In this document: one piece after another, positions 1 to 64,000 of the stretch | Layout: every line of letters starts with the position of its first letter | Position numbering within the stretch: the first letter of the stretch is position 1 | Position numbers and translations under genes: made by a program | Source of the DNA: Cryptosporangium aurantiacum | GTDB taxonomy: Bacteria > Actinomycetota > Actinomycetes > Mycobacteriales > Cryptosporangiaceae | Assembly: GCF_900143005.1 (NCBI RefSeq) | Contig: NZ_FRCS01000004.1 | Coordinates: 620,001 to 684,000 of the forward strand | DNA: 64,000 bases | Reading direction: 5' to 3' | The notes under the pieces: model-generated | The model's input: the letters and a program-made list of their open reading frames with translations, nothing else | Database searches by the model: none | Told to the model about the DNA's origin: nothing

Positions 1-618
1 CCGGAACATGGTCATGCCCGGCGCGCGCATGGTCAGGATCGTCGTGATGATGTTGACCGCACCGAGGATCGTGCCGAGACCCGCGATTGCGAAGCCGACG
101 ATCCACAGGTCGGCACCGGCGCCCGGCGAGTGGATCTGCGAGTTCAGCGGCGCGTAGGCGAACCAGCCGAAGTCAGCAGCGCCGCCCGGCGTCAGGAAGC
201 CGGAGAGCACCATCAGGCCGCCGAACGCGAACGCCCAGTACGCGAACGCGTTGAGTCGCGGGAACGAGACGTCCGGCGCGCCGATCTGCAGCGGGACCAG
301 GAAGTTCGCGAACGCGAAGCCCAGTGGCGTACCGAACAGCAGCAGCATCACCGAGCCGTGCATCGTGAACAGCTGGTTGTACTGCTCGTTGCTCAGGAAC
401 TGCAGGCCCGGGCGGGCGAGCTCGGCGCGCATCAGCAGCGCCATGATGCCGGCGGCTGCGAAGAAGAAGAACGACGTGATCAGGTACATGATGCCGATTT
501 GCTTCGCGTCGGTCGTCCGGATGATCCGGGCCAACGCGTTGCCCTTGACCGACTCGCGCACCGGCCAGGGCCGGCTCACGATCGGTTCGGGTTCGATGCG
601 CTCGGCTTCGATGGTCAC
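1..618 (-). CDS. ctaD: Cytochrome c oxidase subunit I, N-terminal part (runs off left edge)
   Basis: Catalytic subunit of the aa3-type terminal oxidase in the cytoplasmic membrane, which would carry haem a, haem a3 and CuB. The 206 codons present are the N-terminus. They include a membrane segment near [20 protein letters not shown], the subunit I hallmark [17 protein letters not shown] with the first haem-ligand His, and [19 protein letters not shown]. The GTG start at 618 follows a strong AGGAGG site and gives a short cytoplasmic leader. The rest of the protein, including the CuB ligands, lies outside the window. The family is certain. No other cta gene is visible here. Confidence 0.95.
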
Positions 619-772
619 AGCCGGACCCTCCTGGCAGATCGGCGTCGCTGAGCCTGTGTGCGGGCCCGCGGCTGGCAAGCCTCGCGAGCAGAATAGTCCG
701 TCTCTCATGTCTGACTCGGCGGGGGTCTACCTCGCGTCGGCGTGTCTGAATGATCCCCTTCGTAGGCGTGGT

Positions 773-2464
773 TCACACAGATGCGCGAATCGCGGCGAAG
801 AGGGGGGTCAGGCGGTGGCGCGGAATCTCCATCAGCGTCGCGTCGATCTCCGGCGCGGCGGCCGGGGCGCCCGGGCGCCCCGGCGGCCGCGCCGTGGGGA
901 GGAACTCGGCGACGCGCCTCGTGGCGTCGGGCTTCGGGAGGCCGCAGATCGTGACCAGCCCGTCCCGCCAGACGTTCACCAGCTTTCCGTGCGCCCGGTC
1001 CAGCACGTGCCGCACCAGCCGATCGCCCTGGTCCGGCGGCTCGTCCACGGCTACGGCCTCGACCAGCGCGGACGTCGGTCCCGGCGTACTCCGCCGGAAG
1101 CGCAGCGCCCACTTCGGCGCGACCAGCTCCGCGAGCGCGCGCTGGCTCACCGCGTCCGCCAGGTCAGGATGCTGGTTACCGACCGCCACCGCGACCCGCC
1201 GGGCGTCCACCGCCAGCAGGATCCGGAGCAGCCAGCTCCCCGGGTCGGCGGTCGCGTCGACCGCGACGGCCCCGGAACGCGCCGGCCCGGGTATCCCGCC
1301 GGTCCAGACCGCCCCGAGCGGCCGCTCCCCCACCAGCCGCGCGGCCGAGCCGCCCCGCGTGAGCGCGGCCCTCAGCACGCCTGGCGTCGGCGCCGCCTCG
1401 AGCACCGGTAGACCCTCCGGGCCGGCGGCGGCCTCCACCAGCGCGACCGCGACCTCCGCCGAGGCCACGCCGGACGCCTCGGCCGACTGCTCGCCGTGCG
1501 TATAAATCGTGGGCCGGCCGCCCCGCGCACCCTTCCGGCGCGCCTTGTTCGTCGGACGCAAGAGATAGAGGTCGCTCGCGCTGCCGACCGCCTGGGCGCC
1601 GTCGTAGCGGGAGAACGCGGGCCACTGCGCCTCGACCACGAGTTCCAGCTCCCCGAACGTCCGCTGGACGGCCAGCCCGAGGGCAGGCGTCCGCTCCGAG
1701 AACCCGTACGCGAGAAGAACCTGGCCGCCCGCCGTCAGCCCTTCGACCGCCCGTTCGAGGAACAGCCGCACGCCGTCCGGCGTGTACGGCGGGTCGGTGA
1801 ACGCGAGTCCGGCTCGCCCGGCCGCCGCCGGCGGTAGCCCGAACCGCAGGTCACCGGCGAGGCACCGCACCGAGAGCCCGGCCGACACCGCCGCCCCGTC
1901 GAGGTACGCGAGCAGCCGCTCGTCCACGTCCACCACGGTCGCGGTCAGCTCCGGCCGGAGCAGGCAGGTGGCCAGCGCGGTCAGGTCGTGGTCCCCGACG
2001 CAGAGCAGGTGGCCACCGGCCAGGTCGAAGTGGGCGTCCAGCCAGAGCGCGCGGCGGACCGCGGTCTCCGGGGTCGCCGCGACGTGGTCGAGCGCGCGCC
2101 GCGGCGGCGGGGCGTCGGCACGCAGCCGGGTCATGGTCGCCAGCAGGTCACCGGCCGCGGCCAGCGCCGGGCCGAGCGGATCCGCGAGTGCGGTGGTGCG
2201 CGGCAGACCGAACCGCTCCCGGTACTCCCCCGCGCGGTCGCCGCGGATCCGGAGGGCCTCGCCGGGCGCGAGATCGGGACCGAGCGCGGCAAGCACCTCC
2301 TCCACCGTGCGGCGCGGCACCGCAGTCACCCGCACCAACTCGGCGAGCGTCCACCCACGGTCGGTCAGCGCCACGACCACGTCCCGAATCGGCCGGGAGT
2401 GAACGCCGTACTCCGCGACCAACGCCGCGACCGCCGCGAGCCCGGCGTCCGAATCAGCAGTCAC
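773..2464 (-). CDS. BpsA-like N4-bis(aminopropyl)spermidine synthase family protein
   Basis: A 563-residue protein with an N-terminal winged-helix-like region (about 1-110), then a Rossmann methyltransferase-like core carrying GDHDLT (157-162) and DPPYT (224-228). These two motifs are the signature of branched-chain polyamine synthases, which move aminopropyl groups from decarboxylated S-adenosylmethionine onto spermidine. A C-terminal extension of roughly 200 residues, starting with a basic linker, has no motif I recognise and makes the protein longer than the archaeal and thermophile enzymes. The GTG at 2464 was chosen because it leaves room for the divergent kinase promoter; an in-frame ATG near 2540 is possible. 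No other polyamine gene is nearby, so substrate and function are inferred from the family only. Confidence 0.75.
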   Translation of the reverse strand: MTADSDAGLAAVAALVAEYGVHSRPIRDVVVALTDRGWTLAELVRVTAVPRRTVEEVLAALGPDLAPGEALRIRGDRAGEYRERFGLPRTTALADPLGPALAAAGDLLATMTRLRADAPPPRRALDHVAATPETAVRRALWLDAHFDLAGGHLLCVGDHDLTALATCLLRPELTATVVDVDERLLAYLDGAAVSAGLSVRCLAGDLRFGLPPAAAGRAGLAFTDPPYTPDGVRLFLERAVEGLTAGGQVLLAYGFSERTPALGLAVQRTFGELELVVEAQWPAFSRYDGAQAVGSASDLYLLRPTNKARRKGARGGRPTIYTHGEQSAEASGVASAEVAVALVEAAAGPEGLPVLEAAPTPGVLRAALTRGGSAARLVGERPLGAVWTGGIPGPARSGAVAVDATADPGSWLLRILLAVDARRVAVAVGNQHPDLADAVSQRALAELVAPKWALRFRRSTPGPTSALVEAVAVDEPPDQGDRLVRHVLDRAHGKLVNVWRDGLVTICGLPKPDATRRVAEFLPTARPPGRPGAPAAAPEIDATLMEIPRHRLTPLFAAIRASV

Positions 2465-2563
2465 GCGGGAAGGCTCGCACAGCCGCGCGGAGCGCGGCAC
2501 TCCGGCCGCCAACACGCCCGAGAAAGTACAATCCTCCATCATTGGGATAAATCGGGAGGCAGG

Positions 2564-4861
2564 GTGACCGATCAACTGGTCCCGCGGGTGAGCGCGTCGG
2601 GCGGTGACCTCCCTCCCGACCTACCCGAGGCCATCGTCGCGGTCGACCCCGACGGCCGGATCACGCAGGCGAACTCCGGCGCCGAGTTCCTGTTCGGCTA
2701 CAGCTGGGACGAGTTGGCGCAGCGGCCGCTCGACGACCTGCTCCGCGAACCGGCCGAGCTGCAGGACGCCACGGCTCAACCGCACGCCGGCATCGAGCTG
2801 GCCTGCCTGCGCAAGGACGGCAGCGAGTTCCTCGCCGAGCTCTCGCTGACCCCGATGGACACCCCGGAGGGGCCGCTCGTCTCGGTGGCGATCCGCGACC
2901 TCGGGCGGCGCAACCGGGCTGTGGAGCGGATGCGGTGGCTGTCCGCGATCGTCGAGCACGCGCACACGCCGATCGTCAGCGCGTCCACCGACGGGACGAT
3001 CACCTCCTGGAACACCGCCGCCGAGCGGGTCTACGGCTGGACGTCCGCGGAGATGGTCGGCCGCCCGATCACCGCGTTCGTCGAACCGGTCCACGCCGAG
3101 CTGGTCTCCGAGACGCTCGCGCAGGTCCGCGAGGGCGAGACCGTACACATCCCGGACGGCCAGATCCTCCGCGCCGACGGGCGGAGGGTCGCGGTGAGCG
3201 TCACCGCGTCCCCGATCGTCGGACCGAACGGGGGCGTCGTCGGGATCGCCTACGCGGCCCGCGACCTGAGCGACTCCGAGCGCGCGGAAGCCAAGTTCCG
3301 CTGGCTGCTCAACGCCACACCGCTCGCGATCATCGGCGTGGACGTCGACGGCCGGATCCAGATGGCGAACACCGAGGCGACCCGCGCGTTCGGCTACCTC
3401 GCCGACGAACTGGTCGGCGAGCAGATCGACACGGTGCTGCCGGACGCTAGACAGGCCGTGCTCGACGAATCCCGCAGCTCCCGCCGCGGCGTCGGGCAGA
3501 CCGACGTCGACAGCTCCCGGGCCACTGGCCGCCGCAAGGACGGCTCCGAGTTCCCGGCCGACATCCGGCTCTCCTCGCTGCTCACCGAGGACGGCGTGCT
3601 GATCGCGGTCACCGTGCACGACATGACCGCGCGGCTGGAGGGCGAGGCCGAGCGACTGCGCCTGGAGAACGAACTCCAGCGGTCGCAGCGGCTGGACAGC
3701 CTCGGGCAGCTGGCCGGCGGCGTCGCCCACGACTTCAACAACGTGCTGGCGATCATCCTGAGCCACGCGTCGATCGCCGAGGAGGACCTCAACGGCCTGG
3801 AGTCGCTGATCTCGCTCGGCGACGACCAGGGCAGGCTCGCCGGCGCTCGCCGCGCCGTCGAGCAGATGCACCAGGCCGCCGAGCGCGGCTCCCGCCTGAC
3901 CAAACAACTGCTCGCGTTCGGCCGGCGCGAGGTGGTCCGTCCGCAGGTCTTCCTGCTCAGCGAAGTGATGGCGGACGTCACCCGGCTGCTGGCGGGCACG
4001 CTCGGCACCGACGTCCGGGTATCGACGAGCAGCGACCCGGAGCTCTGGCCGGTGACCGCCGACCCGGGCCGGATCGAACAGGTGCTGGTCAACCTGGCCG
4101 TGAACGCCAGGGACGCGATGCCCAAGGGCGGGACGCTGCAGATCGACGCGGCCAACGTCGCGCTGGACTCGGCCCAGGCCGCTCGGTACGGGCTCACCGA
4201 CGGCCGCTACGTGCAGCTGCGGGTCACCGACACCGGCACCGGGATGCCGCCGGAGGTGGCCGAGCGGGCGTTCGAGCCGTTCTACACGACCAAACCCGAG
4301 GGGCAGGGCACCGGGCTCGGGCTGGCGTCGGTGTACGGGATCGTCTCGCAGGCGGCGGGCACCGTCTACCTGCGGTCCCGGCCGGGCTGGGGTACGACGG
4401 TGACGATCCTGCTGCCCGCCTCCGACGGCGCGCCCACCACGCGTCCGGAAGCGCCGGGCGCGGGTCGGCCGCCGACGCCGGAGGCCAGGCCCGACCGGTG
4501 CGTGCTGGTCGTCGACGACGAGCCCGACCTGCGCAAGTCGATCGAGATCATCCTCGGCCGGGGCGGGTACGCGGTGCTGTCGGCGGGCTCCGGCGACGAG
4601 GCGACGCAACTCGCCAGCGCCTACGAGGGGACGATCGACCTGCTGCTCACCGACGTCACGATGCCCGGGCTGTCCGGGCAGGAGGTCGCGAACCGGCTGC
4701 GGATCGACCGGCCGTCGATGCGGGTCCTCTACATGTCCGGCTTCGCCCAGCCGCTGCTGACGTCAAAGGGAACGATCGGCCCGGACGTCACGTTGGTGGA
4801 GAAACCGTTCACACGGCGCAGTTTGCTCGCGAAGGTCGCCGAAGTCCTCACGCCTGCCTAA
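2564..4861 (+). CDS. Hybrid sensor histidine kinase: three PAS domains, HisKA, HATPase and receiver
   Basis: A 765-residue cytoplasmic sensor with no predicted membrane segment. Three PAS domains occupy about 15-120, 130-250 and 255-370. The dimerisation domain has GGVAHDFNNVL with phospho-acceptor H389. An ATPase domain (G-box GTGLGLASVYG) follows, then a C-terminal receiver with acidic pocket D651/D652 and phospho-acceptor D697 in LLTDVTMPG. The order is that of hybrid kinases which signal through an internal receiver and usually need a partner phosphotransfer protein; none is visible nearby. The GTG start at 2564 sits behind GGAGG. It is divergent from the BpsA-like gene with about 100 bp between them. 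The PAS ligand cannot be told from sequence. Confidence 0.93.
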   Translation: MTDQLVPRVSASGGDLPPDLPEAIVAVDPDGRITQANSGAEFLFGYSWDELAQRPLDDLLREPAELQDATAQPHAGIELACLRKDGSEFLAELSLTPMDTPEGPLVSVAIRDLGRRNRAVERMRWLSAIVEHAHTPIVSASTDGTITSWNTAAERVYGWTSAEMVGRPITAFVEPVHAELVSETLAQVREGETVHIPDGQILRADGRRVAVSVTASPIVGPNGGVVGIAYAARDLSDSERAEAKFRWLLNATPLAIIGVDVDGRIQMANTEATRAFGYLADELVGEQIDTVLPDARQAVLDESRSSRRGVGQTDVDSSRATGRRKDGSEFPADIRLSSLLTEDGVLIAVTVHDMTARLEGEAERLRLENELQRSQRLDSLGQLAGGVAHDFNNVLAIILSHASIAEEDLNGLESLISLGDDQGRLAGARRAVEQMHQAAERGSRLTKQLLAFGRREVVRPQVFLLSEVMADVTRLLAGTLGTDVRVSTSSDPELWPVTADPGRIEQVLVNLAVNARDAMPKGGTLQIDAANVALDSAQAARYGLTDGRYVQLRVTDTGTGMPPEVAERAFEPFYTTKPEGQGTGLGLASVYGIVSQAAGTVYLRSRPGWGTTVTILLPASDGAPTTRPEAPGAGRPPTPEARPDRCVLVVDDEPDLRKSIEIILGRGGYAVLSAGSGDEATQLASAYEGTIDLLLTDVTMPGLSGQEVANRLRIDRPSMRVLYMSGFAQPLLTSKGTIGPDVTLVEKPFTRRSLLAKVAEVLTPA

Positions 4862-4887
4862 TCTCAGGGGGACACCGACGGAGGTGC

Positions 4888-5007
4888 GTGCCATGTCGGC
4901 ACGGCCCCCGGTCGGACGACGTCCGGGAGTGCCTGCCCGCCGCGGGGACCCCCTCGCTGATCACCGCCGAGGAGTACGCCGAGGTCTGCGTCCCGACCGT
5001 GCGCTGA
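4888..5007 (+). CDS. Possible 39-residue peptide downstream of the hybrid kinase
   Basis: A short reading frame starting at GTG 4888 just behind GGAGG (4880-4884), 26 bp after the kinase stop. Its predicted product ends SLITAEEYAEVCVPTVR. The main support is positional: its TGA stop forms the outer base of a large palindrome whose other base is the TGA of the convergent PucR gene. The Shine-Dalgarno to start spacing is short and I recognise no homologue, so it could be non-coding. Confidence 0.3.
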   Translation: MPCRHGPRSDDVRECLPAAGTPSLITAEEYAEVCVPTVR

Positions 5008-5053
5008 CGCGAATGCGGGCTCTAACGAGTCGTTAGAGCCCGCTTTCGCGTCA
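5005..5053. terminator. Bidirectional palindromic terminator covering both convergent stop codons
   Basis: Inner arms GCGGGCTCTAACGA (5015-5028) and TCGTTAGAGCCCGC (5030-5043) match perfectly. A T/T mismatch follows, then the outer arms TGACGCGAA and TTCGCGTCA also match. The outermost TGA/TCA are the stops of the possible 39-residue peptide and of the PucR gene. Confidence 0.85.
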
Positions 5054-6277
5054 GTCCGCGTCCAAGACCGTCGGGCCGCGGAGGACGGTCAGCGCACGGA
5101 GCGCGCACTCGAGCTCGAACCGCGAGTCGGGGTCGTGCAGTTGCTCGCCGAACAGCGCCTCGAGCTGCCGCAGGCGGTACCGCACGGTCTGCGGGTGCAC
5201 CTGGAGCCGCGACGCCACCTCCGGCGCCCCACCCCGGGTCTCCAGCCACGCGAGCAGGGTCTCGCTCAGCCGCGCCTGCTGTTTCACGGTGAGCTGCCGG
5301 AGCGGTGCCAGCCGTTGCGCGGCGAACAGCTCGACCAGCGGCTCGTCGGCCAGCAGCATCAGCGTGGACAGGTGGTCGTTGCTGCGGACGACGTGCTTAC
5401 CGCTCAGCGTCCCGCGCCGGAGCAGCGCCAGCGCACGCCGGGCCCAGCGCAGCGACCGCCGCGCGTCCTGCACCGGCACCGGAAGTCCGAGCGCCGCCCG
5501 CGAACCGTGCAGGACCGTGCGGAGCGCACCCTCGGTGCGGTCCAGCTGCGGTTCCGGCACGAGCAGGCAGGGTTCGGCGCCCTCCAGGTCGACCAGCACG
5601 GCCGGCCCCAGGTCCGGCAGCGTCAGCTCCCGGTCGTCGGCGCGCGGCTCCAGCGCGACGGCCACCAACCGCTCGGGCACCGTCCACCGCGCCGACTTCG
5701 CCAGGTCGGCGATCGCCGCCGCGGACGGTGGTGGGTCGGACAGCAGCATCTGCATCAGCTGCCGCCGCCGGCGTTCCCTCGCGCCGGCCGCGTGGGCCTG
5801 CGCTTCCGCGTACCCCTCGACCGACAGCGCGGCGAGCTGGTCGACGTACGCGATCACCGCCTCGCCCAGCTGGAACAGCAGCGGCGCGGGCAGCTCCAGC
5901 CGCAGCCCGGCGTCGGCCAGCCGCCGCCAGGCGACCCGGGCACCCAGCCGGTACGCGGCTTGCAACGCGTCCAGGCTGCGGCCCTGCTGATATTCGCCGT
6001 ACCCCAGCTTGCGGTGCACGGCGTCCCAGTCGTCGACGGTGAGGCTCGGGTCGCCGACCTTGTCCGCGAACTGGGTGAGCGCACGCTCGACCCCGACGCG
6101 GATCACGTACTCGTACGGTTCGCCCATCGACTGGCCGAACTCAGGGATGCGCTCCCGCACCGCCTCGACGATCTCCTCGGCCAACGTGCCGAGTTCGGGC
6201 TTGATGATCTCTGCCAACTCGGACGGCAGGCCCGCCCAGGGTTCGAACGCCCCTGGGCGCAGGGCTAACTGCGACAT
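5051..6277 (-). CDS. PucR-family helix-turn-helix regulator
   Basis: A 408-residue soluble regulator. The N-terminal two-thirds is an all-helical sensor region (RsbT co-antagonist-like start, then a GGDEF-like middle segment). The C-terminus has the PucR helix-turn-helix, near VASRLQVHPQTVRYRLRQLE. ATG 6277 is preceded by GGAGGTGG, which fixes the start. It reads convergently with the hybrid kinase and shares the terminator. A long leader separates it from a consensus-like promoter. Targets are unknown; family members often act locally on catabolic or secondary-metabolic genes, but no obvious target adjoins. Confidence 0.88.
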   Translation of the reverse strand: MSQLALRPGAFEPWAGLPSELAEIIKPELGTLAEEIVEAVRERIPEFGQSMGEPYEYVIRVGVERALTQFADKVGDPSLTVDDWDAVHRKLGYGEYQQGRSLDALQAAYRLGARVAWRRLADAGLRLELPAPLLFQLGEAVIAYVDQLAALSVEGYAEAQAHAAGARERRRRQLMQMLLSDPPPSAAAIADLAKSARWTVPERLVAVALEPRADDRELTLPDLGPAVLVDLEGAEPCLLVPEPQLDRTEGALRTVLHGSRAALGLPVPVQDARRSLRWARRALALLRRGTLSGKHVVRSNDHLSTLMLLADEPLVELFAAQRLAPLRQLTVKQQARLSETLLAWLETRGGAPEVASRLQVHPQTVRYRLRQLEALFGEQLHDPDSRFELECALRALTVLRGPTVLDAD

Positions 6278-6822
6278 CTGGCCACCTCCAGCCGACCCGA
6301 CCCGTGGCGGCCGGGTGACGCACGGCGATACCTGCATCGCGAGCACGCGGAAGCTGCACATCACCCCGGACACCGGAAGGGTGCCTTCGGTCGGAGAGGA
6401 GGCGGCTGCGCGCGTGGCTCGCGCAACGTCCTGTGACGACCCCGAAGCCACAGACAGTAATGCGAAACTGACGGCAGACTATTAACAAGGCGTTGCAACT
6501 GTCAACAGACAAGTTACGCCCACGGAACCAGAAATTTTGGCAGTACCACGAATTTTCGTTCCGCTCTGCCATTTCCAGGAAATACCCTCGGTGAGGAGGG
6601 GGCGGCCGTTTCCCGAGCAACCTTTCCGCATTCAGAACACGCTGTGGACGCTTTCTCGACGGCCGCGACAGACTCCTCCACGAGATTAGTCAAATTCGCA
6701 CGAATCGCCCACTTCGTCGTGGTCGTTCTGCGATGATGGCGTGACCATCGGGGCGGAAACGGTCGGACGTGATCGTCCGCGTCACGGCGAAACCACCCGG
6801 CGGCGGCACAAGGAGGACGTCG
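6278..6822. other. Gene-free divergent region between PucR and MFS genes
   Basis: 545 bp with no supported gene. It holds the PucR promoter, a long PucR leader and, near 6480-6560, an AT-richer stretch. I see no convincing promoter hexamers for the MFS gene. Confidence 0.6.
6476..6505 (-). promoter_or_regulatory. Sigma-70-type promoter for the PucR gene
   Basis: On the minus strand TTGACA (6505-6500) is followed after 18 bp by TAGTCT (6481-6476), matching TTGACA/TANNNT. The predicted transcript starts near 6469, leaving a leader of about 190 nt before ATG 6277. Confidence 0.55.
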
Positions 6823-8247
6823 GTGACTTCTCGTGTGGTGCTGGTGCCAATTGCGCTCGCAGCATTTGTCACGTCGCTAGATAACACGGTCGTGAATGTC
6901 GCGCTGCCGTCGATGCAACGGGAGTTCGGCCTGCCGGTCAGCGGCCTTCAATGGATCGCGACGAGCTATATCCTCGCGTTCTCCGGCCTGCTGCTCGCGG
7001 GCGGCCGCTTGACCGATCTGTACGGCAGGCGGCGGGTGTTCCTGATCGGACTCGGGCTGTTCGTCGGCGCCTCGGTATTGGCCGGGTTCGCCACGTCCGG
7101 TGACTTTCTGGTCGGCGCCAGGGTGCTCCAGGGCGTCGGCGCCGCGCTGGTGCTGCCGTCCACGCTCGCGGTACTGGCCGCCGACGTCGCGCCGGCCGCC
7201 CGGCATCTCGGCGCGGGCATCTTCACCGCGTCGATCGCGCTGTCGCTCGCGCTGGGCCCGGTGGTCGGCGGCGCGCTGGCCGAGTACTGGCACTGGAGCT
7301 GGATCTTCTTCCTCAACGTCCCGATCGGGTTGTTCACGATGGCGCTGGGCGCCCGGACGATCGGGCGGTCGCGAGCCGACGGCCAGGGCATCGACGTCGC
7401 CGGGCTGGTCACCTCGACCGTGGCGATGACCGCGCTGGCGTACGCGCTGATCGAGGGCCATGCCAAGGGCCTGGGCTCGCCCGACATCCTGATCGCCGCC
7501 GTGCTCGCGGTCGTCGGTGGTGCCGCGTTCGTCGTCGTCGAACGGTTCGCGCAGGCACCGATGATCGACGTGACGCTGTTCGCGAACCGGGTGTTCAGCG
7601 GCGGCACCGCCGCCCAGGTGCTCTGGGGCCTCGGCATCAACGGGGTCTTCTTCTTCACGTCGCTGTTCCTCCAGGACGTGCTCGCGCTCAGCCCCACGGC
7701 CGCCGGGGCGATGTTCGTGCCGCTGGCGATCGCGCTGGTGCTGTTCGTCCCGGTCTCCGCGCTGCTCGCCAACCGAGCCGGCGTCCACCGCACGGTTGCC
7801 GGTGGGATGGTGCTGATCGCGATCGGGCTGGTGTGGGTCTCGTTCGTCGGCCGTGGCGACACGGCAGCGATGCTGTTACCCGGCCTGGTGCTGATCGGGG
7901 TCGGCTCCGCACTGACCACACCGCTGACGTCGGCGGTGCTGGAGGTGGTGCCGGAGGCGAAGGCCGGCGTCGCGGCCGCGGTGGTGAGCGTGTCCCGGGA
8001 GGTCTCCGGCGTGCTCGGGATCGCGCTGACCGGCGCGGTCGTCGCGGCCCGCGAGGCGGCGGCGACGGCGGACGGGGCAGCTCCGGTGGATGCGTTCGCG
8101 AGCGGGTACGCGCTCGGCCTCTGGTGCTCCGCCGCGCTCACCCTGCTCGGTGGTGCGATCAGCCTCGTCACGCTCCGCCCGTTCCCCGCCGCGGAGCCGG
8201 TTCGTCCGCTTCAGCCCGTGCGCGGCGTCACCAGCCCGGATTCGTAG
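6823..8247 (+). CDS. MFS drug-efflux transporter, DHA2 (EmrB/QacA) type
   Basis: A 474-residue integral membrane protein with about 14 hydrophobic segments, the count typical of DHA2 proton-coupled exporters. Motif C-like FLNVPIG follows the fifth helix. The loop-2 motif A is LTDLYGRRRVFLIGLG, and SLDNTVVNVALPSMQ is the family hallmark in helix 1. The GTG at 6823 was chosen because AAGGAGG lies just upstream and it gives the expected short cytoplasmic N-terminus. The 3' end overlaps the convergent response-regulator gene by 37 bp. The substrate is probably an amphipathic drug or metabolite but cannot be named. Confidence 0.92.
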   Translation: MTSRVVLVPIALAAFVTSLDNTVVNVALPSMQREFGLPVSGLQWIATSYILAFSGLLLAGGRLTDLYGRRRVFLIGLGLFVGASVLAGFATSGDFLVGARVLQGVGAALVLPSTLAVLAADVAPAARHLGAGIFTASIALSLALGPVVGGALAEYWHWSWIFFLNVPIGLFTMALGARTIGRSRADGQGIDVAGLVTSTVAMTALAYALIEGHAKGLGSPDILIAAVLAVVGGAAFVVVERFAQAPMIDVTLFANRVFSGGTAAQVLWGLGINGVFFFTSLFLQDVLALSPTAAGAMFVPLAIALVLFVPVSALLANRAGVHRTVAGGMVLIAIGLVWVSFVGRGDTAAMLLPGLVLIGVGSALTTPLTSAVLEVVPEAKAGVAAAVVSVSREVSGVLGIALTGAVVAAREAAATADGAAPVDAFASGYALGLWCSAALTLLGGAISLVTLRPFPAAEPVRPLQPVRGVTSPDS

Positions 8248-8873
8248 GCGACGACCACGAGTTGCGCGCGGTCCCGGACCCCGAGCTTGACCATCGCCCG
8301 GTTGACGTGGGTCTTCGCGGTCAGCGGGCTGATCACCAGGCGTTCGGCGATCTGGTCGTTGGACAGGCCATGCGCGACCAGCGCGACGGTCTCGCGCTCG
8401 CGGTTGGTGAGTTCGGCCAGCCCGGATCCGACGCCGGCGCGGAACGGCTCGGTGACGTACCGGTCGATCAGCCTGCGGGTGATCGACGGCGCGAGCAGCG
8501 CGTCACCGCGCGCCGCGACCCGGACGGCATGCAGGAAGTCCTCCGGCTCGATGTCCTTGACCAGGAAACCGGCGGCGCCCGCCCGCAGCGCGTCGAACAC
8601 GTACTCGTCCACGCCGTAGTTGGTCAGGATGACGACGTGCACCCGGGCCAGCGCCGGGTCCGCCGCGATGCGCCTGGTCGCCTCGACGCCGTCCATCACC
8701 GGCATCTGGATGTCGACGAGCGCGATGTCCGGCAGGTACTCCCGGGCCAGCGCCACCCCCTCGGCGCCGTCGGCGGCCTCGGCGACCACCTCGATGTCGT
8801 CTTCGGCGTCGAGCATCGCGCGGAACCCGCTGCGCAGCAGCGGCTGGTCGTCGACCAGCAGGACGCGGATCAC
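8211..8873 (-). CDS. NarL/LuxR-family response regulator
   Basis: A 220-residue regulator with an N-terminal receiver (acidic pair D8/D9, phospho-acceptor D54 in LVDIQMPVMDG, conserved Lys in FLVKDIEP) and a C-terminal LuxR helix-turn-helix (LTNRERETVALVAHGLSNDQ). The GTG start overlaps the kinase stop (GTGA), so the two are translationally coupled. The likely output is the neighbouring MMPL gene and the pair's own promoter, where a palindrome lies at 10047-10064. That target assignment is inference. Confidence 0.94.
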   Translation of the reverse strand: MIRVLLVDDQPLLRSGFRAMLDAEDDIEVVAEAADGAEGVALAREYLPDIALVDIQMPVMDGVEATRRIAADPALARVHVVILTNYGVDEYVFDALRAGAAGFLVKDIEPEDFLHAVRVAARGDALLAPSITRRLIDRYVTEPFRAGVGSGLAELTNRERETVALVAHGLSNDQIAERLVISPLTAKTHVNRAMVKLGVRDRAQLVVVAYESGLVTPRTG

Positions 8874-9988
8874 GACGCCCGGCCGACCGGGAGTTCGGCG
8901 TGGACGGTGAAACCGCCCTCGTCCCGCGGCTCCGCCCGCAGTCGCCCGCCGAGCGCGGTGACCCGCTCACGCATCCCGAGCAGCCCGACGCCCGGTTCCG
9001 GCGCGGTCGCGGGCGTGGCCTTGCCGTCGTCCTCGACGCGGATCGCGAGGGCGTCCGGGCGGTAGTCGATCCGCACCGAGGCCGTCGCGGCGGCCGCGTG
9101 CCTTGCGATGTTCGTGAGCGACTCCTGGACGATCCGGTACGCGGTCCGATCCACCGCGACCGGCACGTCGAGCCGCTGCCCCGCGATCGTCAGCGTCGCG
9201 TCCAAGCCGGTCGCGCGGGCCCGTTCCACGAGTTCCGGAACGTGGTCGAGCCCGTTCGACGGCGTCTTGCCGTCCTCGCGCAGCGCCTCCAGCGTCGCCC
9301 GCAGCTCCCGGGTCGCTTCCCGGCCGGCGTCCCGGATCGCGAGGAGTGACTCCGGCACCTGCTCCCCGCGCTTGCTCGCCAGGTGCACGGCGACCTCGGC
9401 CTGCACCTTGATGATCGAGATCTGGTGGGTCAAGGAATCGTGCAGCTCACGCGCGATGTGCAACCGCTCCTCGTTCGCCCGCCGCCGCGCGGTCTCCTCG
9501 CGGGTGCGCTCGGCTTCGTCCGCCCGCCGCTCGGCCTGCCGCAGCGCCTCGCCGGCCGCGCCGGCGGCGATCAGCCAGGCCAGCTCCAGCGCACCGCGGG
9601 CCTGTGCGAGCGCCTGGCTCACCGATCCGTCCACGACGGCGATCAGCACTGCGAGCGGCAGCGCGGCCAGCATCACCACCGACACCAGCACGGTGAGCAG
9701 ACGGTGCCCGGCCCGCACCGCGGAGTACACCGCGACCAGATACGCGACGGCAGGCACGTCGTACCCCAGGGCCTGGTAGCCGACGGTGCACAGCCCGATC
9801 GCGACCAGGACAGGGATCGGAGCCCGGCGGCGAACCACCAGCGCGAGACCACCCAGCGCCAGCAGCACCACACCCGGGACGCCGGAACCCGCACCGGACA
9901 GCCCGGTGAACACCGCCGTCGCGGCCACGCAGACGGCGATCGCCCAGTCTGTGACAGCCGGCCGGAGACCGGGCCGTCCTGTGCTCAT
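8870..9988 (-). CDS. Sensor histidine kinase, HPK7 (NarX-like) type
   Basis: A 372-residue membrane sensor. Four to five hydrophobic segments lie in the first 140 residues with little extracellular sequence, which suggests intramembrane sensing. A short coiled region leads to the HisKA_3 motif RELHDSLTHQ with phospho-acceptor H183. A compact ATPase domain ends with GVGLLGMRERVTALGG. The architecture resembles actinobacterial kinases that sense envelope stress or antibiotics. ATG 9988 is used. It is divergent from the MMPL transporter across 215 bp. Confidence 0.93.
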   Translation of the reverse strand: MSTGRPGLRPAVTDWAIAVCVAATAVFTGLSGAGSGVPGVVLLALGGLALVVRRRAPIPVLVAIGLCTVGYQALGYDVPAVAYLVAVYSAVRAGHRLLTVLVSVVMLAALPLAVLIAVVDGSVSQALAQARGALELAWLIAAGAAGEALRQAERRADEAERTREETARRRANEERLHIARELHDSLTHQISIIKVQAEVAVHLASKRGEQVPESLLAIRDAGREATRELRATLEALREDGKTPSNGLDHVPELVERARATGLDATLTIAGQRLDVPVAVDRTAYRIVQESLTNIARHAAAATASVRIDYRPDALAIRVEDDGKATPATAPEPGVGLLGMRERVTALGGRLRAEPRDEGGFTVHAELPVGRAS

Positions 9989-10046
9989 GGCCGCACCCTA
10001 ACCCGCGGGCGCGGCGCGCGAGTCGTGCTCGGCGACGAGCATCCGC

Positions 10047-10064
10047 CTACTGCGCACGCAGTAG
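10047..10064. promoter_or_regulatory. 18-bp palindrome, candidate operator
   Basis: CTACTGCGCACGCAGTAG has perfect 8-bp arms around a 2-bp centre. It lies between the divergent kinase/regulator operon and the MMPL gene, a typical place for an autoregulatory response-regulator site. No functional evidence beyond symmetry and position. Confidence 0.45.
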
Positions 10065-10203
10065 TTCTGCGGTTTCTGCGGCGCCCGCAGCAGCGTTCCC
10101 ACGCCCTCCGCGGCAGTCCGAAGTGTCTGCGTCTGCCAGACGACCTGCGCGGTCTCCGGCGACACGATCGGCCACGACGGTTCCCAACCCCGAGGAGCAT
10201 CCG

Positions 10204-12324
10204 ATGTCGACCGGAATACTGGCCTCGCTGGCGCGGCTCTGTTACCGACGCCGCCGCCTGGTCGTCGCGACCTGGATCGTCGGCGTCATCGCCGTGGCGT
10301 TCGCCGGATTCGGGTTCGGCGCCGCGTCCGACAACTCCGCCTCCGGCGGCGACTCCGGGTCGGCCAGAGCGCAGTCGCTGATCGAAGAGCACTTCCCCGA
10401 CCAGCAGGGCGACACGCTGACGCTGGCGATCAAGGCCGACAACGGCATCGACGATCCGGCCGCCCGGCGCACGATCGAGGCCGTCATCGCCGACCTGGCC
10501 GCCTCACCGGTCACCGGGCCGGTGACCTCGCCCTACCAGGATCGGAGCCTGGTCACGGCGGACCGCCGGATCGCCAGAACGACGATCCCGCTGACCGCGG
10601 CCGAGGTCTCGGAGGCCGATGTCGAGCCGCTGGTGACGACGGTCAAGGAGGCCTCCGGCGACGGTGTGACGCTGGGCCTGGGCGGCAAGGCGGCGGAGAA
10701 GGCCGAAACGCCGCCGCAGGGCGCGGCCGAGAGCGTCGGCGTCCTGGCGGCGGCGGTGATCCTCTTCATCGCGTTCGGATCGCTGGTGGCGATGGGCCTG
10801 CCGATCGCCACCGCGCTGCTGGCGATCGTCGGCGGCATCGCGCTGATGAAGCTCGCCGGGCACCTCGCTCCCTCACCGGACTTCACCGTGCTCATCGCCG
10901 CGATGATCGGGCTCGGTGTCGGCATCGACTACGCGCTGTTCATCGTGACCCGCTACAAGGAGAGCCTGCAGAACGGCGACGAGCCGGAGGCCGCGACGGT
11001 CACCGCGATCGCCACCGCGGGCCGCGCCGTGCTGTTCGCCGGAACCACGGTCGTGATCGCGCTGCTCGGCCTGGTCACGATGGGGCTGCGGATGATGACC
11101 GGCGTGGCCATCGGCGCCTCGGTGACGGTCCTGGTCACGATGGTCGCCGCGGTGACGCTGCTCCCGGCGTTCCTGGGTTTCACCGGCTACCGGATCCTCG
11201 GGATGCGCCTGCCTCGCCGCGCGCGGAAGAACCGCAGGGCTCCGGCCGAGCGCTGGGCCGCCGTCGTGCAGCGCAGGCCGCTGGTCGCCGCCGCGCTGGC
11301 CGGTGTGGCGCTGCTGGTGCTGGCCGCTCCGGCGCTGTCGATGCGGCTGAGCCTGCCGGACGCAAGCGTCCAGCCGCGCGACCGCAGCAGCTACACCTCG
11401 CACGAGATCGTCTCCGAGGGTTTCGGCCCCGGGTACGGTGCACCGCTGGTCTTCGCCACCCGCGTCGATTCGGACGCCGACCTGCGCCCCGTCGTCGACG
11501 CGGTCCGCGCGACCCCGGGCATCGCCTACGTCACGCCGCCGCGGATCAGCGCGGACCAGCAGGCCGCCACGTTCATGGCATACCCCACGACCGGGTTCCA
11601 GGACGAGGCGACCGCGGACCTGGTGCACGAACTCCGCAACGACGTGCTGCCCGCGGCGCCCGGCGGGGACGGCGTCCACATCGGCGGCCCGAACGCGCTC
11701 GCGATCGATTCGGCCGAGGAGATCAGTTCGCGCCTGCCGCTGATGATCGCCGTTGTCCTCGCGATGTCGCTGGTGCTGCTGATCGCGCTGGTCCGGTCGG
11801 TCACGATCGCGCTGCAGGCCGCCGTGATGAACCTGCTGTCGATCGGCGCCGCGTACGGCGTCCTGGTCGCGGTCGTGCAGTGGGGTTGGTTCGGCACCGC
11901 GCTCGGCTTCCCCACCGCGATGCCGATCACGACCTGGCTGCCGATGATGATGTTCCCGATCCTGTTCGGGCTGTCGATGGACTACGAGGTGTTCCTGATC
12001 TCGCGGGTCCGCGAGGAGTACGAACGCACCGGCGACACCCGGGCTGCCGTCGCGCGCGGGCTGGCCCGGACCGCCAAGGTCATCACGGCCGCGGCGGCGA
12101 TCATGATCGCGGTCTTCACGACGTCGCTGCTCGGTCCGGACATCTCGGTCAAGCAGGCCGGATTCGGTATGGCCGTGGCGGTGCTCATCGACGCCACGGT
12201 CGTCCGGATGGTGCTCGTCCCCGCGGTGATGGAGCTGTGCGGACGGGCGAACTGGTGGATGCCCTGGCGCCGGACGCCGTCGCCCGCAGCGGCCGACGAC
12301 GTCCGCGAACCCGTCCAGGTCTGA
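10204..12324 (+). CDS. MMPL-family RND transporter
   Basis: A 706-residue inner-membrane transporter with two repeats, each an extracytoplasmic domain followed by five or six helices. The first helix is at about 20-42. MMPL hallmarks include GLGVGIDYALFIVTRYKE in the first repeat and FGLSMDYEVFLISRVREEYE in the second, each with the Asp-Tyr pair of the proton relay. ATG 10204 follows GAGGAG. The family moves lipids, siderophores or drugs. The nearby Pks13-like operon makes lipid export conceivable, but the transporter lies on the far side of a terminator and is more directly linked to the two-component pair. Confidence 0.92.
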   Translation: MSTGILASLARLCYRRRRLVVATWIVGVIAVAFAGFGFGAASDNSASGGDSGSARAQSLIEEHFPDQQGDTLTLAIKADNGIDDPAARRTIEAVIADLAASPVTGPVTSPYQDRSLVTADRRIARTTIPLTAAEVSEADVEPLVTTVKEASGDGVTLGLGGKAAEKAETPPQGAAESVGVLAAAVILFIAFGSLVAMGLPIATALLAIVGGIALMKLAGHLAPSPDFTVLIAAMIGLGVGIDYALFIVTRYKESLQNGDEPEAATVTAIATAGRAVLFAGTTVVIALLGLVTMGLRMMTGVAIGASVTVLVTMVAAVTLLPAFLGFTGYRILGMRLPRRARKNRRAPAERWAAVVQRRPLVAAALAGVALLVLAAPALSMRLSLPDASVQPRDRSSYTSHEIVSEGFGPGYGAPLVFATRVDSDADLRPVVDAVRATPGIAYVTPPRISADQQAATFMAYPTTGFQDEATADLVHELRNDVLPAAPGGDGVHIGGPNALAIDSAEEISSRLPLMIAVVLAMSLVLLIALVRSVTIALQAAVMNLLSIGAAYGVLVAVVQWGWFGTALGFPTAMPITTWLPMMMFPILFGLSMDYEVFLISRVREEYERTGDTRAAVARGLARTAKVITAAAAIMIAVFTTSLLGPDISVKQAGFGMAVAVLIDATVVRMVLVPAVMELCGRANWWMPWRRTPSPAAADDVREPVQV

Positions 12325-12328
12325 CCGG

Positions 12329-12356
12329 CCGGCCCGGCCCCGCGGGGCCGGGCCGG
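12329..12356. terminator. GC-rich palindromic terminator
   Basis: A perfect 28-bp palindrome of C and G only, centred at 12342/12343, between the convergent MMPL and esterase genes. There is no T-tract, as is common in actinomycetes. Likely bidirectional. Confidence 0.7.
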
Positions 12357-12403
12357 AAACGGCCGGGCTCAGACGGCGCCGGGCCGGAGCCTGCCTGCCG
12401 GGC

Positions 12404-13453
12404 TCAGGCGGGGACGCCGAGGCCCGCGGCCAGGACCGGCCACGACGAGCGGAGCTTCTGCTCCCAGTACGGCCAGGCGTGGACGCCCGTGTTGCCGAGG
12501 TCGGTGGTCACCGGGATGCCCGCCGCGCGCAGCTTCGACGCCAGCGCGTCGTTCGCCGGCGCGGCGACGCTCTCCAGCAGCGTCGCGTCCAGCGGAGCGT
12601 CACCCGTCTCGGTCTTGCCGTTGCCGCACGAGAGATACAGCCGCATCCCGCGCAGCTTGGCCACGTTCGACGCCGGGTTCCGCGCCGCCCAGCCGAAGAA
12701 GTTCAGCACCGGGTCGCCCCACATCTGGATCGGCAGCTCACCGGCGCGCAGCACCATCGCCTGCACCAGCACCGGCGCGCCGGGGAACAGCGTGTCGACC
12801 AGACCGCTGTAGGACGCCGCCGACTTGAACCGGCCCGGGTACTGGAACGAGTAGGTCAGCGCGCCGTACCCGCCCAGCGACAGGCCGGCGATCGCCCGGT
12901 TCGGCCCGGCCCGGTACCCGCGCTCGAGCAGCTGGAACAACTCGACCATGTGGAACGTCGCCCACTTGCGCGGTTTCGCCGAGCCGCCGAACAACCAGTC
13001 GGTGTAGAAGCCGGCCTGACCGTCGCTGGGCATCACGACCAGCACGTTCTTGTCCGCGGTGAACGCCTCGACGTTGGTGAAGTGCGTCCACGACTTGTAG
13101 TCCTGCGGCTCCCCGGCGCCGTGCAGCAGCCAGAGCGTCGGCCAGGTGACGGTCGGGTTGGCTGCCCAGTCCTTCGGCAGCAGCAGCCGCGTCGAGACGT
13201 TCCCGCCGAGCGCGGGCGAGTGGATCAGCAGGTCCACCGTGCGGGGGCCGACGAGCGTCTCGGAGACGACGTACGCGCCGTCGTCGGCCCGCGCCGCCGA
13301 CCCGACGATCAGCCCGGGCGCCGCCGCCGGCTGCTGCGCCGCCGCCGGGACGGCCACCGCGCCGAGCGCGCCGCCGACCACGAGCGCCAGCGCTGCGCAC
13401 AGCGTCCGCATGCGCAGTTCGGACCGCAACCGCCGCAGGCGGACGAATCTCAT
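12404..13453 (-). CDS. Secreted esterase, antigen-85/mycolyltransferase-like alpha/beta hydrolase
   Basis: A 349-residue protein with a cleavable signal peptide (basic start, hydrophobic core about 16-38, AAA-like cleavage region). The alpha/beta-hydrolase fold follows, with WLLHGAG and nucleophile elbow GLSLGGYG (S192). A late Asp/Glu region and a C-terminal His in NTGVHAWPYWEQ complete a plausible triad. The Trp-Pro/Tyr-Trp ending resembles the Ag85 (FbpA) family, whose members transfer mycolyl groups to trehalose or arabinogalactan outside the membrane. It lies 14 bp downstream of accD on the same strand, so it is probably the last gene of the fadD32-pks13-accD operon. The acyl donor is unknown; a general esterase is the alternative. 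Confidence 0.8.
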   Translation of the reverse strand: MRFVRLRRLRSELRMRTLCAALALVVGGALGAVAVPAAAQQPAAAPGLIVGSAARADDGAYVVSETLVGPRTVDLLIHSPALGGNVSTRLLLPKDWAANPTVTWPTLWLLHGAGEPQDYKSWTHFTNVEAFTADKNVLVVMPSDGQAGFYTDWLFGGSAKPRKWATFHMVELFQLLERGYRAGPNRAIAGLSLGGYGALTYSFQYPGRFKSAASYSGLVDTLFPGAPVLVQAMVLRAGELPIQMWGDPVLNFFGWAARNPASNVAKLRGMRLYLSCGNGKTETGDAPLDATLLESVAAPANDALASKLRAAGIPVTTDLGNTGVHAWPYWEQKLRSSWPVLAAGLGVPA

Positions 13454-13467
13454 CGGGGGACGACCTC

Positions 13468-15056
13468 TCACAGTGGGATGTTGGAGTGCTTCCGGGCCGG
13501 ACCGGTCTTGCGTTTCGTCCGCAGCATGCGCAGCGCCTTCGCGACCTCGATGCGGGTCTCCGAGGGTGCGATCACCGCGTCGATGTAGCCCCGCTCGGCG
13601 GCCTCGTACGGTGTGCACTTCTCGGCACGGTAGGCCGCGATCAGCGCGTCGCGGACGTATTCGTCGTTACCGGCGGCGGCCGCCTCCTGCAGTTGCCGCC
13701 GGAACAGCACGCTGACCGCAGCCTCGCCGCCCATCACCGCGATCTCGGCGGTCGGCCACGCCAGGTTCGTGTCGACGCGGTAGTGCTTGCAGCCCATCGA
13801 CGCGTACCCGCCGCCGTAGGCCTTCCGCACGATCACGGTCACCATCGGCACGGTCGCCGTCGCGTACGCGAACGACAGCTTCACGCCGCGCCGGATCAAC
13901 CCGCCCCGCTCCTGCTCGAGCCCCGGCAGGTAACCCGGCACGTCGACCAGCGTCAGGATCGGGATGTTGAACGCGTCGCAGAACTGGATGAAGCGCGCGC
14001 CCTTCTCCGACGCGTCGATGTCCAGCGCCCCGGACAGGTGCATCGGCTGGTTCGCGATGATCCCCACCGTGCGGCCCTCGAGACGGGCCAGCCCGACCAG
14101 CAGGTTCGGCGCGAAAGCGGCCTGCATCTCCAGGAACTCGCCGTCGTCGACCAGGTACTGGATCACGGTCGTCATGTCGTAGAGCCGGTTGGGCTCGTCC
14201 GGGATCACCGCGTTGAGCCCGAGGTCGTCGGCGACGATCTCCAACTCGGTTTCGGCACCGAAGTCCGGTGCCTCGTCCAGGTTGTTGGACGGCAGGTACG
14301 ACAGCAGCGTCTGCACCCAGTCGAACGCGTCCTTCTCGTCGGCCGCGACGTAGTGCACGTTGCCCGCCGCGGCGTTCGTGGACGGCCCGCCCAGCTCCTC
14401 GAACGTCACCTGTTCGCCGGTCACCGCGCGGATGACGTCCGGGCCGGTGACGAACTGGTGCGACGTCTTCTCGACCATCACGACGATGTCGGTGGCCGCC
14501 GGGCCGTAGACCGCTCCCCCGGCGCACGGGCCGAGGATCAGCGAGACCTGCGGCACCACGCCGGACGCGAGCCCGATGTGGTAGCCGATCTCCGCGTACG
14601 CGGCGAGCGACGCGACGCCCTCCTGGATCCGGGCGCCGCCGGAGTCGTTGATCCCGACGATCGGGCAGCCGACGTCGATCGCCCGCTGCATGACCTTCAC
14701 GATCTTCTGCCCGACGCGTTCGCCGACGCTGCCGCCGAACACCGTGAAGTCCTGCGCGTAGACGCAGACCGGCCGGCCGCTCACCAGCCCGTAACCGGTG
14801 ACGACGCCGTCACCGTACAACTCCCTGGCGTCGTCGCCGTAGGCGCCGGCGCCGTGCCGTGCCAACTCGTCCACCTCGACGAACGTGCCCGGATCGAGGA
14901 ACGCCTCGATCCGCTCGCGGGCGGTGAGCTTGCCTTTCGCGTGCTGCTTCTCCACCGAGGCCATCGAGCCCTGCCGGGATACCTCGCGGCGCCGGGCCAG
15001 CTCGGCGATCTTCGCGGCGGTGCCCCCCGCGGTACTGCGGGGAAGCTCGGTAGTCG

Positions 15057-15060
<4 letters not shown>
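13468..15060 (-). CDS. Acyl-CoA carboxylase beta (carboxyltransferase) subunit, AccD4-like by context
   Basis: A 530-residue biotin-dependent carboxyltransferase. The N-terminal crotonase-like half has KLTARERIEAFLDPGTFVE and the acyl-CoA site GINDSGGARIQEG. The second half has DVPGYLPGLEQERGG and AYGGGYASMGCK, which form the biotin site. It would carboxylate an acyl-CoA to give the extender unit for the adjacent synthase; in mycobacteria AccD4 activates a C24-26 acyl-CoA this way. The start ATG at 15060 overlaps the pks stop (ATGA), so it is translationally coupled. The alpha and epsilon subunits are not in the window. Long-chain specificity rests on context only; a propionyl-CoA carboxylase is the alternative. 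Confidence 0.9.
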
Positions 15061-21628
<6,568 letters not shown>

Positions 21629-21632
<4 letters not shown>

Positions 21633-23365
21633 CGGGCGACCACCAGGGATCCGGCGAGGTAGCGGTCGCGCGTCGCGGACCGCGCGATCTTTCCGCTGGA
21701 CGTCCGTGGGACGTCGTTCGGGTCGACCAGGACGACGTCGTGCAGCGGGACGCCGTGCCGGGCGGACACCGCCCGCCGGATCGCGGTCCGGGCCTCGTCG
21801 AGCTCACCCACGCTCGGGGTGGCGTGCCGGGACACCTCGGCGACGACGACCATCGCCTCGCCGTCCGGCGCGGGCACCGAGAACGCGGCGACCCGATGCC
21901 GCCCGACGACCGGGTGCGCGTCCTCGACCGTCACCTCGACGTCCTGCGGGTAGTGGTTGCGGCCGTCGAGGATGATCAGGTCCTTGATCCGGCCGGTGAC
22001 GTAGAGATCCCCGTCGACGAGGACGCCGAGGTCACCGGAGCGGAGCCAGACGGCGCCGTCCAAGTTCGCGCCGAACGTCTCGGCGGTGTCCTCGGGCCGT
22101 TTCCAGTAGCCGGCGGACACGTTCGGGCCGGTCACCCAGATCTCGCCGACGCGCCCGTCGGGGCAGCGCTGCCGGGTGTCCGGGTCGACGATCGCGAGCT
22201 GCGCGCCCTCGGGGTTCTCCGGGCCGCCGCAGGCCACCATCCGCTGGCCACGACTCGTCACCGCGGTGGTCGCGATCCCCCGCGAGAGCTGTTCGACGTC
22301 GAACGTGCGCTCCCGGAACGGCTCGTCGAACGCCCAGCACGTCACCAGCACCGTCGCCTCGGCGAGGCCGTAGGCGCCGGACAGTACGTCGCGGCGCAGG
22401 CCGTGCGGCGCGAACGTCTCGGCGAATCGGTCCAGGGTCTCGGCCAGCACCGGCTCGGCCGCGTTGATGACCAGGTCGGCGTTCTCCAGCCGGAGCCCGG
22501 CCCGCTCCTCCGGCGGAATCCGCTTCGCGCAGTAGTCGAACGCGAAGTTCGGCGCGGCCGTGATGCCGCCCGGGTACCGGGAGAGCATCTCCAGCCAGCG
22601 CACCGGACGCAGCAGGAACGCCACCGGGTCGGTGAACACCGCGGGGATGCCGTAGACGACACCGCCGCACGCGGTCAGCACCAACCCCATGTCGTGGAAG
22701 AGCGGCAGCCAGCTGACCAGCGTCGAACGGCCGTACTCGGCGCCGTAGAGCACCGACCCCTGGTGCGTGTTCGCCACGACGTTGCGGTGGCTGATCATCA
22801 CGCCGGACGGCGTCCGGGTGGAACCCGACGTGTACTGCAGGTAGGCGACCTCGTCCGGGTCGAGCTCGACCGGGCTGAACTCGGGCTCCGGCTGATCCGC
22901 GTCCAACACCAGGACGCTCGGCGCGAGGCCTTCGGCCGCGAGAAAGTCCCGCACTGCCGTCTCGGCAGCGGTCGTGGTCGCGACGCACGCGGGCTCGGCG
23001 TCTGCGACCACGGCCGCCAGCCGGTCGCCGTGTCCGGGCAGGTCCGGGGTGAACAGCGGAACCGCGATCACACCCGCGCGCAGGGCACCGAGGAAACCGA
23101 CGACGTACTCGAGCCCTTGCGGGGCCAGCAGCGCGACCCGTTCCCCGCGTCGCACGAGTTGCTGCAGCCGTGCGGCGGCCGCGGTGACGCGCCGGTCGAG
23201 CTGCGCCCAGGTGAGCGTGCGGGCGATGCCGTCCGGGCTGTAGAGGTAGTCGAGAAACGTGAGCGCGGGCTCGTCGGGAGTGCGACCGGCCCAGTAGGCC
23301 AGGTGCGCCGGCAGCGGTGACATCCGGTCGGGGACGATGGCCGCAGGGGCCGCGGTGCGGGACAT
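21629..23365 (-). CDS. fadD32: Long-chain fatty-acid-AMP ligase, FadD32-like
   Basis: A 578-residue adenylating enzyme. The ATP-binding motif is YTSGSTRTPSGVMISHRN, with Thr/Arg changes typical of FAALs rather than the TSGTTG of CoA ligases. LPLFHDMGL and GEIWVTGPNVSAGYWKRPEDT follow, and the C-terminal lid contains GRIKDLIILDGRNHYPQDVE with the family's insertion. FAALs activate fatty acids as acyl-AMP and load them directly on a carrier protein, here most likely the N-terminal carrier of the overlapping synthase (ATGA overlap). ATG 23365 is preceded by AAGGGAGA. It is first in the operon, under a near-consensus promoter. Chain length is not predictable. Confidence 0.9.
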
Positions 23366-23891
23366 CGGGTCTCCCTTGAACGTGTGGCGCGGTACGGGGA
23401 AGGCCGGAGAACACCCCACAACCGATCGTTATTCTTTTCGCGGATTGCCAGACCGGTGGAGTGCGGTCACGATATTTACGCCATCGAACACTGTCAAGAC
23501 CGAATCCCGTTCCGGGCGGCCTGCCGAAATGCGTACCGGGGGCATTGCGGGCGAAGCTATCGACCTACTGAGTGCAATTCCGCCAGAAATTGTCATCGGC
23601 GACACAATCACTCACGGTCATGCCGTTTGACCGGAGACACCCAGGTCACTGTGGGCAGGCGCGGGGCGTAGAGACTCGATCCAGGTCACAAGGGTGGAGC
23701 GGGGGAATCGTACCGCGGCAGATACCTGCTACGACTTTCCGGGGGTTATCGATTCCGAAATATATGTGCCGACAATGGCGTCACCCACGGTTAGGTGCGA
23801 TGTCCTAAATCCTTATCATTACCTTATCCGCGGAGTGCGGAACGTTTTGCGTGCCCCACATTCGAGATTACGCAGGTCGGATGATCCCGGA
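23366..23891. other. Gene-free region upstream of the fadD32 operon
   Basis: 526 bp between two minus-strand genes. It holds the fadD32 promoter and a leader of about 97 nt. The part near 23740-23870 is AT-richer than its surroundings and contains CCTTATCATTACCTTATCC, a short direct repeat. I see no gene. Confidence 0.6.
23469..23497 (-). promoter_or_regulatory. Near-consensus promoter for the fadD32-pks13-accD operon
   Basis: On the minus strand TTGACA (23497-23492) and TATCGT (23474-23469) are separated by exactly 17 bp, with an AT-rich spacer end. This is the best sigma-70-like promoter in the window and implies housekeeping expression. Confidence 0.65.
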
Positions 23892-26183
23892 TCAGCCCGC
23901 GGGGCGGCGGCGGTCGGCCTCGGCCCGCTCCACCCAGGAACGCAGTTCCTCCGCGCGCTTGGCCTCGCCGAGCGCGGTCAGGTCACGCGCCAGCCTGCGG
24001 GCCGACTCGATCGCGCTCGGGTGCGATTCCCCGAGAACGCGCTGACGCCGTGCCAGGATCTCCTCGTCGAGCGCGCGCGCCATGCCGACGTCGCCGAGCG
24101 CGTAGGCGTCGTCGGCGAGATCCGTGGCGGCGGCGAGGCTGTCGGAATGGTCCTCGCCGAGCGTCTCGCGGCGGCGGCGCAGCACGTCGGCGTCCAGTTC
24201 CTGGGCGGCGTCGAACCGGCCGAGCGTCCGAAGTGTCTGCGCCAGGCAGCGGGCCGCCCGCAGCGTGTCCTCGTGGTCCGGCCCCAGCCGGTCGAGCCAA
24301 CGGCGGTGCAGTTGGTCGGCCAGGTCCCGCGCCGACCGGACGTCGCCCCTGGCCAGCAGCGTGCGGGCCGCGGATACCGCGGTTGCGCGCAGCGCCCCGT
24401 TGTCGGTGTGCGCCGGCTCCGCGGCGTAGAGGTGCGGCAGGAGCAGCATCCAGCTGCTCCACCGGTGCGGATCGGTGGGATCGCCGGGATCGGCGGCGGC
24501 GACCAGCGCGTCCACGTGGGCGCGGACGTCGTCCCTGCGGTCGTCGCCGAGTTGGTCGCGCAGGATCGCGGAGACCAGCCGGTGCAGGCTCACCACGCCG
24601 TTGCTGCCGTTCAACGGGTCGCCCACGCCGACGCCGAAGCGGGTCACCCGCTCGACCTCGACCAGGCCGAGCCGCTGCAACCGGCCGACGCTGCGCTGCA
24701 GGAGCGCGCTGCCGTCCGAGATCCCTTCCAGCGCGGCCAGCGGATGCCGGTAGGGACCGCTCCCGGCCCGGGCTTGCGCGGCCGAGGACTGCACGCGCGG
24801 GCTCGGGCGGGCCCGGCCGTCACCGGTGTCGGTCAGCACCGGATCGGCAAGCCCCAGCAGGCCGACCGGGATCGGGCGGGGCGCGAGGAACGCGCAGACC
24901 CGGGCGACCGCCAGCGCCGTCGGGTCGCGCGTGGCCAGCCAGCTCGTCGCGGTCGCGATCGCTCCCGCCAGCGCGTGCGGGTAGTTCACCGCGCGCTGTT
25001 CGTCGAGCACGTCGGCGACGTGCTGGGCGAGCTCGGTCAGGTAGTCGCCCGCGCGGGTGCCGGTCTCGGCCAGGAAGCCCACCGCGAGGACCACGGCCAG
25101 CGGCAGGTCGCCCAGCACCGCGGCCAGCCGTCCGGCCTCCACGACGGTCAGGCCGGGGTCCCGGTGGCGCAGCAGCTGGATCGACTCCGCGCGGCTCAGC
25201 AACTCCACTTCCAGCGGCGTCGCCACCGGTCCCCACCCGGACGTCCGCGAGGTGATGATCGTGTGCCCGTCGCCGCCCGGCAGCCAGGGTGCGAGCGCCT
25301 CGGCCGACTCCGCGTTGTCGAACACGATCAGCCAGCCGGAGTGCCTGCGCAGGTAGGTCCGGGCGACGGTGGCGGCGGTACCGGTGTCGGTCTCCGGCCC
25401 CACCAGCCCCAGCCGTACCGCGAGCGCCGCGAACTGATCACCCACCAGCACCGGTCGGTCGGCGGGGATCCACCAGATCAGGTCGTAGTCGGAGCCGAAG
25501 CGGTGCGCGTACTCGAGCGCGAGCCGGGTCTTCCCGACGCCGCCCATCCCGAACCGGCCTTCGACCGCCACGCGGCCGTCGGCGACGATCGCGGTCCGCA
25601 GCGCGACCAGCGCCTCGTCCCGCCCCACAAAGACGTCGGTCCGCGCCGGGACGTTCCAGATGTCCGGCCGGTGGCCGGGCAGGCGGGGCCGGGGCGTGAC
25701 GATCGCCGGGCCGCTCCGGTCGCGGGCGACGGTCCGGGCCAGCCGGTCCGAGGCGACCGTGGCCGCGCCGGCTCCGAGCACGGTCGTGACCAGACGGTTG
25801 GCCGCTTCGACCGGCGAGACGTCGAACAGCGTCGGGCCGAACACCCCGGACCAGGGTTCGGGCAGGCCGACCGGTTCCACCCGCACCGGAACGACCCGGC
25901 CGAGCAACGAGAGGTCCGGACGCCGATCGCCCGCGTACTCGTGGGCCTCGATCATCGCGGTGGAGAACACCAGCACGATCCGATCGACGCCGCCCTCGGC
26001 CTGCAGCAGCGTGTTCTCCAGGGTGGTGACCAGCGAAGTTCCGGCGTTCCAGCGCCAGCTGACCAGCCGGATCTCGATGCTGTCGGGCTCTCCCGCGTCG
26101 GCGAGCCTGGCCGCGATCCACTCCGCCCACGGCCGATCACGGCCGACGTGCGAGATCACAAACCGCCGACGCGCGCCGCTCAC
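23892..26183 (-). CDS. TIR-NB-ARC-TPR STAND protein
   Basis: A 763-residue protein. The TIR-like domain (about 1-150) opens RRRFVISHVGRDRPWAEWIA, the usual first strand and helix. An NB-ARC ATPase follows (P-loop GMGGVGKT, K218; Walker B-like WLIVFDNAE). C-terminal tetratricopeptide-type repeats (about 600-750) are ARTLLARGD-like units with GPDHEDTL, GEDHSDSL and GESHPSAI periodicity. TIR domains in such proteins can degrade NAD+ or signal after the NB-ARC oligomerises, and many act in phage defence or programmed cell death. The GTG at 26183 has a GAGGTGAGG-like site. I found no partner gene and none of the FxSxx peptide or radical-SAM genes that accompany FxsT. Function is inferred from architecture. 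Confidence 0.83.
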   Translation of the reverse strand: MSGARRRFVISHVGRDRPWAEWIAARLADAGEPDSIEIRLVSWRWNAGTSLVTTLENTLLQAEGGVDRIVLVFSTAMIEAHEYAGDRRPDLSLLGRVVPVRVEPVGLPEPWSGVFGPTLFDVSPVEAANRLVTTVLGAGAATVASDRLARTVARDRSGPAIVTPRPRLPGHRPDIWNVPARTDVFVGRDEALVALRTAIVADGRVAVEGRFGMGGVGKTRLALEYAHRFGSDYDLIWWIPADRPVLVGDQFAALAVRLGLVGPETDTGTAATVARTYLRRHSGWLIVFDNAESAEALAPWLPGGDGHTIITSRTSGWGPVATPLEVELLSRAESIQLLRHRDPGLTVVEAGRLAAVLGDLPLAVVLAVGFLAETGTRAGDYLTELAQHVADVLDEQRAVNYPHALAGAIATATSWLATRDPTALAVARVCAFLAPRPIPVGLLGLADPVLTDTGDGRARPSPRVQSSAAQARAGSGPYRHPLAALEGISDGSALLQRSVGRLQRLGLVEVERVTRFGVGVGDPLNGSNGVVSLHRLVSAILRDQLGDDRRDDVRAHVDALVAAADPGDPTDPHRWSSWMLLLPHLYAAEPAHTDNGALRATAVSAARTLLARGDVRSARDLADQLHRRWLDRLGPDHEDTLRAARCLAQTLRTLGRFDAAQELDADVLRRRRETLGEDHSDSLAAATDLADDAYALGDVGMARALDEEILARRQRVLGESHPSAIESARRLARDLTALGEAKRAEELRSWVERAEADRRRPAG

Positions 26184-26339
26184 GCCCCTCACCTCGATCA
26201 GATGCGGCCCAGGGGCCACATTGAGTGCAACTCTGACGTCTGAATGTAACCGGCAAACGCCCGTCCACACGCGAGGTCAGCGCATCACCCGGTCAGCACT
26301 CCTGCCGAGGATGCCCAGCCGGTTCCGAAGTCATGCACA

Positions 26340-26376
26340 AAAGAGCGGCGTGACCTGGACGGTCACGCCGCTCTTT
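26340..26376. terminator. Hairpin terminator downstream of fgd
   Basis: AAAGAGCGGCGTGACC (26340-26355) and its exact complement (26361-26376) flank a 5-nt loop. The A/T ends give a U-tract in either direction. Confidence 0.85.
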
Positions 26377-26390
26377 GTGGACGGACGCGG

Positions 26391-27389
26391 TCAGCCGAGT
26401 TTGCGCAGCCGGGGCAGGATCTGTTCGCCGTAGAGGTTCAGGAAACGCGCCTGGTCCGGGCCGGGGGCGTGGAAGACCAGGTGGGTGAACCCGAGGTCGA
26501 GGTAGCGCTTGATCGCCGCGACGTGCTCTTCGGGCTCGTCGGAGACGATGAATCGGGACGCGGTCCGCTCGGTGGGCAGCGCGTCGGCCAGCCGCTGCAT
26601 CTCGATCGGGTCCTCGACGTCGCTCTTCTCCTCGGGCTTGAGCGCGAGGGCACCCCAGTACCGGGTGTCTTCGAGTGCCTTGGCCTTGTCCGGGTCGAAC
26701 GAGACCTTGACCTCGATCATCAGGTCGAGGTCCTGCACGCTGCGACCGGCCTTCTCCGCGCCCTCGTGGAGCGCCGGGAGCAGCTTGTCGGTGTAGAGCT
26801 CGGGCGCCTTGCCGCTCGTGGTGATGTAGCCGTCGCCAATCCGGCCGGCCATCCGCGTCGCCGCCGGACCCGACCCCGCCACGTACAGCGGCACCGGCTG
26901 CTCGGGCTTGTCGTAGATCGTGGCCTTCTCCAGGTTCCAGAACCGGCCCTGGTGGTCGACGCGATCCTCCGACCACAGCAGCTTGATGATCTCGATGGCT
27001 TCCTTGAGCCGGGCGAACCGTTCCTTGTTGTCCGGCCACTCGACGCCCAGGGGGACCTCGTTCATCGACTCACCCGAGCCGACGCCGAGGATCACCCGGC
27101 CCGGATACAGCAGCCCGAGCGTCGCGAACACCTGCGCGACCAGCCCGGGGTGGTAGCGGAACGTCGGCGTCAGAACGCTGGTGCCCATCGTGACGCGTTC
27201 CGTGCTCGCACCCAGCGCACCCAGCCACGCCAGCGCGTTCGGCGCGTGGCCACCGTCGTGCCGCCACGGCTGCAGATGATCACTCACCCACACCGAGTCG
27301 AACCCCACCTGCTCGGCCAGCACGCCGTAGTCGAGCAACTCGCGCGGACCGAACTGCTCCGCCGACGCCTTGTACCCGAACTTCAGCAC
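26391..27389 (-). CDS. fgd: F420-dependent glucose-6-phosphate dehydrogenase
   Basis: A 332-residue luciferase-like monooxygenase-fold enzyme that oxidises glucose-6-phosphate to 6-phosphogluconolactone and reduces cofactor F420. Diagnostic FGD segments include KFGYKASAEQF at the N-terminus, SDHLQPWRHDGGHAPNAL, GTSVLTPTFRYHP, GVGSGESMNE and the C-terminal HLVFHAPGPDQARFL. Length and segment order match mycobacterial Fgd1. The GTG at 27389 sits behind GGAGGGAG. It is monocistronic, with its own terminator. It implies that this organism makes F420 and supplies F420H2 to reductases elsewhere. Confidence 0.9.
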   Translation of the reverse strand: MLKFGYKASAEQFGPRELLDYGVLAEQVGFDSVWVSDHLQPWRHDGGHAPNALAWLGALGASTERVTMGTSVLTPTFRYHPGLVAQVFATLGLLYPGRVILGVGSGESMNEVPLGVEWPDNKERFARLKEAIEIIKLLWSEDRVDHQGRFWNLEKATIYDKPEQPVPLYVAGSGPAATRMAGRIGDGYITTSGKAPELYTDKLLPALHEGAEKAGRSVQDLDLMIEVKVSFDPDKAKALEDTRYWGALALKPEEKSDVEDPIEMQRLADALPTERTASRFIVSDEPEEHVAAIKRYLDLGFTHLVFHAPGPDQARFLNLYGEQILPRLRKLG

Positions 27390-27471
27390 GTACGACTCCC
27401 TCCGCCCGGACCCGACGTGGGCCGCCCTCGCACCCATCATGCCCCGCTCGCGATTCCGGGCGGGTGGGTGG

Positions 27472-27487
27472 CCGCGCCTCGGCGCGG
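27472..27487 (-). terminator. Short GC hairpin after the marR gene
   Basis: CCGCGCC and GGCGCGG around a 2-nt centre, 15 bp past the marR stop. A weak, T-less terminator candidate. Confidence 0.35.
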
Positions 27488-27501
27488 GCGGGGGGTGGCG
27501 T

Positions 27502-27990
27502 TCAGACGTCGGCCGGGGCCGGCTCTCCGGTGGCGTCCCGCTCGATGCGAGTCAGCACGACGTTGGCGATCGCCGTGAGGGCCGCGACCTGCTCGGAGGT
27601 GAGCCCGTCGAACATCAGCCGGCGCACGGTCTCGACGTGGCCGGGCGCGGCGGCCTCGATCGCCGACCGGCCCTCCGGCGTCAGGACGACAAACGCACCG
27701 CGGGCGTCGCTGGGGCAGTTCTCGCGGACGACGAGGCCGCGCTTCTCCATCCGGGAGAAGTGGTGGGAGAGGCGACTCTTCTCCCACTGGAGCAGCTTGG
27801 CGAGCTCGGTCACCCGCATCCGGCCCTCGGGGACGTCGGTCAGGTTGACCAGGACTTCGAAGTCGGCGAGCGAGAGGTCGGATTCGGTCTGGAGCTGCCG
27901 TGCCAGCCGGGCAGTGAGCTCCGCCTGCATCCGCAGGAACCGGCGCCACGCCCGCTGCTCGTCGGCGTCGAGCCACCGCGGGGAGGTCAT
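27502..27990 (-). CDS. MarR-family transcriptional regulator
   Basis: A 162-residue dimeric winged-helix repressor. The recognition region is LADFEVLVNLTDVPEGRMRVTELAKLLQWEKSRLSHHFSRMEKRGLV, followed by the wing DARGAFVVLT. The WEKSR segment marks the MarR subgroup often found beside YceI and detoxification genes. ATG 27990 has a GGAGGG site. It is transcribed away from yceI across 175 bp containing three CAAGT half-sites, so it probably represses yceI and perhaps itself. The inducing ligand is unknown. Confidence 0.92.
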   Translation of the reverse strand: MTSPRWLDADEQRAWRRFLRMQAELTARLARQLQTESDLSLADFEVLVNLTDVPEGRMRVTELAKLLQWEKSRLSHHFSRMEKRGLVVRENCPSDARGAFVVLTPEGRSAIEAAAPGHVETVRRLMFDGLTSEQVAALTAIANVVLTRIERDATGEPAPADV

Positions 27991-28097
27991 GAGGCGCCCT
28001 CCGAAGTGAGGATCGCAGCGAGCCCTAGCGAGCGAGGACCGGAGCGGAGGAGGGGGCCGGGGCACACGGTCATGTGAGCCACTCTACCCGGGAATAG

Positions 28098-28146
28098 TTG
28101 ACACGTCACCCAAGTTGTCGATAGCGTACTTGAAGCATCAACAAGT
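28098..28146 (+). promoter_or_regulatory. yceI promoter with candidate MarR operator half-sites
   Basis: TTGACA (28098-28103) and TAGCGT (28122-28127) are 18 bp apart. Half-sites CAAGT (28111-28115), ACTTG (28128-28132) and CAAGT (28142-28146) surround the -10. The last two form ACTTGAAGCATCAACAAGT, an inverted repeat suited to a MarR dimer. Confidence 0.55.
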
Positions 28147-28165
28147 TCTTCCCGAGGAGCAAACC

Positions 28166-28726
28166 ATGACCGCCCCCGCTTTCACCCTTTCGGACCTCTC
28201 CGGCGAGTACACGCTCGACCCGTCCCACACCCGCATCGGCTTCGTCGCCCGGCACGCGATGGTCACGAAGGTCCGCGGCGCGTTCAACGAGTTCGAGGGC
28301 AGCGCCGTACTCGACGGTGACAACCCGGAGAAGTCGTCGGCGAAGGTCGTCATCAAGGCCGTCAGCATCGACACCCGCAACGAGCAGCGGGACGGCCACC
28401 TGCGCACCAACGACTTCCTCGACCCGGAGACCTACCCGGAGATCACGTTCGTCTCCACCGGCGTCGTCGTGATCGACGAGAACAACTACGAGCTGATCGG
28501 CGACCTGACCGTCAAGGACGTCACCAAGCCGGTCACGATCCCGTTCGCGTTCGAGGGTGCTGCGAAGGACCCGTTCGGCAACGTCCGGGTGGGCTTCGAG
28601 GGCGCCGTCACGATCAACCGCAAGGACTTCGGCATCACCTGGAACGCCGCGCTGGAGACCGGTGGTGTGCTGGTGAGCGACAAGATCACGCTGGAGTTCG
28701 AGGTCTCGGCGATCAAGAACTCCTGA
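28166..28726 (+). CDS. YceI-family lipocalin-like protein
   Basis: A 186-residue protein with the YceI beta-barrel pattern: GEYTLDPSHTRIGFVARHAMVTKVRGAFNEFEG at the start, then DLTVKDVTKPVTIPFAFEG and a closing DKITLEFEVSAIKN. Family members bind polyisoprenoids or other lipophilic molecules in an extended barrel. There is no signal peptide, so this one is probably cytoplasmic, as in many actinomycete copies. ATG 28166 follows GAGGAG. It is divergent from and probably controlled by the MarR gene, and ends in a strong hairpin. Confidence 0.93.
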   Translation: MTAPAFTLSDLSGEYTLDPSHTRIGFVARHAMVTKVRGAFNEFEGSAVLDGDNPEKSSAKVVIKAVSIDTRNEQRDGHLRTNDFLDPETYPEITFVSTGVVVIDENNYELIGDLTVKDVTKPVTIPFAFEGAAKDPFGNVRVGFEGAVTINRKDFGITWNAALETGGVLVSDKITLEFEVSAIKNS

Positions 28727-28733
28727 GCCGGGC

Positions 28734-28759
28734 GCGGGCGCTCCGACCGGAGCGCCCGC
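28734..28759 (+). terminator. Hairpin terminator after yceI
   Basis: GCGGGCGCTCC and GGAGCGCCCGC match perfectly around a GACC loop, 7 bp after the stop. Confidence 0.8.
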
Positions 28760-28798
28760 CCGCTTCACCACGGCAGGCGCCGGGCGGAGGATGGAGCC

Positions 28799-29548
28799 AT
28801 GGAACCGAAGGTCGACGTCCGCCGGTCCGCGTCCCGTGACCGGACGAAGATCGCGTGGCTGGACTCGAAGCACTCGTTCTCGTTCGGCACGCACTACGAC
28901 CCCGACAACACCCACCACGGGTTGCTGCTGGTCAACAACGACGACATCGTCCGGCCGGGCTTCGGCTTCGAGACCCATCCGCACCGCGACATGGAGATCG
29001 TGACGTGGGTGCTGCAGGGCTCGCTGGTGCACCAGGACTCGACCGGGCACTCCGGCGTCATCTACCCGGGCCTCGCCCAGCGGATGAGCGCCGGCCGAGG
29101 AATCCTGCACTCGGAGAAGAACGATGTCGCAGGAGCACGTGAGCCGGTGCGGTTCGTCCAGATGTGGGTGCTGCCGGACGAGTCCGGCATCGACCCCGGC
29201 TACGAGCAGCTCGAGATCGAGCACGAACTGCTGCGCGGCGGGCTGGTACCGGTCGCGTCCGGGATGGCTCGACACGACGCCGCGATCCGGATCCGCAATG
29301 CGTCGGCGGCGCTCTACGCCGCCCGCCTGGAGGCTGGCGGCTCGGTGCGGCTGCCGGAGGCTCCGTTCCTGCATTTGTTCGTCGCCCGGGGCAGCGTGAC
29401 GCTGGAGGGCGGCGTGACGCTGGGGGGCAGCGGGCCGCTCGGCGAAGGCGACGCCGCCCGGCTCACCGCCACCGGTGGTCAGCGGGTGTCCGCGACCGAG
29501 CCGGCCGAGATACTCGTCTGGGAAATGCACGCCACGATCGCCGCATGA
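28799..29548 (+). CDS. Pirin-family bicupin protein
   Basis: A 249-residue cupin protein. The first cupin has the pirin metal-site motif FGFETHPHRDMEIVTWVLQG and the downstream HQDSTGHSG/ILHSEKN pair. The second, degenerate cupin spans about 165-245. Bacterial pirins bind Fe or Ni, and some have quercetinase activity or act as redox sensors. ATG 28799 follows GGAGG. It is probably co-transcribed with the VOC gene 10 bp downstream, which suggests a shared detoxification or oxidative-stress role. That link is inference. Confidence 0.92.
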   Translation: MEPKVDVRRSASRDRTKIAWLDSKHSFSFGTHYDPDNTHHGLLLVNNDDIVRPGFGFETHPHRDMEIVTWVLQGSLVHQDSTGHSGVIYPGLAQRMSAGRGILHSEKNDVAGAREPVRFVQMWVLPDESGIDPGYEQLEIEHELLRGGLVPVASGMARHDAAIRIRNASAALYAARLEAGGSVRLPEAPFLHLFVARGSVTLEGGVTLGGSGPLGEGDAARLTATGGQRVSATEPAEILVWEMHATIAA

Positions 29549-29558
29549 GGAGGCAACG

Positions 29559-30053
29559 ATGACCGTTGACACGGCTGCGATCGAGAAGCAGCGCGCCCTG
29601 CTCCGAGACACCTACCTGCGCCCGGCCGATCAGCGCCCGGCGTCGTCGGCCCGCGGACTGCACCACACCGCGCTGATCAGCAGCAGCGTCGAGCGGACGA
29701 TCTGGTTCTACCAGGATCTGCTGGAGTTCCCGCTGACCGAGCTGATCGAGAATCGCGACTATCCCGGGTCGTCGCACTTCTTCTTCGACATCGGGAACGG
29801 CAACCTGCTGGCGTTCTTCGACTTCCCCGGCCTCGACGTCGGCCCGTACGCCGAGGTGCTCGGCGGCTTGCACCACGTCGCGATCTCGGTGGACCCGGAG
29901 CGGTGGGAGTTCCTCGTCCGCAAGCTGTCCGACGCCGGCGTGGAGCACGTCGTCCACAGCGGCGTATCGGTCTACTTCCGCGACCCGGACGGCGCCCGCA
30001 TAGAACTCATCGCCGACCCCCTAGGCGAGATGTACGGCCAACACGTCCTCTAG
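29559..30053 (+). CDS. VOC-family (glyoxalase/dioxygenase superfamily) protein
   Basis: A 164-residue protein with two beta-alpha-beta-beta-beta modules. The first opens LHHTALISSSVERTIWFYQD and the second GGLHHVAISV. Candidate metal ligands are H34 or H35, a later His in LHHVAI, and Glu in ARIELIADP, the usual 2-His/1-Glu set. Extradiol-type dioxygenase, glyoxalase or thiol-transferase functions are all possible and I do not choose. GAGGAGG precedes ATG 29559. It is the second gene of the pirin operon and ends in a strong hairpin. Confidence 0.85.
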   Translation: MTVDTAAIEKQRALLRDTYLRPADQRPASSARGLHHTALISSSVERTIWFYQDLLEFPLTELIENRDYPGSSHFFFDIGNGNLLAFFDFPGLDVGPYAEVLGGLHHVAISVDPERWEFLVRKLSDAGVEHVVHSGVSVYFRDPDGARIELIADPLGEMYGQHVL

Positions 30054-30060
30054 CGCACGT

Positions 30061-30095
30061 CAATGCGCCCGGCGGCAAAGCCGCCGGGCGCATTG
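30061..30095 (+). terminator. Strong hairpin terminator after the pirin-VOC operon
   Basis: CAATGCGCCCGGCGGC and its exact complement around an AAA loop, followed by CTGTTTCT. Confidence 0.88.
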
Positions 30096-30133
30096 CTGTT
30101 TCTCGGACCTGGAGCCCGCTCAGGACGGCGCCA

Positions 30134-30502
30134 TCACATCTCGAGTTCGCGTTCGATTCGGGTGAGCTTGTGGCGAGCCAGCGCGAGGTTCGCGCGGCTC
30201 TTGTCGAGCATCAGGTAGAAGAACAGGCCCTTGCCCGACCGCGAGGTCACCGGGCGGATCACGTGGTACTGCGAGACGAGCGTGACCAGGATGTCCTCGA
30301 TCGGCTCGTCCAGCCGCATGAGCTCCAGCGTGCGCATCTTCGCGCGGACGAAGTCGGTGGTGCCCGCCGCGATGATGTCGAGGTCGAGGTCGTTCACCGA
30401 CGTGAGGGTGCCCAGCGGCATGCCGCTGTTGTAGTCGATGAGCGCGATACCCATCGCACCCTCGATGTTCATGGCTTCCTTGAGCGAAGCTTCCAGGTTC
30501 AT
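30134..30502 (-). CDS. Roadblock/LC7-like protein C (last gene of a four-gene cluster)
   Basis: A 122-residue protein with the alpha-beta layout of Roadblock/LC7 proteins: amphipathic N-terminal helix, then GAMGIALIDYNSGMPLG, a central ILVTLVSQYHVIRPV strand pair and a long C-terminal helix LARHKLTRIEREL. Such proteins usually regulate small GTPases of the MglA/Ras type. ATG 30502 has an AGGAG site. The same frame stays open upstream to an ATG at 30706, which would add a Pro/Ala-rich leader of 68 residues, but that start lacks a ribosome-binding site. It closely resembles protein A at the other end of the cluster. Confidence 0.75.
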   Translation of the reverse strand: MNLEASLKEAMNIEGAMGIALIDYNSGMPLGTLTSVNDLDLDIIAAGTTDFVRAKMRTLELMRLDEPIEDILVTLVSQYHVIRPVTSRSGKGLFFYLMLDKSRANLALARHKLTRIERELEM

Positions 30503-30867
30503 GATGTGCGCTCCTGTTCGGGGTCGGTCGATCGGATGGGGGTTACTGCTGCCGCCGTTCGGTTCGGCGGCGGGTCTGGACGGCGCACCGGGCGCGGCCC
30601 GTGCGGGCGGCAGGACGCGTGGGGCGACGTACTCGTCGTCGACCGGCGCCGGGGCGAAGACCGGGTACTGGGCGTCGGCGTCGTACCGGTCGCCGCCGAC
30701 ACCCATCGCGTCGGCGCGCCCGACCGTGGCTGCTCCGGCCGCGGCTGATTCGGCCGTGGCCGCTTCAGCCGTGACGGCTTCGGCCGCGACCTGGGGGATC
30801 TCGGGATCCGACGACGTCGAGCGACGGCGGTGCCGTCCGCGAGCGCGGGACCACCAGCTGTTCGCGT
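30503..30867. other. Gap between Roadblock genes C and B
   Basis: 365 bp inside the cluster. An open frame in register with gene C runs through it and encodes a low-complexity Ala/Pro-rich stretch without a recognisable start. It may be an unannotated disordered extension or a long leader. Confidence 0.4.
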
Positions 30868-31266
30868 TCAGCGCCAGCCACCCGCGGCGCCCTCCGCGGC
30901 GTCCACCAGCGAGCCGATGCGATCGGCCAGCGCCCGAGCCTCGAGGTGAAGACGACCGAGGTTGGACTCGGCCGTCGCGAGCACGGTCAGCACCGCGTAG
31001 GTGCCGGCCGCGTACGTGACGACGTAGCCGTACGAGCCGCGCACCAACGCTTCCTGGAACCGTCCGTGCCCGGCTTCCAGGGCGATTCGCTCGCTCAGTC
31101 CGAGCGTGGTCGCCGACAGCGCTGCCATGCCCTCCGGCTGGACCCCGTGCGTGTCGTGCGCGATCAGGAGTCCGTCCGCCCGGGAGACGAGGCTGCCCGA
31201 AACGTACCGAACCCGGTCGCGCAGGATTCGGATCTCGGTCAGCACTTCGTGCTCGACGTTGTCCAC
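30868..31266 (-). CDS. Roadblock/LC7-domain protein B (MglB-like)
   Basis: A 132-residue Roadblock protein closest to the classical form: SGSLVSRADGLLIAHDTHG, then AALSATTLGLSERIA, GYVVTYAAGTYAVLTVLA and a terminal helix. Roadblock dimers act as GAPs or scaffolds for MglA-type GTPases, and in actinomycetes occur in conservons with a kinase, a DUF742 protein and a GTPase. None of those partners lies here. The GTG at 31266 follows AAGGAGA, 27 bp after the PATAN-like gene, so co-transcription is likely. Confidence 0.85.
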   Translation of the reverse strand: MDNVEHEVLTEIRILRDRVRYVSGSLVSRADGLLIAHDTHGVQPEGMAALSATTLGLSERIALEAGHGRFQEALVRGSYGYVVTYAAGTYAVLTVLATAESNLGRLHLEARALADRIGSLVDAAEGAAGGWR

Positions 31267-31293
31267 ACGTCTCCTTCCCGGTTCGAGGGTGGG

Positions 31294-32412
31294 TCAGGAA
31301 AATTCTTGGAGGGCGTCACGGAACCGCCGTAGCGAGGAGAGCGTCGGCGGGTCCGCGTAGATCTCCGGCGGCGGCGACGGCCAGCGGGGGCCCGCGGTGT
31401 CATCCGCTGGGGCGGACGCCTCCGCGGGTTCCTCCGGCGGCCTGCCCTGTCGGCTCGGCCGCACGACGCGGCCGGGCCCGATCGGGGCGGTCCGCCGTGG
31501 CAAGGGCGGCAACGGCGTCAGCCCCCCACCGCCGGCCTCCGCCGCCCCGGGCCTTGGCGAGGCCGGCTGCGCCGACGCCGGCGGCGCGCGGTGGGGCAGA
31601 ACGGCTCGGCCGTTTTTCGCTGCGGCCCCACCGATCGCCGGACGGTAGGCGGTCACGGCGGGACGCCCGGCCGCGCCGGACGCCGGAGAGTCGCTGACCC
31701 CCGGCGCTGCCGGACGGCCGCCGACCACGGGCGCCGCGCCGGTCGCGGAGGGTGGCTGCACCAGGCCGATCGCCGCCAGCCGCCGCACCTCCAGCAGCAT
31801 CGCGAACCCGCCGCGCCCGAGCTGCCGGGCCAGGTCCAGCGGTGTTCGCCGCCCGTCGGCGTTGAGCAGCAACTCCCAGCGCAGGCCGTCCACGACAACT
31901 TGGTCGCGCGGCAACCGGGACGCCAGCACCAGCGGCGCCTCGTCGAACTCGGACGACGGGAAGGCCGTCGTGAGCAGCTCACGCCGGTGCGCGACCTCCC
32001 GCACCAGCCGCTCGACGTCCACGCGCAGCGCACCGCCGAACCACGACGTCTCGTCCGCGGCGAACCGCACCGACGTCGGCTCGGCCCCGAGCGCGAAGAA
32101 CGCCGCGTCGAACAGCGCGCCGTTCACGCACAGCTCCAGCTCGCCCTGACTCAGGTAACCCTGCTCGACGAGGAGCGCGCCGACCCGGCCGGACGGAGCA
32201 CCGACCGTGAGCACCGATTCCCAGACGTCCGTGGACAGCCGCCCGGACGCGGTGAGCACCGCACCGATGCCGGGCGCCGCCTCGGCGTCGATGTGCCCGA
32301 CCCGGCCCTCGTGCAGGTAGAGCACCGCACCGCCGCCACCGGCCTCGACGTGCAAGGCACCGGTCGCGCCGAGCGTCGCGAGCTCACGCAGAGCGGTTTC
32401 GACCGCGCTCAT
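31294..32412 (-). CDS. DUF4388/PATAN-like protein with a disordered C-terminal tail
   Basis: A 372-residue protein. The first 80 residues (ALRELATLGATGALHVEAGGGGAVLYLHEGRVGHID) fit the DUF4388/PATAN pattern of a beta-rich domain used in bacterial signalling scaffolds. A middle helical region, to about 220, ends in winged-helix-like LDLARQLGRGGFAMLLEVRRLAAIGLV. The last 150 residues are low-complexity Ala/Pro/Gly and are probably disordered. ATG 32412 has only a weak ribosome site, but it lies 19 bp after gene A, so coupling is likely. The partner is unknown; the surrounding Roadblock genes suggest a scaffold. Confidence 0.65.
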   Translation of the reverse strand: MSAVETALRELATLGATGALHVEAGGGGAVLYLHEGRVGHIDAEAAPGIGAVLTASGRLSTDVWESVLTVGAPSGRVGALLVEQGYLSQGELELCVNGALFDAAFFALGAEPTSVRFAADETSWFGGALRVDVERLVREVAHRRELLTTAFPSSEFDEAPLVLASRLPRDQVVVDGLRWELLLNADGRRTPLDLARQLGRGGFAMLLEVRRLAAIGLVQPPSATGAAPVVGGRPAAPGVSDSPASGAAGRPAVTAYRPAIGGAAAKNGRAVLPHRAPPASAQPASPRPGAAEAGGGGLTPLPPLPRRTAPIGPGRVVRPSRQGRPPEEPAEASAPADDTAGPRWPSPPPEIYADPPTLSSLRRFRDALQEFS

Positions 32413-32431
32413 CCGGCGCACCGCACCGAAT

Positions 32432-32833
32432 TCACTGCAGCACCAGTTCGTCGGCGAGGCGGCGGAGTTCCAGCCGGGCCATCGCCAGGTTGCTCTGGTT
32501 GCGGTCGAGCCAAAGATGCAGGAAGAAGCGGCCGTCGAACGCGGTATGGACGAACCGCAGGAGGTCGTACCGGCCCTGGGCGGTGAGCACGATGTCTTCC
32601 CAGCGCTCGGTCTCCCCGGCCTGACCGACGGACCGCTCCGGGCCGACGAACGCCGAGTTGTCGCGGGCCGCCCGCACGACCTCGGTCGCACCGGCCGCCG
32701 CCGCCTCCGAGCCACCGTGGGGCCACTCGCCCACCGTGCCGACCACGAGACCGCTGGTGAAGTCGACGAGGTTCGCCCCGCGCGCGCCGGTGATCGCCAT
32801 CGCACGCTGGAGACTCTCGTCAATTCCCGGCAT
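32432..32833 (-). CDS. Roadblock/LC7-like protein A (first gene of the cluster)
   Basis: A 133-residue protein with the layout of protein C: SLQRAMAITGARGANLVDFTSG, a loop with EWPHGGSE, ILTAQGRYDLLRFVH and a C-terminal LDRNQSNLAMARLELRRLADE helix, the counterpart of LDKSRANLALARHKLTRIERE in C. The two probably arose by duplication. ATG 32833 has a GGAGGG site. It is the first gene of the minus-strand cluster, behind about 690 bp without genes. Family role is GTPase regulation; no GTPase is adjacent. Confidence 0.75.
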   Translation of the reverse strand: MPGIDESLQRAMAITGARGANLVDFTSGLVVGTVGEWPHGGSEAAAAGATEVVRAARDNSAFVGPERSVGQAGETERWEDIVLTAQGRYDLLRFVHTAFDGRFFLHLWLDRNQSNLAMARLELRRLADELVLQ

Positions 32834-33524
32834 CGCATGCCCTCCGTCACGGTGACACCATTCACCGCACCGGGTAAACGGCTATTTCCGCAGCAGCAGG
32901 CCCCACCACCGCCACCAACGGCCCCATCGAGCACCCTAGCGCGCAGTTAACGCTGCTTCCACTTGGCTTAACGAAACCCAAGGACTTGCACCCGATTTAC
33001 ACCACGGGATTACGAAGCGTTGCTCAGCGACTACGGACAGGCTTTATCGATCGAGTATTTTCGCGCTGGGTAGCGAATGGACCGGTGCCGTCCGGCAGCG
33101 TCGGCGATCCGTTCAGGTACGGTCCGGCCTGCGGCTATGCCGTCGCCCGGCGCCTCGTTCCGGCACGGCGGCGCCGGGTTCCCGATGCGGCCGCGCACTC
33201 CCGATCGGCGGGCAAGTGCTGCGGAAATCGACCGTCCAATCAGTACGGAATGGCTCGATGGTACGTCGATCCGGTGTCCCGGCATAACGTCACCCCGACG
33301 CGAGTCGGCGCCACGGAAGGGTGAGCGCTCGCTTTTCTACGACGTCCGGAAAGGCGTAGTTTCATTACGCTCCGAGAGCGGCGGAGCCCACCGGAATTCG
33401 GCCGTTGAATTGCGTCCGAATTTCGGGAACCTTTCCCGGCGCGACACGTTACTGGGGGCCAACCCTCCCCCGGCGGGTGTGCCCGCCCCCGGCGAATGTC
33501 CGTTCCGTACGCAAGGATGACGAC
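32834..33524. other. Gene-free region between the Roadblock cluster and DUF1697
   Basis: 691 bp, less GC-rich than its surroundings in places. Two plus-strand open frames cross it but lack actinomycete codon bias, ribosome sites and any recognisable domain. It presumably holds the promoters of both flanking units. Confidence 0.55.
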
Positions 33525-34073
33525 GTGACCGCCTACCTCGCCCTGCTCCGTGGCATCAACGTGAGTCGTCATCAGCGGATCGCGATGGCCGACCTCCGAG
33601 CGCTCCTGACCGGGCTCGGCCACACCGACGTGGCGACCCACCTGCAGAGCGGCAACGCCGTGTTCCGGAGCAAGAAGAAGGATCCGGACGCGCTCGCCGC
33701 CGCGATCGAGTCCGCGATCACCGCCGAACTCGGCCTGACCGTCCGTGTCCTGGTACGCGACGACGCCGACCTCCGCCGGGTCGTCGAGGACAACCCCCTC
33801 GTCGACGTCGCGACCGACCCGTCGAAGCTGCTGGTCACGTTCCTCTCCGCGCCGACCGGCCCGGCCGAGCTGGACGCGGTCGACCCGTCCACCTACGCAC
33901 CCGAGGTGATGGCGGTCGGCGAGCGCGAGGTCTACGTCTGGTATCCCGACGGCGTTCGTAAGGCGAAGCTGAACCCGCCGTTCTTCGAGAAGCGCTATCC
34001 GAAGGACGCCCGGGTCGCCGCCACCGCCCGTAACTGGAACACGCTCACGAAGCTGCTGACGATGATGACGTGA
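33525..34073 (+). CDS. DUF1697-family protein
   Basis: A 182-residue protein of unknown function with the family's opening YLALLRGINVSRHQRIAMADL, the central THLQSGNAVFRSKKKDPDAL and the closing WYPDGVRKAKLN plus TARNWNTLTKLL. The family fold is two ferredoxin-like halves. The GTG at 33525 lies behind AAGGATG. Its last 29 bp overlap the convergent amidohydrolase gene. No role can be assigned. Confidence 0.92.
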   Translation: MTAYLALLRGINVSRHQRIAMADLRALLTGLGHTDVATHLQSGNAVFRSKKKDPDALAAAIESAITAELGLTVRVLVRDDADLRRVVEDNPLVDVATDPSKLLVTFLSAPTGPAELDAVDPSTYAPEVMAVGEREVYVWYPDGVRKAKLNPPFFEKRYPKDARVAATARNWNTLTKLLTMMT

Positions 34074-34941
34074 GGAGCCGCGCGCCGTTGTCGTGCAGCA
34101 CGCCCCGGAGCCACTCGTCCCCGAGGTCGAGGCGGACCAGGCTGTCCACCTGGTGGGCGTACGGGTACGGGATGCTCGGGTAGTCCGAGCCGAGCACGAT
34201 CCGGTCACCCAGGTCGCGCAGCCGGGGCCGCAGCGCCGGCGGGAACGGAGCCATCCGCTCGATGAAGTCGGTGAACGTCATCGTCGTGTCGAGGTGGACG
34301 TTCGGGTACTGCTCCGCCAGGTCGAGGAACTCGGCGTACTCCGGCTGCCCCAGGTGGGCGACGACGAGCGTCAGGTTCGGGTGCCGGGCGAGCACCGCAC
34401 GAATCGGCCCCGGTCCGGTGAAGTTTCCCGGCATCGGTCCGTTGCCACAGTGGCAGACGACCGGTACGCCTGCGTCTGCGAGTTGCCCCCACACGTCGTC
34501 CAACTGCGGGTCGGTGGGGTCGTAACCACCCACCTGCACGTGGGACTTGAAGGCCCGCAACCCGTTCTCGAGTCCCGCGCGGACGTAGTCCGCCGCACCG
34601 GCCTCGGGAAAGAACGTGCCGGTCGGGACGCAGGTCGGGACGTTCTGCGCGAACTCCAGCGCCCACCCGTTCAGCCAGGCGGCCATTCCCGGCTTGTGCG
34701 GGTAGAGCAGCGCGGTGTGGGTCAGCACGCCGAGCTCCGCCAGACGTTCCAGGCGAGCCGGTTCGCCGAGCCGGTACTCGATCGGCCACTCGAGACCGAC
34801 CGTTGACGGCAGCGAGTCGAAGAACGCCCAGACCTTGTGCAGGACGCGTTCCGGCATGAAATGTACGTGGATGTCGACGAAGCCCGGTATCCCGAGGTCG
34901 CGGCAGAAGCCCGGCAACTCGGCGTCAGTGAGAGGTGCCAC
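34045..34941 (-). CDS. Amidohydrolase-family TIM-barrel protein
   Basis: A 298-residue metal-dependent hydrolase or decarboxylase. The HxH motif is FVDIHVHFMPERV near residue 25. Later candidate ligands are a His in VVCHCGNGP, H in VVAHLGQPE and Asp in IVLGSDYPSIPY. This is the amidohydrolase_2 pattern seen in aminocarboxymuconate- and resorcylate-type decarboxylases. The GTG at 34941 follows AGAGGGCAGAG. It is downstream of, and separated by a terminator from, the ROK/ABC operon. The substrate is unknown. Confidence 0.88.
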   Translation of the reverse strand: MAPLTDAELPGFCRDLGIPGFVDIHVHFMPERVLHKVWAFFDSLPSTVGLEWPIEYRLGEPARLERLAELGVLTHTALLYPHKPGMAAWLNGWALEFAQNVPTCVPTGTFFPEAGAADYVRAGLENGLRAFKSHVQVGGYDPTDPQLDDVWGQLADAGVPVVCHCGNGPMPGNFTGPGPIRAVLARHPNLTLVVAHLGQPEYAEFLDLAEQYPNVHLDTTMTFTDFIERMAPFPPALRPRLRDLGDRIVLGSDYPSIPYPYAHQVDSLVRLDLGDEWLRGVLHDNGARLLTSSSSAAS

Positions 34942-34958
34942 GCCATCACTCTGCCCTC

Positions 34959-35000
34959 TGTGACGACCTACCGAGGCACGAGTGTCGGTAGGTCGTCACA
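34959..35000 (-). terminator. Terminator of the sugar ABC/ROK operon
   Basis: TGTGACGACCTACCGA (34959-34974) and its exact complement (34985-35000) around a 10-nt loop, 8 bp past the ROK kinase stop. Confidence 0.8.
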
Positions 35001-35007
35001 GCGGGGG

Positions 35008-35955
35008 TCAGACCGCGTCGCGCAGTTCGCGGGAGACGACGTCGGTGTAGCCGGCTGCCCGCCAGGCCAGGATCGCCGCGCCGAGCCGTCCCGCAGTGCC
35101 GCCCAGCGGCGAGTTCGCGACGCTCGGCGCCGCCCGCCAGGCCAGCGCGCCCTGCAACTCGGTCCGCACCGGTCGGAGCAGCGTGTCCCCGGCCCCGGTC
35201 AGGCCACCGGCGAGCACGATGAGCGCCGGGTCGAGCAGGAGCGTGGCGGTGGCCAGCGCCAGCCCGAGCGCCTCGGTGGCCTCCCGCCAGACGCGCGCTG
35301 CCACGACGTCCGAATCGAGCGACGCGGCCACGTTCGCCGCGGTCGCACCGGCAAACGAGCCTCCGGCCGCCGCGTAGCGGCGGGCGATGCCCGATGCGGA
35401 CGCGTAGACCTCCAGGCAGCCACGCTGACCGCAGGCGCAGTCCTCACCGTCCGGGTACACCGGCAGGTGACCGAGTTCGCCCGCGCTGCCGCCCGCGCCG
35501 GGCAGCACCTTGCCGTCCACGATCAGCCCGGCGGCGACGCCGGTGCCGAGCACGACGACCATCAGGTCCCGGGCGTCCCGGCCCAGGCCGATCTCGCTCT
35601 CGGCCAGGGCCGCCGCACGGCAGTCCTGCTCCAGCACGACCGGCAGGCCGACCTCCTCGGCCACCAGCGCGGCCAGCGGTGTGTCCCGGAAGCCCAGGTT
35701 GACCGCGTGCCGTGCGACGCCCGCAGCGGTGTCGACGATGCCGGGCACCGACAGGCCGATTCCCACCGTGCCCGCGTCGGCCAGGTCGCGGGCCGCGGCC
35801 CGCACTCGTCTCACCACTTCGTCGGTGCCCTCGGCCGCCCCGGTCGGGCGTTCGAGCAGCGTGATCTCTCGTCCGTCGGACGCCACCAGGGCGCCCTTGA
35901 TCGTCGTCCCGCCGATGTCGAGAGTGACGACGGTCGGCGCTGAATTCACCGTCAT
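35008..35955 (-). CDS. ROK-family sugar kinase (glucokinase-like)
   Basis: A 315-residue ROK kinase. The phosphate-1 motif is VTLDIGGTTIKGALV. The substrate motif is LGTGVAAGLIVDG...GAGGSAGELGHLPV with the ExGH Glu-His. The zinc-binding CXCGQRGCLE (CACGQRGCLE) is characteristic of ROK kinases. There is no DNA-binding domain, in contrast to the ROK repressor upstream. The start ATG overlaps the permease stop (ATGA), so it is part of the importer operon and probably phosphorylates the imported sugar or its hydrolysis product. Glucose, N-acetylglucosamine or another hexose are candidates. Confidence 0.92.
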   Translation of the reverse strand: MTVNSAPTVVTLDIGGTTIKGALVASDGREITLLERPTGAAEGTDEVVRRVRAAARDLADAGTVGIGLSVPGIVDTAAGVARHAVNLGFRDTPLAALVAEEVGLPVVLEQDCRAAALAESEIGLGRDARDLMVVVLGTGVAAGLIVDGKVLPGAGGSAGELGHLPVYPDGEDCACGQRGCLEVYASASGIARRYAAAGGSFAGATAANVAASLDSDVVAARVWREATEALGLALATATLLLDPALIVLAGGLTGAGDTLLRPVRTELQGALAWRAAPSVANSPLGGTAGRLGAAILAWRAAGYTDVVSRELRDAV

Positions 35956-36785
35956 TTGACCGATCCGGCGGTCAGGCCGCCGACGAGGTGCTTCTCGATC
36001 ACGGCGAACAGGATGACGACCGGCACGATCGCGACGATCGACGCGGCGAACAACTGGTCCCAGTTCTGGTCGTAGCCGGTCACGTAGCTGTTGATGCCGA
36101 CGGTCAGCGGCTTCTTGTCGTCGTCCTGCATCAACGTGAGCGCGACGACGTACTCGTTCCAGACCGCGATGAACGTGAAGATCGTCGCGGTGACGACGCC
36201 CGGCAGCGTCAGCGGCAGCATGACGCGGAGCATCGTGCCGACCCGGCCGTTGCCGTCGAGTTCCGAGGCCTCCTCGAGCTCGCGAGGCAGCGCGGCGAAG
36301 AAGCCGTGCATGATCCACACCGCGAACGCCAGGTTGAACGCCGCGTTCGTGAGGATCAGCGCCGCGTACGTGTTGACCAGGCTGAGCTCGAAGAACTCCC
36401 GGTAGATGCCGACGACCAGCGAGGTCGGCGCGAACATCTGGGTGACCAGCACCAGGAACAGGAACGCGGTCTTGCCGGGGAACTTGAAGCGCGCGGTGAA
36501 GTACGCGGCCGGGATCGCGACCAGGATGACGATCACGGTCGAGGCCAGCGACACCAGCAGCGACGTCTTCAGCCAGTTCTGGAAGCGGGAGTCGCCGAGG
36601 ATCTCGCCGTAGGCGTCCAGCTGCCAGGTCTGCGGCAGGAACGTCGGCGGGCTGGCCAGCGCTTCGCTGCCCGGCCGGAGCGAGTCCAGCAGCATGACGA
36701 TGTACGGCGCGAGGAACACCATCGCGACCAGCAGCCCGAAGATCGGCAACATCACCGGGCGCAGTCGGCGCCAGGTCAGGCTCAT
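35952..36785 (-). CDS. Carbohydrate ABC transporter permease, MalG-like
   Basis: A 277-residue permease with six membrane helices. It carries the cytoplasmic EAA loop ELEEASELDGNGRVGTMLRVMLPLTLPG that contacts the ATPase. The C-terminal AVIEKHLVGGLTAGSVK is typical of MalG/UgpE proteins of CUT1 importers. It overlaps both neighbours by ATGA, so it is strictly co-translated with the partner permease and the ROK kinase. No ATPase is encoded; CUT1 systems in actinomycetes commonly share one MsiK-type ATPase. Confidence 0.94.
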   Translation of the reverse strand: MSLTWRRLRPVMLPIFGLLVAMVFLAPYIVMLLDSLRPGSEALASPPTFLPQTWQLDAYGEILGDSRFQNWLKTSLLVSLASTVIVILVAIPAAYFTARFKFPGKTAFLFLVLVTQMFAPTSLVVGIYREFFELSLVNTYAALILTNAAFNLAFAVWIMHGFFAALPRELEEASELDGNGRVGTMLRVMLPLTLPGVVTATIFTFIAVWNEYVVALTLMQDDDKKPLTVGINSYVTGYDQNWDQLFAASIVAIVPVVILFAVIEKHLVGGLTAGSVK

Positions 36786-37786
36786 GTCTGGTCTTCCTCT
36801 CGCCACTTCACCAGCCGCAGGTAGAGCACCACCGCGACCAGGATCAGGAGGACGTTGAACACGCCGGCGGCCGCGGACATGCCGACGTCCCGCTCGGCGC
36901 TCTTGAACGCGAGCTTGTACATGAACGTGATCGTCGTGTCGTGGGTGTAGCCCGGGTTCCGGTCGTTCAGCGTCCAGACGATCGGGAACGAGTTGAACAC
37001 GTAGATCATGTTCAGCACCGCCGAGACCAGCAGCGCCGGACGCAGCAGCGGCAGCGTCACCCGCCGGTAGGCCTGCCACGGGCTCGCCCCGTCGATCCGG
37101 GCGGCCTCGTGCACCTCGTCCGGGATCGCGTTCAAGCCCGCGAGCAGCACGTACGCGGTGAACGGGATCGAGACCAGGACGCCGACCAGGATCATCGACG
37201 GCATCGTCCAGCTGTCGTCGCCGAGCCAGTCGATCGGCTCGGAGATGAGGTGCAGCTTCAGCAGGAAGACGTTCAGGATGCCGTGGTAGTAGTCGAAGAT
37301 CAGCGTGAACAGCCGCGCCGTGATGACCAGCGACGCCGCCCACGGCACCAGCACCGCCCAGCGCACCAGCCGTCGTCCGAAGAACTCCTTGGACAGGAAC
37401 TGGGCGAGTCCGAGGCTGAGCAGGATCGTGATCAGCACGACCGCGGCCACCCAGATCAGGGTGTTCAGCAGGACGGTGCCCAACGCCGGGTGGCTCAGGA
37501 CGTTCGAGTAGTTCTCGATGCCTGCGGAACCCCGTCGGAGGCCGGTGATCGAGTACTCGCCGGTCGATGCCCGGACCAGCTCGATCGCCGGGTAGATCAC
37601 GACACCGAAGATCAGGACCAGGACCGGCCCGAGCCAGATCAGTGCCACCCACCACGGTGCGCGGCCGCGCGGCCGCGGTCTTTTTCTGGCCGGCGCACCC
37701 GCGCCCGGCGCACCGCCCTCCGGAGAGAGGGCGGGCGCCGGGCTTTCGGCGAGCGCGCCGGGCTGGGAGTCAGCCCGGGGCGCCAT
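36782..37786 (-). CDS. Carbohydrate ABC transporter permease, MalF-like
   Basis: A 334-residue permease with an unusual Pro/Ala-rich cytoplasmic leader of about 45 residues, then six helices. The EAA loop is EVHEAARIDGASPWQAYRRVTLPLLRP. The ATG at 37786 lies one base past the binding-protein stop, so initiation is probably coupled. Together with the next permease it forms the membrane channel of a CUT1 sugar importer. Confidence 0.93.
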   Translation of the reverse strand: MAPRADSQPGALAESPAPALSPEGGAPGAGAPARKRPRPRGRAPWWVALIWLGPVLVLIFGVVIYPAIELVRASTGEYSITGLRRGSAGIENYSNVLSHPALGTVLLNTLIWVAAVVLITILLSLGLAQFLSKEFFGRRLVRWAVLVPWAASLVITARLFTLIFDYYHGILNVFLLKLHLISEPIDWLGDDSWTMPSMILVGVLVSIPFTAYVLLAGLNAIPDEVHEAARIDGASPWQAYRRVTLPLLRPALLVSAVLNMIYVFNSFPIVWTLNDRNPGYTHDTTITFMYKLAFKSAERDVGMSAAAGVFNVLLILVAVVLYLRLVKWREEDQT

Positions 37787-37787
37787 G

Positions 37788-39068
37788 TCAGCCGCCGGCT
37801 TCCGCGGTCTTCTGCAGGTCGTCCAGAACCTTCTTCGGGTCACCCGACGGGGAGACCGCGGTGCCGAGGTTCTGCTGGACGGCGAGCTTGATCTTGTCCC
37901 AGGCCGGGTCGTCGGTCGGGGTCAGGTGCACGTTCGGCAGCGTGTCCAGGTAGACCTTGAGCGATTCCTCGCTCGAGAACTCCTTCAGGCCCGACTCGGT
38001 CACCGGGAGGAAGCCCTCGGACTTGATCCAGGTGTTGACCTGGTCCGGCGAGTAGTAGAGCTCGTAGAACTTCTTGATGGCTTCCTGGTTGCCGTCCTTC
38101 TTGAACGCCATCAGGTAGTCGGTGACGCCGTAGGTCTGCGGCGGTCCGCCGTCCTTCGTCGGCATCGGGGCGATGCCGTACTTGACGTTCTTGTACTTCG
38201 TGTCCAGGTCGCCCTGGAGCGGGCCGAAGCCCACGATCATGCCGGCCTTACCGGAGGTGAACAGCGGGAACGCGCCGTCGGTCCGGTTGGTCTTGCCGGG
38301 GTTGTTCTGCGTGACCTTCTCCTTGGCGGAGAGGTCCTTGAGGAACTGCAGGGTCTCGACGTTCTTCGCGGAGTTGATCGTCCACTTGCCGTCGGTCTTC
38401 CAGTCGCCGCCGTTGTTGAACATCCAGATCGAGTACTCGGCCTGGGCCTCCTCCGGGCCGAGCGGCTGGGCGTAGCCGATCGTGCCGTTGCCGAGGGCCT
38501 GGACCTTCTTGGCCGCGGTGACGAACTCGGCCCACGTCTTCGGCGGGTTCGTGATGCCGGCCTTGGCGAACAGGTCCTTGTTGTAGAACAGCGCCCGGGC
38601 GGACGAGAGGTCCGGGAAGCCGTACATCTTGCCGTTGTACGTGCCGCTCTTGACGAACGCGTCGATCAGGTCCGACTTGACGTCGCTGGTCAGCACCTCG
38701 TCGGAGTTGTAGAGCAGGCCGTCCTTGGCGTAACTGGCGTACGCGTTGAGGTTCAGGATGTCCGGCGGGTTGCCGTTCTGAACCATCGTGCTGGCCTGCT
38801 GGTCGATGTCGTTCCAGCTGATGATCTGCAGGTTCAGCTTGACGCCGGTCTGCTTCTCGTAGGTGGCCTTGAACGCGTTCCAGAAGGTCGCCGTGTGGTC
38901 CTTGCTGTACTCGGCGATGACGACCTTGATTTCCTTGGCGCTGTCACCGCCGCCGGAGTTGTCCGCGTCGTCGGCACCGGTGCCACCGCTGCACGCGGCC
39001 AGGCCCAATGCCAGCGCGGTCGCACCGGCCAGACGCGCGAACCAGCGCGTCTTGCCTCTTGCACCCAT
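37788..39068 (-). CDS. Sugar-binding lipoprotein of the ABC importer
   Basis: A 426-residue family 1 extracellular solute-binding protein. The signal peptide is lipoprotein type with lipobox LAAC at about 23-26, so it is anchored outside the membrane. The body shows the usual pattern: a first domain around ATFWNAFKATYEKQTG, then PDILNLNAYASYAKDGLL and the aromatic-rich YGFPDLSSARALFYNKDLF. It should deliver the sugar to the two coupled permeases. ATG 39068 is behind AGGAGG. It is the first gene of the operon, with a promoter and a ROK-type operator upstream. Ligand identity is not evident. Confidence 0.93.
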   Translation of the reverse strand: MGARGKTRWFARLAGATALALGLAACSGGTGADDADNSGGGDSAKEIKVVIAEYSKDHTATFWNAFKATYEKQTGVKLNLQIISWNDIDQQASTMVQNGNPPDILNLNAYASYAKDGLLYNSDEVLTSDVKSDLIDAFVKSGTYNGKMYGFPDLSSARALFYNKDLFAKAGITNPPKTWAEFVTAAKKVQALGNGTIGYAQPLGPEEAQAEYSIWMFNNGGDWKTDGKWTINSAKNVETLQFLKDLSAKEKVTQNNPGKTNRTDGAFPLFTSGKAGMIVGFGPLQGDLDTKYKNVKYGIAPMPTKDGGPPQTYGVTDYLMAFKKDGNQEAIKKFYELYYSPDQVNTWIKSEGFLPVTESGLKEFSSEESLKVYLDTLPNVHLTPTDDPAWDKIKLAVQQNLGTAVSPSGDPKKVLDDLQKTAEAGG

Positions 39069-39152
39069 GCGTGTTCCTCCTGAGGGTGGGCGCTCGTGAG
39101 AGCACCCGGGTGGGGGTTCGTGGGACTACCGCGGGCAGCGCTGCCGGGTTAT

Positions 39153-39196
39153 TAACGAATGGATCGTTAGTATCGCGTGGGTGTGACGGCCGTCAA
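39153..39196 (-). promoter_or_regulatory. Promoter and palindromic operator of the sugar ABC operon
   Basis: On the minus strand TTGACG (39196-39191) and GATACT (39174-39169) are 16 bp apart. TAACGAATGGATCGTTA (39153-39169) is a perfect 6-5-6 inverted repeat abutting the -10, where a bound repressor would block transcription. The obvious candidate is the ROK repressor encoded 200 bp upstream. Confidence 0.6.
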
Positions 39197-39340
39197 TCAG
39201 TCGACGGGGACGTGACCGAGTCGTTATCGCTCGTCGAGACACGAACCGGGCTGTGTTTCGCGACGGCGACGTAGCCGTTAAGCGTCGGGGCGCGGGCGGC
39301 GGGCCGGGCGAGTCAGGCCTCGGGGCGCGGCTCCGGGCCG

Positions 39341-39359
39341 CGGGCCGGGCGCCGGCCCG
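39341..39359 (-). terminator. GC hairpin after the ROK repressor gene
   Basis: CGGGCCGG and CCGGCCCG around GCG, 6 bp past the stop, with no T-tract. Further GC-rich dyads follow. Confidence 0.4.
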
Positions 39360-39364
39360 GCGCG

Positions 39365-40609
39365 TCAGGCGTCGGGGTGGGCCAGCAGGCGCGCTTCGAC
39401 GTGGTCGAGGGCGCGCCGGACCGCGCCGAGCGCCACCGCGTCGCTGCCGAGATCAGACAGGACCAGGCGGGGTGAGGTGAGGATCCGCGGACGCAGGTGA
39501 CGCTCGATCGCGGCGAGCAGCGTCTCCCCCGCCCGGGAGAGGCCCCCGCCGATGATCACCTCGCGCGGGTCCAGCACCAGCAACATCGCGGCCAGACCGC
39601 GCGCGAACCGCCCGGCGATGCGGTCCACCACCGCGAGCGCCGTCGGGTCACCCTCGGTGGCCGCCGCGAACACCGCCGCCACCGCGTCCGGGGACAGCAG
39701 CGCGCGGGGATCCCGCTCGGTGAACGCGTGCGCGGCATCCGCCAGTTCGGCGATCGCCTGCGTACCGACCATCCGCTCGAACGCGCCCCACTCGCTCACG
39801 CCGCTGGTCCCGCCGCCGACCAGCGGCAGCGGGTCCGGCGCGTCGGGCTCGGAGAACACGTCGGCGAACCCGATCTCACCGGCCGCGCCGTGCGCGCCGC
39901 GGTACGGCTTGCCGTCGATGAGGATTCCCGCGCCGATCCGGACGCCCCAGTGCACGAACACCAGGCTGTCGCTGCCGACGGCCGCACCGCACCACCGCTC
40001 GCCGAGTACCGCGAGGTTGATGTCGTTCTCGATCAGCACCGGGCCCGGCGTGAGCGTGTGCAACTCGTCCATCACCGGCAGGTGAGCGAGGCCGGGTATG
40101 CCGGGCGCCAGGAGCACCTCGCCGCTGGTCTCCTCGACGATGCCGGGCGTACCGACCACGATCGCCCAGACGTCCTCGCCGGTCAGGTCGGCCTTCGCCA
40201 GCGCTTCGACGATCGTGTCGCGTACCGACTGCAGCAGTCGCGCGCCGGTCGCACCCTCCCCGATCGTCACCTGGCGGGACGCCACGACCCTGCCGGCGAG
40301 GTCGGCCACCATCGCGATCACCTTGTGCGACCCGACGTCGACGCCGACGACGTGACCGACCTCGGCGCGGAACCGGATCCACTGCGCCGGTCGGCCCATC
40401 GAGACCTGCGCGGTCTCGTCCACGTCCGCCACCAGGCCGGCGTCCCGCAGCTCGGCGACCGCCCTGGTCACCGCGGGCCGGGAGAGTCCGGTCGCCTGCA
40501 TGAGGTCGGCCACCCGGGCCGGTGAGTGCTCCCGCACGGCCCGCAGCACGGCGCCAAAATTGATCTGCCGCAACACGTGCGGGCCCCGGGCGGACTCGTG
40601 CGGCTGCAC
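39365..40609 (-). CDS. ROK-family transcriptional repressor
   Basis: A 414-residue regulator. The N-terminal winged helix (about 15-75) is REHSPARVADLMQATGLSRPAVTRAVAELRDAGLV. The sugar-kinase-fold effector domain has GVDVGSHKVIAMVADLAG and GAHGAAGEIGFADVF. The zinc-binding cysteines of ROK kinases are missing, as in NagC/XylR-type repressors. The GTG at 40609 follows AGAGGG. It lies just upstream of the sugar importer in the same orientation but with its own terminator, so it most likely binds the operator at 39153-39169 and responds to the imported sugar. Confidence 0.93.
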   Translation of the reverse strand: MQPHESARGPHVLRQINFGAVLRAVREHSPARVADLMQATGLSRPAVTRAVAELRDAGLVADVDETAQVSMGRPAQWIRFRAEVGHVVGVDVGSHKVIAMVADLAGRVVASRQVTIGEGATGARLLQSVRDTIVEALAKADLTGEDVWAIVVGTPGIVEETSGEVLLAPGIPGLAHLPVMDELHTLTPGPVLIENDINLAVLGERWCGAAVGSDSLVFVHWGVRIGAGILIDGKPYRGAHGAAGEIGFADVFSEPDAPDPLPLVGGGTSGVSEWGAFERMVGTQAIAELADAAHAFTERDPRALLSPDAVAAVFAAATEGDPTALAVVDRIAGRFARGLAAMLLVLDPREVIIGGGLSRAGETLLAAIERHLRPRILTSPRLVLSDLGSDAVALGAVRRALDHVEARLLAHPDA

Positions 40610-40747
40610 CGTTCCCTCTTCTCTCCTGGCGCGGATACCTCAACGTAACCTGGCGGAGCGCGCGGCCGTCAGCTCGACCGCGGGTGCCATGTCACATTCA
40701 GCGCTCGCGGGCTCTCTCAGGAGGCGACCACAACAGGAGGCCGCCCG

Positions 40748-41614
40748 ATGCCCGATCCCACCGATGTCTTCGTCGACCACCGCGAGCTGCTGTTCTCGAT
40801 CGTCTACGGACTGCTCGGCAGCGTCGCCGATACCGAGGACGTGCTCCAGGAGACCTGGCTGGCCTGGGCCAGCCGCCCGGCCGACACGCCGGTCGAGTAC
40901 CCCAAGGCGTACCTGGTCCGCGCCGCGGTGAACCAGGCGCTGGCGCGGCAGGCCACGATCCGGCGCCGCCGGGAGACGTATGTCGGCCCGTGGCTTCCCG
41001 AGCCGCTGATCAGCACCGACGCCGCCGATGCCGCCGTATTGCGGACCGAGTCGCTCTCACTCGCGCTGCTCGTCGTCCTGGAGACTCTCAGCCCGGCCGA
41101 GCGCGCGGTCTTCGTGCTGCACGAGGTGTTCGGTTATCCGCAGGCCACGATCGCCGAGATGCTTGACCGCTCACCGGCCGCGGTGCGCCAGCTCGCGCAC
41201 CGAGCCCGCGAGCACGTCCGGACGCGGCGTCCGCGGTACCCGGCCGACCAGAGCGTCCGGGAGGCCGTCACCGAACGGTTCGTCGCGGCCTTGCGCAGCG
41301 GGGACCTGACCGCGTTCCTGGAGTTGCTCGCGCCCGACGTCACGCTCTGGACCGACGGCGGCGGCAAGGCGCGCGCCGTGCCCCGGCCGGTCACCGGCCG
41401 CGACGCCGTCGCCCGCGTGCTCGCCACGATCGGAACGCGCTACCCGGACCGCTTCGGCGTCGAGTATCGGCTGGTCAACGGGGATCTCTCGCTGTTGCTG
41501 CGGGCCGACGGCGCACCGTTCGGGGTGATGGTGCTCGACCTGACCGACGACGGTTCGATCCCCGGCGTCTACACGATCACCAACCCGGACAAGCTCACCG
41601 GGGTGCGCTCGTGA
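40748..41614 (+). CDS. ECF sigma factor, SigJ-like (ECF41-type), with SnoaL-like C-terminus
   Basis: A 288-residue sigma factor. Region 2 is LLFSIVYGLLGSVADTEDVLQETWLAW. Region 4 is LSPAERAVFVLHEVFGYPQATIAEML. A C-terminal extension (about 165-285, FVAALRSGDLTAFLELLAPDVTLWTDGGGKA) has the NTF2/SnoaL fold that acts as a built-in regulator in ECF41 factors. No anti-sigma gene is needed or seen. ATG 40748 has AGGAGG. It is coupled by GTGA to the NAD-binding gene, matching the usual pairing of ECF41 factors with an oxidoreductase or carboxymuconolactone-type target. Confidence 0.92.
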   Translation: MPDPTDVFVDHRELLFSIVYGLLGSVADTEDVLQETWLAWASRPADTPVEYPKAYLVRAAVNQALARQATIRRRRETYVGPWLPEPLISTDAADAAVLRTESLSLALLVVLETLSPAERAVFVLHEVFGYPQATIAEMLDRSPAAVRQLAHRAREHVRTRRPRYPADQSVREAVTERFVAALRSGDLTAFLELLAPDVTLWTDGGGKARAVPRPVTGRDAVARVLATIGTRYPDRFGVEYRLVNGDLSLLLRADGAPFGVMVLDLTDDGSIPGVYTITNPDKLTGVRS

Positions 41615-42321
41615 AGATCCTGGTGTTCGGCGCCAACGGTCCGACCGGCCGCCGCGTGACCCAGCAGGCCCTCGACGAAGGCCACGAGGTCACCGCGTTC
41701 ACCCGGCGCGCTTTCCCCCGGCGGCACGAGCGGTTACGCGTCCACACCGGCGACGTCCACGACCCTGGATCCGTCGACGACGCGGTCGCCGGTCAGGACG
41801 CGGTCATCTCGGCGCTCGGCGTCCCGTACACGCGTAAGCCGGTCTCGGTCTACTCGCGCGGCGGTGCGCACATCGTCGCGGCCATGGAGCGGCACGGCGT
41901 CCGCCGGTTGGTGTGCGTGACGTCGACCGTCACCGGCTCGGATCACGTGCAGACCGGCGGATTCGTGTTCAACCGGATCCTGCAGCCGTTCCTCGTCAAC
42001 GTGGTCGGCCGCACGGTCTACGCGGACATGGCCGCGCTGGAGGCGGCGGTCCGGGCCAGCGATCTCGACTGGACGATCGTCCGGCCCTCCGGGCTCTATG
42101 ACGCCGACGAGGTGACGGCCTACCGCGTCGGCAAGGATCACGTCGAGGGCCGCTTCACGTCCCGCGCGGACCTGGCCGACTGCCTGCTGCGACAGGTCAC
42201 CGATGACCAGTACGTCCGCGCGGCGATCGGCGTCGTCACGGTTGTGGGGGAACCGAGCATCGCGACGTTGATCTGGCGCGAAGCGTTCAAAGGAGGCCGT
42301 GGAGCGCGCGGGGCGAGGTAA
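41611..42321 (+). CDS. NAD(P)-binding atypical SDR protein
   Basis: A 236-residue Rossmann protein with the N-terminal nucleotide motif VFGANGPTGRRVTQQALDEGH, an AVISALG turn and IVRPSGLYD before the C-terminal end. It resembles the NmrA/biliverdin-reductase-like group of atypical short-chain dehydrogenases. A catalytic Tyr-x3-Lys is not evident, so it may be a redox sensor rather than an enzyme. The GTG overlaps the sigma-factor stop (GTGA), so expression is coupled and it is probably a functional partner or target of the sigma factor. Confidence 0.87.
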   Translation: MKILVFGANGPTGRRVTQQALDEGHEVTAFTRRAFPRRHERLRVHTGDVHDPGSVDDAVAGQDAVISALGVPYTRKPVSVYSRGGAHIVAAMERHGVRRLVCVTSTVTGSDHVQTGGFVFNRILQPFLVNVVGRTVYADMAALEAAVRASDLDWTIVRPSGLYDADEVTAYRVGKDHVEGRFTSRADLADCLLRQVTDDQYVRAAIGVVTVVGEPSIATLIWREAFKGGRGARGAR

Positions 42322-42355
42322 CGGAAGGCACGCGATCCCGAGCGGCCGCTCCGAG

Positions 42356-42403
42356 ATGAAACGCGGATCGGTCCAGCCCTGGCTGGACCGATCCGCGTTT
42401 CAT
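42356..42403. terminator. Long perfect hairpin, bidirectional terminator
   Basis: Two 23-bp arms (42356-42378 and 42381-42403) are exact complements around a CT centre, with A/T-rich outer ends (ATGAAACG and CGTTTCAT). It lies between the convergent SDR gene and the lactate permease. Confidence 0.85.
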
Positions 42404-42428
42404 CCGCGCCGAAGGTGGGGCGCTGGGT

Positions 42429-44144
42429 TTACGGGACCATCCAGGCCAGCACCGCAGTGGATTGGAGCCAGCTCAGCAGGCAAATTCCGGCGAGGAACAC
42501 GACGCTCCACCCGACGACCCGGCGGAAGATGTCCCCCTCCGAGTTCTGCAGCCCCACCGCCGCCGCCGCGATCGCGAGGTTCTGCGGCGAGATCATCTTG
42601 CCGAGCACGCCCCCGGAGCTGTTCGACGCCGCCATCAGCGTCGCCGACAGGTCGGCCCGCTCCGCCGCGGTCACCTGCAACGCGCCGAACAACGAGTTGG
42701 ACGACGTATCCGAGCCGGTGACCGCGACCCCGAGCCATCCGAGGATCGGCGAGATCAGCGCGAACAGGCCGCCGGCCCCGGCCATCCAGGTCCCCAGCGT
42801 CACGGTCTGGCCCGATGCGTTCATGATGAACGCCAGGCCCAGCACCGTCATCACGGTCAGGATCGCCCACTTGAGCTGGTCCAACGTCACGCCATACGCC
42901 CGCAGCGCCCGGCCGACCGAGACCTTGAGCGCGAGCATCGTCAGCAACCCGGCCACCAGCATCTGCGTGCCGGGCGTGGTCAGCCAGTTGAGCTTGAACG
43001 CGACCAGCGAGAGCTCTTCGCCACTGGTGTTCGTGAGGTTCAGGCCTGGCCAGCTGATCGTCTGGGTGGCGCGCTCGAGGAACTCCTTGACCGGCCCGAT
43101 CTGGCACACGACAAAAACCGCGATGATGATCGCGTACGGCGCGTAGGCCCGCGCGATCTCAGCCCGCGTATCCGGTAACGCCGCCGCTCCCCCGGAATCC
43201 TCGACGGGTTCGCGCTCGGCGTCCCGCCCCGCGGCGGTGGGCGTGCGCGCGTCGTCGCGTTCGTCGTCGGCGTCGTCGGAGCCCTGACCCGGCCGCTCGG
43301 CGGCCAGCGCCTCGGCAGTCACCGGGTTCGCGATCGGACGCCACACCCGCACGATCCCGACCAGCGCCGCCACCGACAGCAGCGACGCCACCACGTCGGC
43401 CAGCGGCACCGAGATGAAGTTCGACGTGACGTACTGCCCGATGCCGAACGTCGCACCGCACACCAGCGCGAACACCCACGTCTCCCGCAGTCCGCGCGCT
43501 CCGTCCACGATGAACACCAGCACCAGTGGCACGAAGATCGCCAGGATCGGAGTCTGCCGCCCGACCATCGCCCCGAGCGTGTCGCTGCTGATGTCGGTCA
43601 CCGTGCCGAGCGTCAGAATCGGCGTGGCCATCGCCCCGAACGCCACCGGCGCGGTGTTCGCGGTCAGCGCCAGCACCGCCGATTTCAGCGGCGAGAACCC
43701 GAGCGCCATCAGCATCACCGACGTCACCGCGACCGGCGTGCCGAACCCGGCGAGCGCCTCGATCAGCGCGCCGAACGAGAACGCGATGATGATCGCCTGG
43801 ATCCGCCGGTCGTCGCTCACCCGCGTGAAGCTGCGCCGCAACACGTCGAAGTGGCCGGTCTCGACCGTGATGTTGTAGACCCAGATCGCGTTGATGACGA
43901 TCCAGAGAATCGGGAAGAACCCGAACGCCGCCCCTTCGGACGTCGCGAGCAACGCCTGTCCGGCCGGCATGCCGTAGACGCCGATCGCCACCACGAGCGC
44001 GACCGCCAGCGCGATCAGCGACGCCAGCCAGGCGCGCATCCGGAAGACGCCGAGCAGGATGAACAGGACGACGAGCGGGATCGCCGCGACGAGCGAACTC
44101 CACGCGAGCGAATTGGCGACGGGGTCGAGCACCTGTTGGTACAC
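42429..44144 (-). CDS. lldP: L-lactate permease family transporter
   Basis: A 571-residue membrane protein with about 13 to 14 hydrophobic segments. LldP-family markers include FGALIEALAGFGTPVAVTSVMLMALGFSP, ANTAPVAFGAMATPILTLG and the C-terminal MISPQNLAIAAAAVGL. A charged cytoplasmic loop of about 60 residues (DDADDERDDARTP) interrupts the middle. The family imports lactate or glycolate with protons. The GTG at 44144 is behind GGGGAGGTGG. It is downstream of the FGGY kinase on the same strand across 177 bp, so it may belong to the same regulon. Lactate specificity is not proven. Confidence 0.9.
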   Translation of the reverse strand: MYQQVLDPVANSLAWSSLVAAIPLVVLFILLGVFRMRAWLASLIALAVALVVAIGVYGMPAGQALLATSEGAAFGFFPILWIVINAIWVYNITVETGHFDVLRRSFTRVSDDRRIQAIIIAFSFGALIEALAGFGTPVAVTSVMLMALGFSPLKSAVLALTANTAPVAFGAMATPILTLGTVTDISSDTLGAMVGRQTPILAIFVPLVLVFIVDGARGLRETWVFALVCGATFGIGQYVTSNFISVPLADVVASLLSVAALVGIVRVWRPIANPVTAEALAAERPGQGSDDADDERDDARTPTAAGRDAEREPVEDSGGAAALPDTRAEIARAYAPYAIIIAVFVVCQIGPVKEFLERATQTISWPGLNLTNTSGEELSLVAFKLNWLTTPGTQMLVAGLLTMLALKVSVGRALRAYGVTLDQLKWAILTVMTVLGLAFIMNASGQTVTLGTWMAGAGGLFALISPILGWLGVAVTGSDTSSNSLFGALQVTAAERADLSATLMAASNSSGGVLGKMISPQNLAIAAAAVGLQNSEGDIFRRVVGWSVVFLAGICLLSWLQSTAVLAWMVP

Positions 44145-44321
44145 GTGGCCACCTCCCCGGAGAGGTTCCTCTCCGTGCCGGCCCCCCGTCGGACAGCTGT
44201 GGTCATCCGATGATCGCGCTACCCGATGCGGAGCGCGACTAATCCGTCATCACTCAGTGAGACCGTTTTTGTCCCGATCAGGTCACGCACCACGCGACCC
44301 TGCTCAGCGGCGCCGCCGCGG

Positions 44322-45908
44322 TTAGGCGTTGAGGCGGCGGTAGACCGGGGCAAGTTGCTTGTGCAGCGTCTTGTAGATCGCGAACACGTCCTCGTAGGCC
44401 TCGTGCGCCTTCGCGTCGGGGGCGAAGATCTCGTCGTTGCGGGCCAGGTCCGCGATCTCCGGGAACGTGACCAGCCCGGCGCCGACCGCCCCGATCCACC
44501 CCGCGCCCCGGGCGTTGACCGCGACCGGCCGGGCGTCTCGCCGGATCTCGACGCCGAGGACGTCGGCGAAGATCTGGCACCACGCGTCCGACCGCGCACC
44601 ACCGCCGGTGATGACCAGCGACGTCACCGGCGCACCGAGGAACTTGTTCACCGCACCGGACAGCCACCGGGTGTTGAACGCGACGCCCTCGAACACCGCA
44701 CGCAACAGATCGGAGCGGTTCGTGTCCAGCGAGATGTTGAAGAAGCCGGCGCGCAGCTTCGGGTCGTCGACCGGCGCACGCTCGCCGTAGAGCCACGGCG
44801 TGTAGAGGACGCCGTTCGCCCCGGCGGGCACCGTCGGCAGGATCCGGTCGAACGCGTCGAAGATCGACCCCTCGTCGCGGCTGATGTGACCGGCCCCGAC
44901 CAGCGGATCGTCGTACTCCACGACCTTGTCGCGCAGCCAGGTGAGGTTCGCGCCGGCGGTGGCCTGCAGCGCGGTCATCAGATACCGGTCGGGCACCGCA
45001 CAGGGCACCGACGCGATCTGCGCGAACACGTCGGTCTTCTTGCGACGGACGTGCGCGGCGATCCACGACGACGTCCCGAGGTACAGGTGCGGCTGGTTGT
45101 CAGCGACGGTGCCGGCGCCGACCGCGGCCGCGGTGTTGTCGATCGCGCCGGCCACGACCTGCACCCGCAGCGGCAGCCCAAGGTGCGCGGCCGCGCTCGG
45201 GGACAGCTCGCCGATCACGTCCGTGCAGGCGACGATCGGCGGCAGCTTGTCGCGGTCGATGCCGCTGTCGGCGACCAGCGCGGGCGAGTAGCGGATCTGC
45301 GCCGGCCGCCGGTTGTCGGTGACCCACGACGTCAGGATCGAATCGACGGTCGCCACCGTCCGCCCGGTGAGCTTGAGGTTGATCCAGTCGAGCACGTTGA
45401 GGAACGAGGCGGTCCGCTCGTAGATCTCGGGCATCTCGTCGCGCACCAGCAGCATGTGCGCGGCGGGGTCCTTGCCGGTCGTCGACGGCATGCCGCCGGT
45501 CAGCCGCAGCCACCGGGCGATGCGACGCACCGAGATGCCGTCGACCGCCGGAAACCCGCCGAACTGCTTCTTCAGGTGGGACGCGCCGCGCATGTCGAGC
45601 CAGGTGATGCACCGGCTCAACGGCTCGCCGTCGGCGTCTACCGGGATCGTGCCCTCGCCCTGCGTCGAGGAGCAGACCGTGGTCACCGCACGCAGGTGAT
45701 CGGGGTGCGAGCGGCCGAGCGCAGCCACCACGTCGGCGAGCGCGTTCCACCAGTCGTACGGGTCCTGTTCGGCGCCGCCGCCCGGCAGCACGTGCAGCGG
45801 CACCTCACGCTCGGCCCAGCCCGTCACGGTGCCATCGGCGGCGACCAGGGCCGCCTTCATGCCCGACGTCCCGAGGTCGATCGCGAGCACCTGCGGCTCG
45901 ATGCTCAA
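44322..45908 (-). CDS. FGGY-family carbohydrate kinase (xylulokinase-like)
   Basis: A 528-residue two-domain kinase with N-terminal LAIDLGTSGMKAALV, the FGGY central signature region GAIDNTAAAVGAG with HLYLGTSSW, and C-terminal LVITGGGARSDAWCQIFADVLG. The starting codon is TTG at 45908, overlapping the stop of the fusion gene (TTGA) and preceded by GGAGGG, so it is translationally coupled. Its substrate, probably a keto-sugar, sugar alcohol or related polyol, should be upstream of the aldolase domain of the coupled protein. Xylulose is only one option. Confidence 0.9.
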   Translation of the reverse strand: MSIEPQVLAIDLGTSGMKAALVAADGTVTGWAEREVPLHVLPGGGAEQDPYDWWNALADVVAALGRSHPDHLRAVTTVCSSTQGEGTIPVDADGEPLSRCITWLDMRGASHLKKQFGGFPAVDGISVRRIARWLRLTGGMPSTTGKDPAAHMLLVRDEMPEIYERTASFLNVLDWINLKLTGRTVATVDSILTSWVTDNRRPAQIRYSPALVADSGIDRDKLPPIVACTDVIGELSPSAAAHLGLPLRVQVVAGAIDNTAAAVGAGTVADNQPHLYLGTSSWIAAHVRRKKTDVFAQIASVPCAVPDRYLMTALQATAGANLTWLRDKVVEYDDPLVGAGHISRDEGSIFDAFDRILPTVPAGANGVLYTPWLYGERAPVDDPKLRAGFFNISLDTNRSDLLRAVFEGVAFNTRWLSGAVNKFLGAPVTSLVITGGGARSDAWCQIFADVLGVEIRRDARPVAVNARGAGWIGAVGAGLVTFPEIADLARNDEIFAPDAKAHEAYEDVFAIYKTLHKQLAPVYRRLNA

Positions 45909-48391
45909 ACGCCCTCCACCAATGCGAAGACCTGGTCGAACCGGGCCAGCGCGTCGTCGATCACCTCGTCGGTGTCGGCCATCGACGTGTACATCCGCGA
46001 ACCGGCGAGCGTAATGATGCCGTGCGCGGCGTACGCCGCGCTCATTTCTTCCATCAGCCGCTTACGCGGCTTGTTCTCCTTCAGCAGCTTCACCGGGTGA
46101 CGCATGTCGAGCAACATCACGCCACTGCACTCCAGGTGGACGATCGACCCCTGGTTGTAGACGACGTAGGGCAGGCCGTACTTGTCGACGATCCGCTGCA
46201 GACCACGGGTGAGCCGGTCACCGGCGCGCCCGGCGAGTACCGGGGCGTTGGTGCGGGCCATCTCCTCGATCGCGAAGTAACCGGCGGCGCAGGACAGCGG
46301 GTTCGCCGACAGCGTGCCACCGACCTGGACGTGCGAGCCGTTCTTGCCGTCCAGCCCGGACCCGAACACCGCCATGACGTCGGCCCGGCCGCCGACGCCG
46401 CCGGCCATCGGGTAACCGCCGGAGACCGCCTTGCCCAGCACGGTGAGGTCGGGGGTGACGCCGAAATAGCCGGACGCCCCACCGAGCCCGAGCCGGAACC
46501 CGGTGACGACCTCGTCGAAGATGAGCAACGCGCCGAACTCGTCGCAGAGCTCGCGCACCTTGGCGTTGTAGTCGTACGGCACCGGCCGCGTGCCGGACTC
46601 CGGGCCCACCGGCTCGACGATGACCGCTGCGGTGCCACCGCGCAGCCGGTTCTCGATCAGCTTGCGCTTGAGCAGCCCGAGGTCGTGCGGGAACGCCTCG
46701 CGCGTGCTGTTGGTGGCGCCGAACGGGATGCCCTTCGCGTTCATCCGGTACGTGCCGGGCACCCGCAGGCCGTAGACCATCGTGTCGGACCAGCCGTGGT
46801 ACGCACCGCCGACCTTGATCACGACGTTCTTGCCGGTGAACGCGCGGGCGCCGCGCACCGCGGCCATCACGGCCTCGGTGCCGGAACCCAGTGACCGGTA
46901 CATCTCGATGTGCGGCATGTACCGGTTGATGATCTCGGCGAGCTTGAGCTCGTATTCGTGGAACAGGCCGGTGACCGGGCCACTCGCCTTGATCACCTCG
47001 GCTACCCGCTCGTTGACCGGCGCGTAGTTGCTGCCGAGCAGTGTCGGGCCGCCTGCCTGCAGGAAGTCGATGTACGTGTTGCCGTCGCGGTCGGTGAGGT
47101 AGGCGCCCTCCGCCCGGTCGATCGCGAGCGGGAACGGGTAATTGAACGCCAGGTTGTGCTGGACGCCGCCGGGGATCCGGAGTTTGGCCCGGTCGGTGAT
47201 CTCCTTGCTGGCCCGGCACTTCGTCTCGAAGTAGTTGAGGACGTCGTGCATCGCGTCGTGCCGGAGGCCGCGAACCGGCTGCGCTACCAGCGCCTTGAGC
47301 CGCCGCATCGTGTCGTCGACGTCGGGATAGGTCGTGATCGCGTAGCCGAGCGCTGCGGATTCCGCCCCAATTGGTTGCGGGACGTCGTCCGCAGCGGTTT
47401 TGTCGTTGGTCGTGACGGATGCGGCCGCACCCTCGGCCGGCGTCGCTGACGGGGCCGCGGCCGGGTCGTCGCCCGCAGCGGATCCGAGGTCGGTCGCCGC
47501 GGCGACGACCGCGGCCAGGCCGGGCTTGCTGTCGGCAGCTCCGGGGACGGCCTCGGCGGGCACCGGAGCGGCCACGGTCGGCGCGGGGACGGCCACGGTC
47601 GGCGCGGGGACGGTCGTCGGAGCTGAGCCGGTGCCGGCCACGGCTCGGCGGGCGGCCTCGGCGACGCTGGGCAGCGACTCGTCCGTGGGGACGCGAAGGG
47701 GCTCCACCGCTGCGGTGATCTGGGCGGCGATCCGCTTCTCGTCCTTGCGGAGCTTGGTGAACGCGATCTCGCGGATCGCGTCCGGGATCGTGTAGACCTT
47801 CCCGGCCTCGGTGGTCAGCGCCAGCAGGTAGGCCAGCGACACCTTCTCCAGCAGCGCCATGTTGAACACCGCACGATCGGGGTCGGTGCCCAGCGCGATG
47901 ATGCCGTGGTTGGCGATGATGAACGCGTTGTCGCCGCTGGCGACCTTCTTCTGCACCTTCCCGGCGAGGAAGCTCGTGCCCGACGGCGCGTAGGGGATGA
48001 TCGCGACCTTGCGCCCGAGGAACCGGACCTGCTCGTCGGTGAGCGCGGGGATCTCCCGGCGGAGGAACGCCAGCGCCGAGGCGTACGGCTGGTGCGTGTG
48101 CACGATCGCGTTGACGTCGGGCCGCTCGCGGTAGATGTTCGCGTGCATCCCGCACTCGATCGACGGCGGCAGACCGGAGCCCGACCCCGGCAGCGGCTTC
48201 CCGTCGAACCCGACCAGGCTGATGTCCTCGGCGCGCATCCGGTCGTAGTCGTAGTTGCTGGGCGTGACCGCGTAGCAGTCGTGGCTCGGTACGCGGACCG
48301 AGACGTTGCCCTCGGTCGCCTTGAGGTAGCCGCGCTCCAGCATCGTGCGGCACATGTCCACGACGTGCTGGCGGGAGGTGCGGTGCTCCAT
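45905..48391 (-). CDS. Fusion of class II aldolase/adducin and class III aminotransferase domains
   Basis: An 828-residue protein. Residues 1-235 form a class II aldolase/adducin domain: KATEGNVSVRV, SIECGMHANIYRERPDVNAIVHTHQPYAS with zinc-ligand histidines, and IANHGIIALG. A linker of about 100 residues is Ala/Pro/Thr-rich with an imperfect PAPTVAVPAPTVAAPVPAEA repeat. Residues 345-828 form a PLP-dependent class III aminotransferase of the glutamate-1-semialdehyde mutase-like group: GSGTEAVMAAVRGARAFTG, LIFDEVVTGFR and PLP lysine K654 in LGKAVSGGYP. I do not recall this fusion as a characterised enzyme. Coupling to an FGGY kinase suggests that a phosphorylated sugar is cleaved and an aldehyde transaminated. 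ATG 48391 is used. Confidence 0.9.
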   Translation of the reverse strand: MEHRTSRQHVVDMCRTMLERGYLKATEGNVSVRVPSHDCYAVTPSNYDYDRMRAEDISLVGFDGKPLPGSGSGLPPSIECGMHANIYRERPDVNAIVHTHQPYASALAFLRREIPALTDEQVRFLGRKVAIIPYAPSGTSFLAGKVQKKVASGDNAFIIANHGIIALGTDPDRAVFNMALLEKVSLAYLLALTTEAGKVYTIPDAIREIAFTKLRKDEKRIAAQITAAVEPLRVPTDESLPSVAEAARRAVAGTGSAPTTVPAPTVAVPAPTVAAPVPAEAVPGAADSKPGLAAVVAAATDLGSAAGDDPAAAPSATPAEGAAASVTTNDKTAADDVPQPIGAESAALGYAITTYPDVDDTMRRLKALVAQPVRGLRHDAMHDVLNYFETKCRASKEITDRAKLRIPGGVQHNLAFNYPFPLAIDRAEGAYLTDRDGNTYIDFLQAGGPTLLGSNYAPVNERVAEVIKASGPVTGLFHEYELKLAEIINRYMPHIEMYRSLGSGTEAVMAAVRGARAFTGKNVVIKVGGAYHGWSDTMVYGLRVPGTYRMNAKGIPFGATNSTREAFPHDLGLLKRKLIENRLRGGTAAVIVEPVGPESGTRPVPYDYNAKVRELCDEFGALLIFDEVVTGFRLGLGGASGYFGVTPDLTVLGKAVSGGYPMAGGVGGRADVMAVFGSGLDGKNGSHVQVGGTLSANPLSCAAGYFAIEEMARTNAPVLAGRAGDRLTRGLQRIVDKYGLPYVVYNQGSIVHLECSGVMLLDMRHPVKLLKENKPRKRLMEEMSAAYAAHGIITLAGSRMYTSMADTDEVIDDALARFDQVFALVEGV

Positions 48392-48448
48392 GGGGACTCC
48401 CGGAACTCAGAGGCGGGCGATCACCTGACCATCGTGGCGGCCCCCACC

Positions 48449-48496
48449 GACAAAATCTCCGTTCCCGAACAAGCGAGAAATCGGGCACGATTTGTC
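48449..48496. promoter_or_regulatory. Inverted repeat between the fusion gene and the PucR gene
   Basis: GACAAAATC (48449-48457) and GATTTGTC (48489-48496) are near-complementary. A nested CGAGAAATCG with CGATTTGTCTCG adds imperfect symmetry. It lies in the 107-bp divergent promoter region and is a candidate PucR operator. Confidence 0.4.
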
Positions 48497-48498
48497 TC

Positions 48499-49635
48499 GT
48501 GGTGATAATCCTGGCGCCGTGGCGGCGCCTTCCGCACGATCTTGCGCCTGCCGTGCGTCCTCGGCTGGAGGAGACCGTGCGGGAGATCGTCGATGCGGTC
48601 ACCGCGACGTCTCCCGCGTTCAGCGCGATCTCCGACCCGAAGTTCGAGCGGGACGTACGGACCGCGGTCACGGTTGCGCTGGAGCGATTCCTCGACCTGG
48701 CGGGCACCGACGAGCCCGCGCTGCCACCGCGGTCCCGCGAGGTCTTCGCGAGCCTCGGCGCCGCGGAGGCACGGGAGGAACGAGGGCCGGATGCGCTGCT
48801 CGCGGCGCTGCGGACGGCGTCCCGATTGATGTTGCGGAAGTTCAGCGAGGCCTTGGCCGAGCTACGGCCGGTGAGCGCCGCGGAGCTGATCGACCTGTCG
48901 GACGCGGTGACCGCGTTCGTGGACGAGCTGTCGGCAGGCAGCACCGAAGGATACGGTCGCCAGCTCCGCGAACAGGCCGGTGAGGGCGACCGGCGTCGGC
49001 GTCAGTTCGCCGAGCTGCTGCTCCGCGGCGGGACGGCGGAGAGCGTGGTCGGGGCCGCGGCGACCACGATCGGCTGGCCTCCGCCGGAGGAGATCGTGCC
49101 GGTGCTCCTGCCGCTGGACCAGGCGCGGGATGCCCGATTCCGGTACGGGTCGGAAGGGATCGTGGTCGAGCGTTCCCGCGACGCCGTGCTGTTGTTGCGG
49201 AGTTCTCCGGCGCCGGACGCACTGCACGGGCGGGGCGCCGTCGTCGGACCACCGCTGAGCTGGGACCGCACCCCGGAAGGCGTGCGGCTGACCGAGCTCA
49301 CGGCGGAATTGGTGGGCACCGGCGCCGAGCCGGTGTTCGTCGAGGAACACCTGGCGACGCTCGCGTTGCGCGGTGAGCCGGCCGCGCTGGCGGTGCTGGC
49401 CGCGCGTCGGCTGGCGCCGCTGCAGCACCTCCGTCCGACGCAGCGCGACCGGCTGCTCGACACGCTGCACAGCTGGTTGCTGCACTGGGGAGCGCGCAAC
49501 GAGGTGGCCGCCGAGCTGTTCGTGCACCCGCAGACGGTCAGCTACCGGTTGAAGCTCCTGCGGGAGCTGCTCGGGGGCACTTTGGACGATCCACAGCGGC
49601 GGTTCGAGCTGCTGCTCGTGCTGTCGTCGCGGTGA
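48499..49635 (+). CDS. PucR-family regulator, divergent from the aldolase-aminotransferase operon
   Basis: A 378-residue regulator of the same layout as the PucR gene at 5051-6277: helical N-terminal sensor, variable middle, and C-terminal helix-turn-helix NEVAAELFVHPQTVSYRLKLLRELLGGTLDDPQRR. Consecutive GTG codons at 48499 and 48502 are the only sensible starts. No Shine-Dalgarno is visible, so the mRNA may be leaderless. Position opposite the fusion gene strongly suggests that it controls that operon. The inducer is unknown. Confidence 0.86.
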   Translation: MVIILAPWRRLPHDLAPAVRPRLEETVREIVDAVTATSPAFSAISDPKFERDVRTAVTVALERFLDLAGTDEPALPPRSREVFASLGAAEAREERGPDALLAALRTASRLMLRKFSEALAELRPVSAAELIDLSDAVTAFVDELSAGSTEGYGRQLREQAGEGDRRRRQFAELLLRGGTAESVVGAAATTIGWPPPEEIVPVLLPLDQARDARFRYGSEGIVVERSRDAVLLLRSSPAPDALHGRGAVVGPPLSWDRTPEGVRLTELTAELVGTGAEPVFVEEHLATLALRGEPAALAVLAARRLAPLQHLRPTQRDRLLDTLHSWLLHWGARNEVAAELFVHPQTVSYRLKLLRELLGGTLDDPQRRFELLLVLSSR

Positions 49636-49679
49636 AACTCGGTTGGCGCCGTTGACGGTGAGTCATAAAGTTCGCGGAT

Positions 49680-50459
49680 GTGAGCACGACCACCACCACC
49701 CAGGCCCGCAACCGGACGACGCTGCTCAACCAGCTCGTCGCGATCGAGAAGAGCGTCAAGGCTCGTGCCAAGGACGCGCAGACGACGATCCACCAGCAGA
49801 TGCAGCGCGGTTCGCTGGAGGCGGCTCTCACCGGTCTGATCCGGACCTACCGGCCGATCGACGACGAGGGCGTCCGGCTCCCCGACGAGCGGACCCGCGT
49901 CCAGGTACACGTCGACGAGCTTCTCGACGAAGCGGCCCGCACGCTGTCCCGCCTGTTCGACGTCACGGCGAGCAAGGACGAGACGAACGCGCGTGCCCGC
50001 GGCGACATCGTCGTCGACGGCGAGACGATCGCGGCGCAGGTGCCGGTCACGTTCCTGATGACGCTGGAGAAGGAACTGATCGACTGGCGCGGCGTCGTGG
50101 CCAAACTGCCGGTTCTCGACATCGCCGACGTCTGGACCCGGGACGCCGACGCGGGTGCCTATCGGTCCGATCCGCGGGAGACGACCCGCACCGCGAAGGT
50201 CCCGCGGGTGCAGGTGCTCTACGAGGCCACCGAGAAGCACCCGGCGCAGGTCACCTCGTACAACGAGGACGTCGTGGTCGGTTTCTGGACGACCGTGAAG
50301 CTCTCCGGAGCGATCCCGGCCGGCCGGAAGGCGACGCTGCTCGACCGCGTCGACAAGCTCATCGCAGCCGTTCGGATGGCGCGTGAGCAGGCGAACATGG
50401 AGGAGGTTGTGGACAACCCCCTCGGTGCCGCACTGACCGGATACCTTCTGCGGGACTGA
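49680..50459 (+). CDS. Uncharacterised 259-residue protein
   Basis: I do not recognise a named domain with confidence. The protein is soluble and mixed alpha/beta. It starts Thr-rich (MSTTTTTQARNRTTLLNQL), has a helical KSVKARAKDAQTTIHQQMQ segment, a middle region IVVDGETIAAQVPVTFLMTLEKEL, and ends NPLGAALTGYLLRD. Codon use is typical of the region. The GTG at 49680 has a poor ribosome site. It is just upstream of the RNA locus and ends before two GC hairpins. Similar hypothetical proteins are, as far as I recall, widespread in actinomycetes. Confidence 0.75.
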   Translation: MSTTTTTQARNRTTLLNQLVAIEKSVKARAKDAQTTIHQQMQRGSLEAALTGLIRTYRPIDDEGVRLPDERTRVQVHVDELLDEAARTLSRLFDVTASKDETNARARGDIVVDGETIAAQVPVTFLMTLEKELIDWRGVVAKLPVLDIADVWTRDADAGAYRSDPRETTRTAKVPRVQVLYEATEKHPAQVTSYNEDVVVGFWTTVKLSGAIPAGRKATLLDRVDKLIAAVRMAREQANMEEVVDNPLGAALTGYLLRD

Positions 50460-50468
50460 CCCAGAGCT

Positions 50469-50505
50469 CCCCGCTGGCGCGCGGGGTACCGGCCGCAAAA
50501 GCCGG
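50469..50505 (+). terminator. Pair of short hairpins after the 259-residue gene
   Basis: CCCCGC/GCGGGG (50469-50486) and CCGGC/GCCGG with a CGCAAAA loop (50489-50505) lie directly after the stop codon. A plausible but weak terminator. Confidence 0.35.
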
Positions 50506-50612
50506 AGAAGCTGAGACTGAGATTGAGGCTGACCAGGGCAGATGCGCCCGCCTTCAGGTTGAAGCTCTTGCGCCAAACTGAATATCGCCTCGGGCCGTCC
50601 GACACCATGTAC

Positions 50613-50712
50613 GCCGGCTCACTCGCTGAGAGTCCGGGTTCGAATCCCGGTTCCGCCTCCACCACGGCGGAATGGCTCAACGGCAGAGCGCAGCGAATCA
50701 GGCTGACCGGCG
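50613..50712 (+). ncRNA. Candidate circularly permuted tRNA (3' half encoded before 5' half)
   Basis: Reading along the plus strand: anticodon-stem 3' strand CGCTG (50624-50628), variable AGAGT, T-stem CCGGG, T-loop TTCGAAT, CCCGG (50634-50650), acceptor 3' strand TTCCGCC (50651-50657), T, CCA (50659-50661), linker CCAC, acceptor 5' strand GGCGGAA (50666-50672), TG, D-arm GCTC-AACGGCA-GAGC (50675-50689), G, anticodon-stem 5' strand CAGCG (50691-50695). The acceptor, D, anticodon and T stems all pair perfectly only in this permuted order; neither half has a mate in the usual place. Flanks CGCCGG (50613-50618) and CCGGCG (50707-50712) also pair and would close the precursor at the anticodon loop. 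Anticodon identity is unclear. Confidence 0.6.
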
Positions 50713-50744
50713 CCGACGGTGACGGAGGTCGTCAACGCGAGGCG

Positions 50745-50815
50745 AGAGTTGTAGCGCAACGGAAGCGCGCATCCCTTCAGAGGATGAAGTGCGGGTTCGA
50801 TTCCCGCCGACTCCA
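50745..50815 (+). tRNA. tRNA-like cloverleaf with UCA (opal-reading) anticodon
   Basis: Acceptor AGAGTTG/CGACTCC (six pairs including one G-T, with an A1-C72 mismatch), T8, D-arm GCGC-AACGGAA-GCGC, anticodon stem CATCC/GGATG with loop CTTCAGA (U33 present, anticodon TCA at 50777-50779), 4-nt variable loop AAGT, T-arm GCGGG-TTCGATT-CCCGC, discriminator A. No CCA is encoded. All stems are intact, so it could be a UGA suppressor-type tRNA. The short variable arm and 7-bp acceptor exclude tRNA-Sec. The mismatch at the acceptor end may mean decay. Confidence 0.6.
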
Positions 50816-50837
50816 ACGTGGCTCGACACCACGTTCA

Positions 50838-50869
50838 GGCCCCGGGGGACGGGTAAAGCCCCCGGGGCC
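50838..50869 (+). terminator. Hairpin terminator of the RNA locus
   Basis: GGCCCCGGGGG (50838-50848) and CCCCCGGGGCC (50859-50869) form an 11-bp GC stem followed by GCCACATTT. A smaller hairpin AACGTGG/CCACGTT lies just upstream. Confidence 0.7.
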
Positions 50870-50929
50870 GCCACATTTCTGAGTAGCACTGCTCAAGACG
50901 CCGGCGTCGCTGGTCCGGACCATTTGGCC

Positions 50930-51217
50930 ATGACCACGACTCCTCCGCGCAAGACGACTACCGCGTTCTTCGTCCAGTCCGGGATCTCGTTCGGGGTCGC
51001 CGTGCTGGCCGCCGGCTTCGCCGTCCTCAACCTGCCGGTCGGGCCCTGGCCGCGAGCGTTCCTCGCGCTCAGCCTGCTCTACCTCGTGACGTCGACGTTC
51101 ACGCTGGCCAAGTGCGTCCGTGACCAGCAGGAGGCGACAGCGGTCGTAAGCCGCGTCGACCAGGCCCGGATCGACAAACTGCTCGCCGAGCACGACCCGT
51201 TCGCCACGAACGGATAG
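50930..51217 (+). CDS. YiaA/YiaB two-helix domain membrane protein
   Basis: A 95-residue protein with two membrane helices separated by a short turn: FFVQSGISFGVAVLAAGFAV, then AFLALSLLYLVTSTFTLAK, followed by CVRDQQ and a charged cytoplasmic tail. This is the YiaAB two-helix pattern of unknown function. ATG 50930 was chosen since it gives the family's N-terminal spacing. The ribosome site is weak. It reads toward the small coiled-coil gene, with 4 bp between their stops. Confidence 0.82.
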   Translation: MTTTPPRKTTTAFFVQSGISFGVAVLAAGFAVLNLPVGPWPRAFLALSLLYLVTSTFTLAKCVRDQQEATAVVSRVDQARIDKLLAEHDPFATNG

Positions 51218-51221
51218 GCGA

Positions 51222-51548
51222 TCAGCGCTCGCGGGCGATCAGCGTGTCGAGCATGCCGATGATCCGGTCGACGCCACCCTCCAGAGCGCTCAACTTGAGC
51301 CCGTGCTCCGCCAACACCCGGCCGTGCTCGTCCAGCTTGGCTTCGATCGCGTTCAGCCGCCCGGTGTGCTCGCTCTGGGTGAGATGCAGCGCTTGAAGCA
51401 TCTGGCCCTGCGCAGCTTGCCGAGTCTTGATCGTGGCCAGATCACTCTCGATGGACATTCGGAAGCCCGTCTCCCTCTCGGCTCGGTCCTCCAGGGCAGT
51501 GACTCGACGATCTAATGCCGCGAGCGCATCCAGAACTTCGGTCGTCAT
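51222..51548 (-). CDS. Small coiled-coil protein
   Basis: A 108-residue, highly charged protein that is almost entirely predicted coiled coil: VLDALAALDRRVTALEDRAERE, then LATIKTRQAAQGQMLQAL, then LNAIEAKLDEHGRVLAEHGLK, with heptad-spaced Leu/Ile. There is no membrane segment or enzyme motif. GGGAGGATTG precedes ATG 51548. No function is assigned. Similar short proteins are common in actinomycetes. Confidence 0.72.
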   Translation of the reverse strand: MTTEVLDALAALDRRVTALEDRAERETGFRMSIESDLATIKTRQAAQGQMLQALHLTQSEHTGRLNAIEAKLDEHGRVLAEHGLKLSALEGGVDRIIGMLDTLIARER

Positions 51549-51753
51549 CAATCCTCCCAGAACTCGATCTCCTACGCGATGGCGACTCTACACTCATTCC
51601 TACGAGCCAACAAATAGCGGTAGACCTGGCGGGCATAGCGGATCCAATGCTGCGAAAAATGCCAAATTCGCCTCGCAACGGGCCACAATCGACGGTGCGG
51701 TCGAACCGGCCCCCGACCCGGCGAGCCGGTTCTCTCTCATCGAGGAGGGCGGC

Positions 51754-53757
51754 ATGCAGCGACGCATTCCACCGGCGACCCGACCCCCACGACGGCGACC
51801 CCACCGGGCTGTCGTCCTACTACTCGCACCCCTACTCACGTTGTCCTCGGCGGCGTTCACCGACGTCGCGAAGGCCGTGCCCACGACGGCGCCCGCGGTA
51901 CCCGCCGCCGTGCCGTACCTGAACCCGCGCTTACCGGTCGAGCAACGCGTCGACGACCTGATCCGGCGCATGACGCTGGACGAGAAGATCGGCCAGATGA
52001 CGCAGGCCGAGCGGGCCGCCGTCGCGGACGCACCGACCCGGATCACCGACTGGTATCTGGGCTCGATCCTGTCCGGCGGCGGTTCCACACCCACCCCGAA
52101 CACCGCGGCAGCCTGGGTGTCGATGGTCAACACGTTCCAGCGGAACGCGCTGAACACACGGCTGAAGATCCCGATGATCTACGGGGTCGACGCGGTGCAC
52201 GGCCACGGAAACCTGCTCGGGGCCACGGTCTTCCCGCACAACATCGGCCTGGGCTCGACCCGGGATCCCGGGCTGGTGAAGCGGGTCTACGCCGCCACCG
52301 CGGCCGAAACGCGGGCCAGCGGTGTCCCGTGGAACTTCGCGCCGTGCATCTGTGTCACCCGCGACGAACGGTGGGGACGCAGCTACGAGAGCTTCGGCGA
52401 GGATCCGCGGCTGGTCACCGAGATGACGACCGCGATCGACGGCCTGCAGGGCGACGACCCCAGCCGGCCGGACCGGGTCCTCGCCACCGCGAAGCACTAC
52501 GCCGGTGACGGCGACACCGAGTACGGAACCGGTGAGGGCGACTTCACGATCGATCAGGGCATCACGGTCACCAGCCGGGCCGACTTCGCCCGGATCAACC
52601 TGGCGCCGTTCGTCGCCGCCATCCGCAAGCACGGCGTCGGCACCGTCATGCCCTCGTTCTCCAGCGTCGACTGGACCGAGGACGGCGTCGGCAACCCGGT
52701 GAAGATGCACGCCAGCCGCGAGCTGATCACCGGCGAGCTGAAGGGTCGGATGCGGTTCGACGGGTTCGTCATCTCCGACTGGGAAGGCATTCACCAGATC
52801 CCCGACCCGTCGGTGCCCGCCGGCGCACCCCGCCCCACTGCGGCCCAGGTCCGGATCTCGGTCAACGCCGGCATCGACATGTTCATGGAGCCCAACACCG
52901 CCCCCCAGTTCCAGCAGCTGCTGAAGGCCGAGGTCACCGCCGGCCGGGTCAGCCAGGCCCGGATCGACGACGCGGTCCGCCGCATTCTGCGGACGAAGTT
53001 CCGGATGGGACTGTTCGAGCGCCCCTACGCCCCGGCCGACCGGATCGACGTGATCGGCAGCGCCGCACACCGGAAGCTGGCGCGCGACGCCGTTGCCAGG
53101 TCGCAGGTGTTGCTCAAGAACAGCGGCAAGGCCCTTCCCTTGCGCAAGAACGCCCGGATCTACGTCGCCGGCCGCAACGCCGACAACATCGGCAACCAGG
53201 CCGGTGGCTGGACGATCGACTGGCAGGGCCGGTCCGGCGACGCCATCCCCGGTACGACGATCCTGGAGGGAATCCGCGAGGTCGCACCACAGGCGCGAGT
53301 GACCTACAGCGCGGACGCGTCCGCTCCGATGACCAACTCCGACGTCGGCGTCGTCGTCGTCGGGGAGACGCCCTACGCCGAGGGGTTCGGTGACGTCGGC
53401 GGGCCGATCTGGCAGACCGGTACACCCGAGCAGCGGGAGCCGAAGCTGCTGACGCTGCAGCCCGGCGACCGCGCGGTCGTCGAGAAGGTCTGCGGTGCGG
53501 TCGGCACCTGCGTGGTTCTGCTCGTCTCGGGCCGGCCGCAGGTCGTCACCGATCAACTCGGGTCGATGGACGCCCTGGTGGCCTCGTGGCTTCCCGGCAG
53601 TGAAGGCGCCGGCGTCGCGGACGTCTTGTTCGGGCAGCGACGATTCACCGGCCGGCTGCCGGTGAGCTGGCCGCGCAGCGTCGACGCGGTGCCGGTGAAC
53701 GTCGGCGACGCGACGTACCGTCCGCTGTTCCCGTACGGATGGGGGCTGCGGACCTGA
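51754..53757 (+). CDS. Secreted glycoside hydrolase family 3 beta-glucosidase/exoglucanase
   Basis: A 667-residue exoenzyme. A signal peptide (about 1-41) has an RRxxPHRAVVLLLAPLL-type core. The GH3 (alpha/beta)8 domain includes MTLDEKIGQMTQAE, IYGVDAVHGHGN, RDERWGRSYESFGEDP, KHYAGDGDTEYGTGEGDF and nucleophile D342 in GFVISDWEGIHQ. The GH3_C domain (about 440-667) ends with GQRRFTGRLPVSWPRS. It resembles the ExoP/barley ExoI branch acting on beta-1,3/1,4-glucans. ATG 51754 follows GAGGAGGG. It is monocistronic with a strong terminator. Confidence 0.93.
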   Translation: MQRRIPPATRPPRRRPHRAVVLLLAPLLTLSSAAFTDVAKAVPTTAPAVPAAVPYLNPRLPVEQRVDDLIRRMTLDEKIGQMTQAERAAVADAPTRITDWYLGSILSGGGSTPTPNTAAAWVSMVNTFQRNALNTRLKIPMIYGVDAVHGHGNLLGATVFPHNIGLGSTRDPGLVKRVYAATAAETRASGVPWNFAPCICVTRDERWGRSYESFGEDPRLVTEMTTAIDGLQGDDPSRPDRVLATAKHYAGDGDTEYGTGEGDFTIDQGITVTSRADFARINLAPFVAAIRKHGVGTVMPSFSSVDWTEDGVGNPVKMHASRELITGELKGRMRFDGFVISDWEGIHQIPDPSVPAGAPRPTAAQVRISVNAGIDMFMEPNTAPQFQQLLKAEVTAGRVSQARIDDAVRRILRTKFRMGLFERPYAPADRIDVIGSAAHRKLARDAVARSQVLLKNSGKALPLRKNARIYVAGRNADNIGNQAGGWTIDWQGRSGDAIPGTTILEGIREVAPQARVTYSADASAPMTNSDVGVVVVGETPYAEGFGDVGGPIWQTGTPEQREPKLLTLQPGDRAVVEKVCGAVGTCVVLLVSGRPQVVTDQLGSMDALVASWLPGSEGAGVADVLFGQRRFTGRLPVSWPRSVDAVPVNVGDATYRPLFPYGWGLRT

Positions 53758-53765
53758 GCCGGGTG

Positions 53766-53804
53766 GACGGTGACCGCCAGGACGCCCGTCCGGCGGTCAC
53801 CGTC
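53766..53804 (+). terminator. Hairpin terminator after the GH3 gene
   Basis: GACGGTGACCGCC (53766-53778) and its exact complement (53792-53804) around a 13-nt loop. Confidence 0.75.
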
Positions 53805-53874
53805 AGGCACCCCGTGCTCGTGGTGAGCGCACGCAACGCGCGGGCACTGCCGCGAGCCCAGCTAGCCTGTGCCC

Positions 53875-55601
53875 GTGTCCTCCGCGATTGGCCAGGTCGA
53901 GCGATGGCGGACACGGCAACCGGAAAAGACGGTCCTGGCGGTGGTCCACAACGTCACCTCCGCGATCCGGCTGACCGAGATCCTCACCGTCCTCGATTCC
54001 GACCCACGCGTTCAGATCGTCTTCACGGTCACCGGCTCCAGTGCGTTCGGCCGCGGTATCGACGCCTATCTCGAGCGCCTCGGCGCGCACGCCCTGTCGT
54101 GGGCCGAGGCAATCACCAGCGAGTTCGACCTCGCGATAGCGACCAGCTACGGCGGTGACCTCGCGGCGATCCGAGCGCCCCTGGTAACCCTCCCGCACGG
54201 TATCGGTTACAATAAGTTACTCGAACCATCGAACCATCGAACCATCGAACCATCGAACCATCGAATCTTCCGGTCTTCGGCCTGTCGGCGCCCTGGCTGG
54301 CACCGCAGGGCGCGCTCGTCCCCGATGCGCTGGTCCTCTCCTCCGACGAACAACTCGCCCGCCTTCGGCGGTACTACCCGCCGGCTGCCGACGTCGCGGT
54401 CGTCGCCGGTGACCCGTGCCTCGACCGGCTGAACGCCAGCCACCATCTCCGGGACGCCTACCGCGCAGCGCTCGGCGTCGAACCGGACCGACGCCTGGTG
54501 GTGCTGAGCTCGACCTGGGGTAGCCGATCCTTGGACGGCCGCCTTCCCGGCCTCGCTCTCCAACTGGCCGCCGAGCTCCCCCTCGATCGGTACGCGCTGG
54601 TGCTCGCACTCCACCCGAACGTCTGGCACTGGCACTCGCCCTACCAAGTACGGGCATGGATGGCGCCGTACCGACGCGCGGGAGTCGCGCTGCTACCGCC
54701 GGAAGAGGGATGGCAGGCAGCGGTGGTGGCCGCGGATCTTGTCGTCGGCGACCACGGCTCGGTGATGTTCTACGCCGCGGCGGCGGATCGACCGATCGCG
54801 TTTGCCGTCGTCGAACCGTCCGAGCTGGACCCCGCGTCCCCGATGGCACGGTTGCTGGTCGCCGCGCCACGGCTCGATCCGTCCCAGCCGTTACGCCACC
54901 AACTGGACGCCGTGATCCGCGACCCGCAGCACCACCGCTACGTCCACCTCACCGCCGAGGCCAGCAGCGCACCGGGTCAATCCGCCGCGCTGATCCGCGC
55001 GCTCCTCTACGAACAGCTCCGGCTGCCCGAACCGAGCGCACCGGCTCGCACCCCGATCGTGCCGATCCCCCGCTCCCCCGACCCGACGCCGGTCACCGCA
55101 ACCGTGATGACGACCGTTCACCACCGGGACGTCGTCGCGGTCGAGCGCTACCCCGCCGCGTTGCGGCTCGACGATCCCCCGGACGGCGTCACCCACCTGT
55201 CGGTGGCCTGGCGCCACGACGATCCGCAGCTGCTGGCGGCGGCCGACACGGTGGTGGCGACCATCGAGGACACCGCCGGGCGTCCCCGCCGTTGGATCCG
55301 ATCCGCGCTGGGACGTCTGCCGGGTTGCACGCTCGCCGCCGTCGCACTCACCGCGTCCACAAGCTTGATCGGGACGCGGAGCGGGCAGCTGTTCGTGGCT
55401 CGCGTGACCGTCGGCGCGCCGGATGCGGCCTGTGTCACCGCCGGTGTGCTGGCGCTGCTGGCCAATCGTTCGACGCCGCCCGTGTTCACCCTCGTCGTCG
55501 GAGCGCGGCGCCACCGTGTCCGGCTCACGCCGGTGGCGACGACTCATCCGGCTCGAATTCGAACTCGGCGAACCGCCGAGCGAGAACGCCCGGATCACTG
55601 A
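53875..55601 (+). pseudogene. GT-B-like (CDP-glycerol transferase-like) gene split by an 8-bp repeat; candidate phase-variable CDS
   Basis: The 5' part encodes KTVLAVVHNVTSAIRLTEIL...LPHGIGYNKLL; the 3' part, in another frame, encodes PVFGLSAPWLAPQGALVPDA...VAGDPCLDRL...RRLVVLSSTWGSRSL...VVGDHGSVMFYAAAADRPIAF. Both keep normal actinomycete coding bias and together match, as I recall, an uncharacterised family in streptomycetes with a teichoic-acid-transferase-like fold. The frame breaks only at five TCGAACCA repeats (54221-54260). With four or seven copies the halves join in frame (572 residues with four); the present five give a truncated product ending at 54432. A TAGCCT element (53863-53868) six bases before GTG 53875 suggests a leaderless mRNA. 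The 3' end overlaps the convergent NLR gene by 77 bp. Confidence 0.75.
54221..54265 (+). repeat. Tandem repeat (TCGAACCA)5 plus partial TCGAA
   Basis: Five exact 8-bp units followed by TCGAA, inside a coding region. The unit length is not a multiple of three, so gain or loss of units by slipped-strand pairing would switch the reading frame. Confidence 0.97.
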
Positions 55602-57657
55602 GCCCGACCGCGCGGCACAGCTCCGCAGCCTGGCCCCAATGGGTGCGCGCTTGATCACGAAGGCCCGCGCGCCCGGCGGCGATCGCCAGCAGCAGCACGA
55701 CCCGCGCCTCCTGGTACGGCGCGTCGGCCTCGTGCATACCGTCCCGGGCGCCACGCAGGGGCGCCAGCGCGGCCTCCGGCCGACCGGCTCGTAACTCGGT
55801 CTCGCCGAGGCTGGTCAGGACGCGGGCCTGGTTGTACTCGTCCGGCAGCGCGACGAACCGATCGATCGCGTCCCGCAGCAACGTGCGAGCGCGATCGTGA
55901 TCGCCGAGAAGGCTGTAGGCGCGACCGCGATGATGGGTGAGGAGGGCGGCACCTCTGCGGTTGCCCGGATCGGCGGCCGCGACGGCCTGGTCGAACCAGT
56001 CCAGCGCCTCCGCACCACGGCGGTCGGCGAGCGCGACCAGCCCCAGCAGCTCCAGCGCGGTCGAGGTGGCCTGTCGATCACCGCAGCGGCGCGCCGTGGC
56101 CAGCGCCACCGCGAAGTCTTCGCCGGCCCGGCTTACGTCGCCCATCTCCAGGTGGAAGAGCCCGCGCTGGCACCGGAGCCGGGCCTGCGCCAGGACGTTT
56201 CCCAGCCGCTCCGCGACTGCGATCCCCACCGTGTGCGTGGCGACGCCGTCCTGGTGGTGCTTGCGCCGGAAGCAGATCGTCCACAGTGCCTGGCACAGCT
56301 GCCAGCACTGTTCAGCCAGCGCTTCGTCGTCAGCCGTGGCCAGGACCGCCGCGACCAGGTTGCCGTGCTCGGCCTCCAGCCACGCCATCGCGGTGGCGCG
56401 CTCCGCCGGAGTGCTCGGACCGGTCGGCACCGGATACGGCGGGCCGACCCGCCAGCGTCGCGGCGTGATCAGCACTTCGGCCAGGACCGCTTGCCGCAGG
56501 TACCACTCGACGATCGCTCGCCGCGCGTCGGCGCGGACCTCGGCGCCGGTCTCCCCCGCGTGTTCCCAGAACAGATGGTGGAACCTGTAGCGGTCCTCGC
56601 CCACCGGTTGGAGGAAGCTGCGGTCGGCGAGATCGTCCAGCCACTCGCGGACGACGTCGAGGTCCTCGCCGACCGCGGCAGCAGCAACCTGCAGACCGAA
56701 CTCCGGGCCGGGATGCGCGCCGAGCGCACGGTAGAGCGCGGCCACCGGCGGCGACAGCTCCCGGTAGGCGACGTCAAAGCCGGCGCGAAGTGCGACGTCC
56801 CCGGCGACGTTCATGCCCAGCAACCGGTGGCCGCGAAGCTGCTCGGCCAGCGTCGTCAGCCGAGTTCTCGGCCGCAACCTGCCCCGGACGCCCACCAGCG
56901 TGATCGCCAGCGGCGAGCGTCCGCACAGCTCGACCAGTTCCTCGGCGGCTCCCGGCTCGTCGCGGACACGGTCGTCGCCCACGATTCGACTCAGCAGGTC
57001 ACGCGCAGCGTCCGTCGGGAGCGGCCCGACGCGCACCTCGACCGGGGTGAGGTCCACCCACAGCGCGCCGAGCGTCGAACGGCTGGTGACCACGACGAGG
57101 CTTCCCGGAGAGGCGGGCAGCACCGAGCGCACTTGGGCTGCGGTGACGGCGTCGTCGGCCAGGAGGACGACCCGGCGCGAGTCGGTCCAGGTCCGCCAGT
57201 CCTTCTCCCGCCCGTCGAGGGTGTCGGCCACTGCCTCCGGTGCGACGCCGGTCGCCCGGAGCAGCTCGCCGAGTGCGTCGTGCGGAGAGACAGCATGGCC
57301 CGTGCTGCCGCCGAGGTCGAGCTGGAAGTGGCCGTCCGGAAACTCGCCCTTGACGACGTCCAGCCAGTGCAACGCCAGCGCCGATTTCCCGGCGCCGCCG
57401 GGGCCGACGAGTAACACCACCAGCGGCCCGGTGCGGCTGGAAGCGGCAAGTCCCTCGTTCAGCGCCGCGCGCTGCTGATCGCGGTCGACGAATCGGTCCG
57501 GGGCGCGGCGGAGCTGCCGGGGTACGACAGCCTCGGGTGTCGAGCGCCGGTCTCCGGTGTGGATCTCGGCCCGTCCGGCCATCACCAGGAACTCCGCCCT
57601 GGCATGGCCGGACAGTTCGTTGCGCACCGATCCGTCGGTCCCGTCCGGCGGAAGCAT
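55525..57657 (-). CDS. NLR-like NB-ARC/TPR STAND protein with N-terminal amyloid-type motif
   Basis: A 710-residue protein. Residues 10-35 (SVRNELSGHARAEFLVMAGR and following) match a motif shared with the two divergent neighbours. An NB-ARC ATPase follows: P-loop GPGGAGKS (85-92, K91), Walker B-like RRVVLLADD, GxP-like CGRSPLAITLVG. The C-terminal half has tetratricopeptide-type repeats such as DVSRAGEDFAVALATARRCGD. There is no SARP, LuxR or other DNA-binding domain, which argues against an AfsR-type regulator. ATG 57657 follows GGGAGGGCG. NLRs with short N-terminal amyloid motifs are known to trigger a matching effector by templated aggregation; this role is inferred from motif and context. 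Confidence 0.82.
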   Translation of the reverse strand: MLPPDGTDGSVRNELSGHARAEFLVMAGRAEIHTGDRRSTPEAVVPRQLRRAPDRFVDRDQQRAALNEGLAASSRTGPLVVLLVGPGGAGKSALALHWLDVVKGEFPDGHFQLDLGGSTGHAVSPHDALGELLRATGVAPEAVADTLDGREKDWRTWTDSRRVVLLADDAVTAAQVRSVLPASPGSLVVVTSRSTLGALWVDLTPVEVRVGPLPTDAARDLLSRIVGDDRVRDEPGAAEELVELCGRSPLAITLVGVRGRLRPRTRLTTLAEQLRGHRLLGMNVAGDVALRAGFDVAYRELSPPVAALYRALGAHPGPEFGLQVAAAAVGEDLDVVREWLDDLADRSFLQPVGEDRYRFHHLFWEHAGETGAEVRADARRAIVEWYLRQAVLAEVLITPRRWRVGPPYPVPTGPSTPAERATAMAWLEAEHGNLVAAVLATADDEALAEQCWQLCQALWTICFRRKHHQDGVATHTVGIAVAERLGNVLAQARLRCQRGLFHLEMGDVSRAGEDFAVALATARRCGDRQATSTALELLGLVALADRRGAEALDWFDQAVAAADPGNRRGAALLTHHRGRAYSLLGDHDRARTLLRDAIDRFVALPDEYNQARVLTSLGETELRAGRPEAALAPLRGARDGMHEADAPYQEARVVLLLAIAAGRAGLRDQARTHWGQAAELCRAVGLSDPGVLARRFAEFEFEPDESSPPA

Positions 57658-57758
57658 CTGGACGCCCTCCCTCACCCGACGCACTGAACGGCCTACGGAC
57701 GGTATCGGCTCGCGGTTACCGTAGAACACCGAGCCCACCGTGCAGAAGGGATCAGCGC

Positions 57759-57893
57759 ATGGATGACGACGCCCCGCCCGAAACACCGACCCCGGAACCC
57801 AACCCCGAGGTTCGGAACACGATCAGCGGAGAGGCGGACGTCGAAGCCCGCGCCGTCTTCCAGGCCCACACGATCAGCATCACCATGGAGTGA
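57759..57893 (+). CDS. 44-residue peptide made of an acidic Pro-rich leader and the shared motif
   Basis: An acidic Pro/Glu/Thr leader (1-17), then VRNTISGEADVEARAVFQAH and TISITME, which repeat the N..xxxG..V.Q-A-h-T-I pattern of the next protein's C-terminus and of the NLR N-terminus. ATG 57759 has AGAAGGG. The stop is 4 bp before the next start, so the two are co-expressed. It is divergent from the NLR gene across 101 bp. It carries little besides the motif, so it could seed, buffer or inhibit the signalling. I know of no homologue by name. Confidence 0.65.
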   Translation: MDDDAPPETPTPEPNPEVRNTISGEADVEARAVFQAHTISITME

Positions 57894-57897
57894 CGAC

Positions 57898-58296
57898 ATG
57901 GACCCCATCAGCGCCGCCGCTCTCAGCGCCGTCCTCGTTCCGCTGGCCACCGGCGCTGCGGGTGAAGCGGGGAAGCTGGCACTGGATCGGCTCGTGACGT
58001 TCGTCCGCGACCGGTTCGGCCGCGGCTCACCTGCCGCCGAAGCCGGCACCGAGCTGATCGCTCACCCCGCAGAAGAGCCGGACGCTCCGCGCCTCGCCGT
58101 TCTGCTCGAGCAGGCCGCAGCCGACGAGGACGACGTCGCGGACTGGCTACGCGGCTGGATGCAGAGCAGCGCGCCGCTGGTGGGCGCGCCGACGGAGGTG
58201 TCGAACATCGTCGCGGGACAGGCCCGGGTCAGCGGACCGGTGATCCAAGCCCACACGATCTCCGGCCCGATCACCTTCGGCCCACCCGCCCCCTAA
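57898..58296 (+). CDS. Putative membrane-acting effector with C-terminal amyloid-type motif
   Basis: A 132-residue protein. An N-terminal hydrophobic/amphipathic helix (SAAALSAVLVPLATGAAGEAG) and helical region to about 95 resemble, in layout, the Bell-type domains of bacterial amyloid-signalling effectors. The C-terminal motif is VSNIVAGQARVSGPVIQAHT (101-120) followed by ISGPITFG. The motif pairs with the NLR N-terminus and with the 44-residue peptide upstream. Expected action is membrane damage after the NLR nucleates the motif. That is inference from similar architecture, and the N-terminal domain identity is tentative. Confidence 0.65.
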   Translation: MDPISAAALSAVLVPLATGAAGEAGKLALDRLVTFVRDRFGRGSPAAEAGTELIAHPAEEPDAPRLAVLLEQAAADEDDVADWLRGWMQSSAPLVGAPTEVSNIVAGQARVSGPVIQAHTISGPITFGPPAP

Positions 58297-58429
58297 CGAG
58301 GACGCCAGGCAGCGAGCAGGCACGCCGGGCCTCACTCCGGCGCCTTGCTCCGCTCGTGCAGCTCACGCTGAGCCGATGGACGCGCCGAGCCACACGCGAA
58401 CCGTGCTCGTACCAATAAGATTGTCGCGA

Positions 58430-59143
58430 CTAGGCCAGGACGTGGGTGACGCTGTCGGACTCGACTCGCCCGTTCAGACGCGAGCGGTCGAGGTTCGCGC
58501 AGAGCACCACCGACGCGCCGACCGCGAGCGGCGCCAGCAGCCACTCGACCGGATGCTCGTGCGCGTCGGCGTCCACCAGCAACCGGTCCCCGCCGCGCAG
58601 CCCGAGGTTGGCACCGACCTCGGCCGCGAGCCGCCCCCACTCCCGGAACGTCGTCCCGTCGACCGTCGCCGCGTCGATCCAGCTCAGCGGCGCCGCCGAG
58701 GGCAGCGTGTCGGTGTAGCGGGATACCTCAGCGAGGTAGTCGCGACAGCCGGACGGCGTCGGCCCCACGACGAAGCGGTGGCGCGCTGCCGGGGGAGAAT
58801 CGAGCCAGCTCCGCAGACGGGCCGCGCTGACGAAGCTCGCGTCGACCGGTGCCGCCGGAGCCAGGCCCGCGGTGGCCCAGAGCCGGAACGACACCGAGAG
58901 GCCAGCAGCCCAGGCGCCGAGCAGCACACCCGCCGTCCGCCAGTGCGGTGGCAACGCTACGGCGACCTGGTCACCGACGCCGAGCCCGCAGCCCTCGTGG
59001 AGTAATCCCGCGGTGCGGGCGGCCCACCCGCTCAACGCGCGGACGGTGAGTTCGACGCGCTCGCTCGTGGCGTCGTCGTAATAGGTGAGCACGGTTCGGT
59101 CGCGCACCGCCGGCGCGGTCGCACCCAGCAGCGCAGGAAGCAT
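58430..59143 (-). CDS. TIGR03089-family protein
   Basis: A 237-residue actinobacteria-specific protein related to the N-terminal part of acyl-adenylating enzymes: VELTVRALSGWAARTAGLLHEGCGLGVGDQVAVALPPHW resembles the ANL start, but the ATP-binding and hinge motifs are absent. It ends with VWDS-like ESDSVTHVL. ATG 59143 is used. It is divergent from the arginase-fold gene across about 100 bp. No catalytic function is expected from the visible motifs. Confidence 0.85.
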   Translation of the reverse strand: MLPALLGATAPAVRDRTVLTYYDDATSERVELTVRALSGWAARTAGLLHEGCGLGVGDQVAVALPPHWRTAGVLLGAWAAGLSVSFRLWATAGLAPAAPVDASFVSAARLRSWLDSPPAARHRFVVGPTPSGCRDYLAEVSRYTDTLPSAAPLSWIDAATVDGTTFREWGRLAAEVGANLGLRGGDRLLVDADAHEHPVEWLLAPLAVGASVVLCANLDRSRLNGRVESDSVTHVLA

Positions 59144-59244
59144 GCCGTCAGGCTAGCCTGACGGCGGATGTCAGGAAAGGCTGACATCAGCAACCGAGCT
59201 GATCCGCCCTGGCTTCTTCCGTGGGTCGAGGCAAGGATGGACGC

Positions 59245-60123
59245 ATGGCTTTCAGTGTGCTGGGCGCCCCGACGACGGCCGGATCCCACAACGCAGGCCA
59301 GGAAACCGCTCCCCGGGTACTGCGTGAGGCCGGCCTCCTCGACGCGTTGAAAGCGCGGGGCTTGGACGTTCACGACGCCGGTGACACCCCGCCGATGGCG
59401 TACCAACCGCAGGGCGTCGGCGTCGTCGCGCGCGACCTGGCCCGGGTCACCGAGCAGGCGGCGGCGGTGGCGCGCGGTGTCGCGGCGATCGCCAGGGAGG
59501 GCCGCGTCCCGCTCGTCCTCGGCGGAGACTGCTCCATCGAGGTGGGTGTGGTCGCGGGCCTGATCGACGCCGGACGCGACCCCGTGCTGGCCTATTTCGA
59601 CGGTGACCTGGACCTGTCGACGCCGGCCGACAGCACGTCCGGCGTGCTGGACTCGATGGTGCTGGCGCACCTGCTGGGGCTGGCCGACACCGGCCTGTCC
59701 CGACTCGGCCCGCGCTTCCCGCTGCTGGCGCCGGACCGCGTGCTGGCCGTCGGTTTCCATCCGGTCGAGGCGAGTCCGGCGCACCACGCGTGGCTGAAGT
59801 CGAGCGCGGTCACGGCGCTTCCGGTCACCGAGCTGGACGGCACGGCGAGCCAGATCCGCGCCGCGGTGGATCCGCTCGCCGCGCGTGGTCCGGTGCTGGT
59901 CCACTTCGACGTCGATGTGATCGACAGCGGTGATTTCCCGCTGGCGAACTTCCCGCACTTCAACGGAGGGCTGACCGCGGACGCGGCATTCGCCGTCCTG
60001 GGCGCGCTCTGCGACGTGCCCGACCTCGCCGCCGTCGTGGTGACCGAGGTGAACCCCAACAACGACGTCGACGGGACGCTGATCCGCCGCCTCGTCAACG
60101 GGCTGGTCGACGCCCTGAGCTGA
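59245..60123 (+). CDS. Arginase/agmatinase-fold protein with altered metal ligands
   Basis: A 292-residue ureohydrolase-fold protein. The family landmarks are present but changed. GGDHS is GGDCS (LVLGGDCSIEVG). The DAHxD motif is DGDLD (AYFDGDLDLSTP). The final DxDxxDP-like site is FDVDVIDSGD. Substituting the His residues that hold the binuclear manganese suggests different metal use or loss of arginase activity. Downstream parts such as GGLTADAAFAVLGALCDVP and VVTEVNPNND are typical. ATG 59245 follows GGCAAGG. No arginine or guanidine genes are nearby. Confidence 0.85.
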   Translation: MAFSVLGAPTTAGSHNAGQETAPRVLREAGLLDALKARGLDVHDAGDTPPMAYQPQGVGVVARDLARVTEQAAAVARGVAAIAREGRVPLVLGGDCSIEVGVVAGLIDAGRDPVLAYFDGDLDLSTPADSTSGVLDSMVLAHLLGLADTGLSRLGPRFPLLAPDRVLAVGFHPVEASPAHHAWLKSSAVTALPVTELDGTASQIRAAVDPLAARGPVLVHFDVDVIDSGDFPLANFPHFNGGLTADAAFAVLGALCDVPDLAAVVVTEVNPNNDVDGTLIRRLVNGLVDALS

Positions 60124-60263
60124 CCACTATCCGCCGGGTCGCTCGAGACGACGGCCGAGGCGGAGCGTGACGCCGCCGAGCACGAGGTGCAGCACACCGG
60201 CACCGGGCCGAGCACGAGCAGCAATCCGAGCCAGGCCCGGACGTCGGTCTTGTTCGGGGCAAG

Positions 60264-60635
60264 TTGCTGTACCGCAATTGGGAGGAGCTCGCCCGGATCC
60301 ACGTCGCCTATCTGCGACTCAACGCCGGACGATTTCCGACCGACGCGCGCTTGGCGAACCTCATCGGTGAGCTGACGATGCGCAGCGATCAGTTCGCCAC
60401 CATGTGGGCGACCGGTGAGGTCTCCGACTGCACCACCGGCGACATGTACCTCCAGCACCCCACCGTCGGCACGGTGACCGTCGCGTACCAGGTGTGGTTG
60501 CAGCCCGACAGCCCGGGCCACCGGCTCGAGATCTACACGCCGAACGACGCCTCCTCCGCGGGCGCCGTGAAGCTCCTCGCCCAGAGCGCTAGGACCCGAC
60601 GATCAGCTTGCGGGCAAGGCTCGGAATCCCTCTGA
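60264..60635 (+). pseudogene. Remnant of an MmyB-type transcriptional regulator
   Basis: The 123 codons encode only a ligand-binding domain of the MmyB/XRE regulator family: NWEELARIHVAYLRLNAGRF, LANLIGELTMRSDQFATMWA, then HPTVGTVTVAYQVW and LEIYTPNDASSAGAVKLLAQSA. The helix-turn-helix that should precede it (about 120 residues) is missing, and upstream sequence shows no in-frame continuation. Only a TTG could start it. The 3' end overlaps the convergent serine hydrolase by 47 bp. It is most likely a decayed gene. Confidence 0.7.
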
Positions 60636-61755
60636 TGCTCTCCATCTCGTAGTTGGACAGGATCACGGTCACGTACCCGCTGTCCGGGTAGAACTCGAGC
60701 ACGGCCACCGCGCCGTTCGAGGCGGCACCGTTGTAGCCGTAGGACCAACGGTCGCCGGCGAGGGTGATGCCGGGCCCGTACCCGGTGAAGACAATCGTCG
60801 ACGCCCCGGGCGGCGGCAACGAGGGGAGCTTCGGGCTGAGCACCAGCCGGGTGTACGCCGGGTTCAGCAGCCGTTCCTCCCACAACGCGTGCGCGAACCG
60901 CGCCATCTGGTCGCAGGTCGCGAAGGCGCCGGGCAGGAACATCTGTTCGGCGGTGTTGTCGATTCGCTCCTTCGAGCCCTTCGGCCGGTAGTAGCCGTGG
61001 GCGATGCGGTGGTTGGCGCGGATCTGCGGCACGGTGTAGTAGCCGGCGTCACCCATCCCGGCCGGGCGGACGATGTGTTCGCGGACGTAGTCGTGGAACG
61101 TCTGCCCGGACACGCGCGCGACGATCTGTTCGAGCACGAAGTATCCCGAGTTGCTGTACCGCGAGCCTGCGCCCGGAGCGAAGGCCGGCGTTTCCTTGCG
61201 GACGAACCCGGCCATGGCGTCCGTCTGCTGTTGCACGCTGGTCCACGTGCGGGCCGCATCGAAGAAGCCGGGATCGCCGAAGAAGTCACCCAGGCCCGAG
61301 GTGTGGGTGAGCAGATGGTGGAGCGTCACGTGGTCGGAGATCTTGGCCGGGAAGCCGTCCAGGTGGGCGCCGATCGTGTCGTTGTAGTTCAGCGTGCCCC
61401 GCTGGGCGAGCTGCGCCACCGCGACAGCGGTGAACAGTTTGGCGACCGAGGCCAGACCGAACAGCGTGTCGCGCTTGATGGACACCGACCGTGCCTTGTC
61501 GGCCATGCCGTACGACCGGGACAGCACGGTCCGCCCCTCATGTGTGATCAGCACGCTGCCGGAGAACACATCCCGGTCCGCCATGCCGGCGATCAACTTG
61601 TCCAGTTCGCCGCCGGGCCGTAAGCCCGCCGGCACTCGCCGGGTCGGATGCGCACCGACGGGTTGGCCGCCCGCGGTCCAGACGGCCAGCCCTCCGGTGG
61701 CGGCCAGCGAACCGGCGCCCAGTAGGCCGAGAGCAGCCCGACGACTCGTGGTCAT
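60589..61755 (-). CDS. Tat-exported serine hydrolase, class C beta-lactamase/DD-peptidase fold
   Basis: A 388-residue protein. The N-terminus TTSRRAALGLLGAGSLAATG is a twin-arginine signal, so it is exported folded. The penicillin-binding fold shows SxxK at S103-K106 (LASVAKLF), YxN as YSNSGY, and a C-terminal strand region near GYGPGITLAGDRWSYGYNG. Esterase, D-amino-acid peptidase or lactamase activities are all possible. AAAGGAAC precedes ATG 61755. It is divergent from the two-component pair across 114 bp, which may control it. Confidence 0.88.
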   Translation of the reverse strand: MTTSRRAALGLLGAGSLAATGGLAVWTAGGQPVGAHPTRRVPAGLRPGGELDKLIAGMADRDVFSGSVLITHEGRTVLSRSYGMADKARSVSIKRDTLFGLASVAKLFTAVAVAQLAQRGTLNYNDTIGAHLDGFPAKISDHVTLHHLLTHTSGLGDFFGDPGFFDAARTWTSVQQQTDAMAGFVRKETPAFAPGAGSRYSNSGYFVLEQIVARVSGQTFHDYVREHIVRPAGMGDAGYYTVPQIRANHRIAHGYYRPKGSKERIDNTAEQMFLPGAFATCDQMARFAHALWEERLLNPAYTRLVLSPKLPSLPPPGASTIVFTGYGPGITLAGDRWSYGYNGAASNGAVAVLEFYPDSGYVTVILSNYEMESIRGIPSLARKLIVGS

Positions 61756-61857
61756 GATGGTTCCTTTCTGACTGGCTAGAACGCTGACCACGTCTACTGA
61801 CCGACGCCGATCGGTAGCCGATCGACGAGCTATATCCGTTCCATAGGTGGGCGTTGC

Positions 61858-61863
61858 GATACT
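61858..61863 (+). promoter_or_regulatory. -10 element of a probable leaderless promoter
   Basis: GATACT lies six bases before ATG 61870, so transcription would begin at or near the start codon. No Shine-Dalgarno is present. Confidence 0.5.
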
Positions 61864-61869
61864 CGCCGG

Positions 61870-62532
61870 ATGCGGGTGCTACTGGTTGAGGACGAGCAGC
61901 CGCTCGCCGCATACATCGCGGTCGGACTGCGCAAGCACGGGTTTGCGGTAGATCTGGCGGAGGATGGGCAGACCGCGCTGGACAAGTGCGATGTCATGCC
62001 GTACGACGTGGTCGTCCTGGACCGGGACCTGCCGATCGTCCACGGCGACACGGTGTGCCGCCGGCTCGCCGAGCGGGGGACGTCACGGGTGCTGATGCTG
62101 ACCGCGTCGGACGCCGTCGAGGACCGGGTGGGTGGGCTGACGCTCGGCGCGGACGACTACCTGGGCAAGCCGTTCGCGTTCTCCGAACTGGTCGCGCGAG
62201 TGCATGCGCTGGGCCGGCGCAGCACCCCCGCCCGCCCGCCGGTGCTGCGCGCGGCCGGGGTGTCGCTCGATCCGGCCCGCCGCACGGCCGAACGGGAGGG
62301 GCGGTTGCTGCGCCTGACGCCCAAGGAGTTCGGAGTGCTCGAGTTGCTGCTCGCGGCGGGCGGTGACGTGGTCAGTGCGGAGACCCTGCTGGACAAGGTG
62401 TGGGACGAGCACGCGGACCCGTTCACCAACGCGATCCGGATCACCGTGGGTACGCTGCGCCGCAAGCTCGGGGACCCGCCGCTGATCGAGACGGTGACCG
62501 GCGCCGGCTACCGGCTCACCGGAGCGGGCTGA
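61870..62532 (+). CDS. OmpR/PhoB-family response regulator
   Basis: A 220-residue regulator with receiver acidic residues E7/D8, phospho-acceptor D51 in VVVLDRDLPIVHG, and the conserved Lys in GKPFAFSEL. The winged-helix DNA-binding domain (about 130-220) is RLTPKEFGVLELLLAAGG...VWDEHADPFTNAIRITVGTLRRKLGDP. The start is probably leaderless. The stop overlaps the kinase start (TGATG). It may act on the divergent serine hydrolase; the signal is unknown. Confidence 0.95.
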   Translation: MRVLLVEDEQPLAAYIAVGLRKHGFAVDLAEDGQTALDKCDVMPYDVVVLDRDLPIVHGDTVCRRLAERGTSRVLMLTASDAVEDRVGGLTLGADDYLGKPFAFSELVARVHALGRRSTPARPPVLRAAGVSLDPARRTAEREGRLLRLTPKEFGVLELLLAAGGDVVSAETLLDKVWDEHADPFTNAIRITVGTLRRKLGDPPLIETVTGAGYRLTGAG

Positions 62533-63683
62533 TGCGGCTGACCGCCCGCGCCCGTCTGACCCTGCTGCTGATCGGCTTGGTGCTGGCCGCCGGTACGGTG
62601 CTCGCCGCACTCACCTACCTGCTGATGCGGCAGAACCTGCGGCATCGTTCGTTCTTCCTCGAGGTCGACCCGAGCGGTGGCGCGACGCCCCCGCCGTCGA
62701 CACCCCTGCGCGATCAATCCGAGCGGGTGGTCGCCGACACGCTGTCGGCCCTGGCGGTCCAGGCCGGCCTGGCGCTCGTCGTGGTGACCGCGCTGGCCGC
62801 CCTGCTCGGGTGGCTGGTGGCCGGGCGGGTGCTGCGGCCGATCCGCGCGATCTCGTCGACCGCGCGGCGGTTGTCCGCCGAGAACCTCACCGAGCGGGTG
62901 CCGGTCACCGCGCCCGCCGACGAGTTGTCCGTGCTCGCCGGCACGGTCAACGACATGCTCGATCGCATCCAGCGCGGCGTCGCCGAGCGCGAACAGATCC
63001 TCGGCAGCCAGCGATTGTTCACCGCCAACGCCGCCCACGAGCTGCGGACACCGCTGACCACCGCGCGCACCGCGATCGACGTGACCCTGGACGGCGAGCC
63101 CGACCGCGCCGAGTTGCTCACGATGGCCGGGGATGTCCGCTCCGCCGTCGAGCACGTGCAGCGCATTCTGGACGGCCTGCTCCTGCTGGCCCGCAGCCAG
63201 GCCGGCATCGGCGCGGCCGAACCCGCCGACCTGGCCGACCTCGCTGCCGGTGCCCTCGAGGACGCGAAGGACCGGGCGCGCGGCCTCGACCTCCGCACTG
63301 ACCTGCAACCGGCGCCGGTGAGCGGCGAGCCGATCCTGCTGGAACGAATGATCGGCAACCTGGTCGACAACGCGATCCGCTACAACCGCCCCGGCGGGCA
63401 GCTTACGGTCACCACCGGCACGGCGGACGGGCTCGCCGTCTTGCGTGTCGTCAACACCGGCCGGTGCATCCCGCCCGACCAGGCCCAGACGCTGCTGGAA
63501 CCGTTCGTCCACGGGTACGGCGCCCGGGTCCACACCGACCGGCTGGGGCTGGGCCTGTCGATCGTGCAGGCGGTCGCGCTCGCTCACCGCGGGCGGATTC
63601 AGGTCACCGCCCCGGACGGCGGCGGCCTGGACGTCACCGTCCACCTCCCGCTCAGCTCGCTAGGCCGGCCGACTGTGCTTTGA
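62532..63683 (+). CDS. HAMP-containing sensor histidine kinase
   Basis: A 383-residue membrane kinase. TM1 is about 8-31. A short extracytoplasmic loop of about 40 residues follows, then TM2 about 75-97, HAMP (VLRPIRAISSTARRLSAENL), HisKA with NAAHELRTPL (phospho-acceptor H169), and an ATPase with NLVDNAIRYNRPGG and GLGLSIVQAVALAHRG. Pairs with the overlapping response regulator. The small outer loop suggests sensing at or in the membrane. Confidence 0.95.
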   Translation: MRLTARARLTLLLIGLVLAAGTVLAALTYLLMRQNLRHRSFFLEVDPSGGATPPPSTPLRDQSERVVADTLSALAVQAGLALVVVTALAALLGWLVAGRVLRPIRAISSTARRLSAENLTERVPVTAPADELSVLAGTVNDMLDRIQRGVAEREQILGSQRLFTANAAHELRTPLTTARTAIDVTLDGEPDRAELLTMAGDVRSAVEHVQRILDGLLLLARSQAGIGAAEPADLADLAAGALEDAKDRARGLDLRTDLQPAPVSGEPILLERMIGNLVDNAIRYNRPGGQLTVTTGTADGLAVLRVVNTGRCIPPDQAQTLLEPFVHGYGARVHTDRLGLGLSIVQAVALAHRGRIQVTAPDGGGLDVTVHLPLSSLGRPTVL

Positions 63684-63691
63684 TTCGGTAG

Positions 63692-64000
63692 GTGGGCGCG
63701 GACGGGCCGGTGGCCGGAGATCTCGGATACATCCTTACGGCCGTGGAGAACGCGGCGCCGGTCGACGCCGTGGAGGCAGTAACCCGGCAGCTGGGGGCCA
63801 GCCTCGGCGCAACCGCGGTGTCGTTCCTCGTCGCCGACCTGAGTGGCAGGGCCCTGGTCCGGCTGGCTCATTTTCCGCTGGTCGGAGCCGCGGAAGCCCG
63901 GCGACAGGATGAGGAAGTCGCCACGGTCCTCCCGTTCAACGGTGGGCCGCAGGAACAGGCGGTGCGTTCCCAGCGCGTGCAGGTTCACGCCGGTGCGAAC
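63692..64000 (+). CDS. GAF-domain protein, probably the start of a SpoIIE-type phosphatase (runs off right edge)
   Basis: 103 codons are open to the window end from GTG 63692, 8 bp after the kinase stop. The sequence LGYILTAVENAAPVDAVEAVTRQLGASLGATAVSFLVADLSGRALVRLAHF is the GAF-like opening common in actinomycete SpoIIE/PP2C phosphatases. The phosphatase domain itself is outside the window, so the full assignment is tentative. Confidence 0.7.
   Translation, partial: MGADGPVAGDLGYILTAVENAAPVDAVEAVTRQLGASLGATAVSFLVADLSGRALVRLAHFPLVGAAEARRQDEEVATVLPFNGGPQEQAVRSQRVQVHAGAN

What the first reader, a model, noticed from the sequence alone, without database searches (positions are those of the whole stretch)
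50613..50712. Candidate circularly permuted tRNA gene in a bacterium
A 3' tRNA half (anticodon-stem strand, T-arm, acceptor strand, encoded CCA) comes directly before a 5' half (acceptor strand, D-arm, anticodon-stem strand), separated by CCAC. Acceptor 7/7, D 4/4, anticodon 5/5 and T 5/5 pairs are perfect only in permuted order, and flanks CGCCGG/CCGGCG would hold the ends together. Permuted tRNAs are established in some algae and archaea; I know of none confirmed in bacteria. The alternative is a tandem tRNA duplication that lost its outer halves, which is also the proposed origin of permutation.
Basis: seen in the sequence. Interest (0 to 1): 0.85.

Follow-up and report, generated by a model that had tools for sequence, protein, structure and literature searches.

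The report
tRNA-mimic RNA paired with unknown protein
The permuted tRNA is real, but it is best read as one part of a larger RNA that imitates tRNAs and is encoded beside a protein of unknown function; the same pair occurs in many soil bacteria and in phages of very different hosts, and looks like a new relative of bacterial Y RNAs.

Summary
Observation confirmed. Window 50612-50712 has T-arm, acceptor stem and D-arm in circularly permuted order. It is the only hit of a permuted-tRNA descriptor in the 64 kb. It is conserved, with compensatory changes, in 2 of 3 other genomes of the genus; the third lacks both it and its neighbour gene.

It is probably not a decoding tRNA but a domain of a roughly 350-nt RNA encoded just after a DUF7873 (PF25283) gene. 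A permuted core lies within 900 nt downstream of DUF7873 in 80 of 80 bacterial and 71 of 80 viral loci (upstream 0 and 3) and downstream in 11 of 12 isolated-phage loci. Unconstrained folding of 27 relatives recovers two permuted modules; 49 of 65 pairs show double-sided compensatory changes. The window clade keeps the second module.

The architecture is that of the bacterial Y RNA YrlA, a known tRNA mimic (Rfam match end to end, 30.3 bits, cut-off 69). But the neighbour is not Ro60; three genomes with the RNA show no Ro60 match; this genome's Ro60 gene has its own YrlA-like RNA. Likely role, untested: a DUF7873 RNP that shows tRNA-like ends to tRNA-handling machinery.

The parts
49680..50459 (+). 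DUF7873 (PF25283) protein gene, 259 aa; the regular neighbour of this RNA
   Evidence: Pfam E 1.1e-95; permuted core downstream in 80 of 80 bacterial and 71 of 80 viral DUF7873 loci; AlphaFold model mean pLDDT 91.5, no fold assigned
50508..50592 (+). 5' part of the RNA: CTGA-rich element (from 50508) and the linker GAAGCTCTTGCGCCAAACTGAATATCGCC (50561-50589) that relatives carry between modules 1 and 2; module 1 itself is missing here
   Evidence: Comparison of alignments A7 and A6 by eye; positions; the true RNA start is not known
50585..50592 (+). Possible 5' strand of an outer helix (TCGCCTCG, with CGAGGCGA at 50738-50745)
   Evidence: Read by eye, positions; not chosen by the three-sequence consensus fold; tentative
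50612..50712 (+). Circularly permuted tRNA-like module (the finding), closed by CGCCGG/CCGGCG
   Evidence: Sequence; pair counts and model R1; Rfam YrlA over 50611-50716, model 1-114 of 114, 30.3 bits
50634..50650 (+). T-arm; compensatory change in relative G002
50651..50672 (+). Acceptor stem (TTCCGCC / GGCGGAA) closed by U73-CCA-CCAC
   Evidence: in relatives CCA stands at exactly this position in 78 of 178 distinct modules with loops of 7 or more nt, and at the four other offsets tested in 2
50675..50689 (+). D-arm
50745..50815 (+). Normal-order tRNA-like element called tRNA-SeC (anticodon TCA); probably a further module of the same RNA
   Evidence: ARAGORN and Rfam 63.5 bits; anticodon loop altered in G002; first acceptor pair not standard (alignment)
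50838..50869 (+). GC-rich terminator-like hairpin ending the unit
   Evidence: Stem kept in three genomes, similar hairpin in relatives, positions; the terminator scan, which asks for a T-run, found none

Best explanation
SHOWN by sequence comparison: the permuted tRNA is a structural module of a noncoding RNA encoded directly after, and on the strand of, a DUF7873 gene. The two form a cassette found in many Actinomycetota, a few other bacteria, and phages of Actinomycetota, Cyanobacteria and Pseudomonadota hosts. The typical RNA carries two modules with T-arm, acceptor stem and D-arm in permuted order, the second on a long helix. The window clade lacks module 1 and has a normal-order tRNA-like element after module 2. 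INFERRED: DUF7873 binds the helix and linker part of the RNA; the modules fold into the tRNA elbow plus acceptor arm and present it to machinery that recognises tRNAs, much as YrlA is reported to hold Ro60/Rsr by its stem and PNPase by its tRNA-like domain. The RNA is thus a tRNA-mimicking adaptor of a DUF7873 RNP and does not decode. Which machine it engages (a nuclease such as PNPase, RNase P, a tRNA-attacking defence enzyme, or the ribosome) is unknown.
For: Descriptor within 900 nt downstream of DUF7873: 80/80 bacterial and 71/80 viral loci, two or more modules in 56 and 45; upstream 0/80 and 3/80; one mononucleotide shuffle of each downstream stretch 0/80 and 1/80. 11 of 12 isolated-phage loci that I opened. 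Consensus fold of 27 RNAs recovers both modules, 49/65 pairs with double-sided changes. In the window clade, compensatory changes in T-stem and flank helix. RNA and DUF7873 are both missing from G001. YrlA-like architecture. G002, G004 and G422 have the RNA but no TROVE match at E 0.001; G000's TROVE gene has its own YrlA-like RNA. No third protein family is seen with the cassette in both bacteria and viruses; at most 6 of 80 viral flanks share one.
Against: No expression, binding or phenotype data. The Rfam match is below its curated cut-off. The anticodon-type stem is not chosen by folding in this module. The 80+80 loci are the best-scoring relatives kept by the tool (of 531 and 113), and many are close kin. 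Nine of 80 viral loci (one of them with only 128 nt of downstream sequence) and the Microcoleus phage have no descriptor hit. No known RNA-binding fold was recognised in DUF7873. The neighbour survey is crude: mechanical ORFs in 2.5-kb flanks, whose largest clusters (33, 28 and 12 of 80, all bacterial) look like spurious frames or shared chromosomal surroundings. The tether role is an analogy.
Confidence: 0.6

Rival explanations
1. Opened tRNA: RNase P and 3' processing cut the loop that joins the acceptor strands, leaving a base-paired RNA with a free 5' G and 3' CCA, as in two-piece tmRNA. The anticodon-less tRNA is charged and used outside decoding.
For: N73 is followed by CCA in 78 of 178 distinct modules with loops of 7 or more nt, against 2 at the four other offsets tested. 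In module 2 the base before the 5' acceptor strand is U in 28/46 bacterial and 42/59 viral distinct modules (T elsewhere in the loops 0.20 and 0.24), and that strand starts with G in 48/61 and 58/62. The window clade encodes CCA in 3 of 3.
Against: Many bacterial loops are short and lack CCA; the window clade has C, not U, at -1; bacterial module 1 shows little U(-1) excess (9/41, background 0.17; viral module 1 has 17/32). Loci with a single hit were counted as module 2, so the split is rough. CCA could be a relic of phage tRNA ancestry. No processing data.
Confidence: 0.2
2. Decoy or counter-defence: phages carry the RNP to occupy or distract host enzymes that attack tRNAs during infection; bacteria have taken it over.
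For: 9 of the 12 phage loci opened have at least one annotated tRNA within 3 kb, three of them 8 or more (in the Klebsiella phage the only one is a doubtful suppressor call). Bacterial DUF7873 sequences lie among viral ones in the tree; patchy, 7 of 396 sampled Actinomycetota genomes, the window's own included. A competitive-inhibitor role was suggested for YrlA by others (passage of PMC7790460).
Against: Found in many bacterial chromosomes; no PADLOC match of the protein; flanks were not searched for defence genes.
Confidence: 0.2
3. An ordinary Ro60 Y RNA that happens to lie away from its gene.
For: End-to-end YrlA match; G000 and G003 do have a TROVE gene.
Against: No TROVE match in G002, G004 (93% complete) and G422; the TROVE loci of G000 and G003 have their own YrlA-like RNA; the regular neighbour is DUF7873.
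Confidence: 0.1
4. A true circularly permuted tRNA gene, spliced at the anticodon loop as in algae and archaea; both loop halves contain TCA, so a UCA (opal) anticodon would result.
For: Permuted order with encoded CCA; a joined loop AATCACT can be drawn.
Against: No bulge-helix-bulge seen; in relatives the region runs into a covarying helix and two modules share one RNA. Bacteria are not known to have the archaeal-type splicing endonuclease (recalled, not searched here).
Confidence: 0.04
5. Debris of tandem tRNA genes that lost the outer halves.
For: The module order equals the middle of a tandem pair.
Against: Conserved with compensatory changes over distant bacteria, and present in phages.
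Confidence: 0.01

Closest known systems
Bacterial Y RNA YrlA (Rfam RF02553) with Ro60/Rsr (TROVE)
   Same: Permuted order T-arm, acceptor, D-arm closed by an acceptor loop; a basal helix replaces the anticodon arm; the RNA lies beside its protein gene
   Different: Partner gene is DUF7873, not TROVE; often two modules, long conserved linkers and its own terminator-like hairpin, roughly 350 nt; Rfam score under the cut-off; found in genomes without a TROVE match
Circularly permuted tRNA genes of Cyanidioschyzon, prasinophytes and Thermofilum
   Same: 3' half precedes 5' half; intervening sequence at the acceptor end; encoded CCA in some
   Different: No splice motif, no anticodon, often two modules per RNA
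Two-piece (permuted) tmRNA
   Same: A permuted tRNA-like end that could be opened by tRNA processing enzymes
   Different: Only partial sub-threshold matches to tmRNA models; a tag reading frame was not looked for
tRNA-like noncoding RNA linked to SPFH/Band-7 modules in RNA-repair systems (Burroughs and Aravind 2016; recalled, paper not held)
   Same: tRNA-like RNA encoded with a scaffold-like protein; one phage here (NiceHouse) has a Band-7-like gene nearby
   Different: No recurring Band-7 neighbour was seen, in a crude survey and in the annotation of 11 of 12 phage stretches; whether the two RNAs are the same could not be checked

Membership tests
YrlA Y RNA | T-arm, acceptor, D-arm in permuted order on a basal stem | tested here: met
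   alignment over model positions 1-114
YrlA Y RNA | Rfam curated score | tested here: not met
   30.3 bits against 69; the best TROVE-adjacent RNAs of five unnamed actinobacterial genomes also fall short (38-44 bits), so the cut-off is strict
YrlA Y RNA | Cognate Ro60 (TROVE) gene beside it | tested here: not met
   Neighbour is DUF7873; no TROVE match in G002, G004, G422
YrlA Y RNA | Ro60-binding sequence in the basal stem | not tested
   Some resemblance noticed by eye, from recall only
Circularly permuted tRNA gene | 3' half upstream of 5' half | tested here: met
Circularly permuted tRNA gene | Bulge-helix-bulge at the junction and an anticodon loop after joining | tested here: not met
   Judged by eye and by folds: 6-nt and 11-nt loop strands under a 6-bp helix; long covarying helix in relatives
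Circularly permuted tRNA gene | Circular intermediate and mature charged tRNA | not testable with these tools
   needs RNA
Canonical tRNA | Detected by ARAGORN or the Rfam tRNA model | tested here: not met
   (the neighbour at 50745-50815 is detected)
Two-piece tmRNA | Full tmRNA model and tag reading frame | tested here: inconclusive
   only partial sub-threshold matches; reading frame not looked for
Band-7-linked tRNA-like RNA | Linked SPFH/Band-7 gene | tested here: inconclusive
   annotated in 1 of the 12 phage stretches opened; neighbour survey crude; paper not held

The most novel reading that the evidence does not exclude
Bacteria and their phages share a second, Ro60-independent class of permuted-tRNA ribonucleoprotein: DUF7873 with an RNA of two circularly permuted tRNAs, whose acceptor loops are opened by the tRNA maturation enzymes into CCA-ended, anticodon-less and possibly charged tRNAs used for a non-decoding task during phage infection or tRNA stress.
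Probability: 0.2. Interest if true: 0.92.

Novelty: new variant of a known kind. Interest (0 to 1): 0.75.

Why it matters
It gives a protein family of unknown function a regular RNA partner, in a family with at least 531 matching bacterial stretches (the RNA itself was checked in 80 of them) and 73 phage records. It indicates that the permuted tRNA-mimic architecture of Y RNAs is not tied to Ro60, so what tRNA mimicry is for can be tested in a second system. It also offers a reason for odd annotations such as suppressor or selenocysteine tRNAs next to DUF7873, and corrects the idea that permuted tRNA-like RNAs do not occur in bacteria.

Tried and rejected
Debris and chance: rejected by conservation and covariation. 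Ordinary tRNA genes: they explain 10 of the 17 genomes matched by model R1 in the sample of 396 Actinomycetota (nine with two or three tRNAs in a row, one with a single tRNA near a contig end); the other 7, the window's own included, lie beside DUF7873 (G000, G422) or TROVE (G024, G083, G216, G248, G387). A weak second R1 match in G000 (C20, E 0.019) has no T-loop and looks like coding sequence to me. DNA-level searches of phage and plasmid records found nothing; the protein search did. PHROGs, NCBIfam and PADLOC gave no family at E 0.01 for the DUF7873 proteins tried. PDB sequences: best E 0.2. Structure: no Foldseek match with E 0.001 or less in PDB or BFVD; best VIA-align Z 9.1 to 3kdq_A, a C. 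diphtheriae protein of unknown function, rmsd 7.8 over 149 residues, next Z 7.2, so no fold is assigned. The promoter and T-run terminator scan found none.

Neighbour survey (rechecked): single-linkage clusters of mechanical ORFs. The three largest (33, 28 and 12 of 80 bacterial loci, 0 viral) have low-complexity or antisense-looking members and I set them aside as spurious frames or shared chromosomal surroundings; they were not scanned against Pfam. No viral cluster covers more than 6 of 80 loci. This does not exclude a third gene further away.

Descriptor false positives seen: upstream hits in 3 of 80 viral loci; upstream hits in two Vibrio phage loci, one hit across ordinary tRNAs in Phendrix and one on the other strand in L054.

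Literature: ten searches of the open-licence library. No paper names DUF7873 or PF25283; none holds both 'permuted tRNA' and 'Actinobacteria'; among the titles and abstract starts listed (lists are capped) none is on this RNA. Most subscription papers are not in the library, so this is not proof of absence. Not held: Burroughs and Aravind 2016, and two YrlA papers and a Ro60/Y RNA review. Papers seen only as passages: PMC4033280, PMC7824862, PMC7790460, PMC8394870, PMC11090510, PMC3978253; PMC7609411 was searched for four terms and held none. No paper was read whole.

Full report
What is in the sequence. In order 5' to 3' there are a T-arm, the acceptor 3' strand, U73-CCA, CCAC, the acceptor 5' strand and a D-arm, between CGCCGG and CCGGCG. 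ARAGORN and the Rfam tRNA model do not report it; they report a normal-order tRNA with anticodon TCA at 50745-50815. A simple descriptor (T-arm with TTCRA loop; 6 or more of 7 acceptor pairs; D-arm with GG) finds only this site on both strands of the 64 kb. Its folding energy alone is not unusual (z -0.88).

Conservation in the genus. Of three other genomes of the genus, G003 (95% identity) and G002 (84%) have it and G001 does not. All 27 pairs of the proposed structure are kept in all three sequences, two through changes on both sides (T-stem G-C to A-U; flank helix C-G to U-A) and one through a one-sided change; 42 of 500 shuffles reach this, so three sequences alone are weak evidence. The anticodon stem does not vary, and free-energy folds put two small local hairpins in its place.

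A larger family. A covariance model of the three (R1) matched a second genus of the family (G004, E 6.8e-14) and, in a sample of 396 Actinomycetota genomes, 17 genomes. Ten of these are ordinary tRNA genes. The other seven, the window's own included, lie beside one of two protein genes: DUF7873 (G000, G422) or TROVE, the Ro60 domain (G024, G083, G216, G248, G387). The Rfam model of the bacterial Y RNA YrlA matches the window RNA from end to end at 30.3 bits, under its 69-bit cut-off; the TROVE-adjacent RNAs score 38-44 bits in their best matches. YrlA is described as a long stem with a tRNA-like domain (D, T and acceptor arms), modified by DusA and TruB, that holds Rsr (Ro60) by the stem and PNPase by the tRNA-like domain (passages of PMC8394870). 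So the architecture itself is known in bacteria.

The partner here is DUF7873. The gene directly upstream (49680-50459) is DUF7873 (PF25283, E 1.1e-95). Among 11 genomes searched by handle, 6 have DUF7873; these 6, and the 4 others found, have permuted modules just downstream. G001 lacks both. TROVE gives no match at E 0.001 in G002, G004 (93% complete) and G422, which have the RNA; in G000 and G003 the TROVE gene lies on another contig with its own YrlA-like RNA within about 1 kb of the domain match. The window RNA is therefore unlikely to be the Ro60 RNA.

Wide test. From at least 531 bacterial and 113 viral relatives of DUF7873, the tool kept the best 80 of each. Within 900 nt downstream, the descriptor hits 80 of 80 bacterial loci (two or more modules in 56) and 71 of 80 viral loci (45); upstream it hits 0 and 3; in one mononucleotide shuffle of each downstream stretch 0 and 1. 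A few contigs end early, so some stretches are shorter than 900 nt, and many loci are related. I opened 12 isolated-phage loci: 11 have at least one module downstream (Arthrobacter, Gordonia, Rhodococcus, Pseudanabaena, Rhizobium, Klebsiella and Vibrio phages); the Microcoleus phage does not. In all, 73 phage records encode DUF7873, all under 60% identity.

Structure of the whole RNA. Twenty-seven bacterial RNAs, chosen by me mostly among two-module loci, were aligned (A6). RNAalifold, given no structure, found both permuted modules and long helices under module 2; 49 of 65 pairs have double-sided compensatory changes, in up to 15 of 27 sequences at one acceptor pair. It found an anticodon-type stem in module 1 but not in module 2. 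Conserved linkers lie between and after the modules. In the window clade module 1 is missing, module 2 is the finding, and the tRNA-like element at 50745-50815 follows it. That element is unlikely to be a working opal suppressor or selenocysteine tRNA: its anticodon loop is altered in G002, where ARAGORN reads only two anticodon letters.

Hints at processing. Among 178 distinct modules with loops of at least 7 nt, CCA follows N73 in 78, and stands at the four other offsets tested in 2. U precedes the 5' acceptor strand of module 2 in 28 of 46 bacterial and 42 of 59 viral modules, against a T share inside the loops of 0.20 and 0.24. This fits RNase P cleavage and CCA ends (the U(-1) preference is recalled). 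It is weaker for bacterial module 1 (9 of 41; viral module 1 17 of 32) and fails in the window clade, which has C at that place. Loci with a single hit were counted as module 2, so the split between modules is rough. An anticodon-type stem of 5 pairs can be drawn, at one of several allowed offsets, in 143 of 209 distinct modules against 36.5 expected when strands are exchanged.

The protein. The DUF7873 proteins tried match no PHROGs, NCBIfam or PADLOC family. The AlphaFold model is confident (mean pLDDT 91.5, pTM 0.69): long helices and beta strands. No library match is strong enough to assign a fold. Bacterial sequences fall in several places among viral ones (8 changes of label on the tree, at least 2 forced by well-supported branches), and the window clade sits on a long branch (0.98). 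It is patchy: 7 of 396 sampled Actinomycetota genomes, the window's own included. A crude survey of ORFs in 2.5-kb flanks showed no third family shared by bacteria and viruses.

Reading. Shown: a conserved cassette of DUF7873 and a structured RNA with one or two circularly permuted tRNA-like modules. Inferred: DUF7873 binds it; the modules act as tRNA mimics towards tRNA-handling machinery, by analogy with YrlA. Open: whether module 2 is cut open and charged, and whether the phage copies protect against tRNA-attacking defences. I call it a new variant of a known kind, with two cautions: I found no description of it in the searched library, but most subscription papers are not held there, and the 2016 description of a tRNA-like RNA in Band-7 systems (recalled) could be related.

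Noticed in passing
window 50745-50815: Called tRNA-SeC by ARAGORN (anticodon TCA); the loop is altered in G002, so probably a further module of the RNA and not a selenocysteine tRNA.
   Followed up: partly
L233 3811-3890 (Klebsiella phage vB_KpM_FBKp24): Annotated as a suppressor tRNA (TTA), but overlaps the second permuted module (descriptor 3863-3941) after DUF7873: a likely mis-annotation of the same kind.
   Followed up: partly
   Followed up: partly
L065 3935-4144 (Microcoleus phage My-WqHQDG): A HEARO RNA (129 bits, over its cut-off) lies just after DUF7873, where other phages have the permuted RNA.
   Followed up: no
L061 1057-1585 (Gordonia phage Phendrix): A phage-borne tmRNA (Rfam 89 bits, cut-off 47) near the same tRNA cluster; not annotated in the record.
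   Followed up: no
L064 5757-5936 (Pseudanabaena phage PA-SR01): Sub-threshold match to permuted tmRNA (31.9 bits, cut-off 47), about 2 kb downstream of DUF7873.
   Followed up: no
window 1256-1347, minus strand: ARAGORN reports a 92-nt tRNA-Pro (cgg) that Rfam does not confirm at its cut-off.
   Followed up: no
window 45905-48391, minus strand: One ORF fuses a class II aldolase/adducin domain to a class III aminotransferase domain.
   Followed up: no
Deinobacterium chartae (control genome): Carries DUF7873, outside Actinomycetota; I did not read its downstream region.
   Followed up: no
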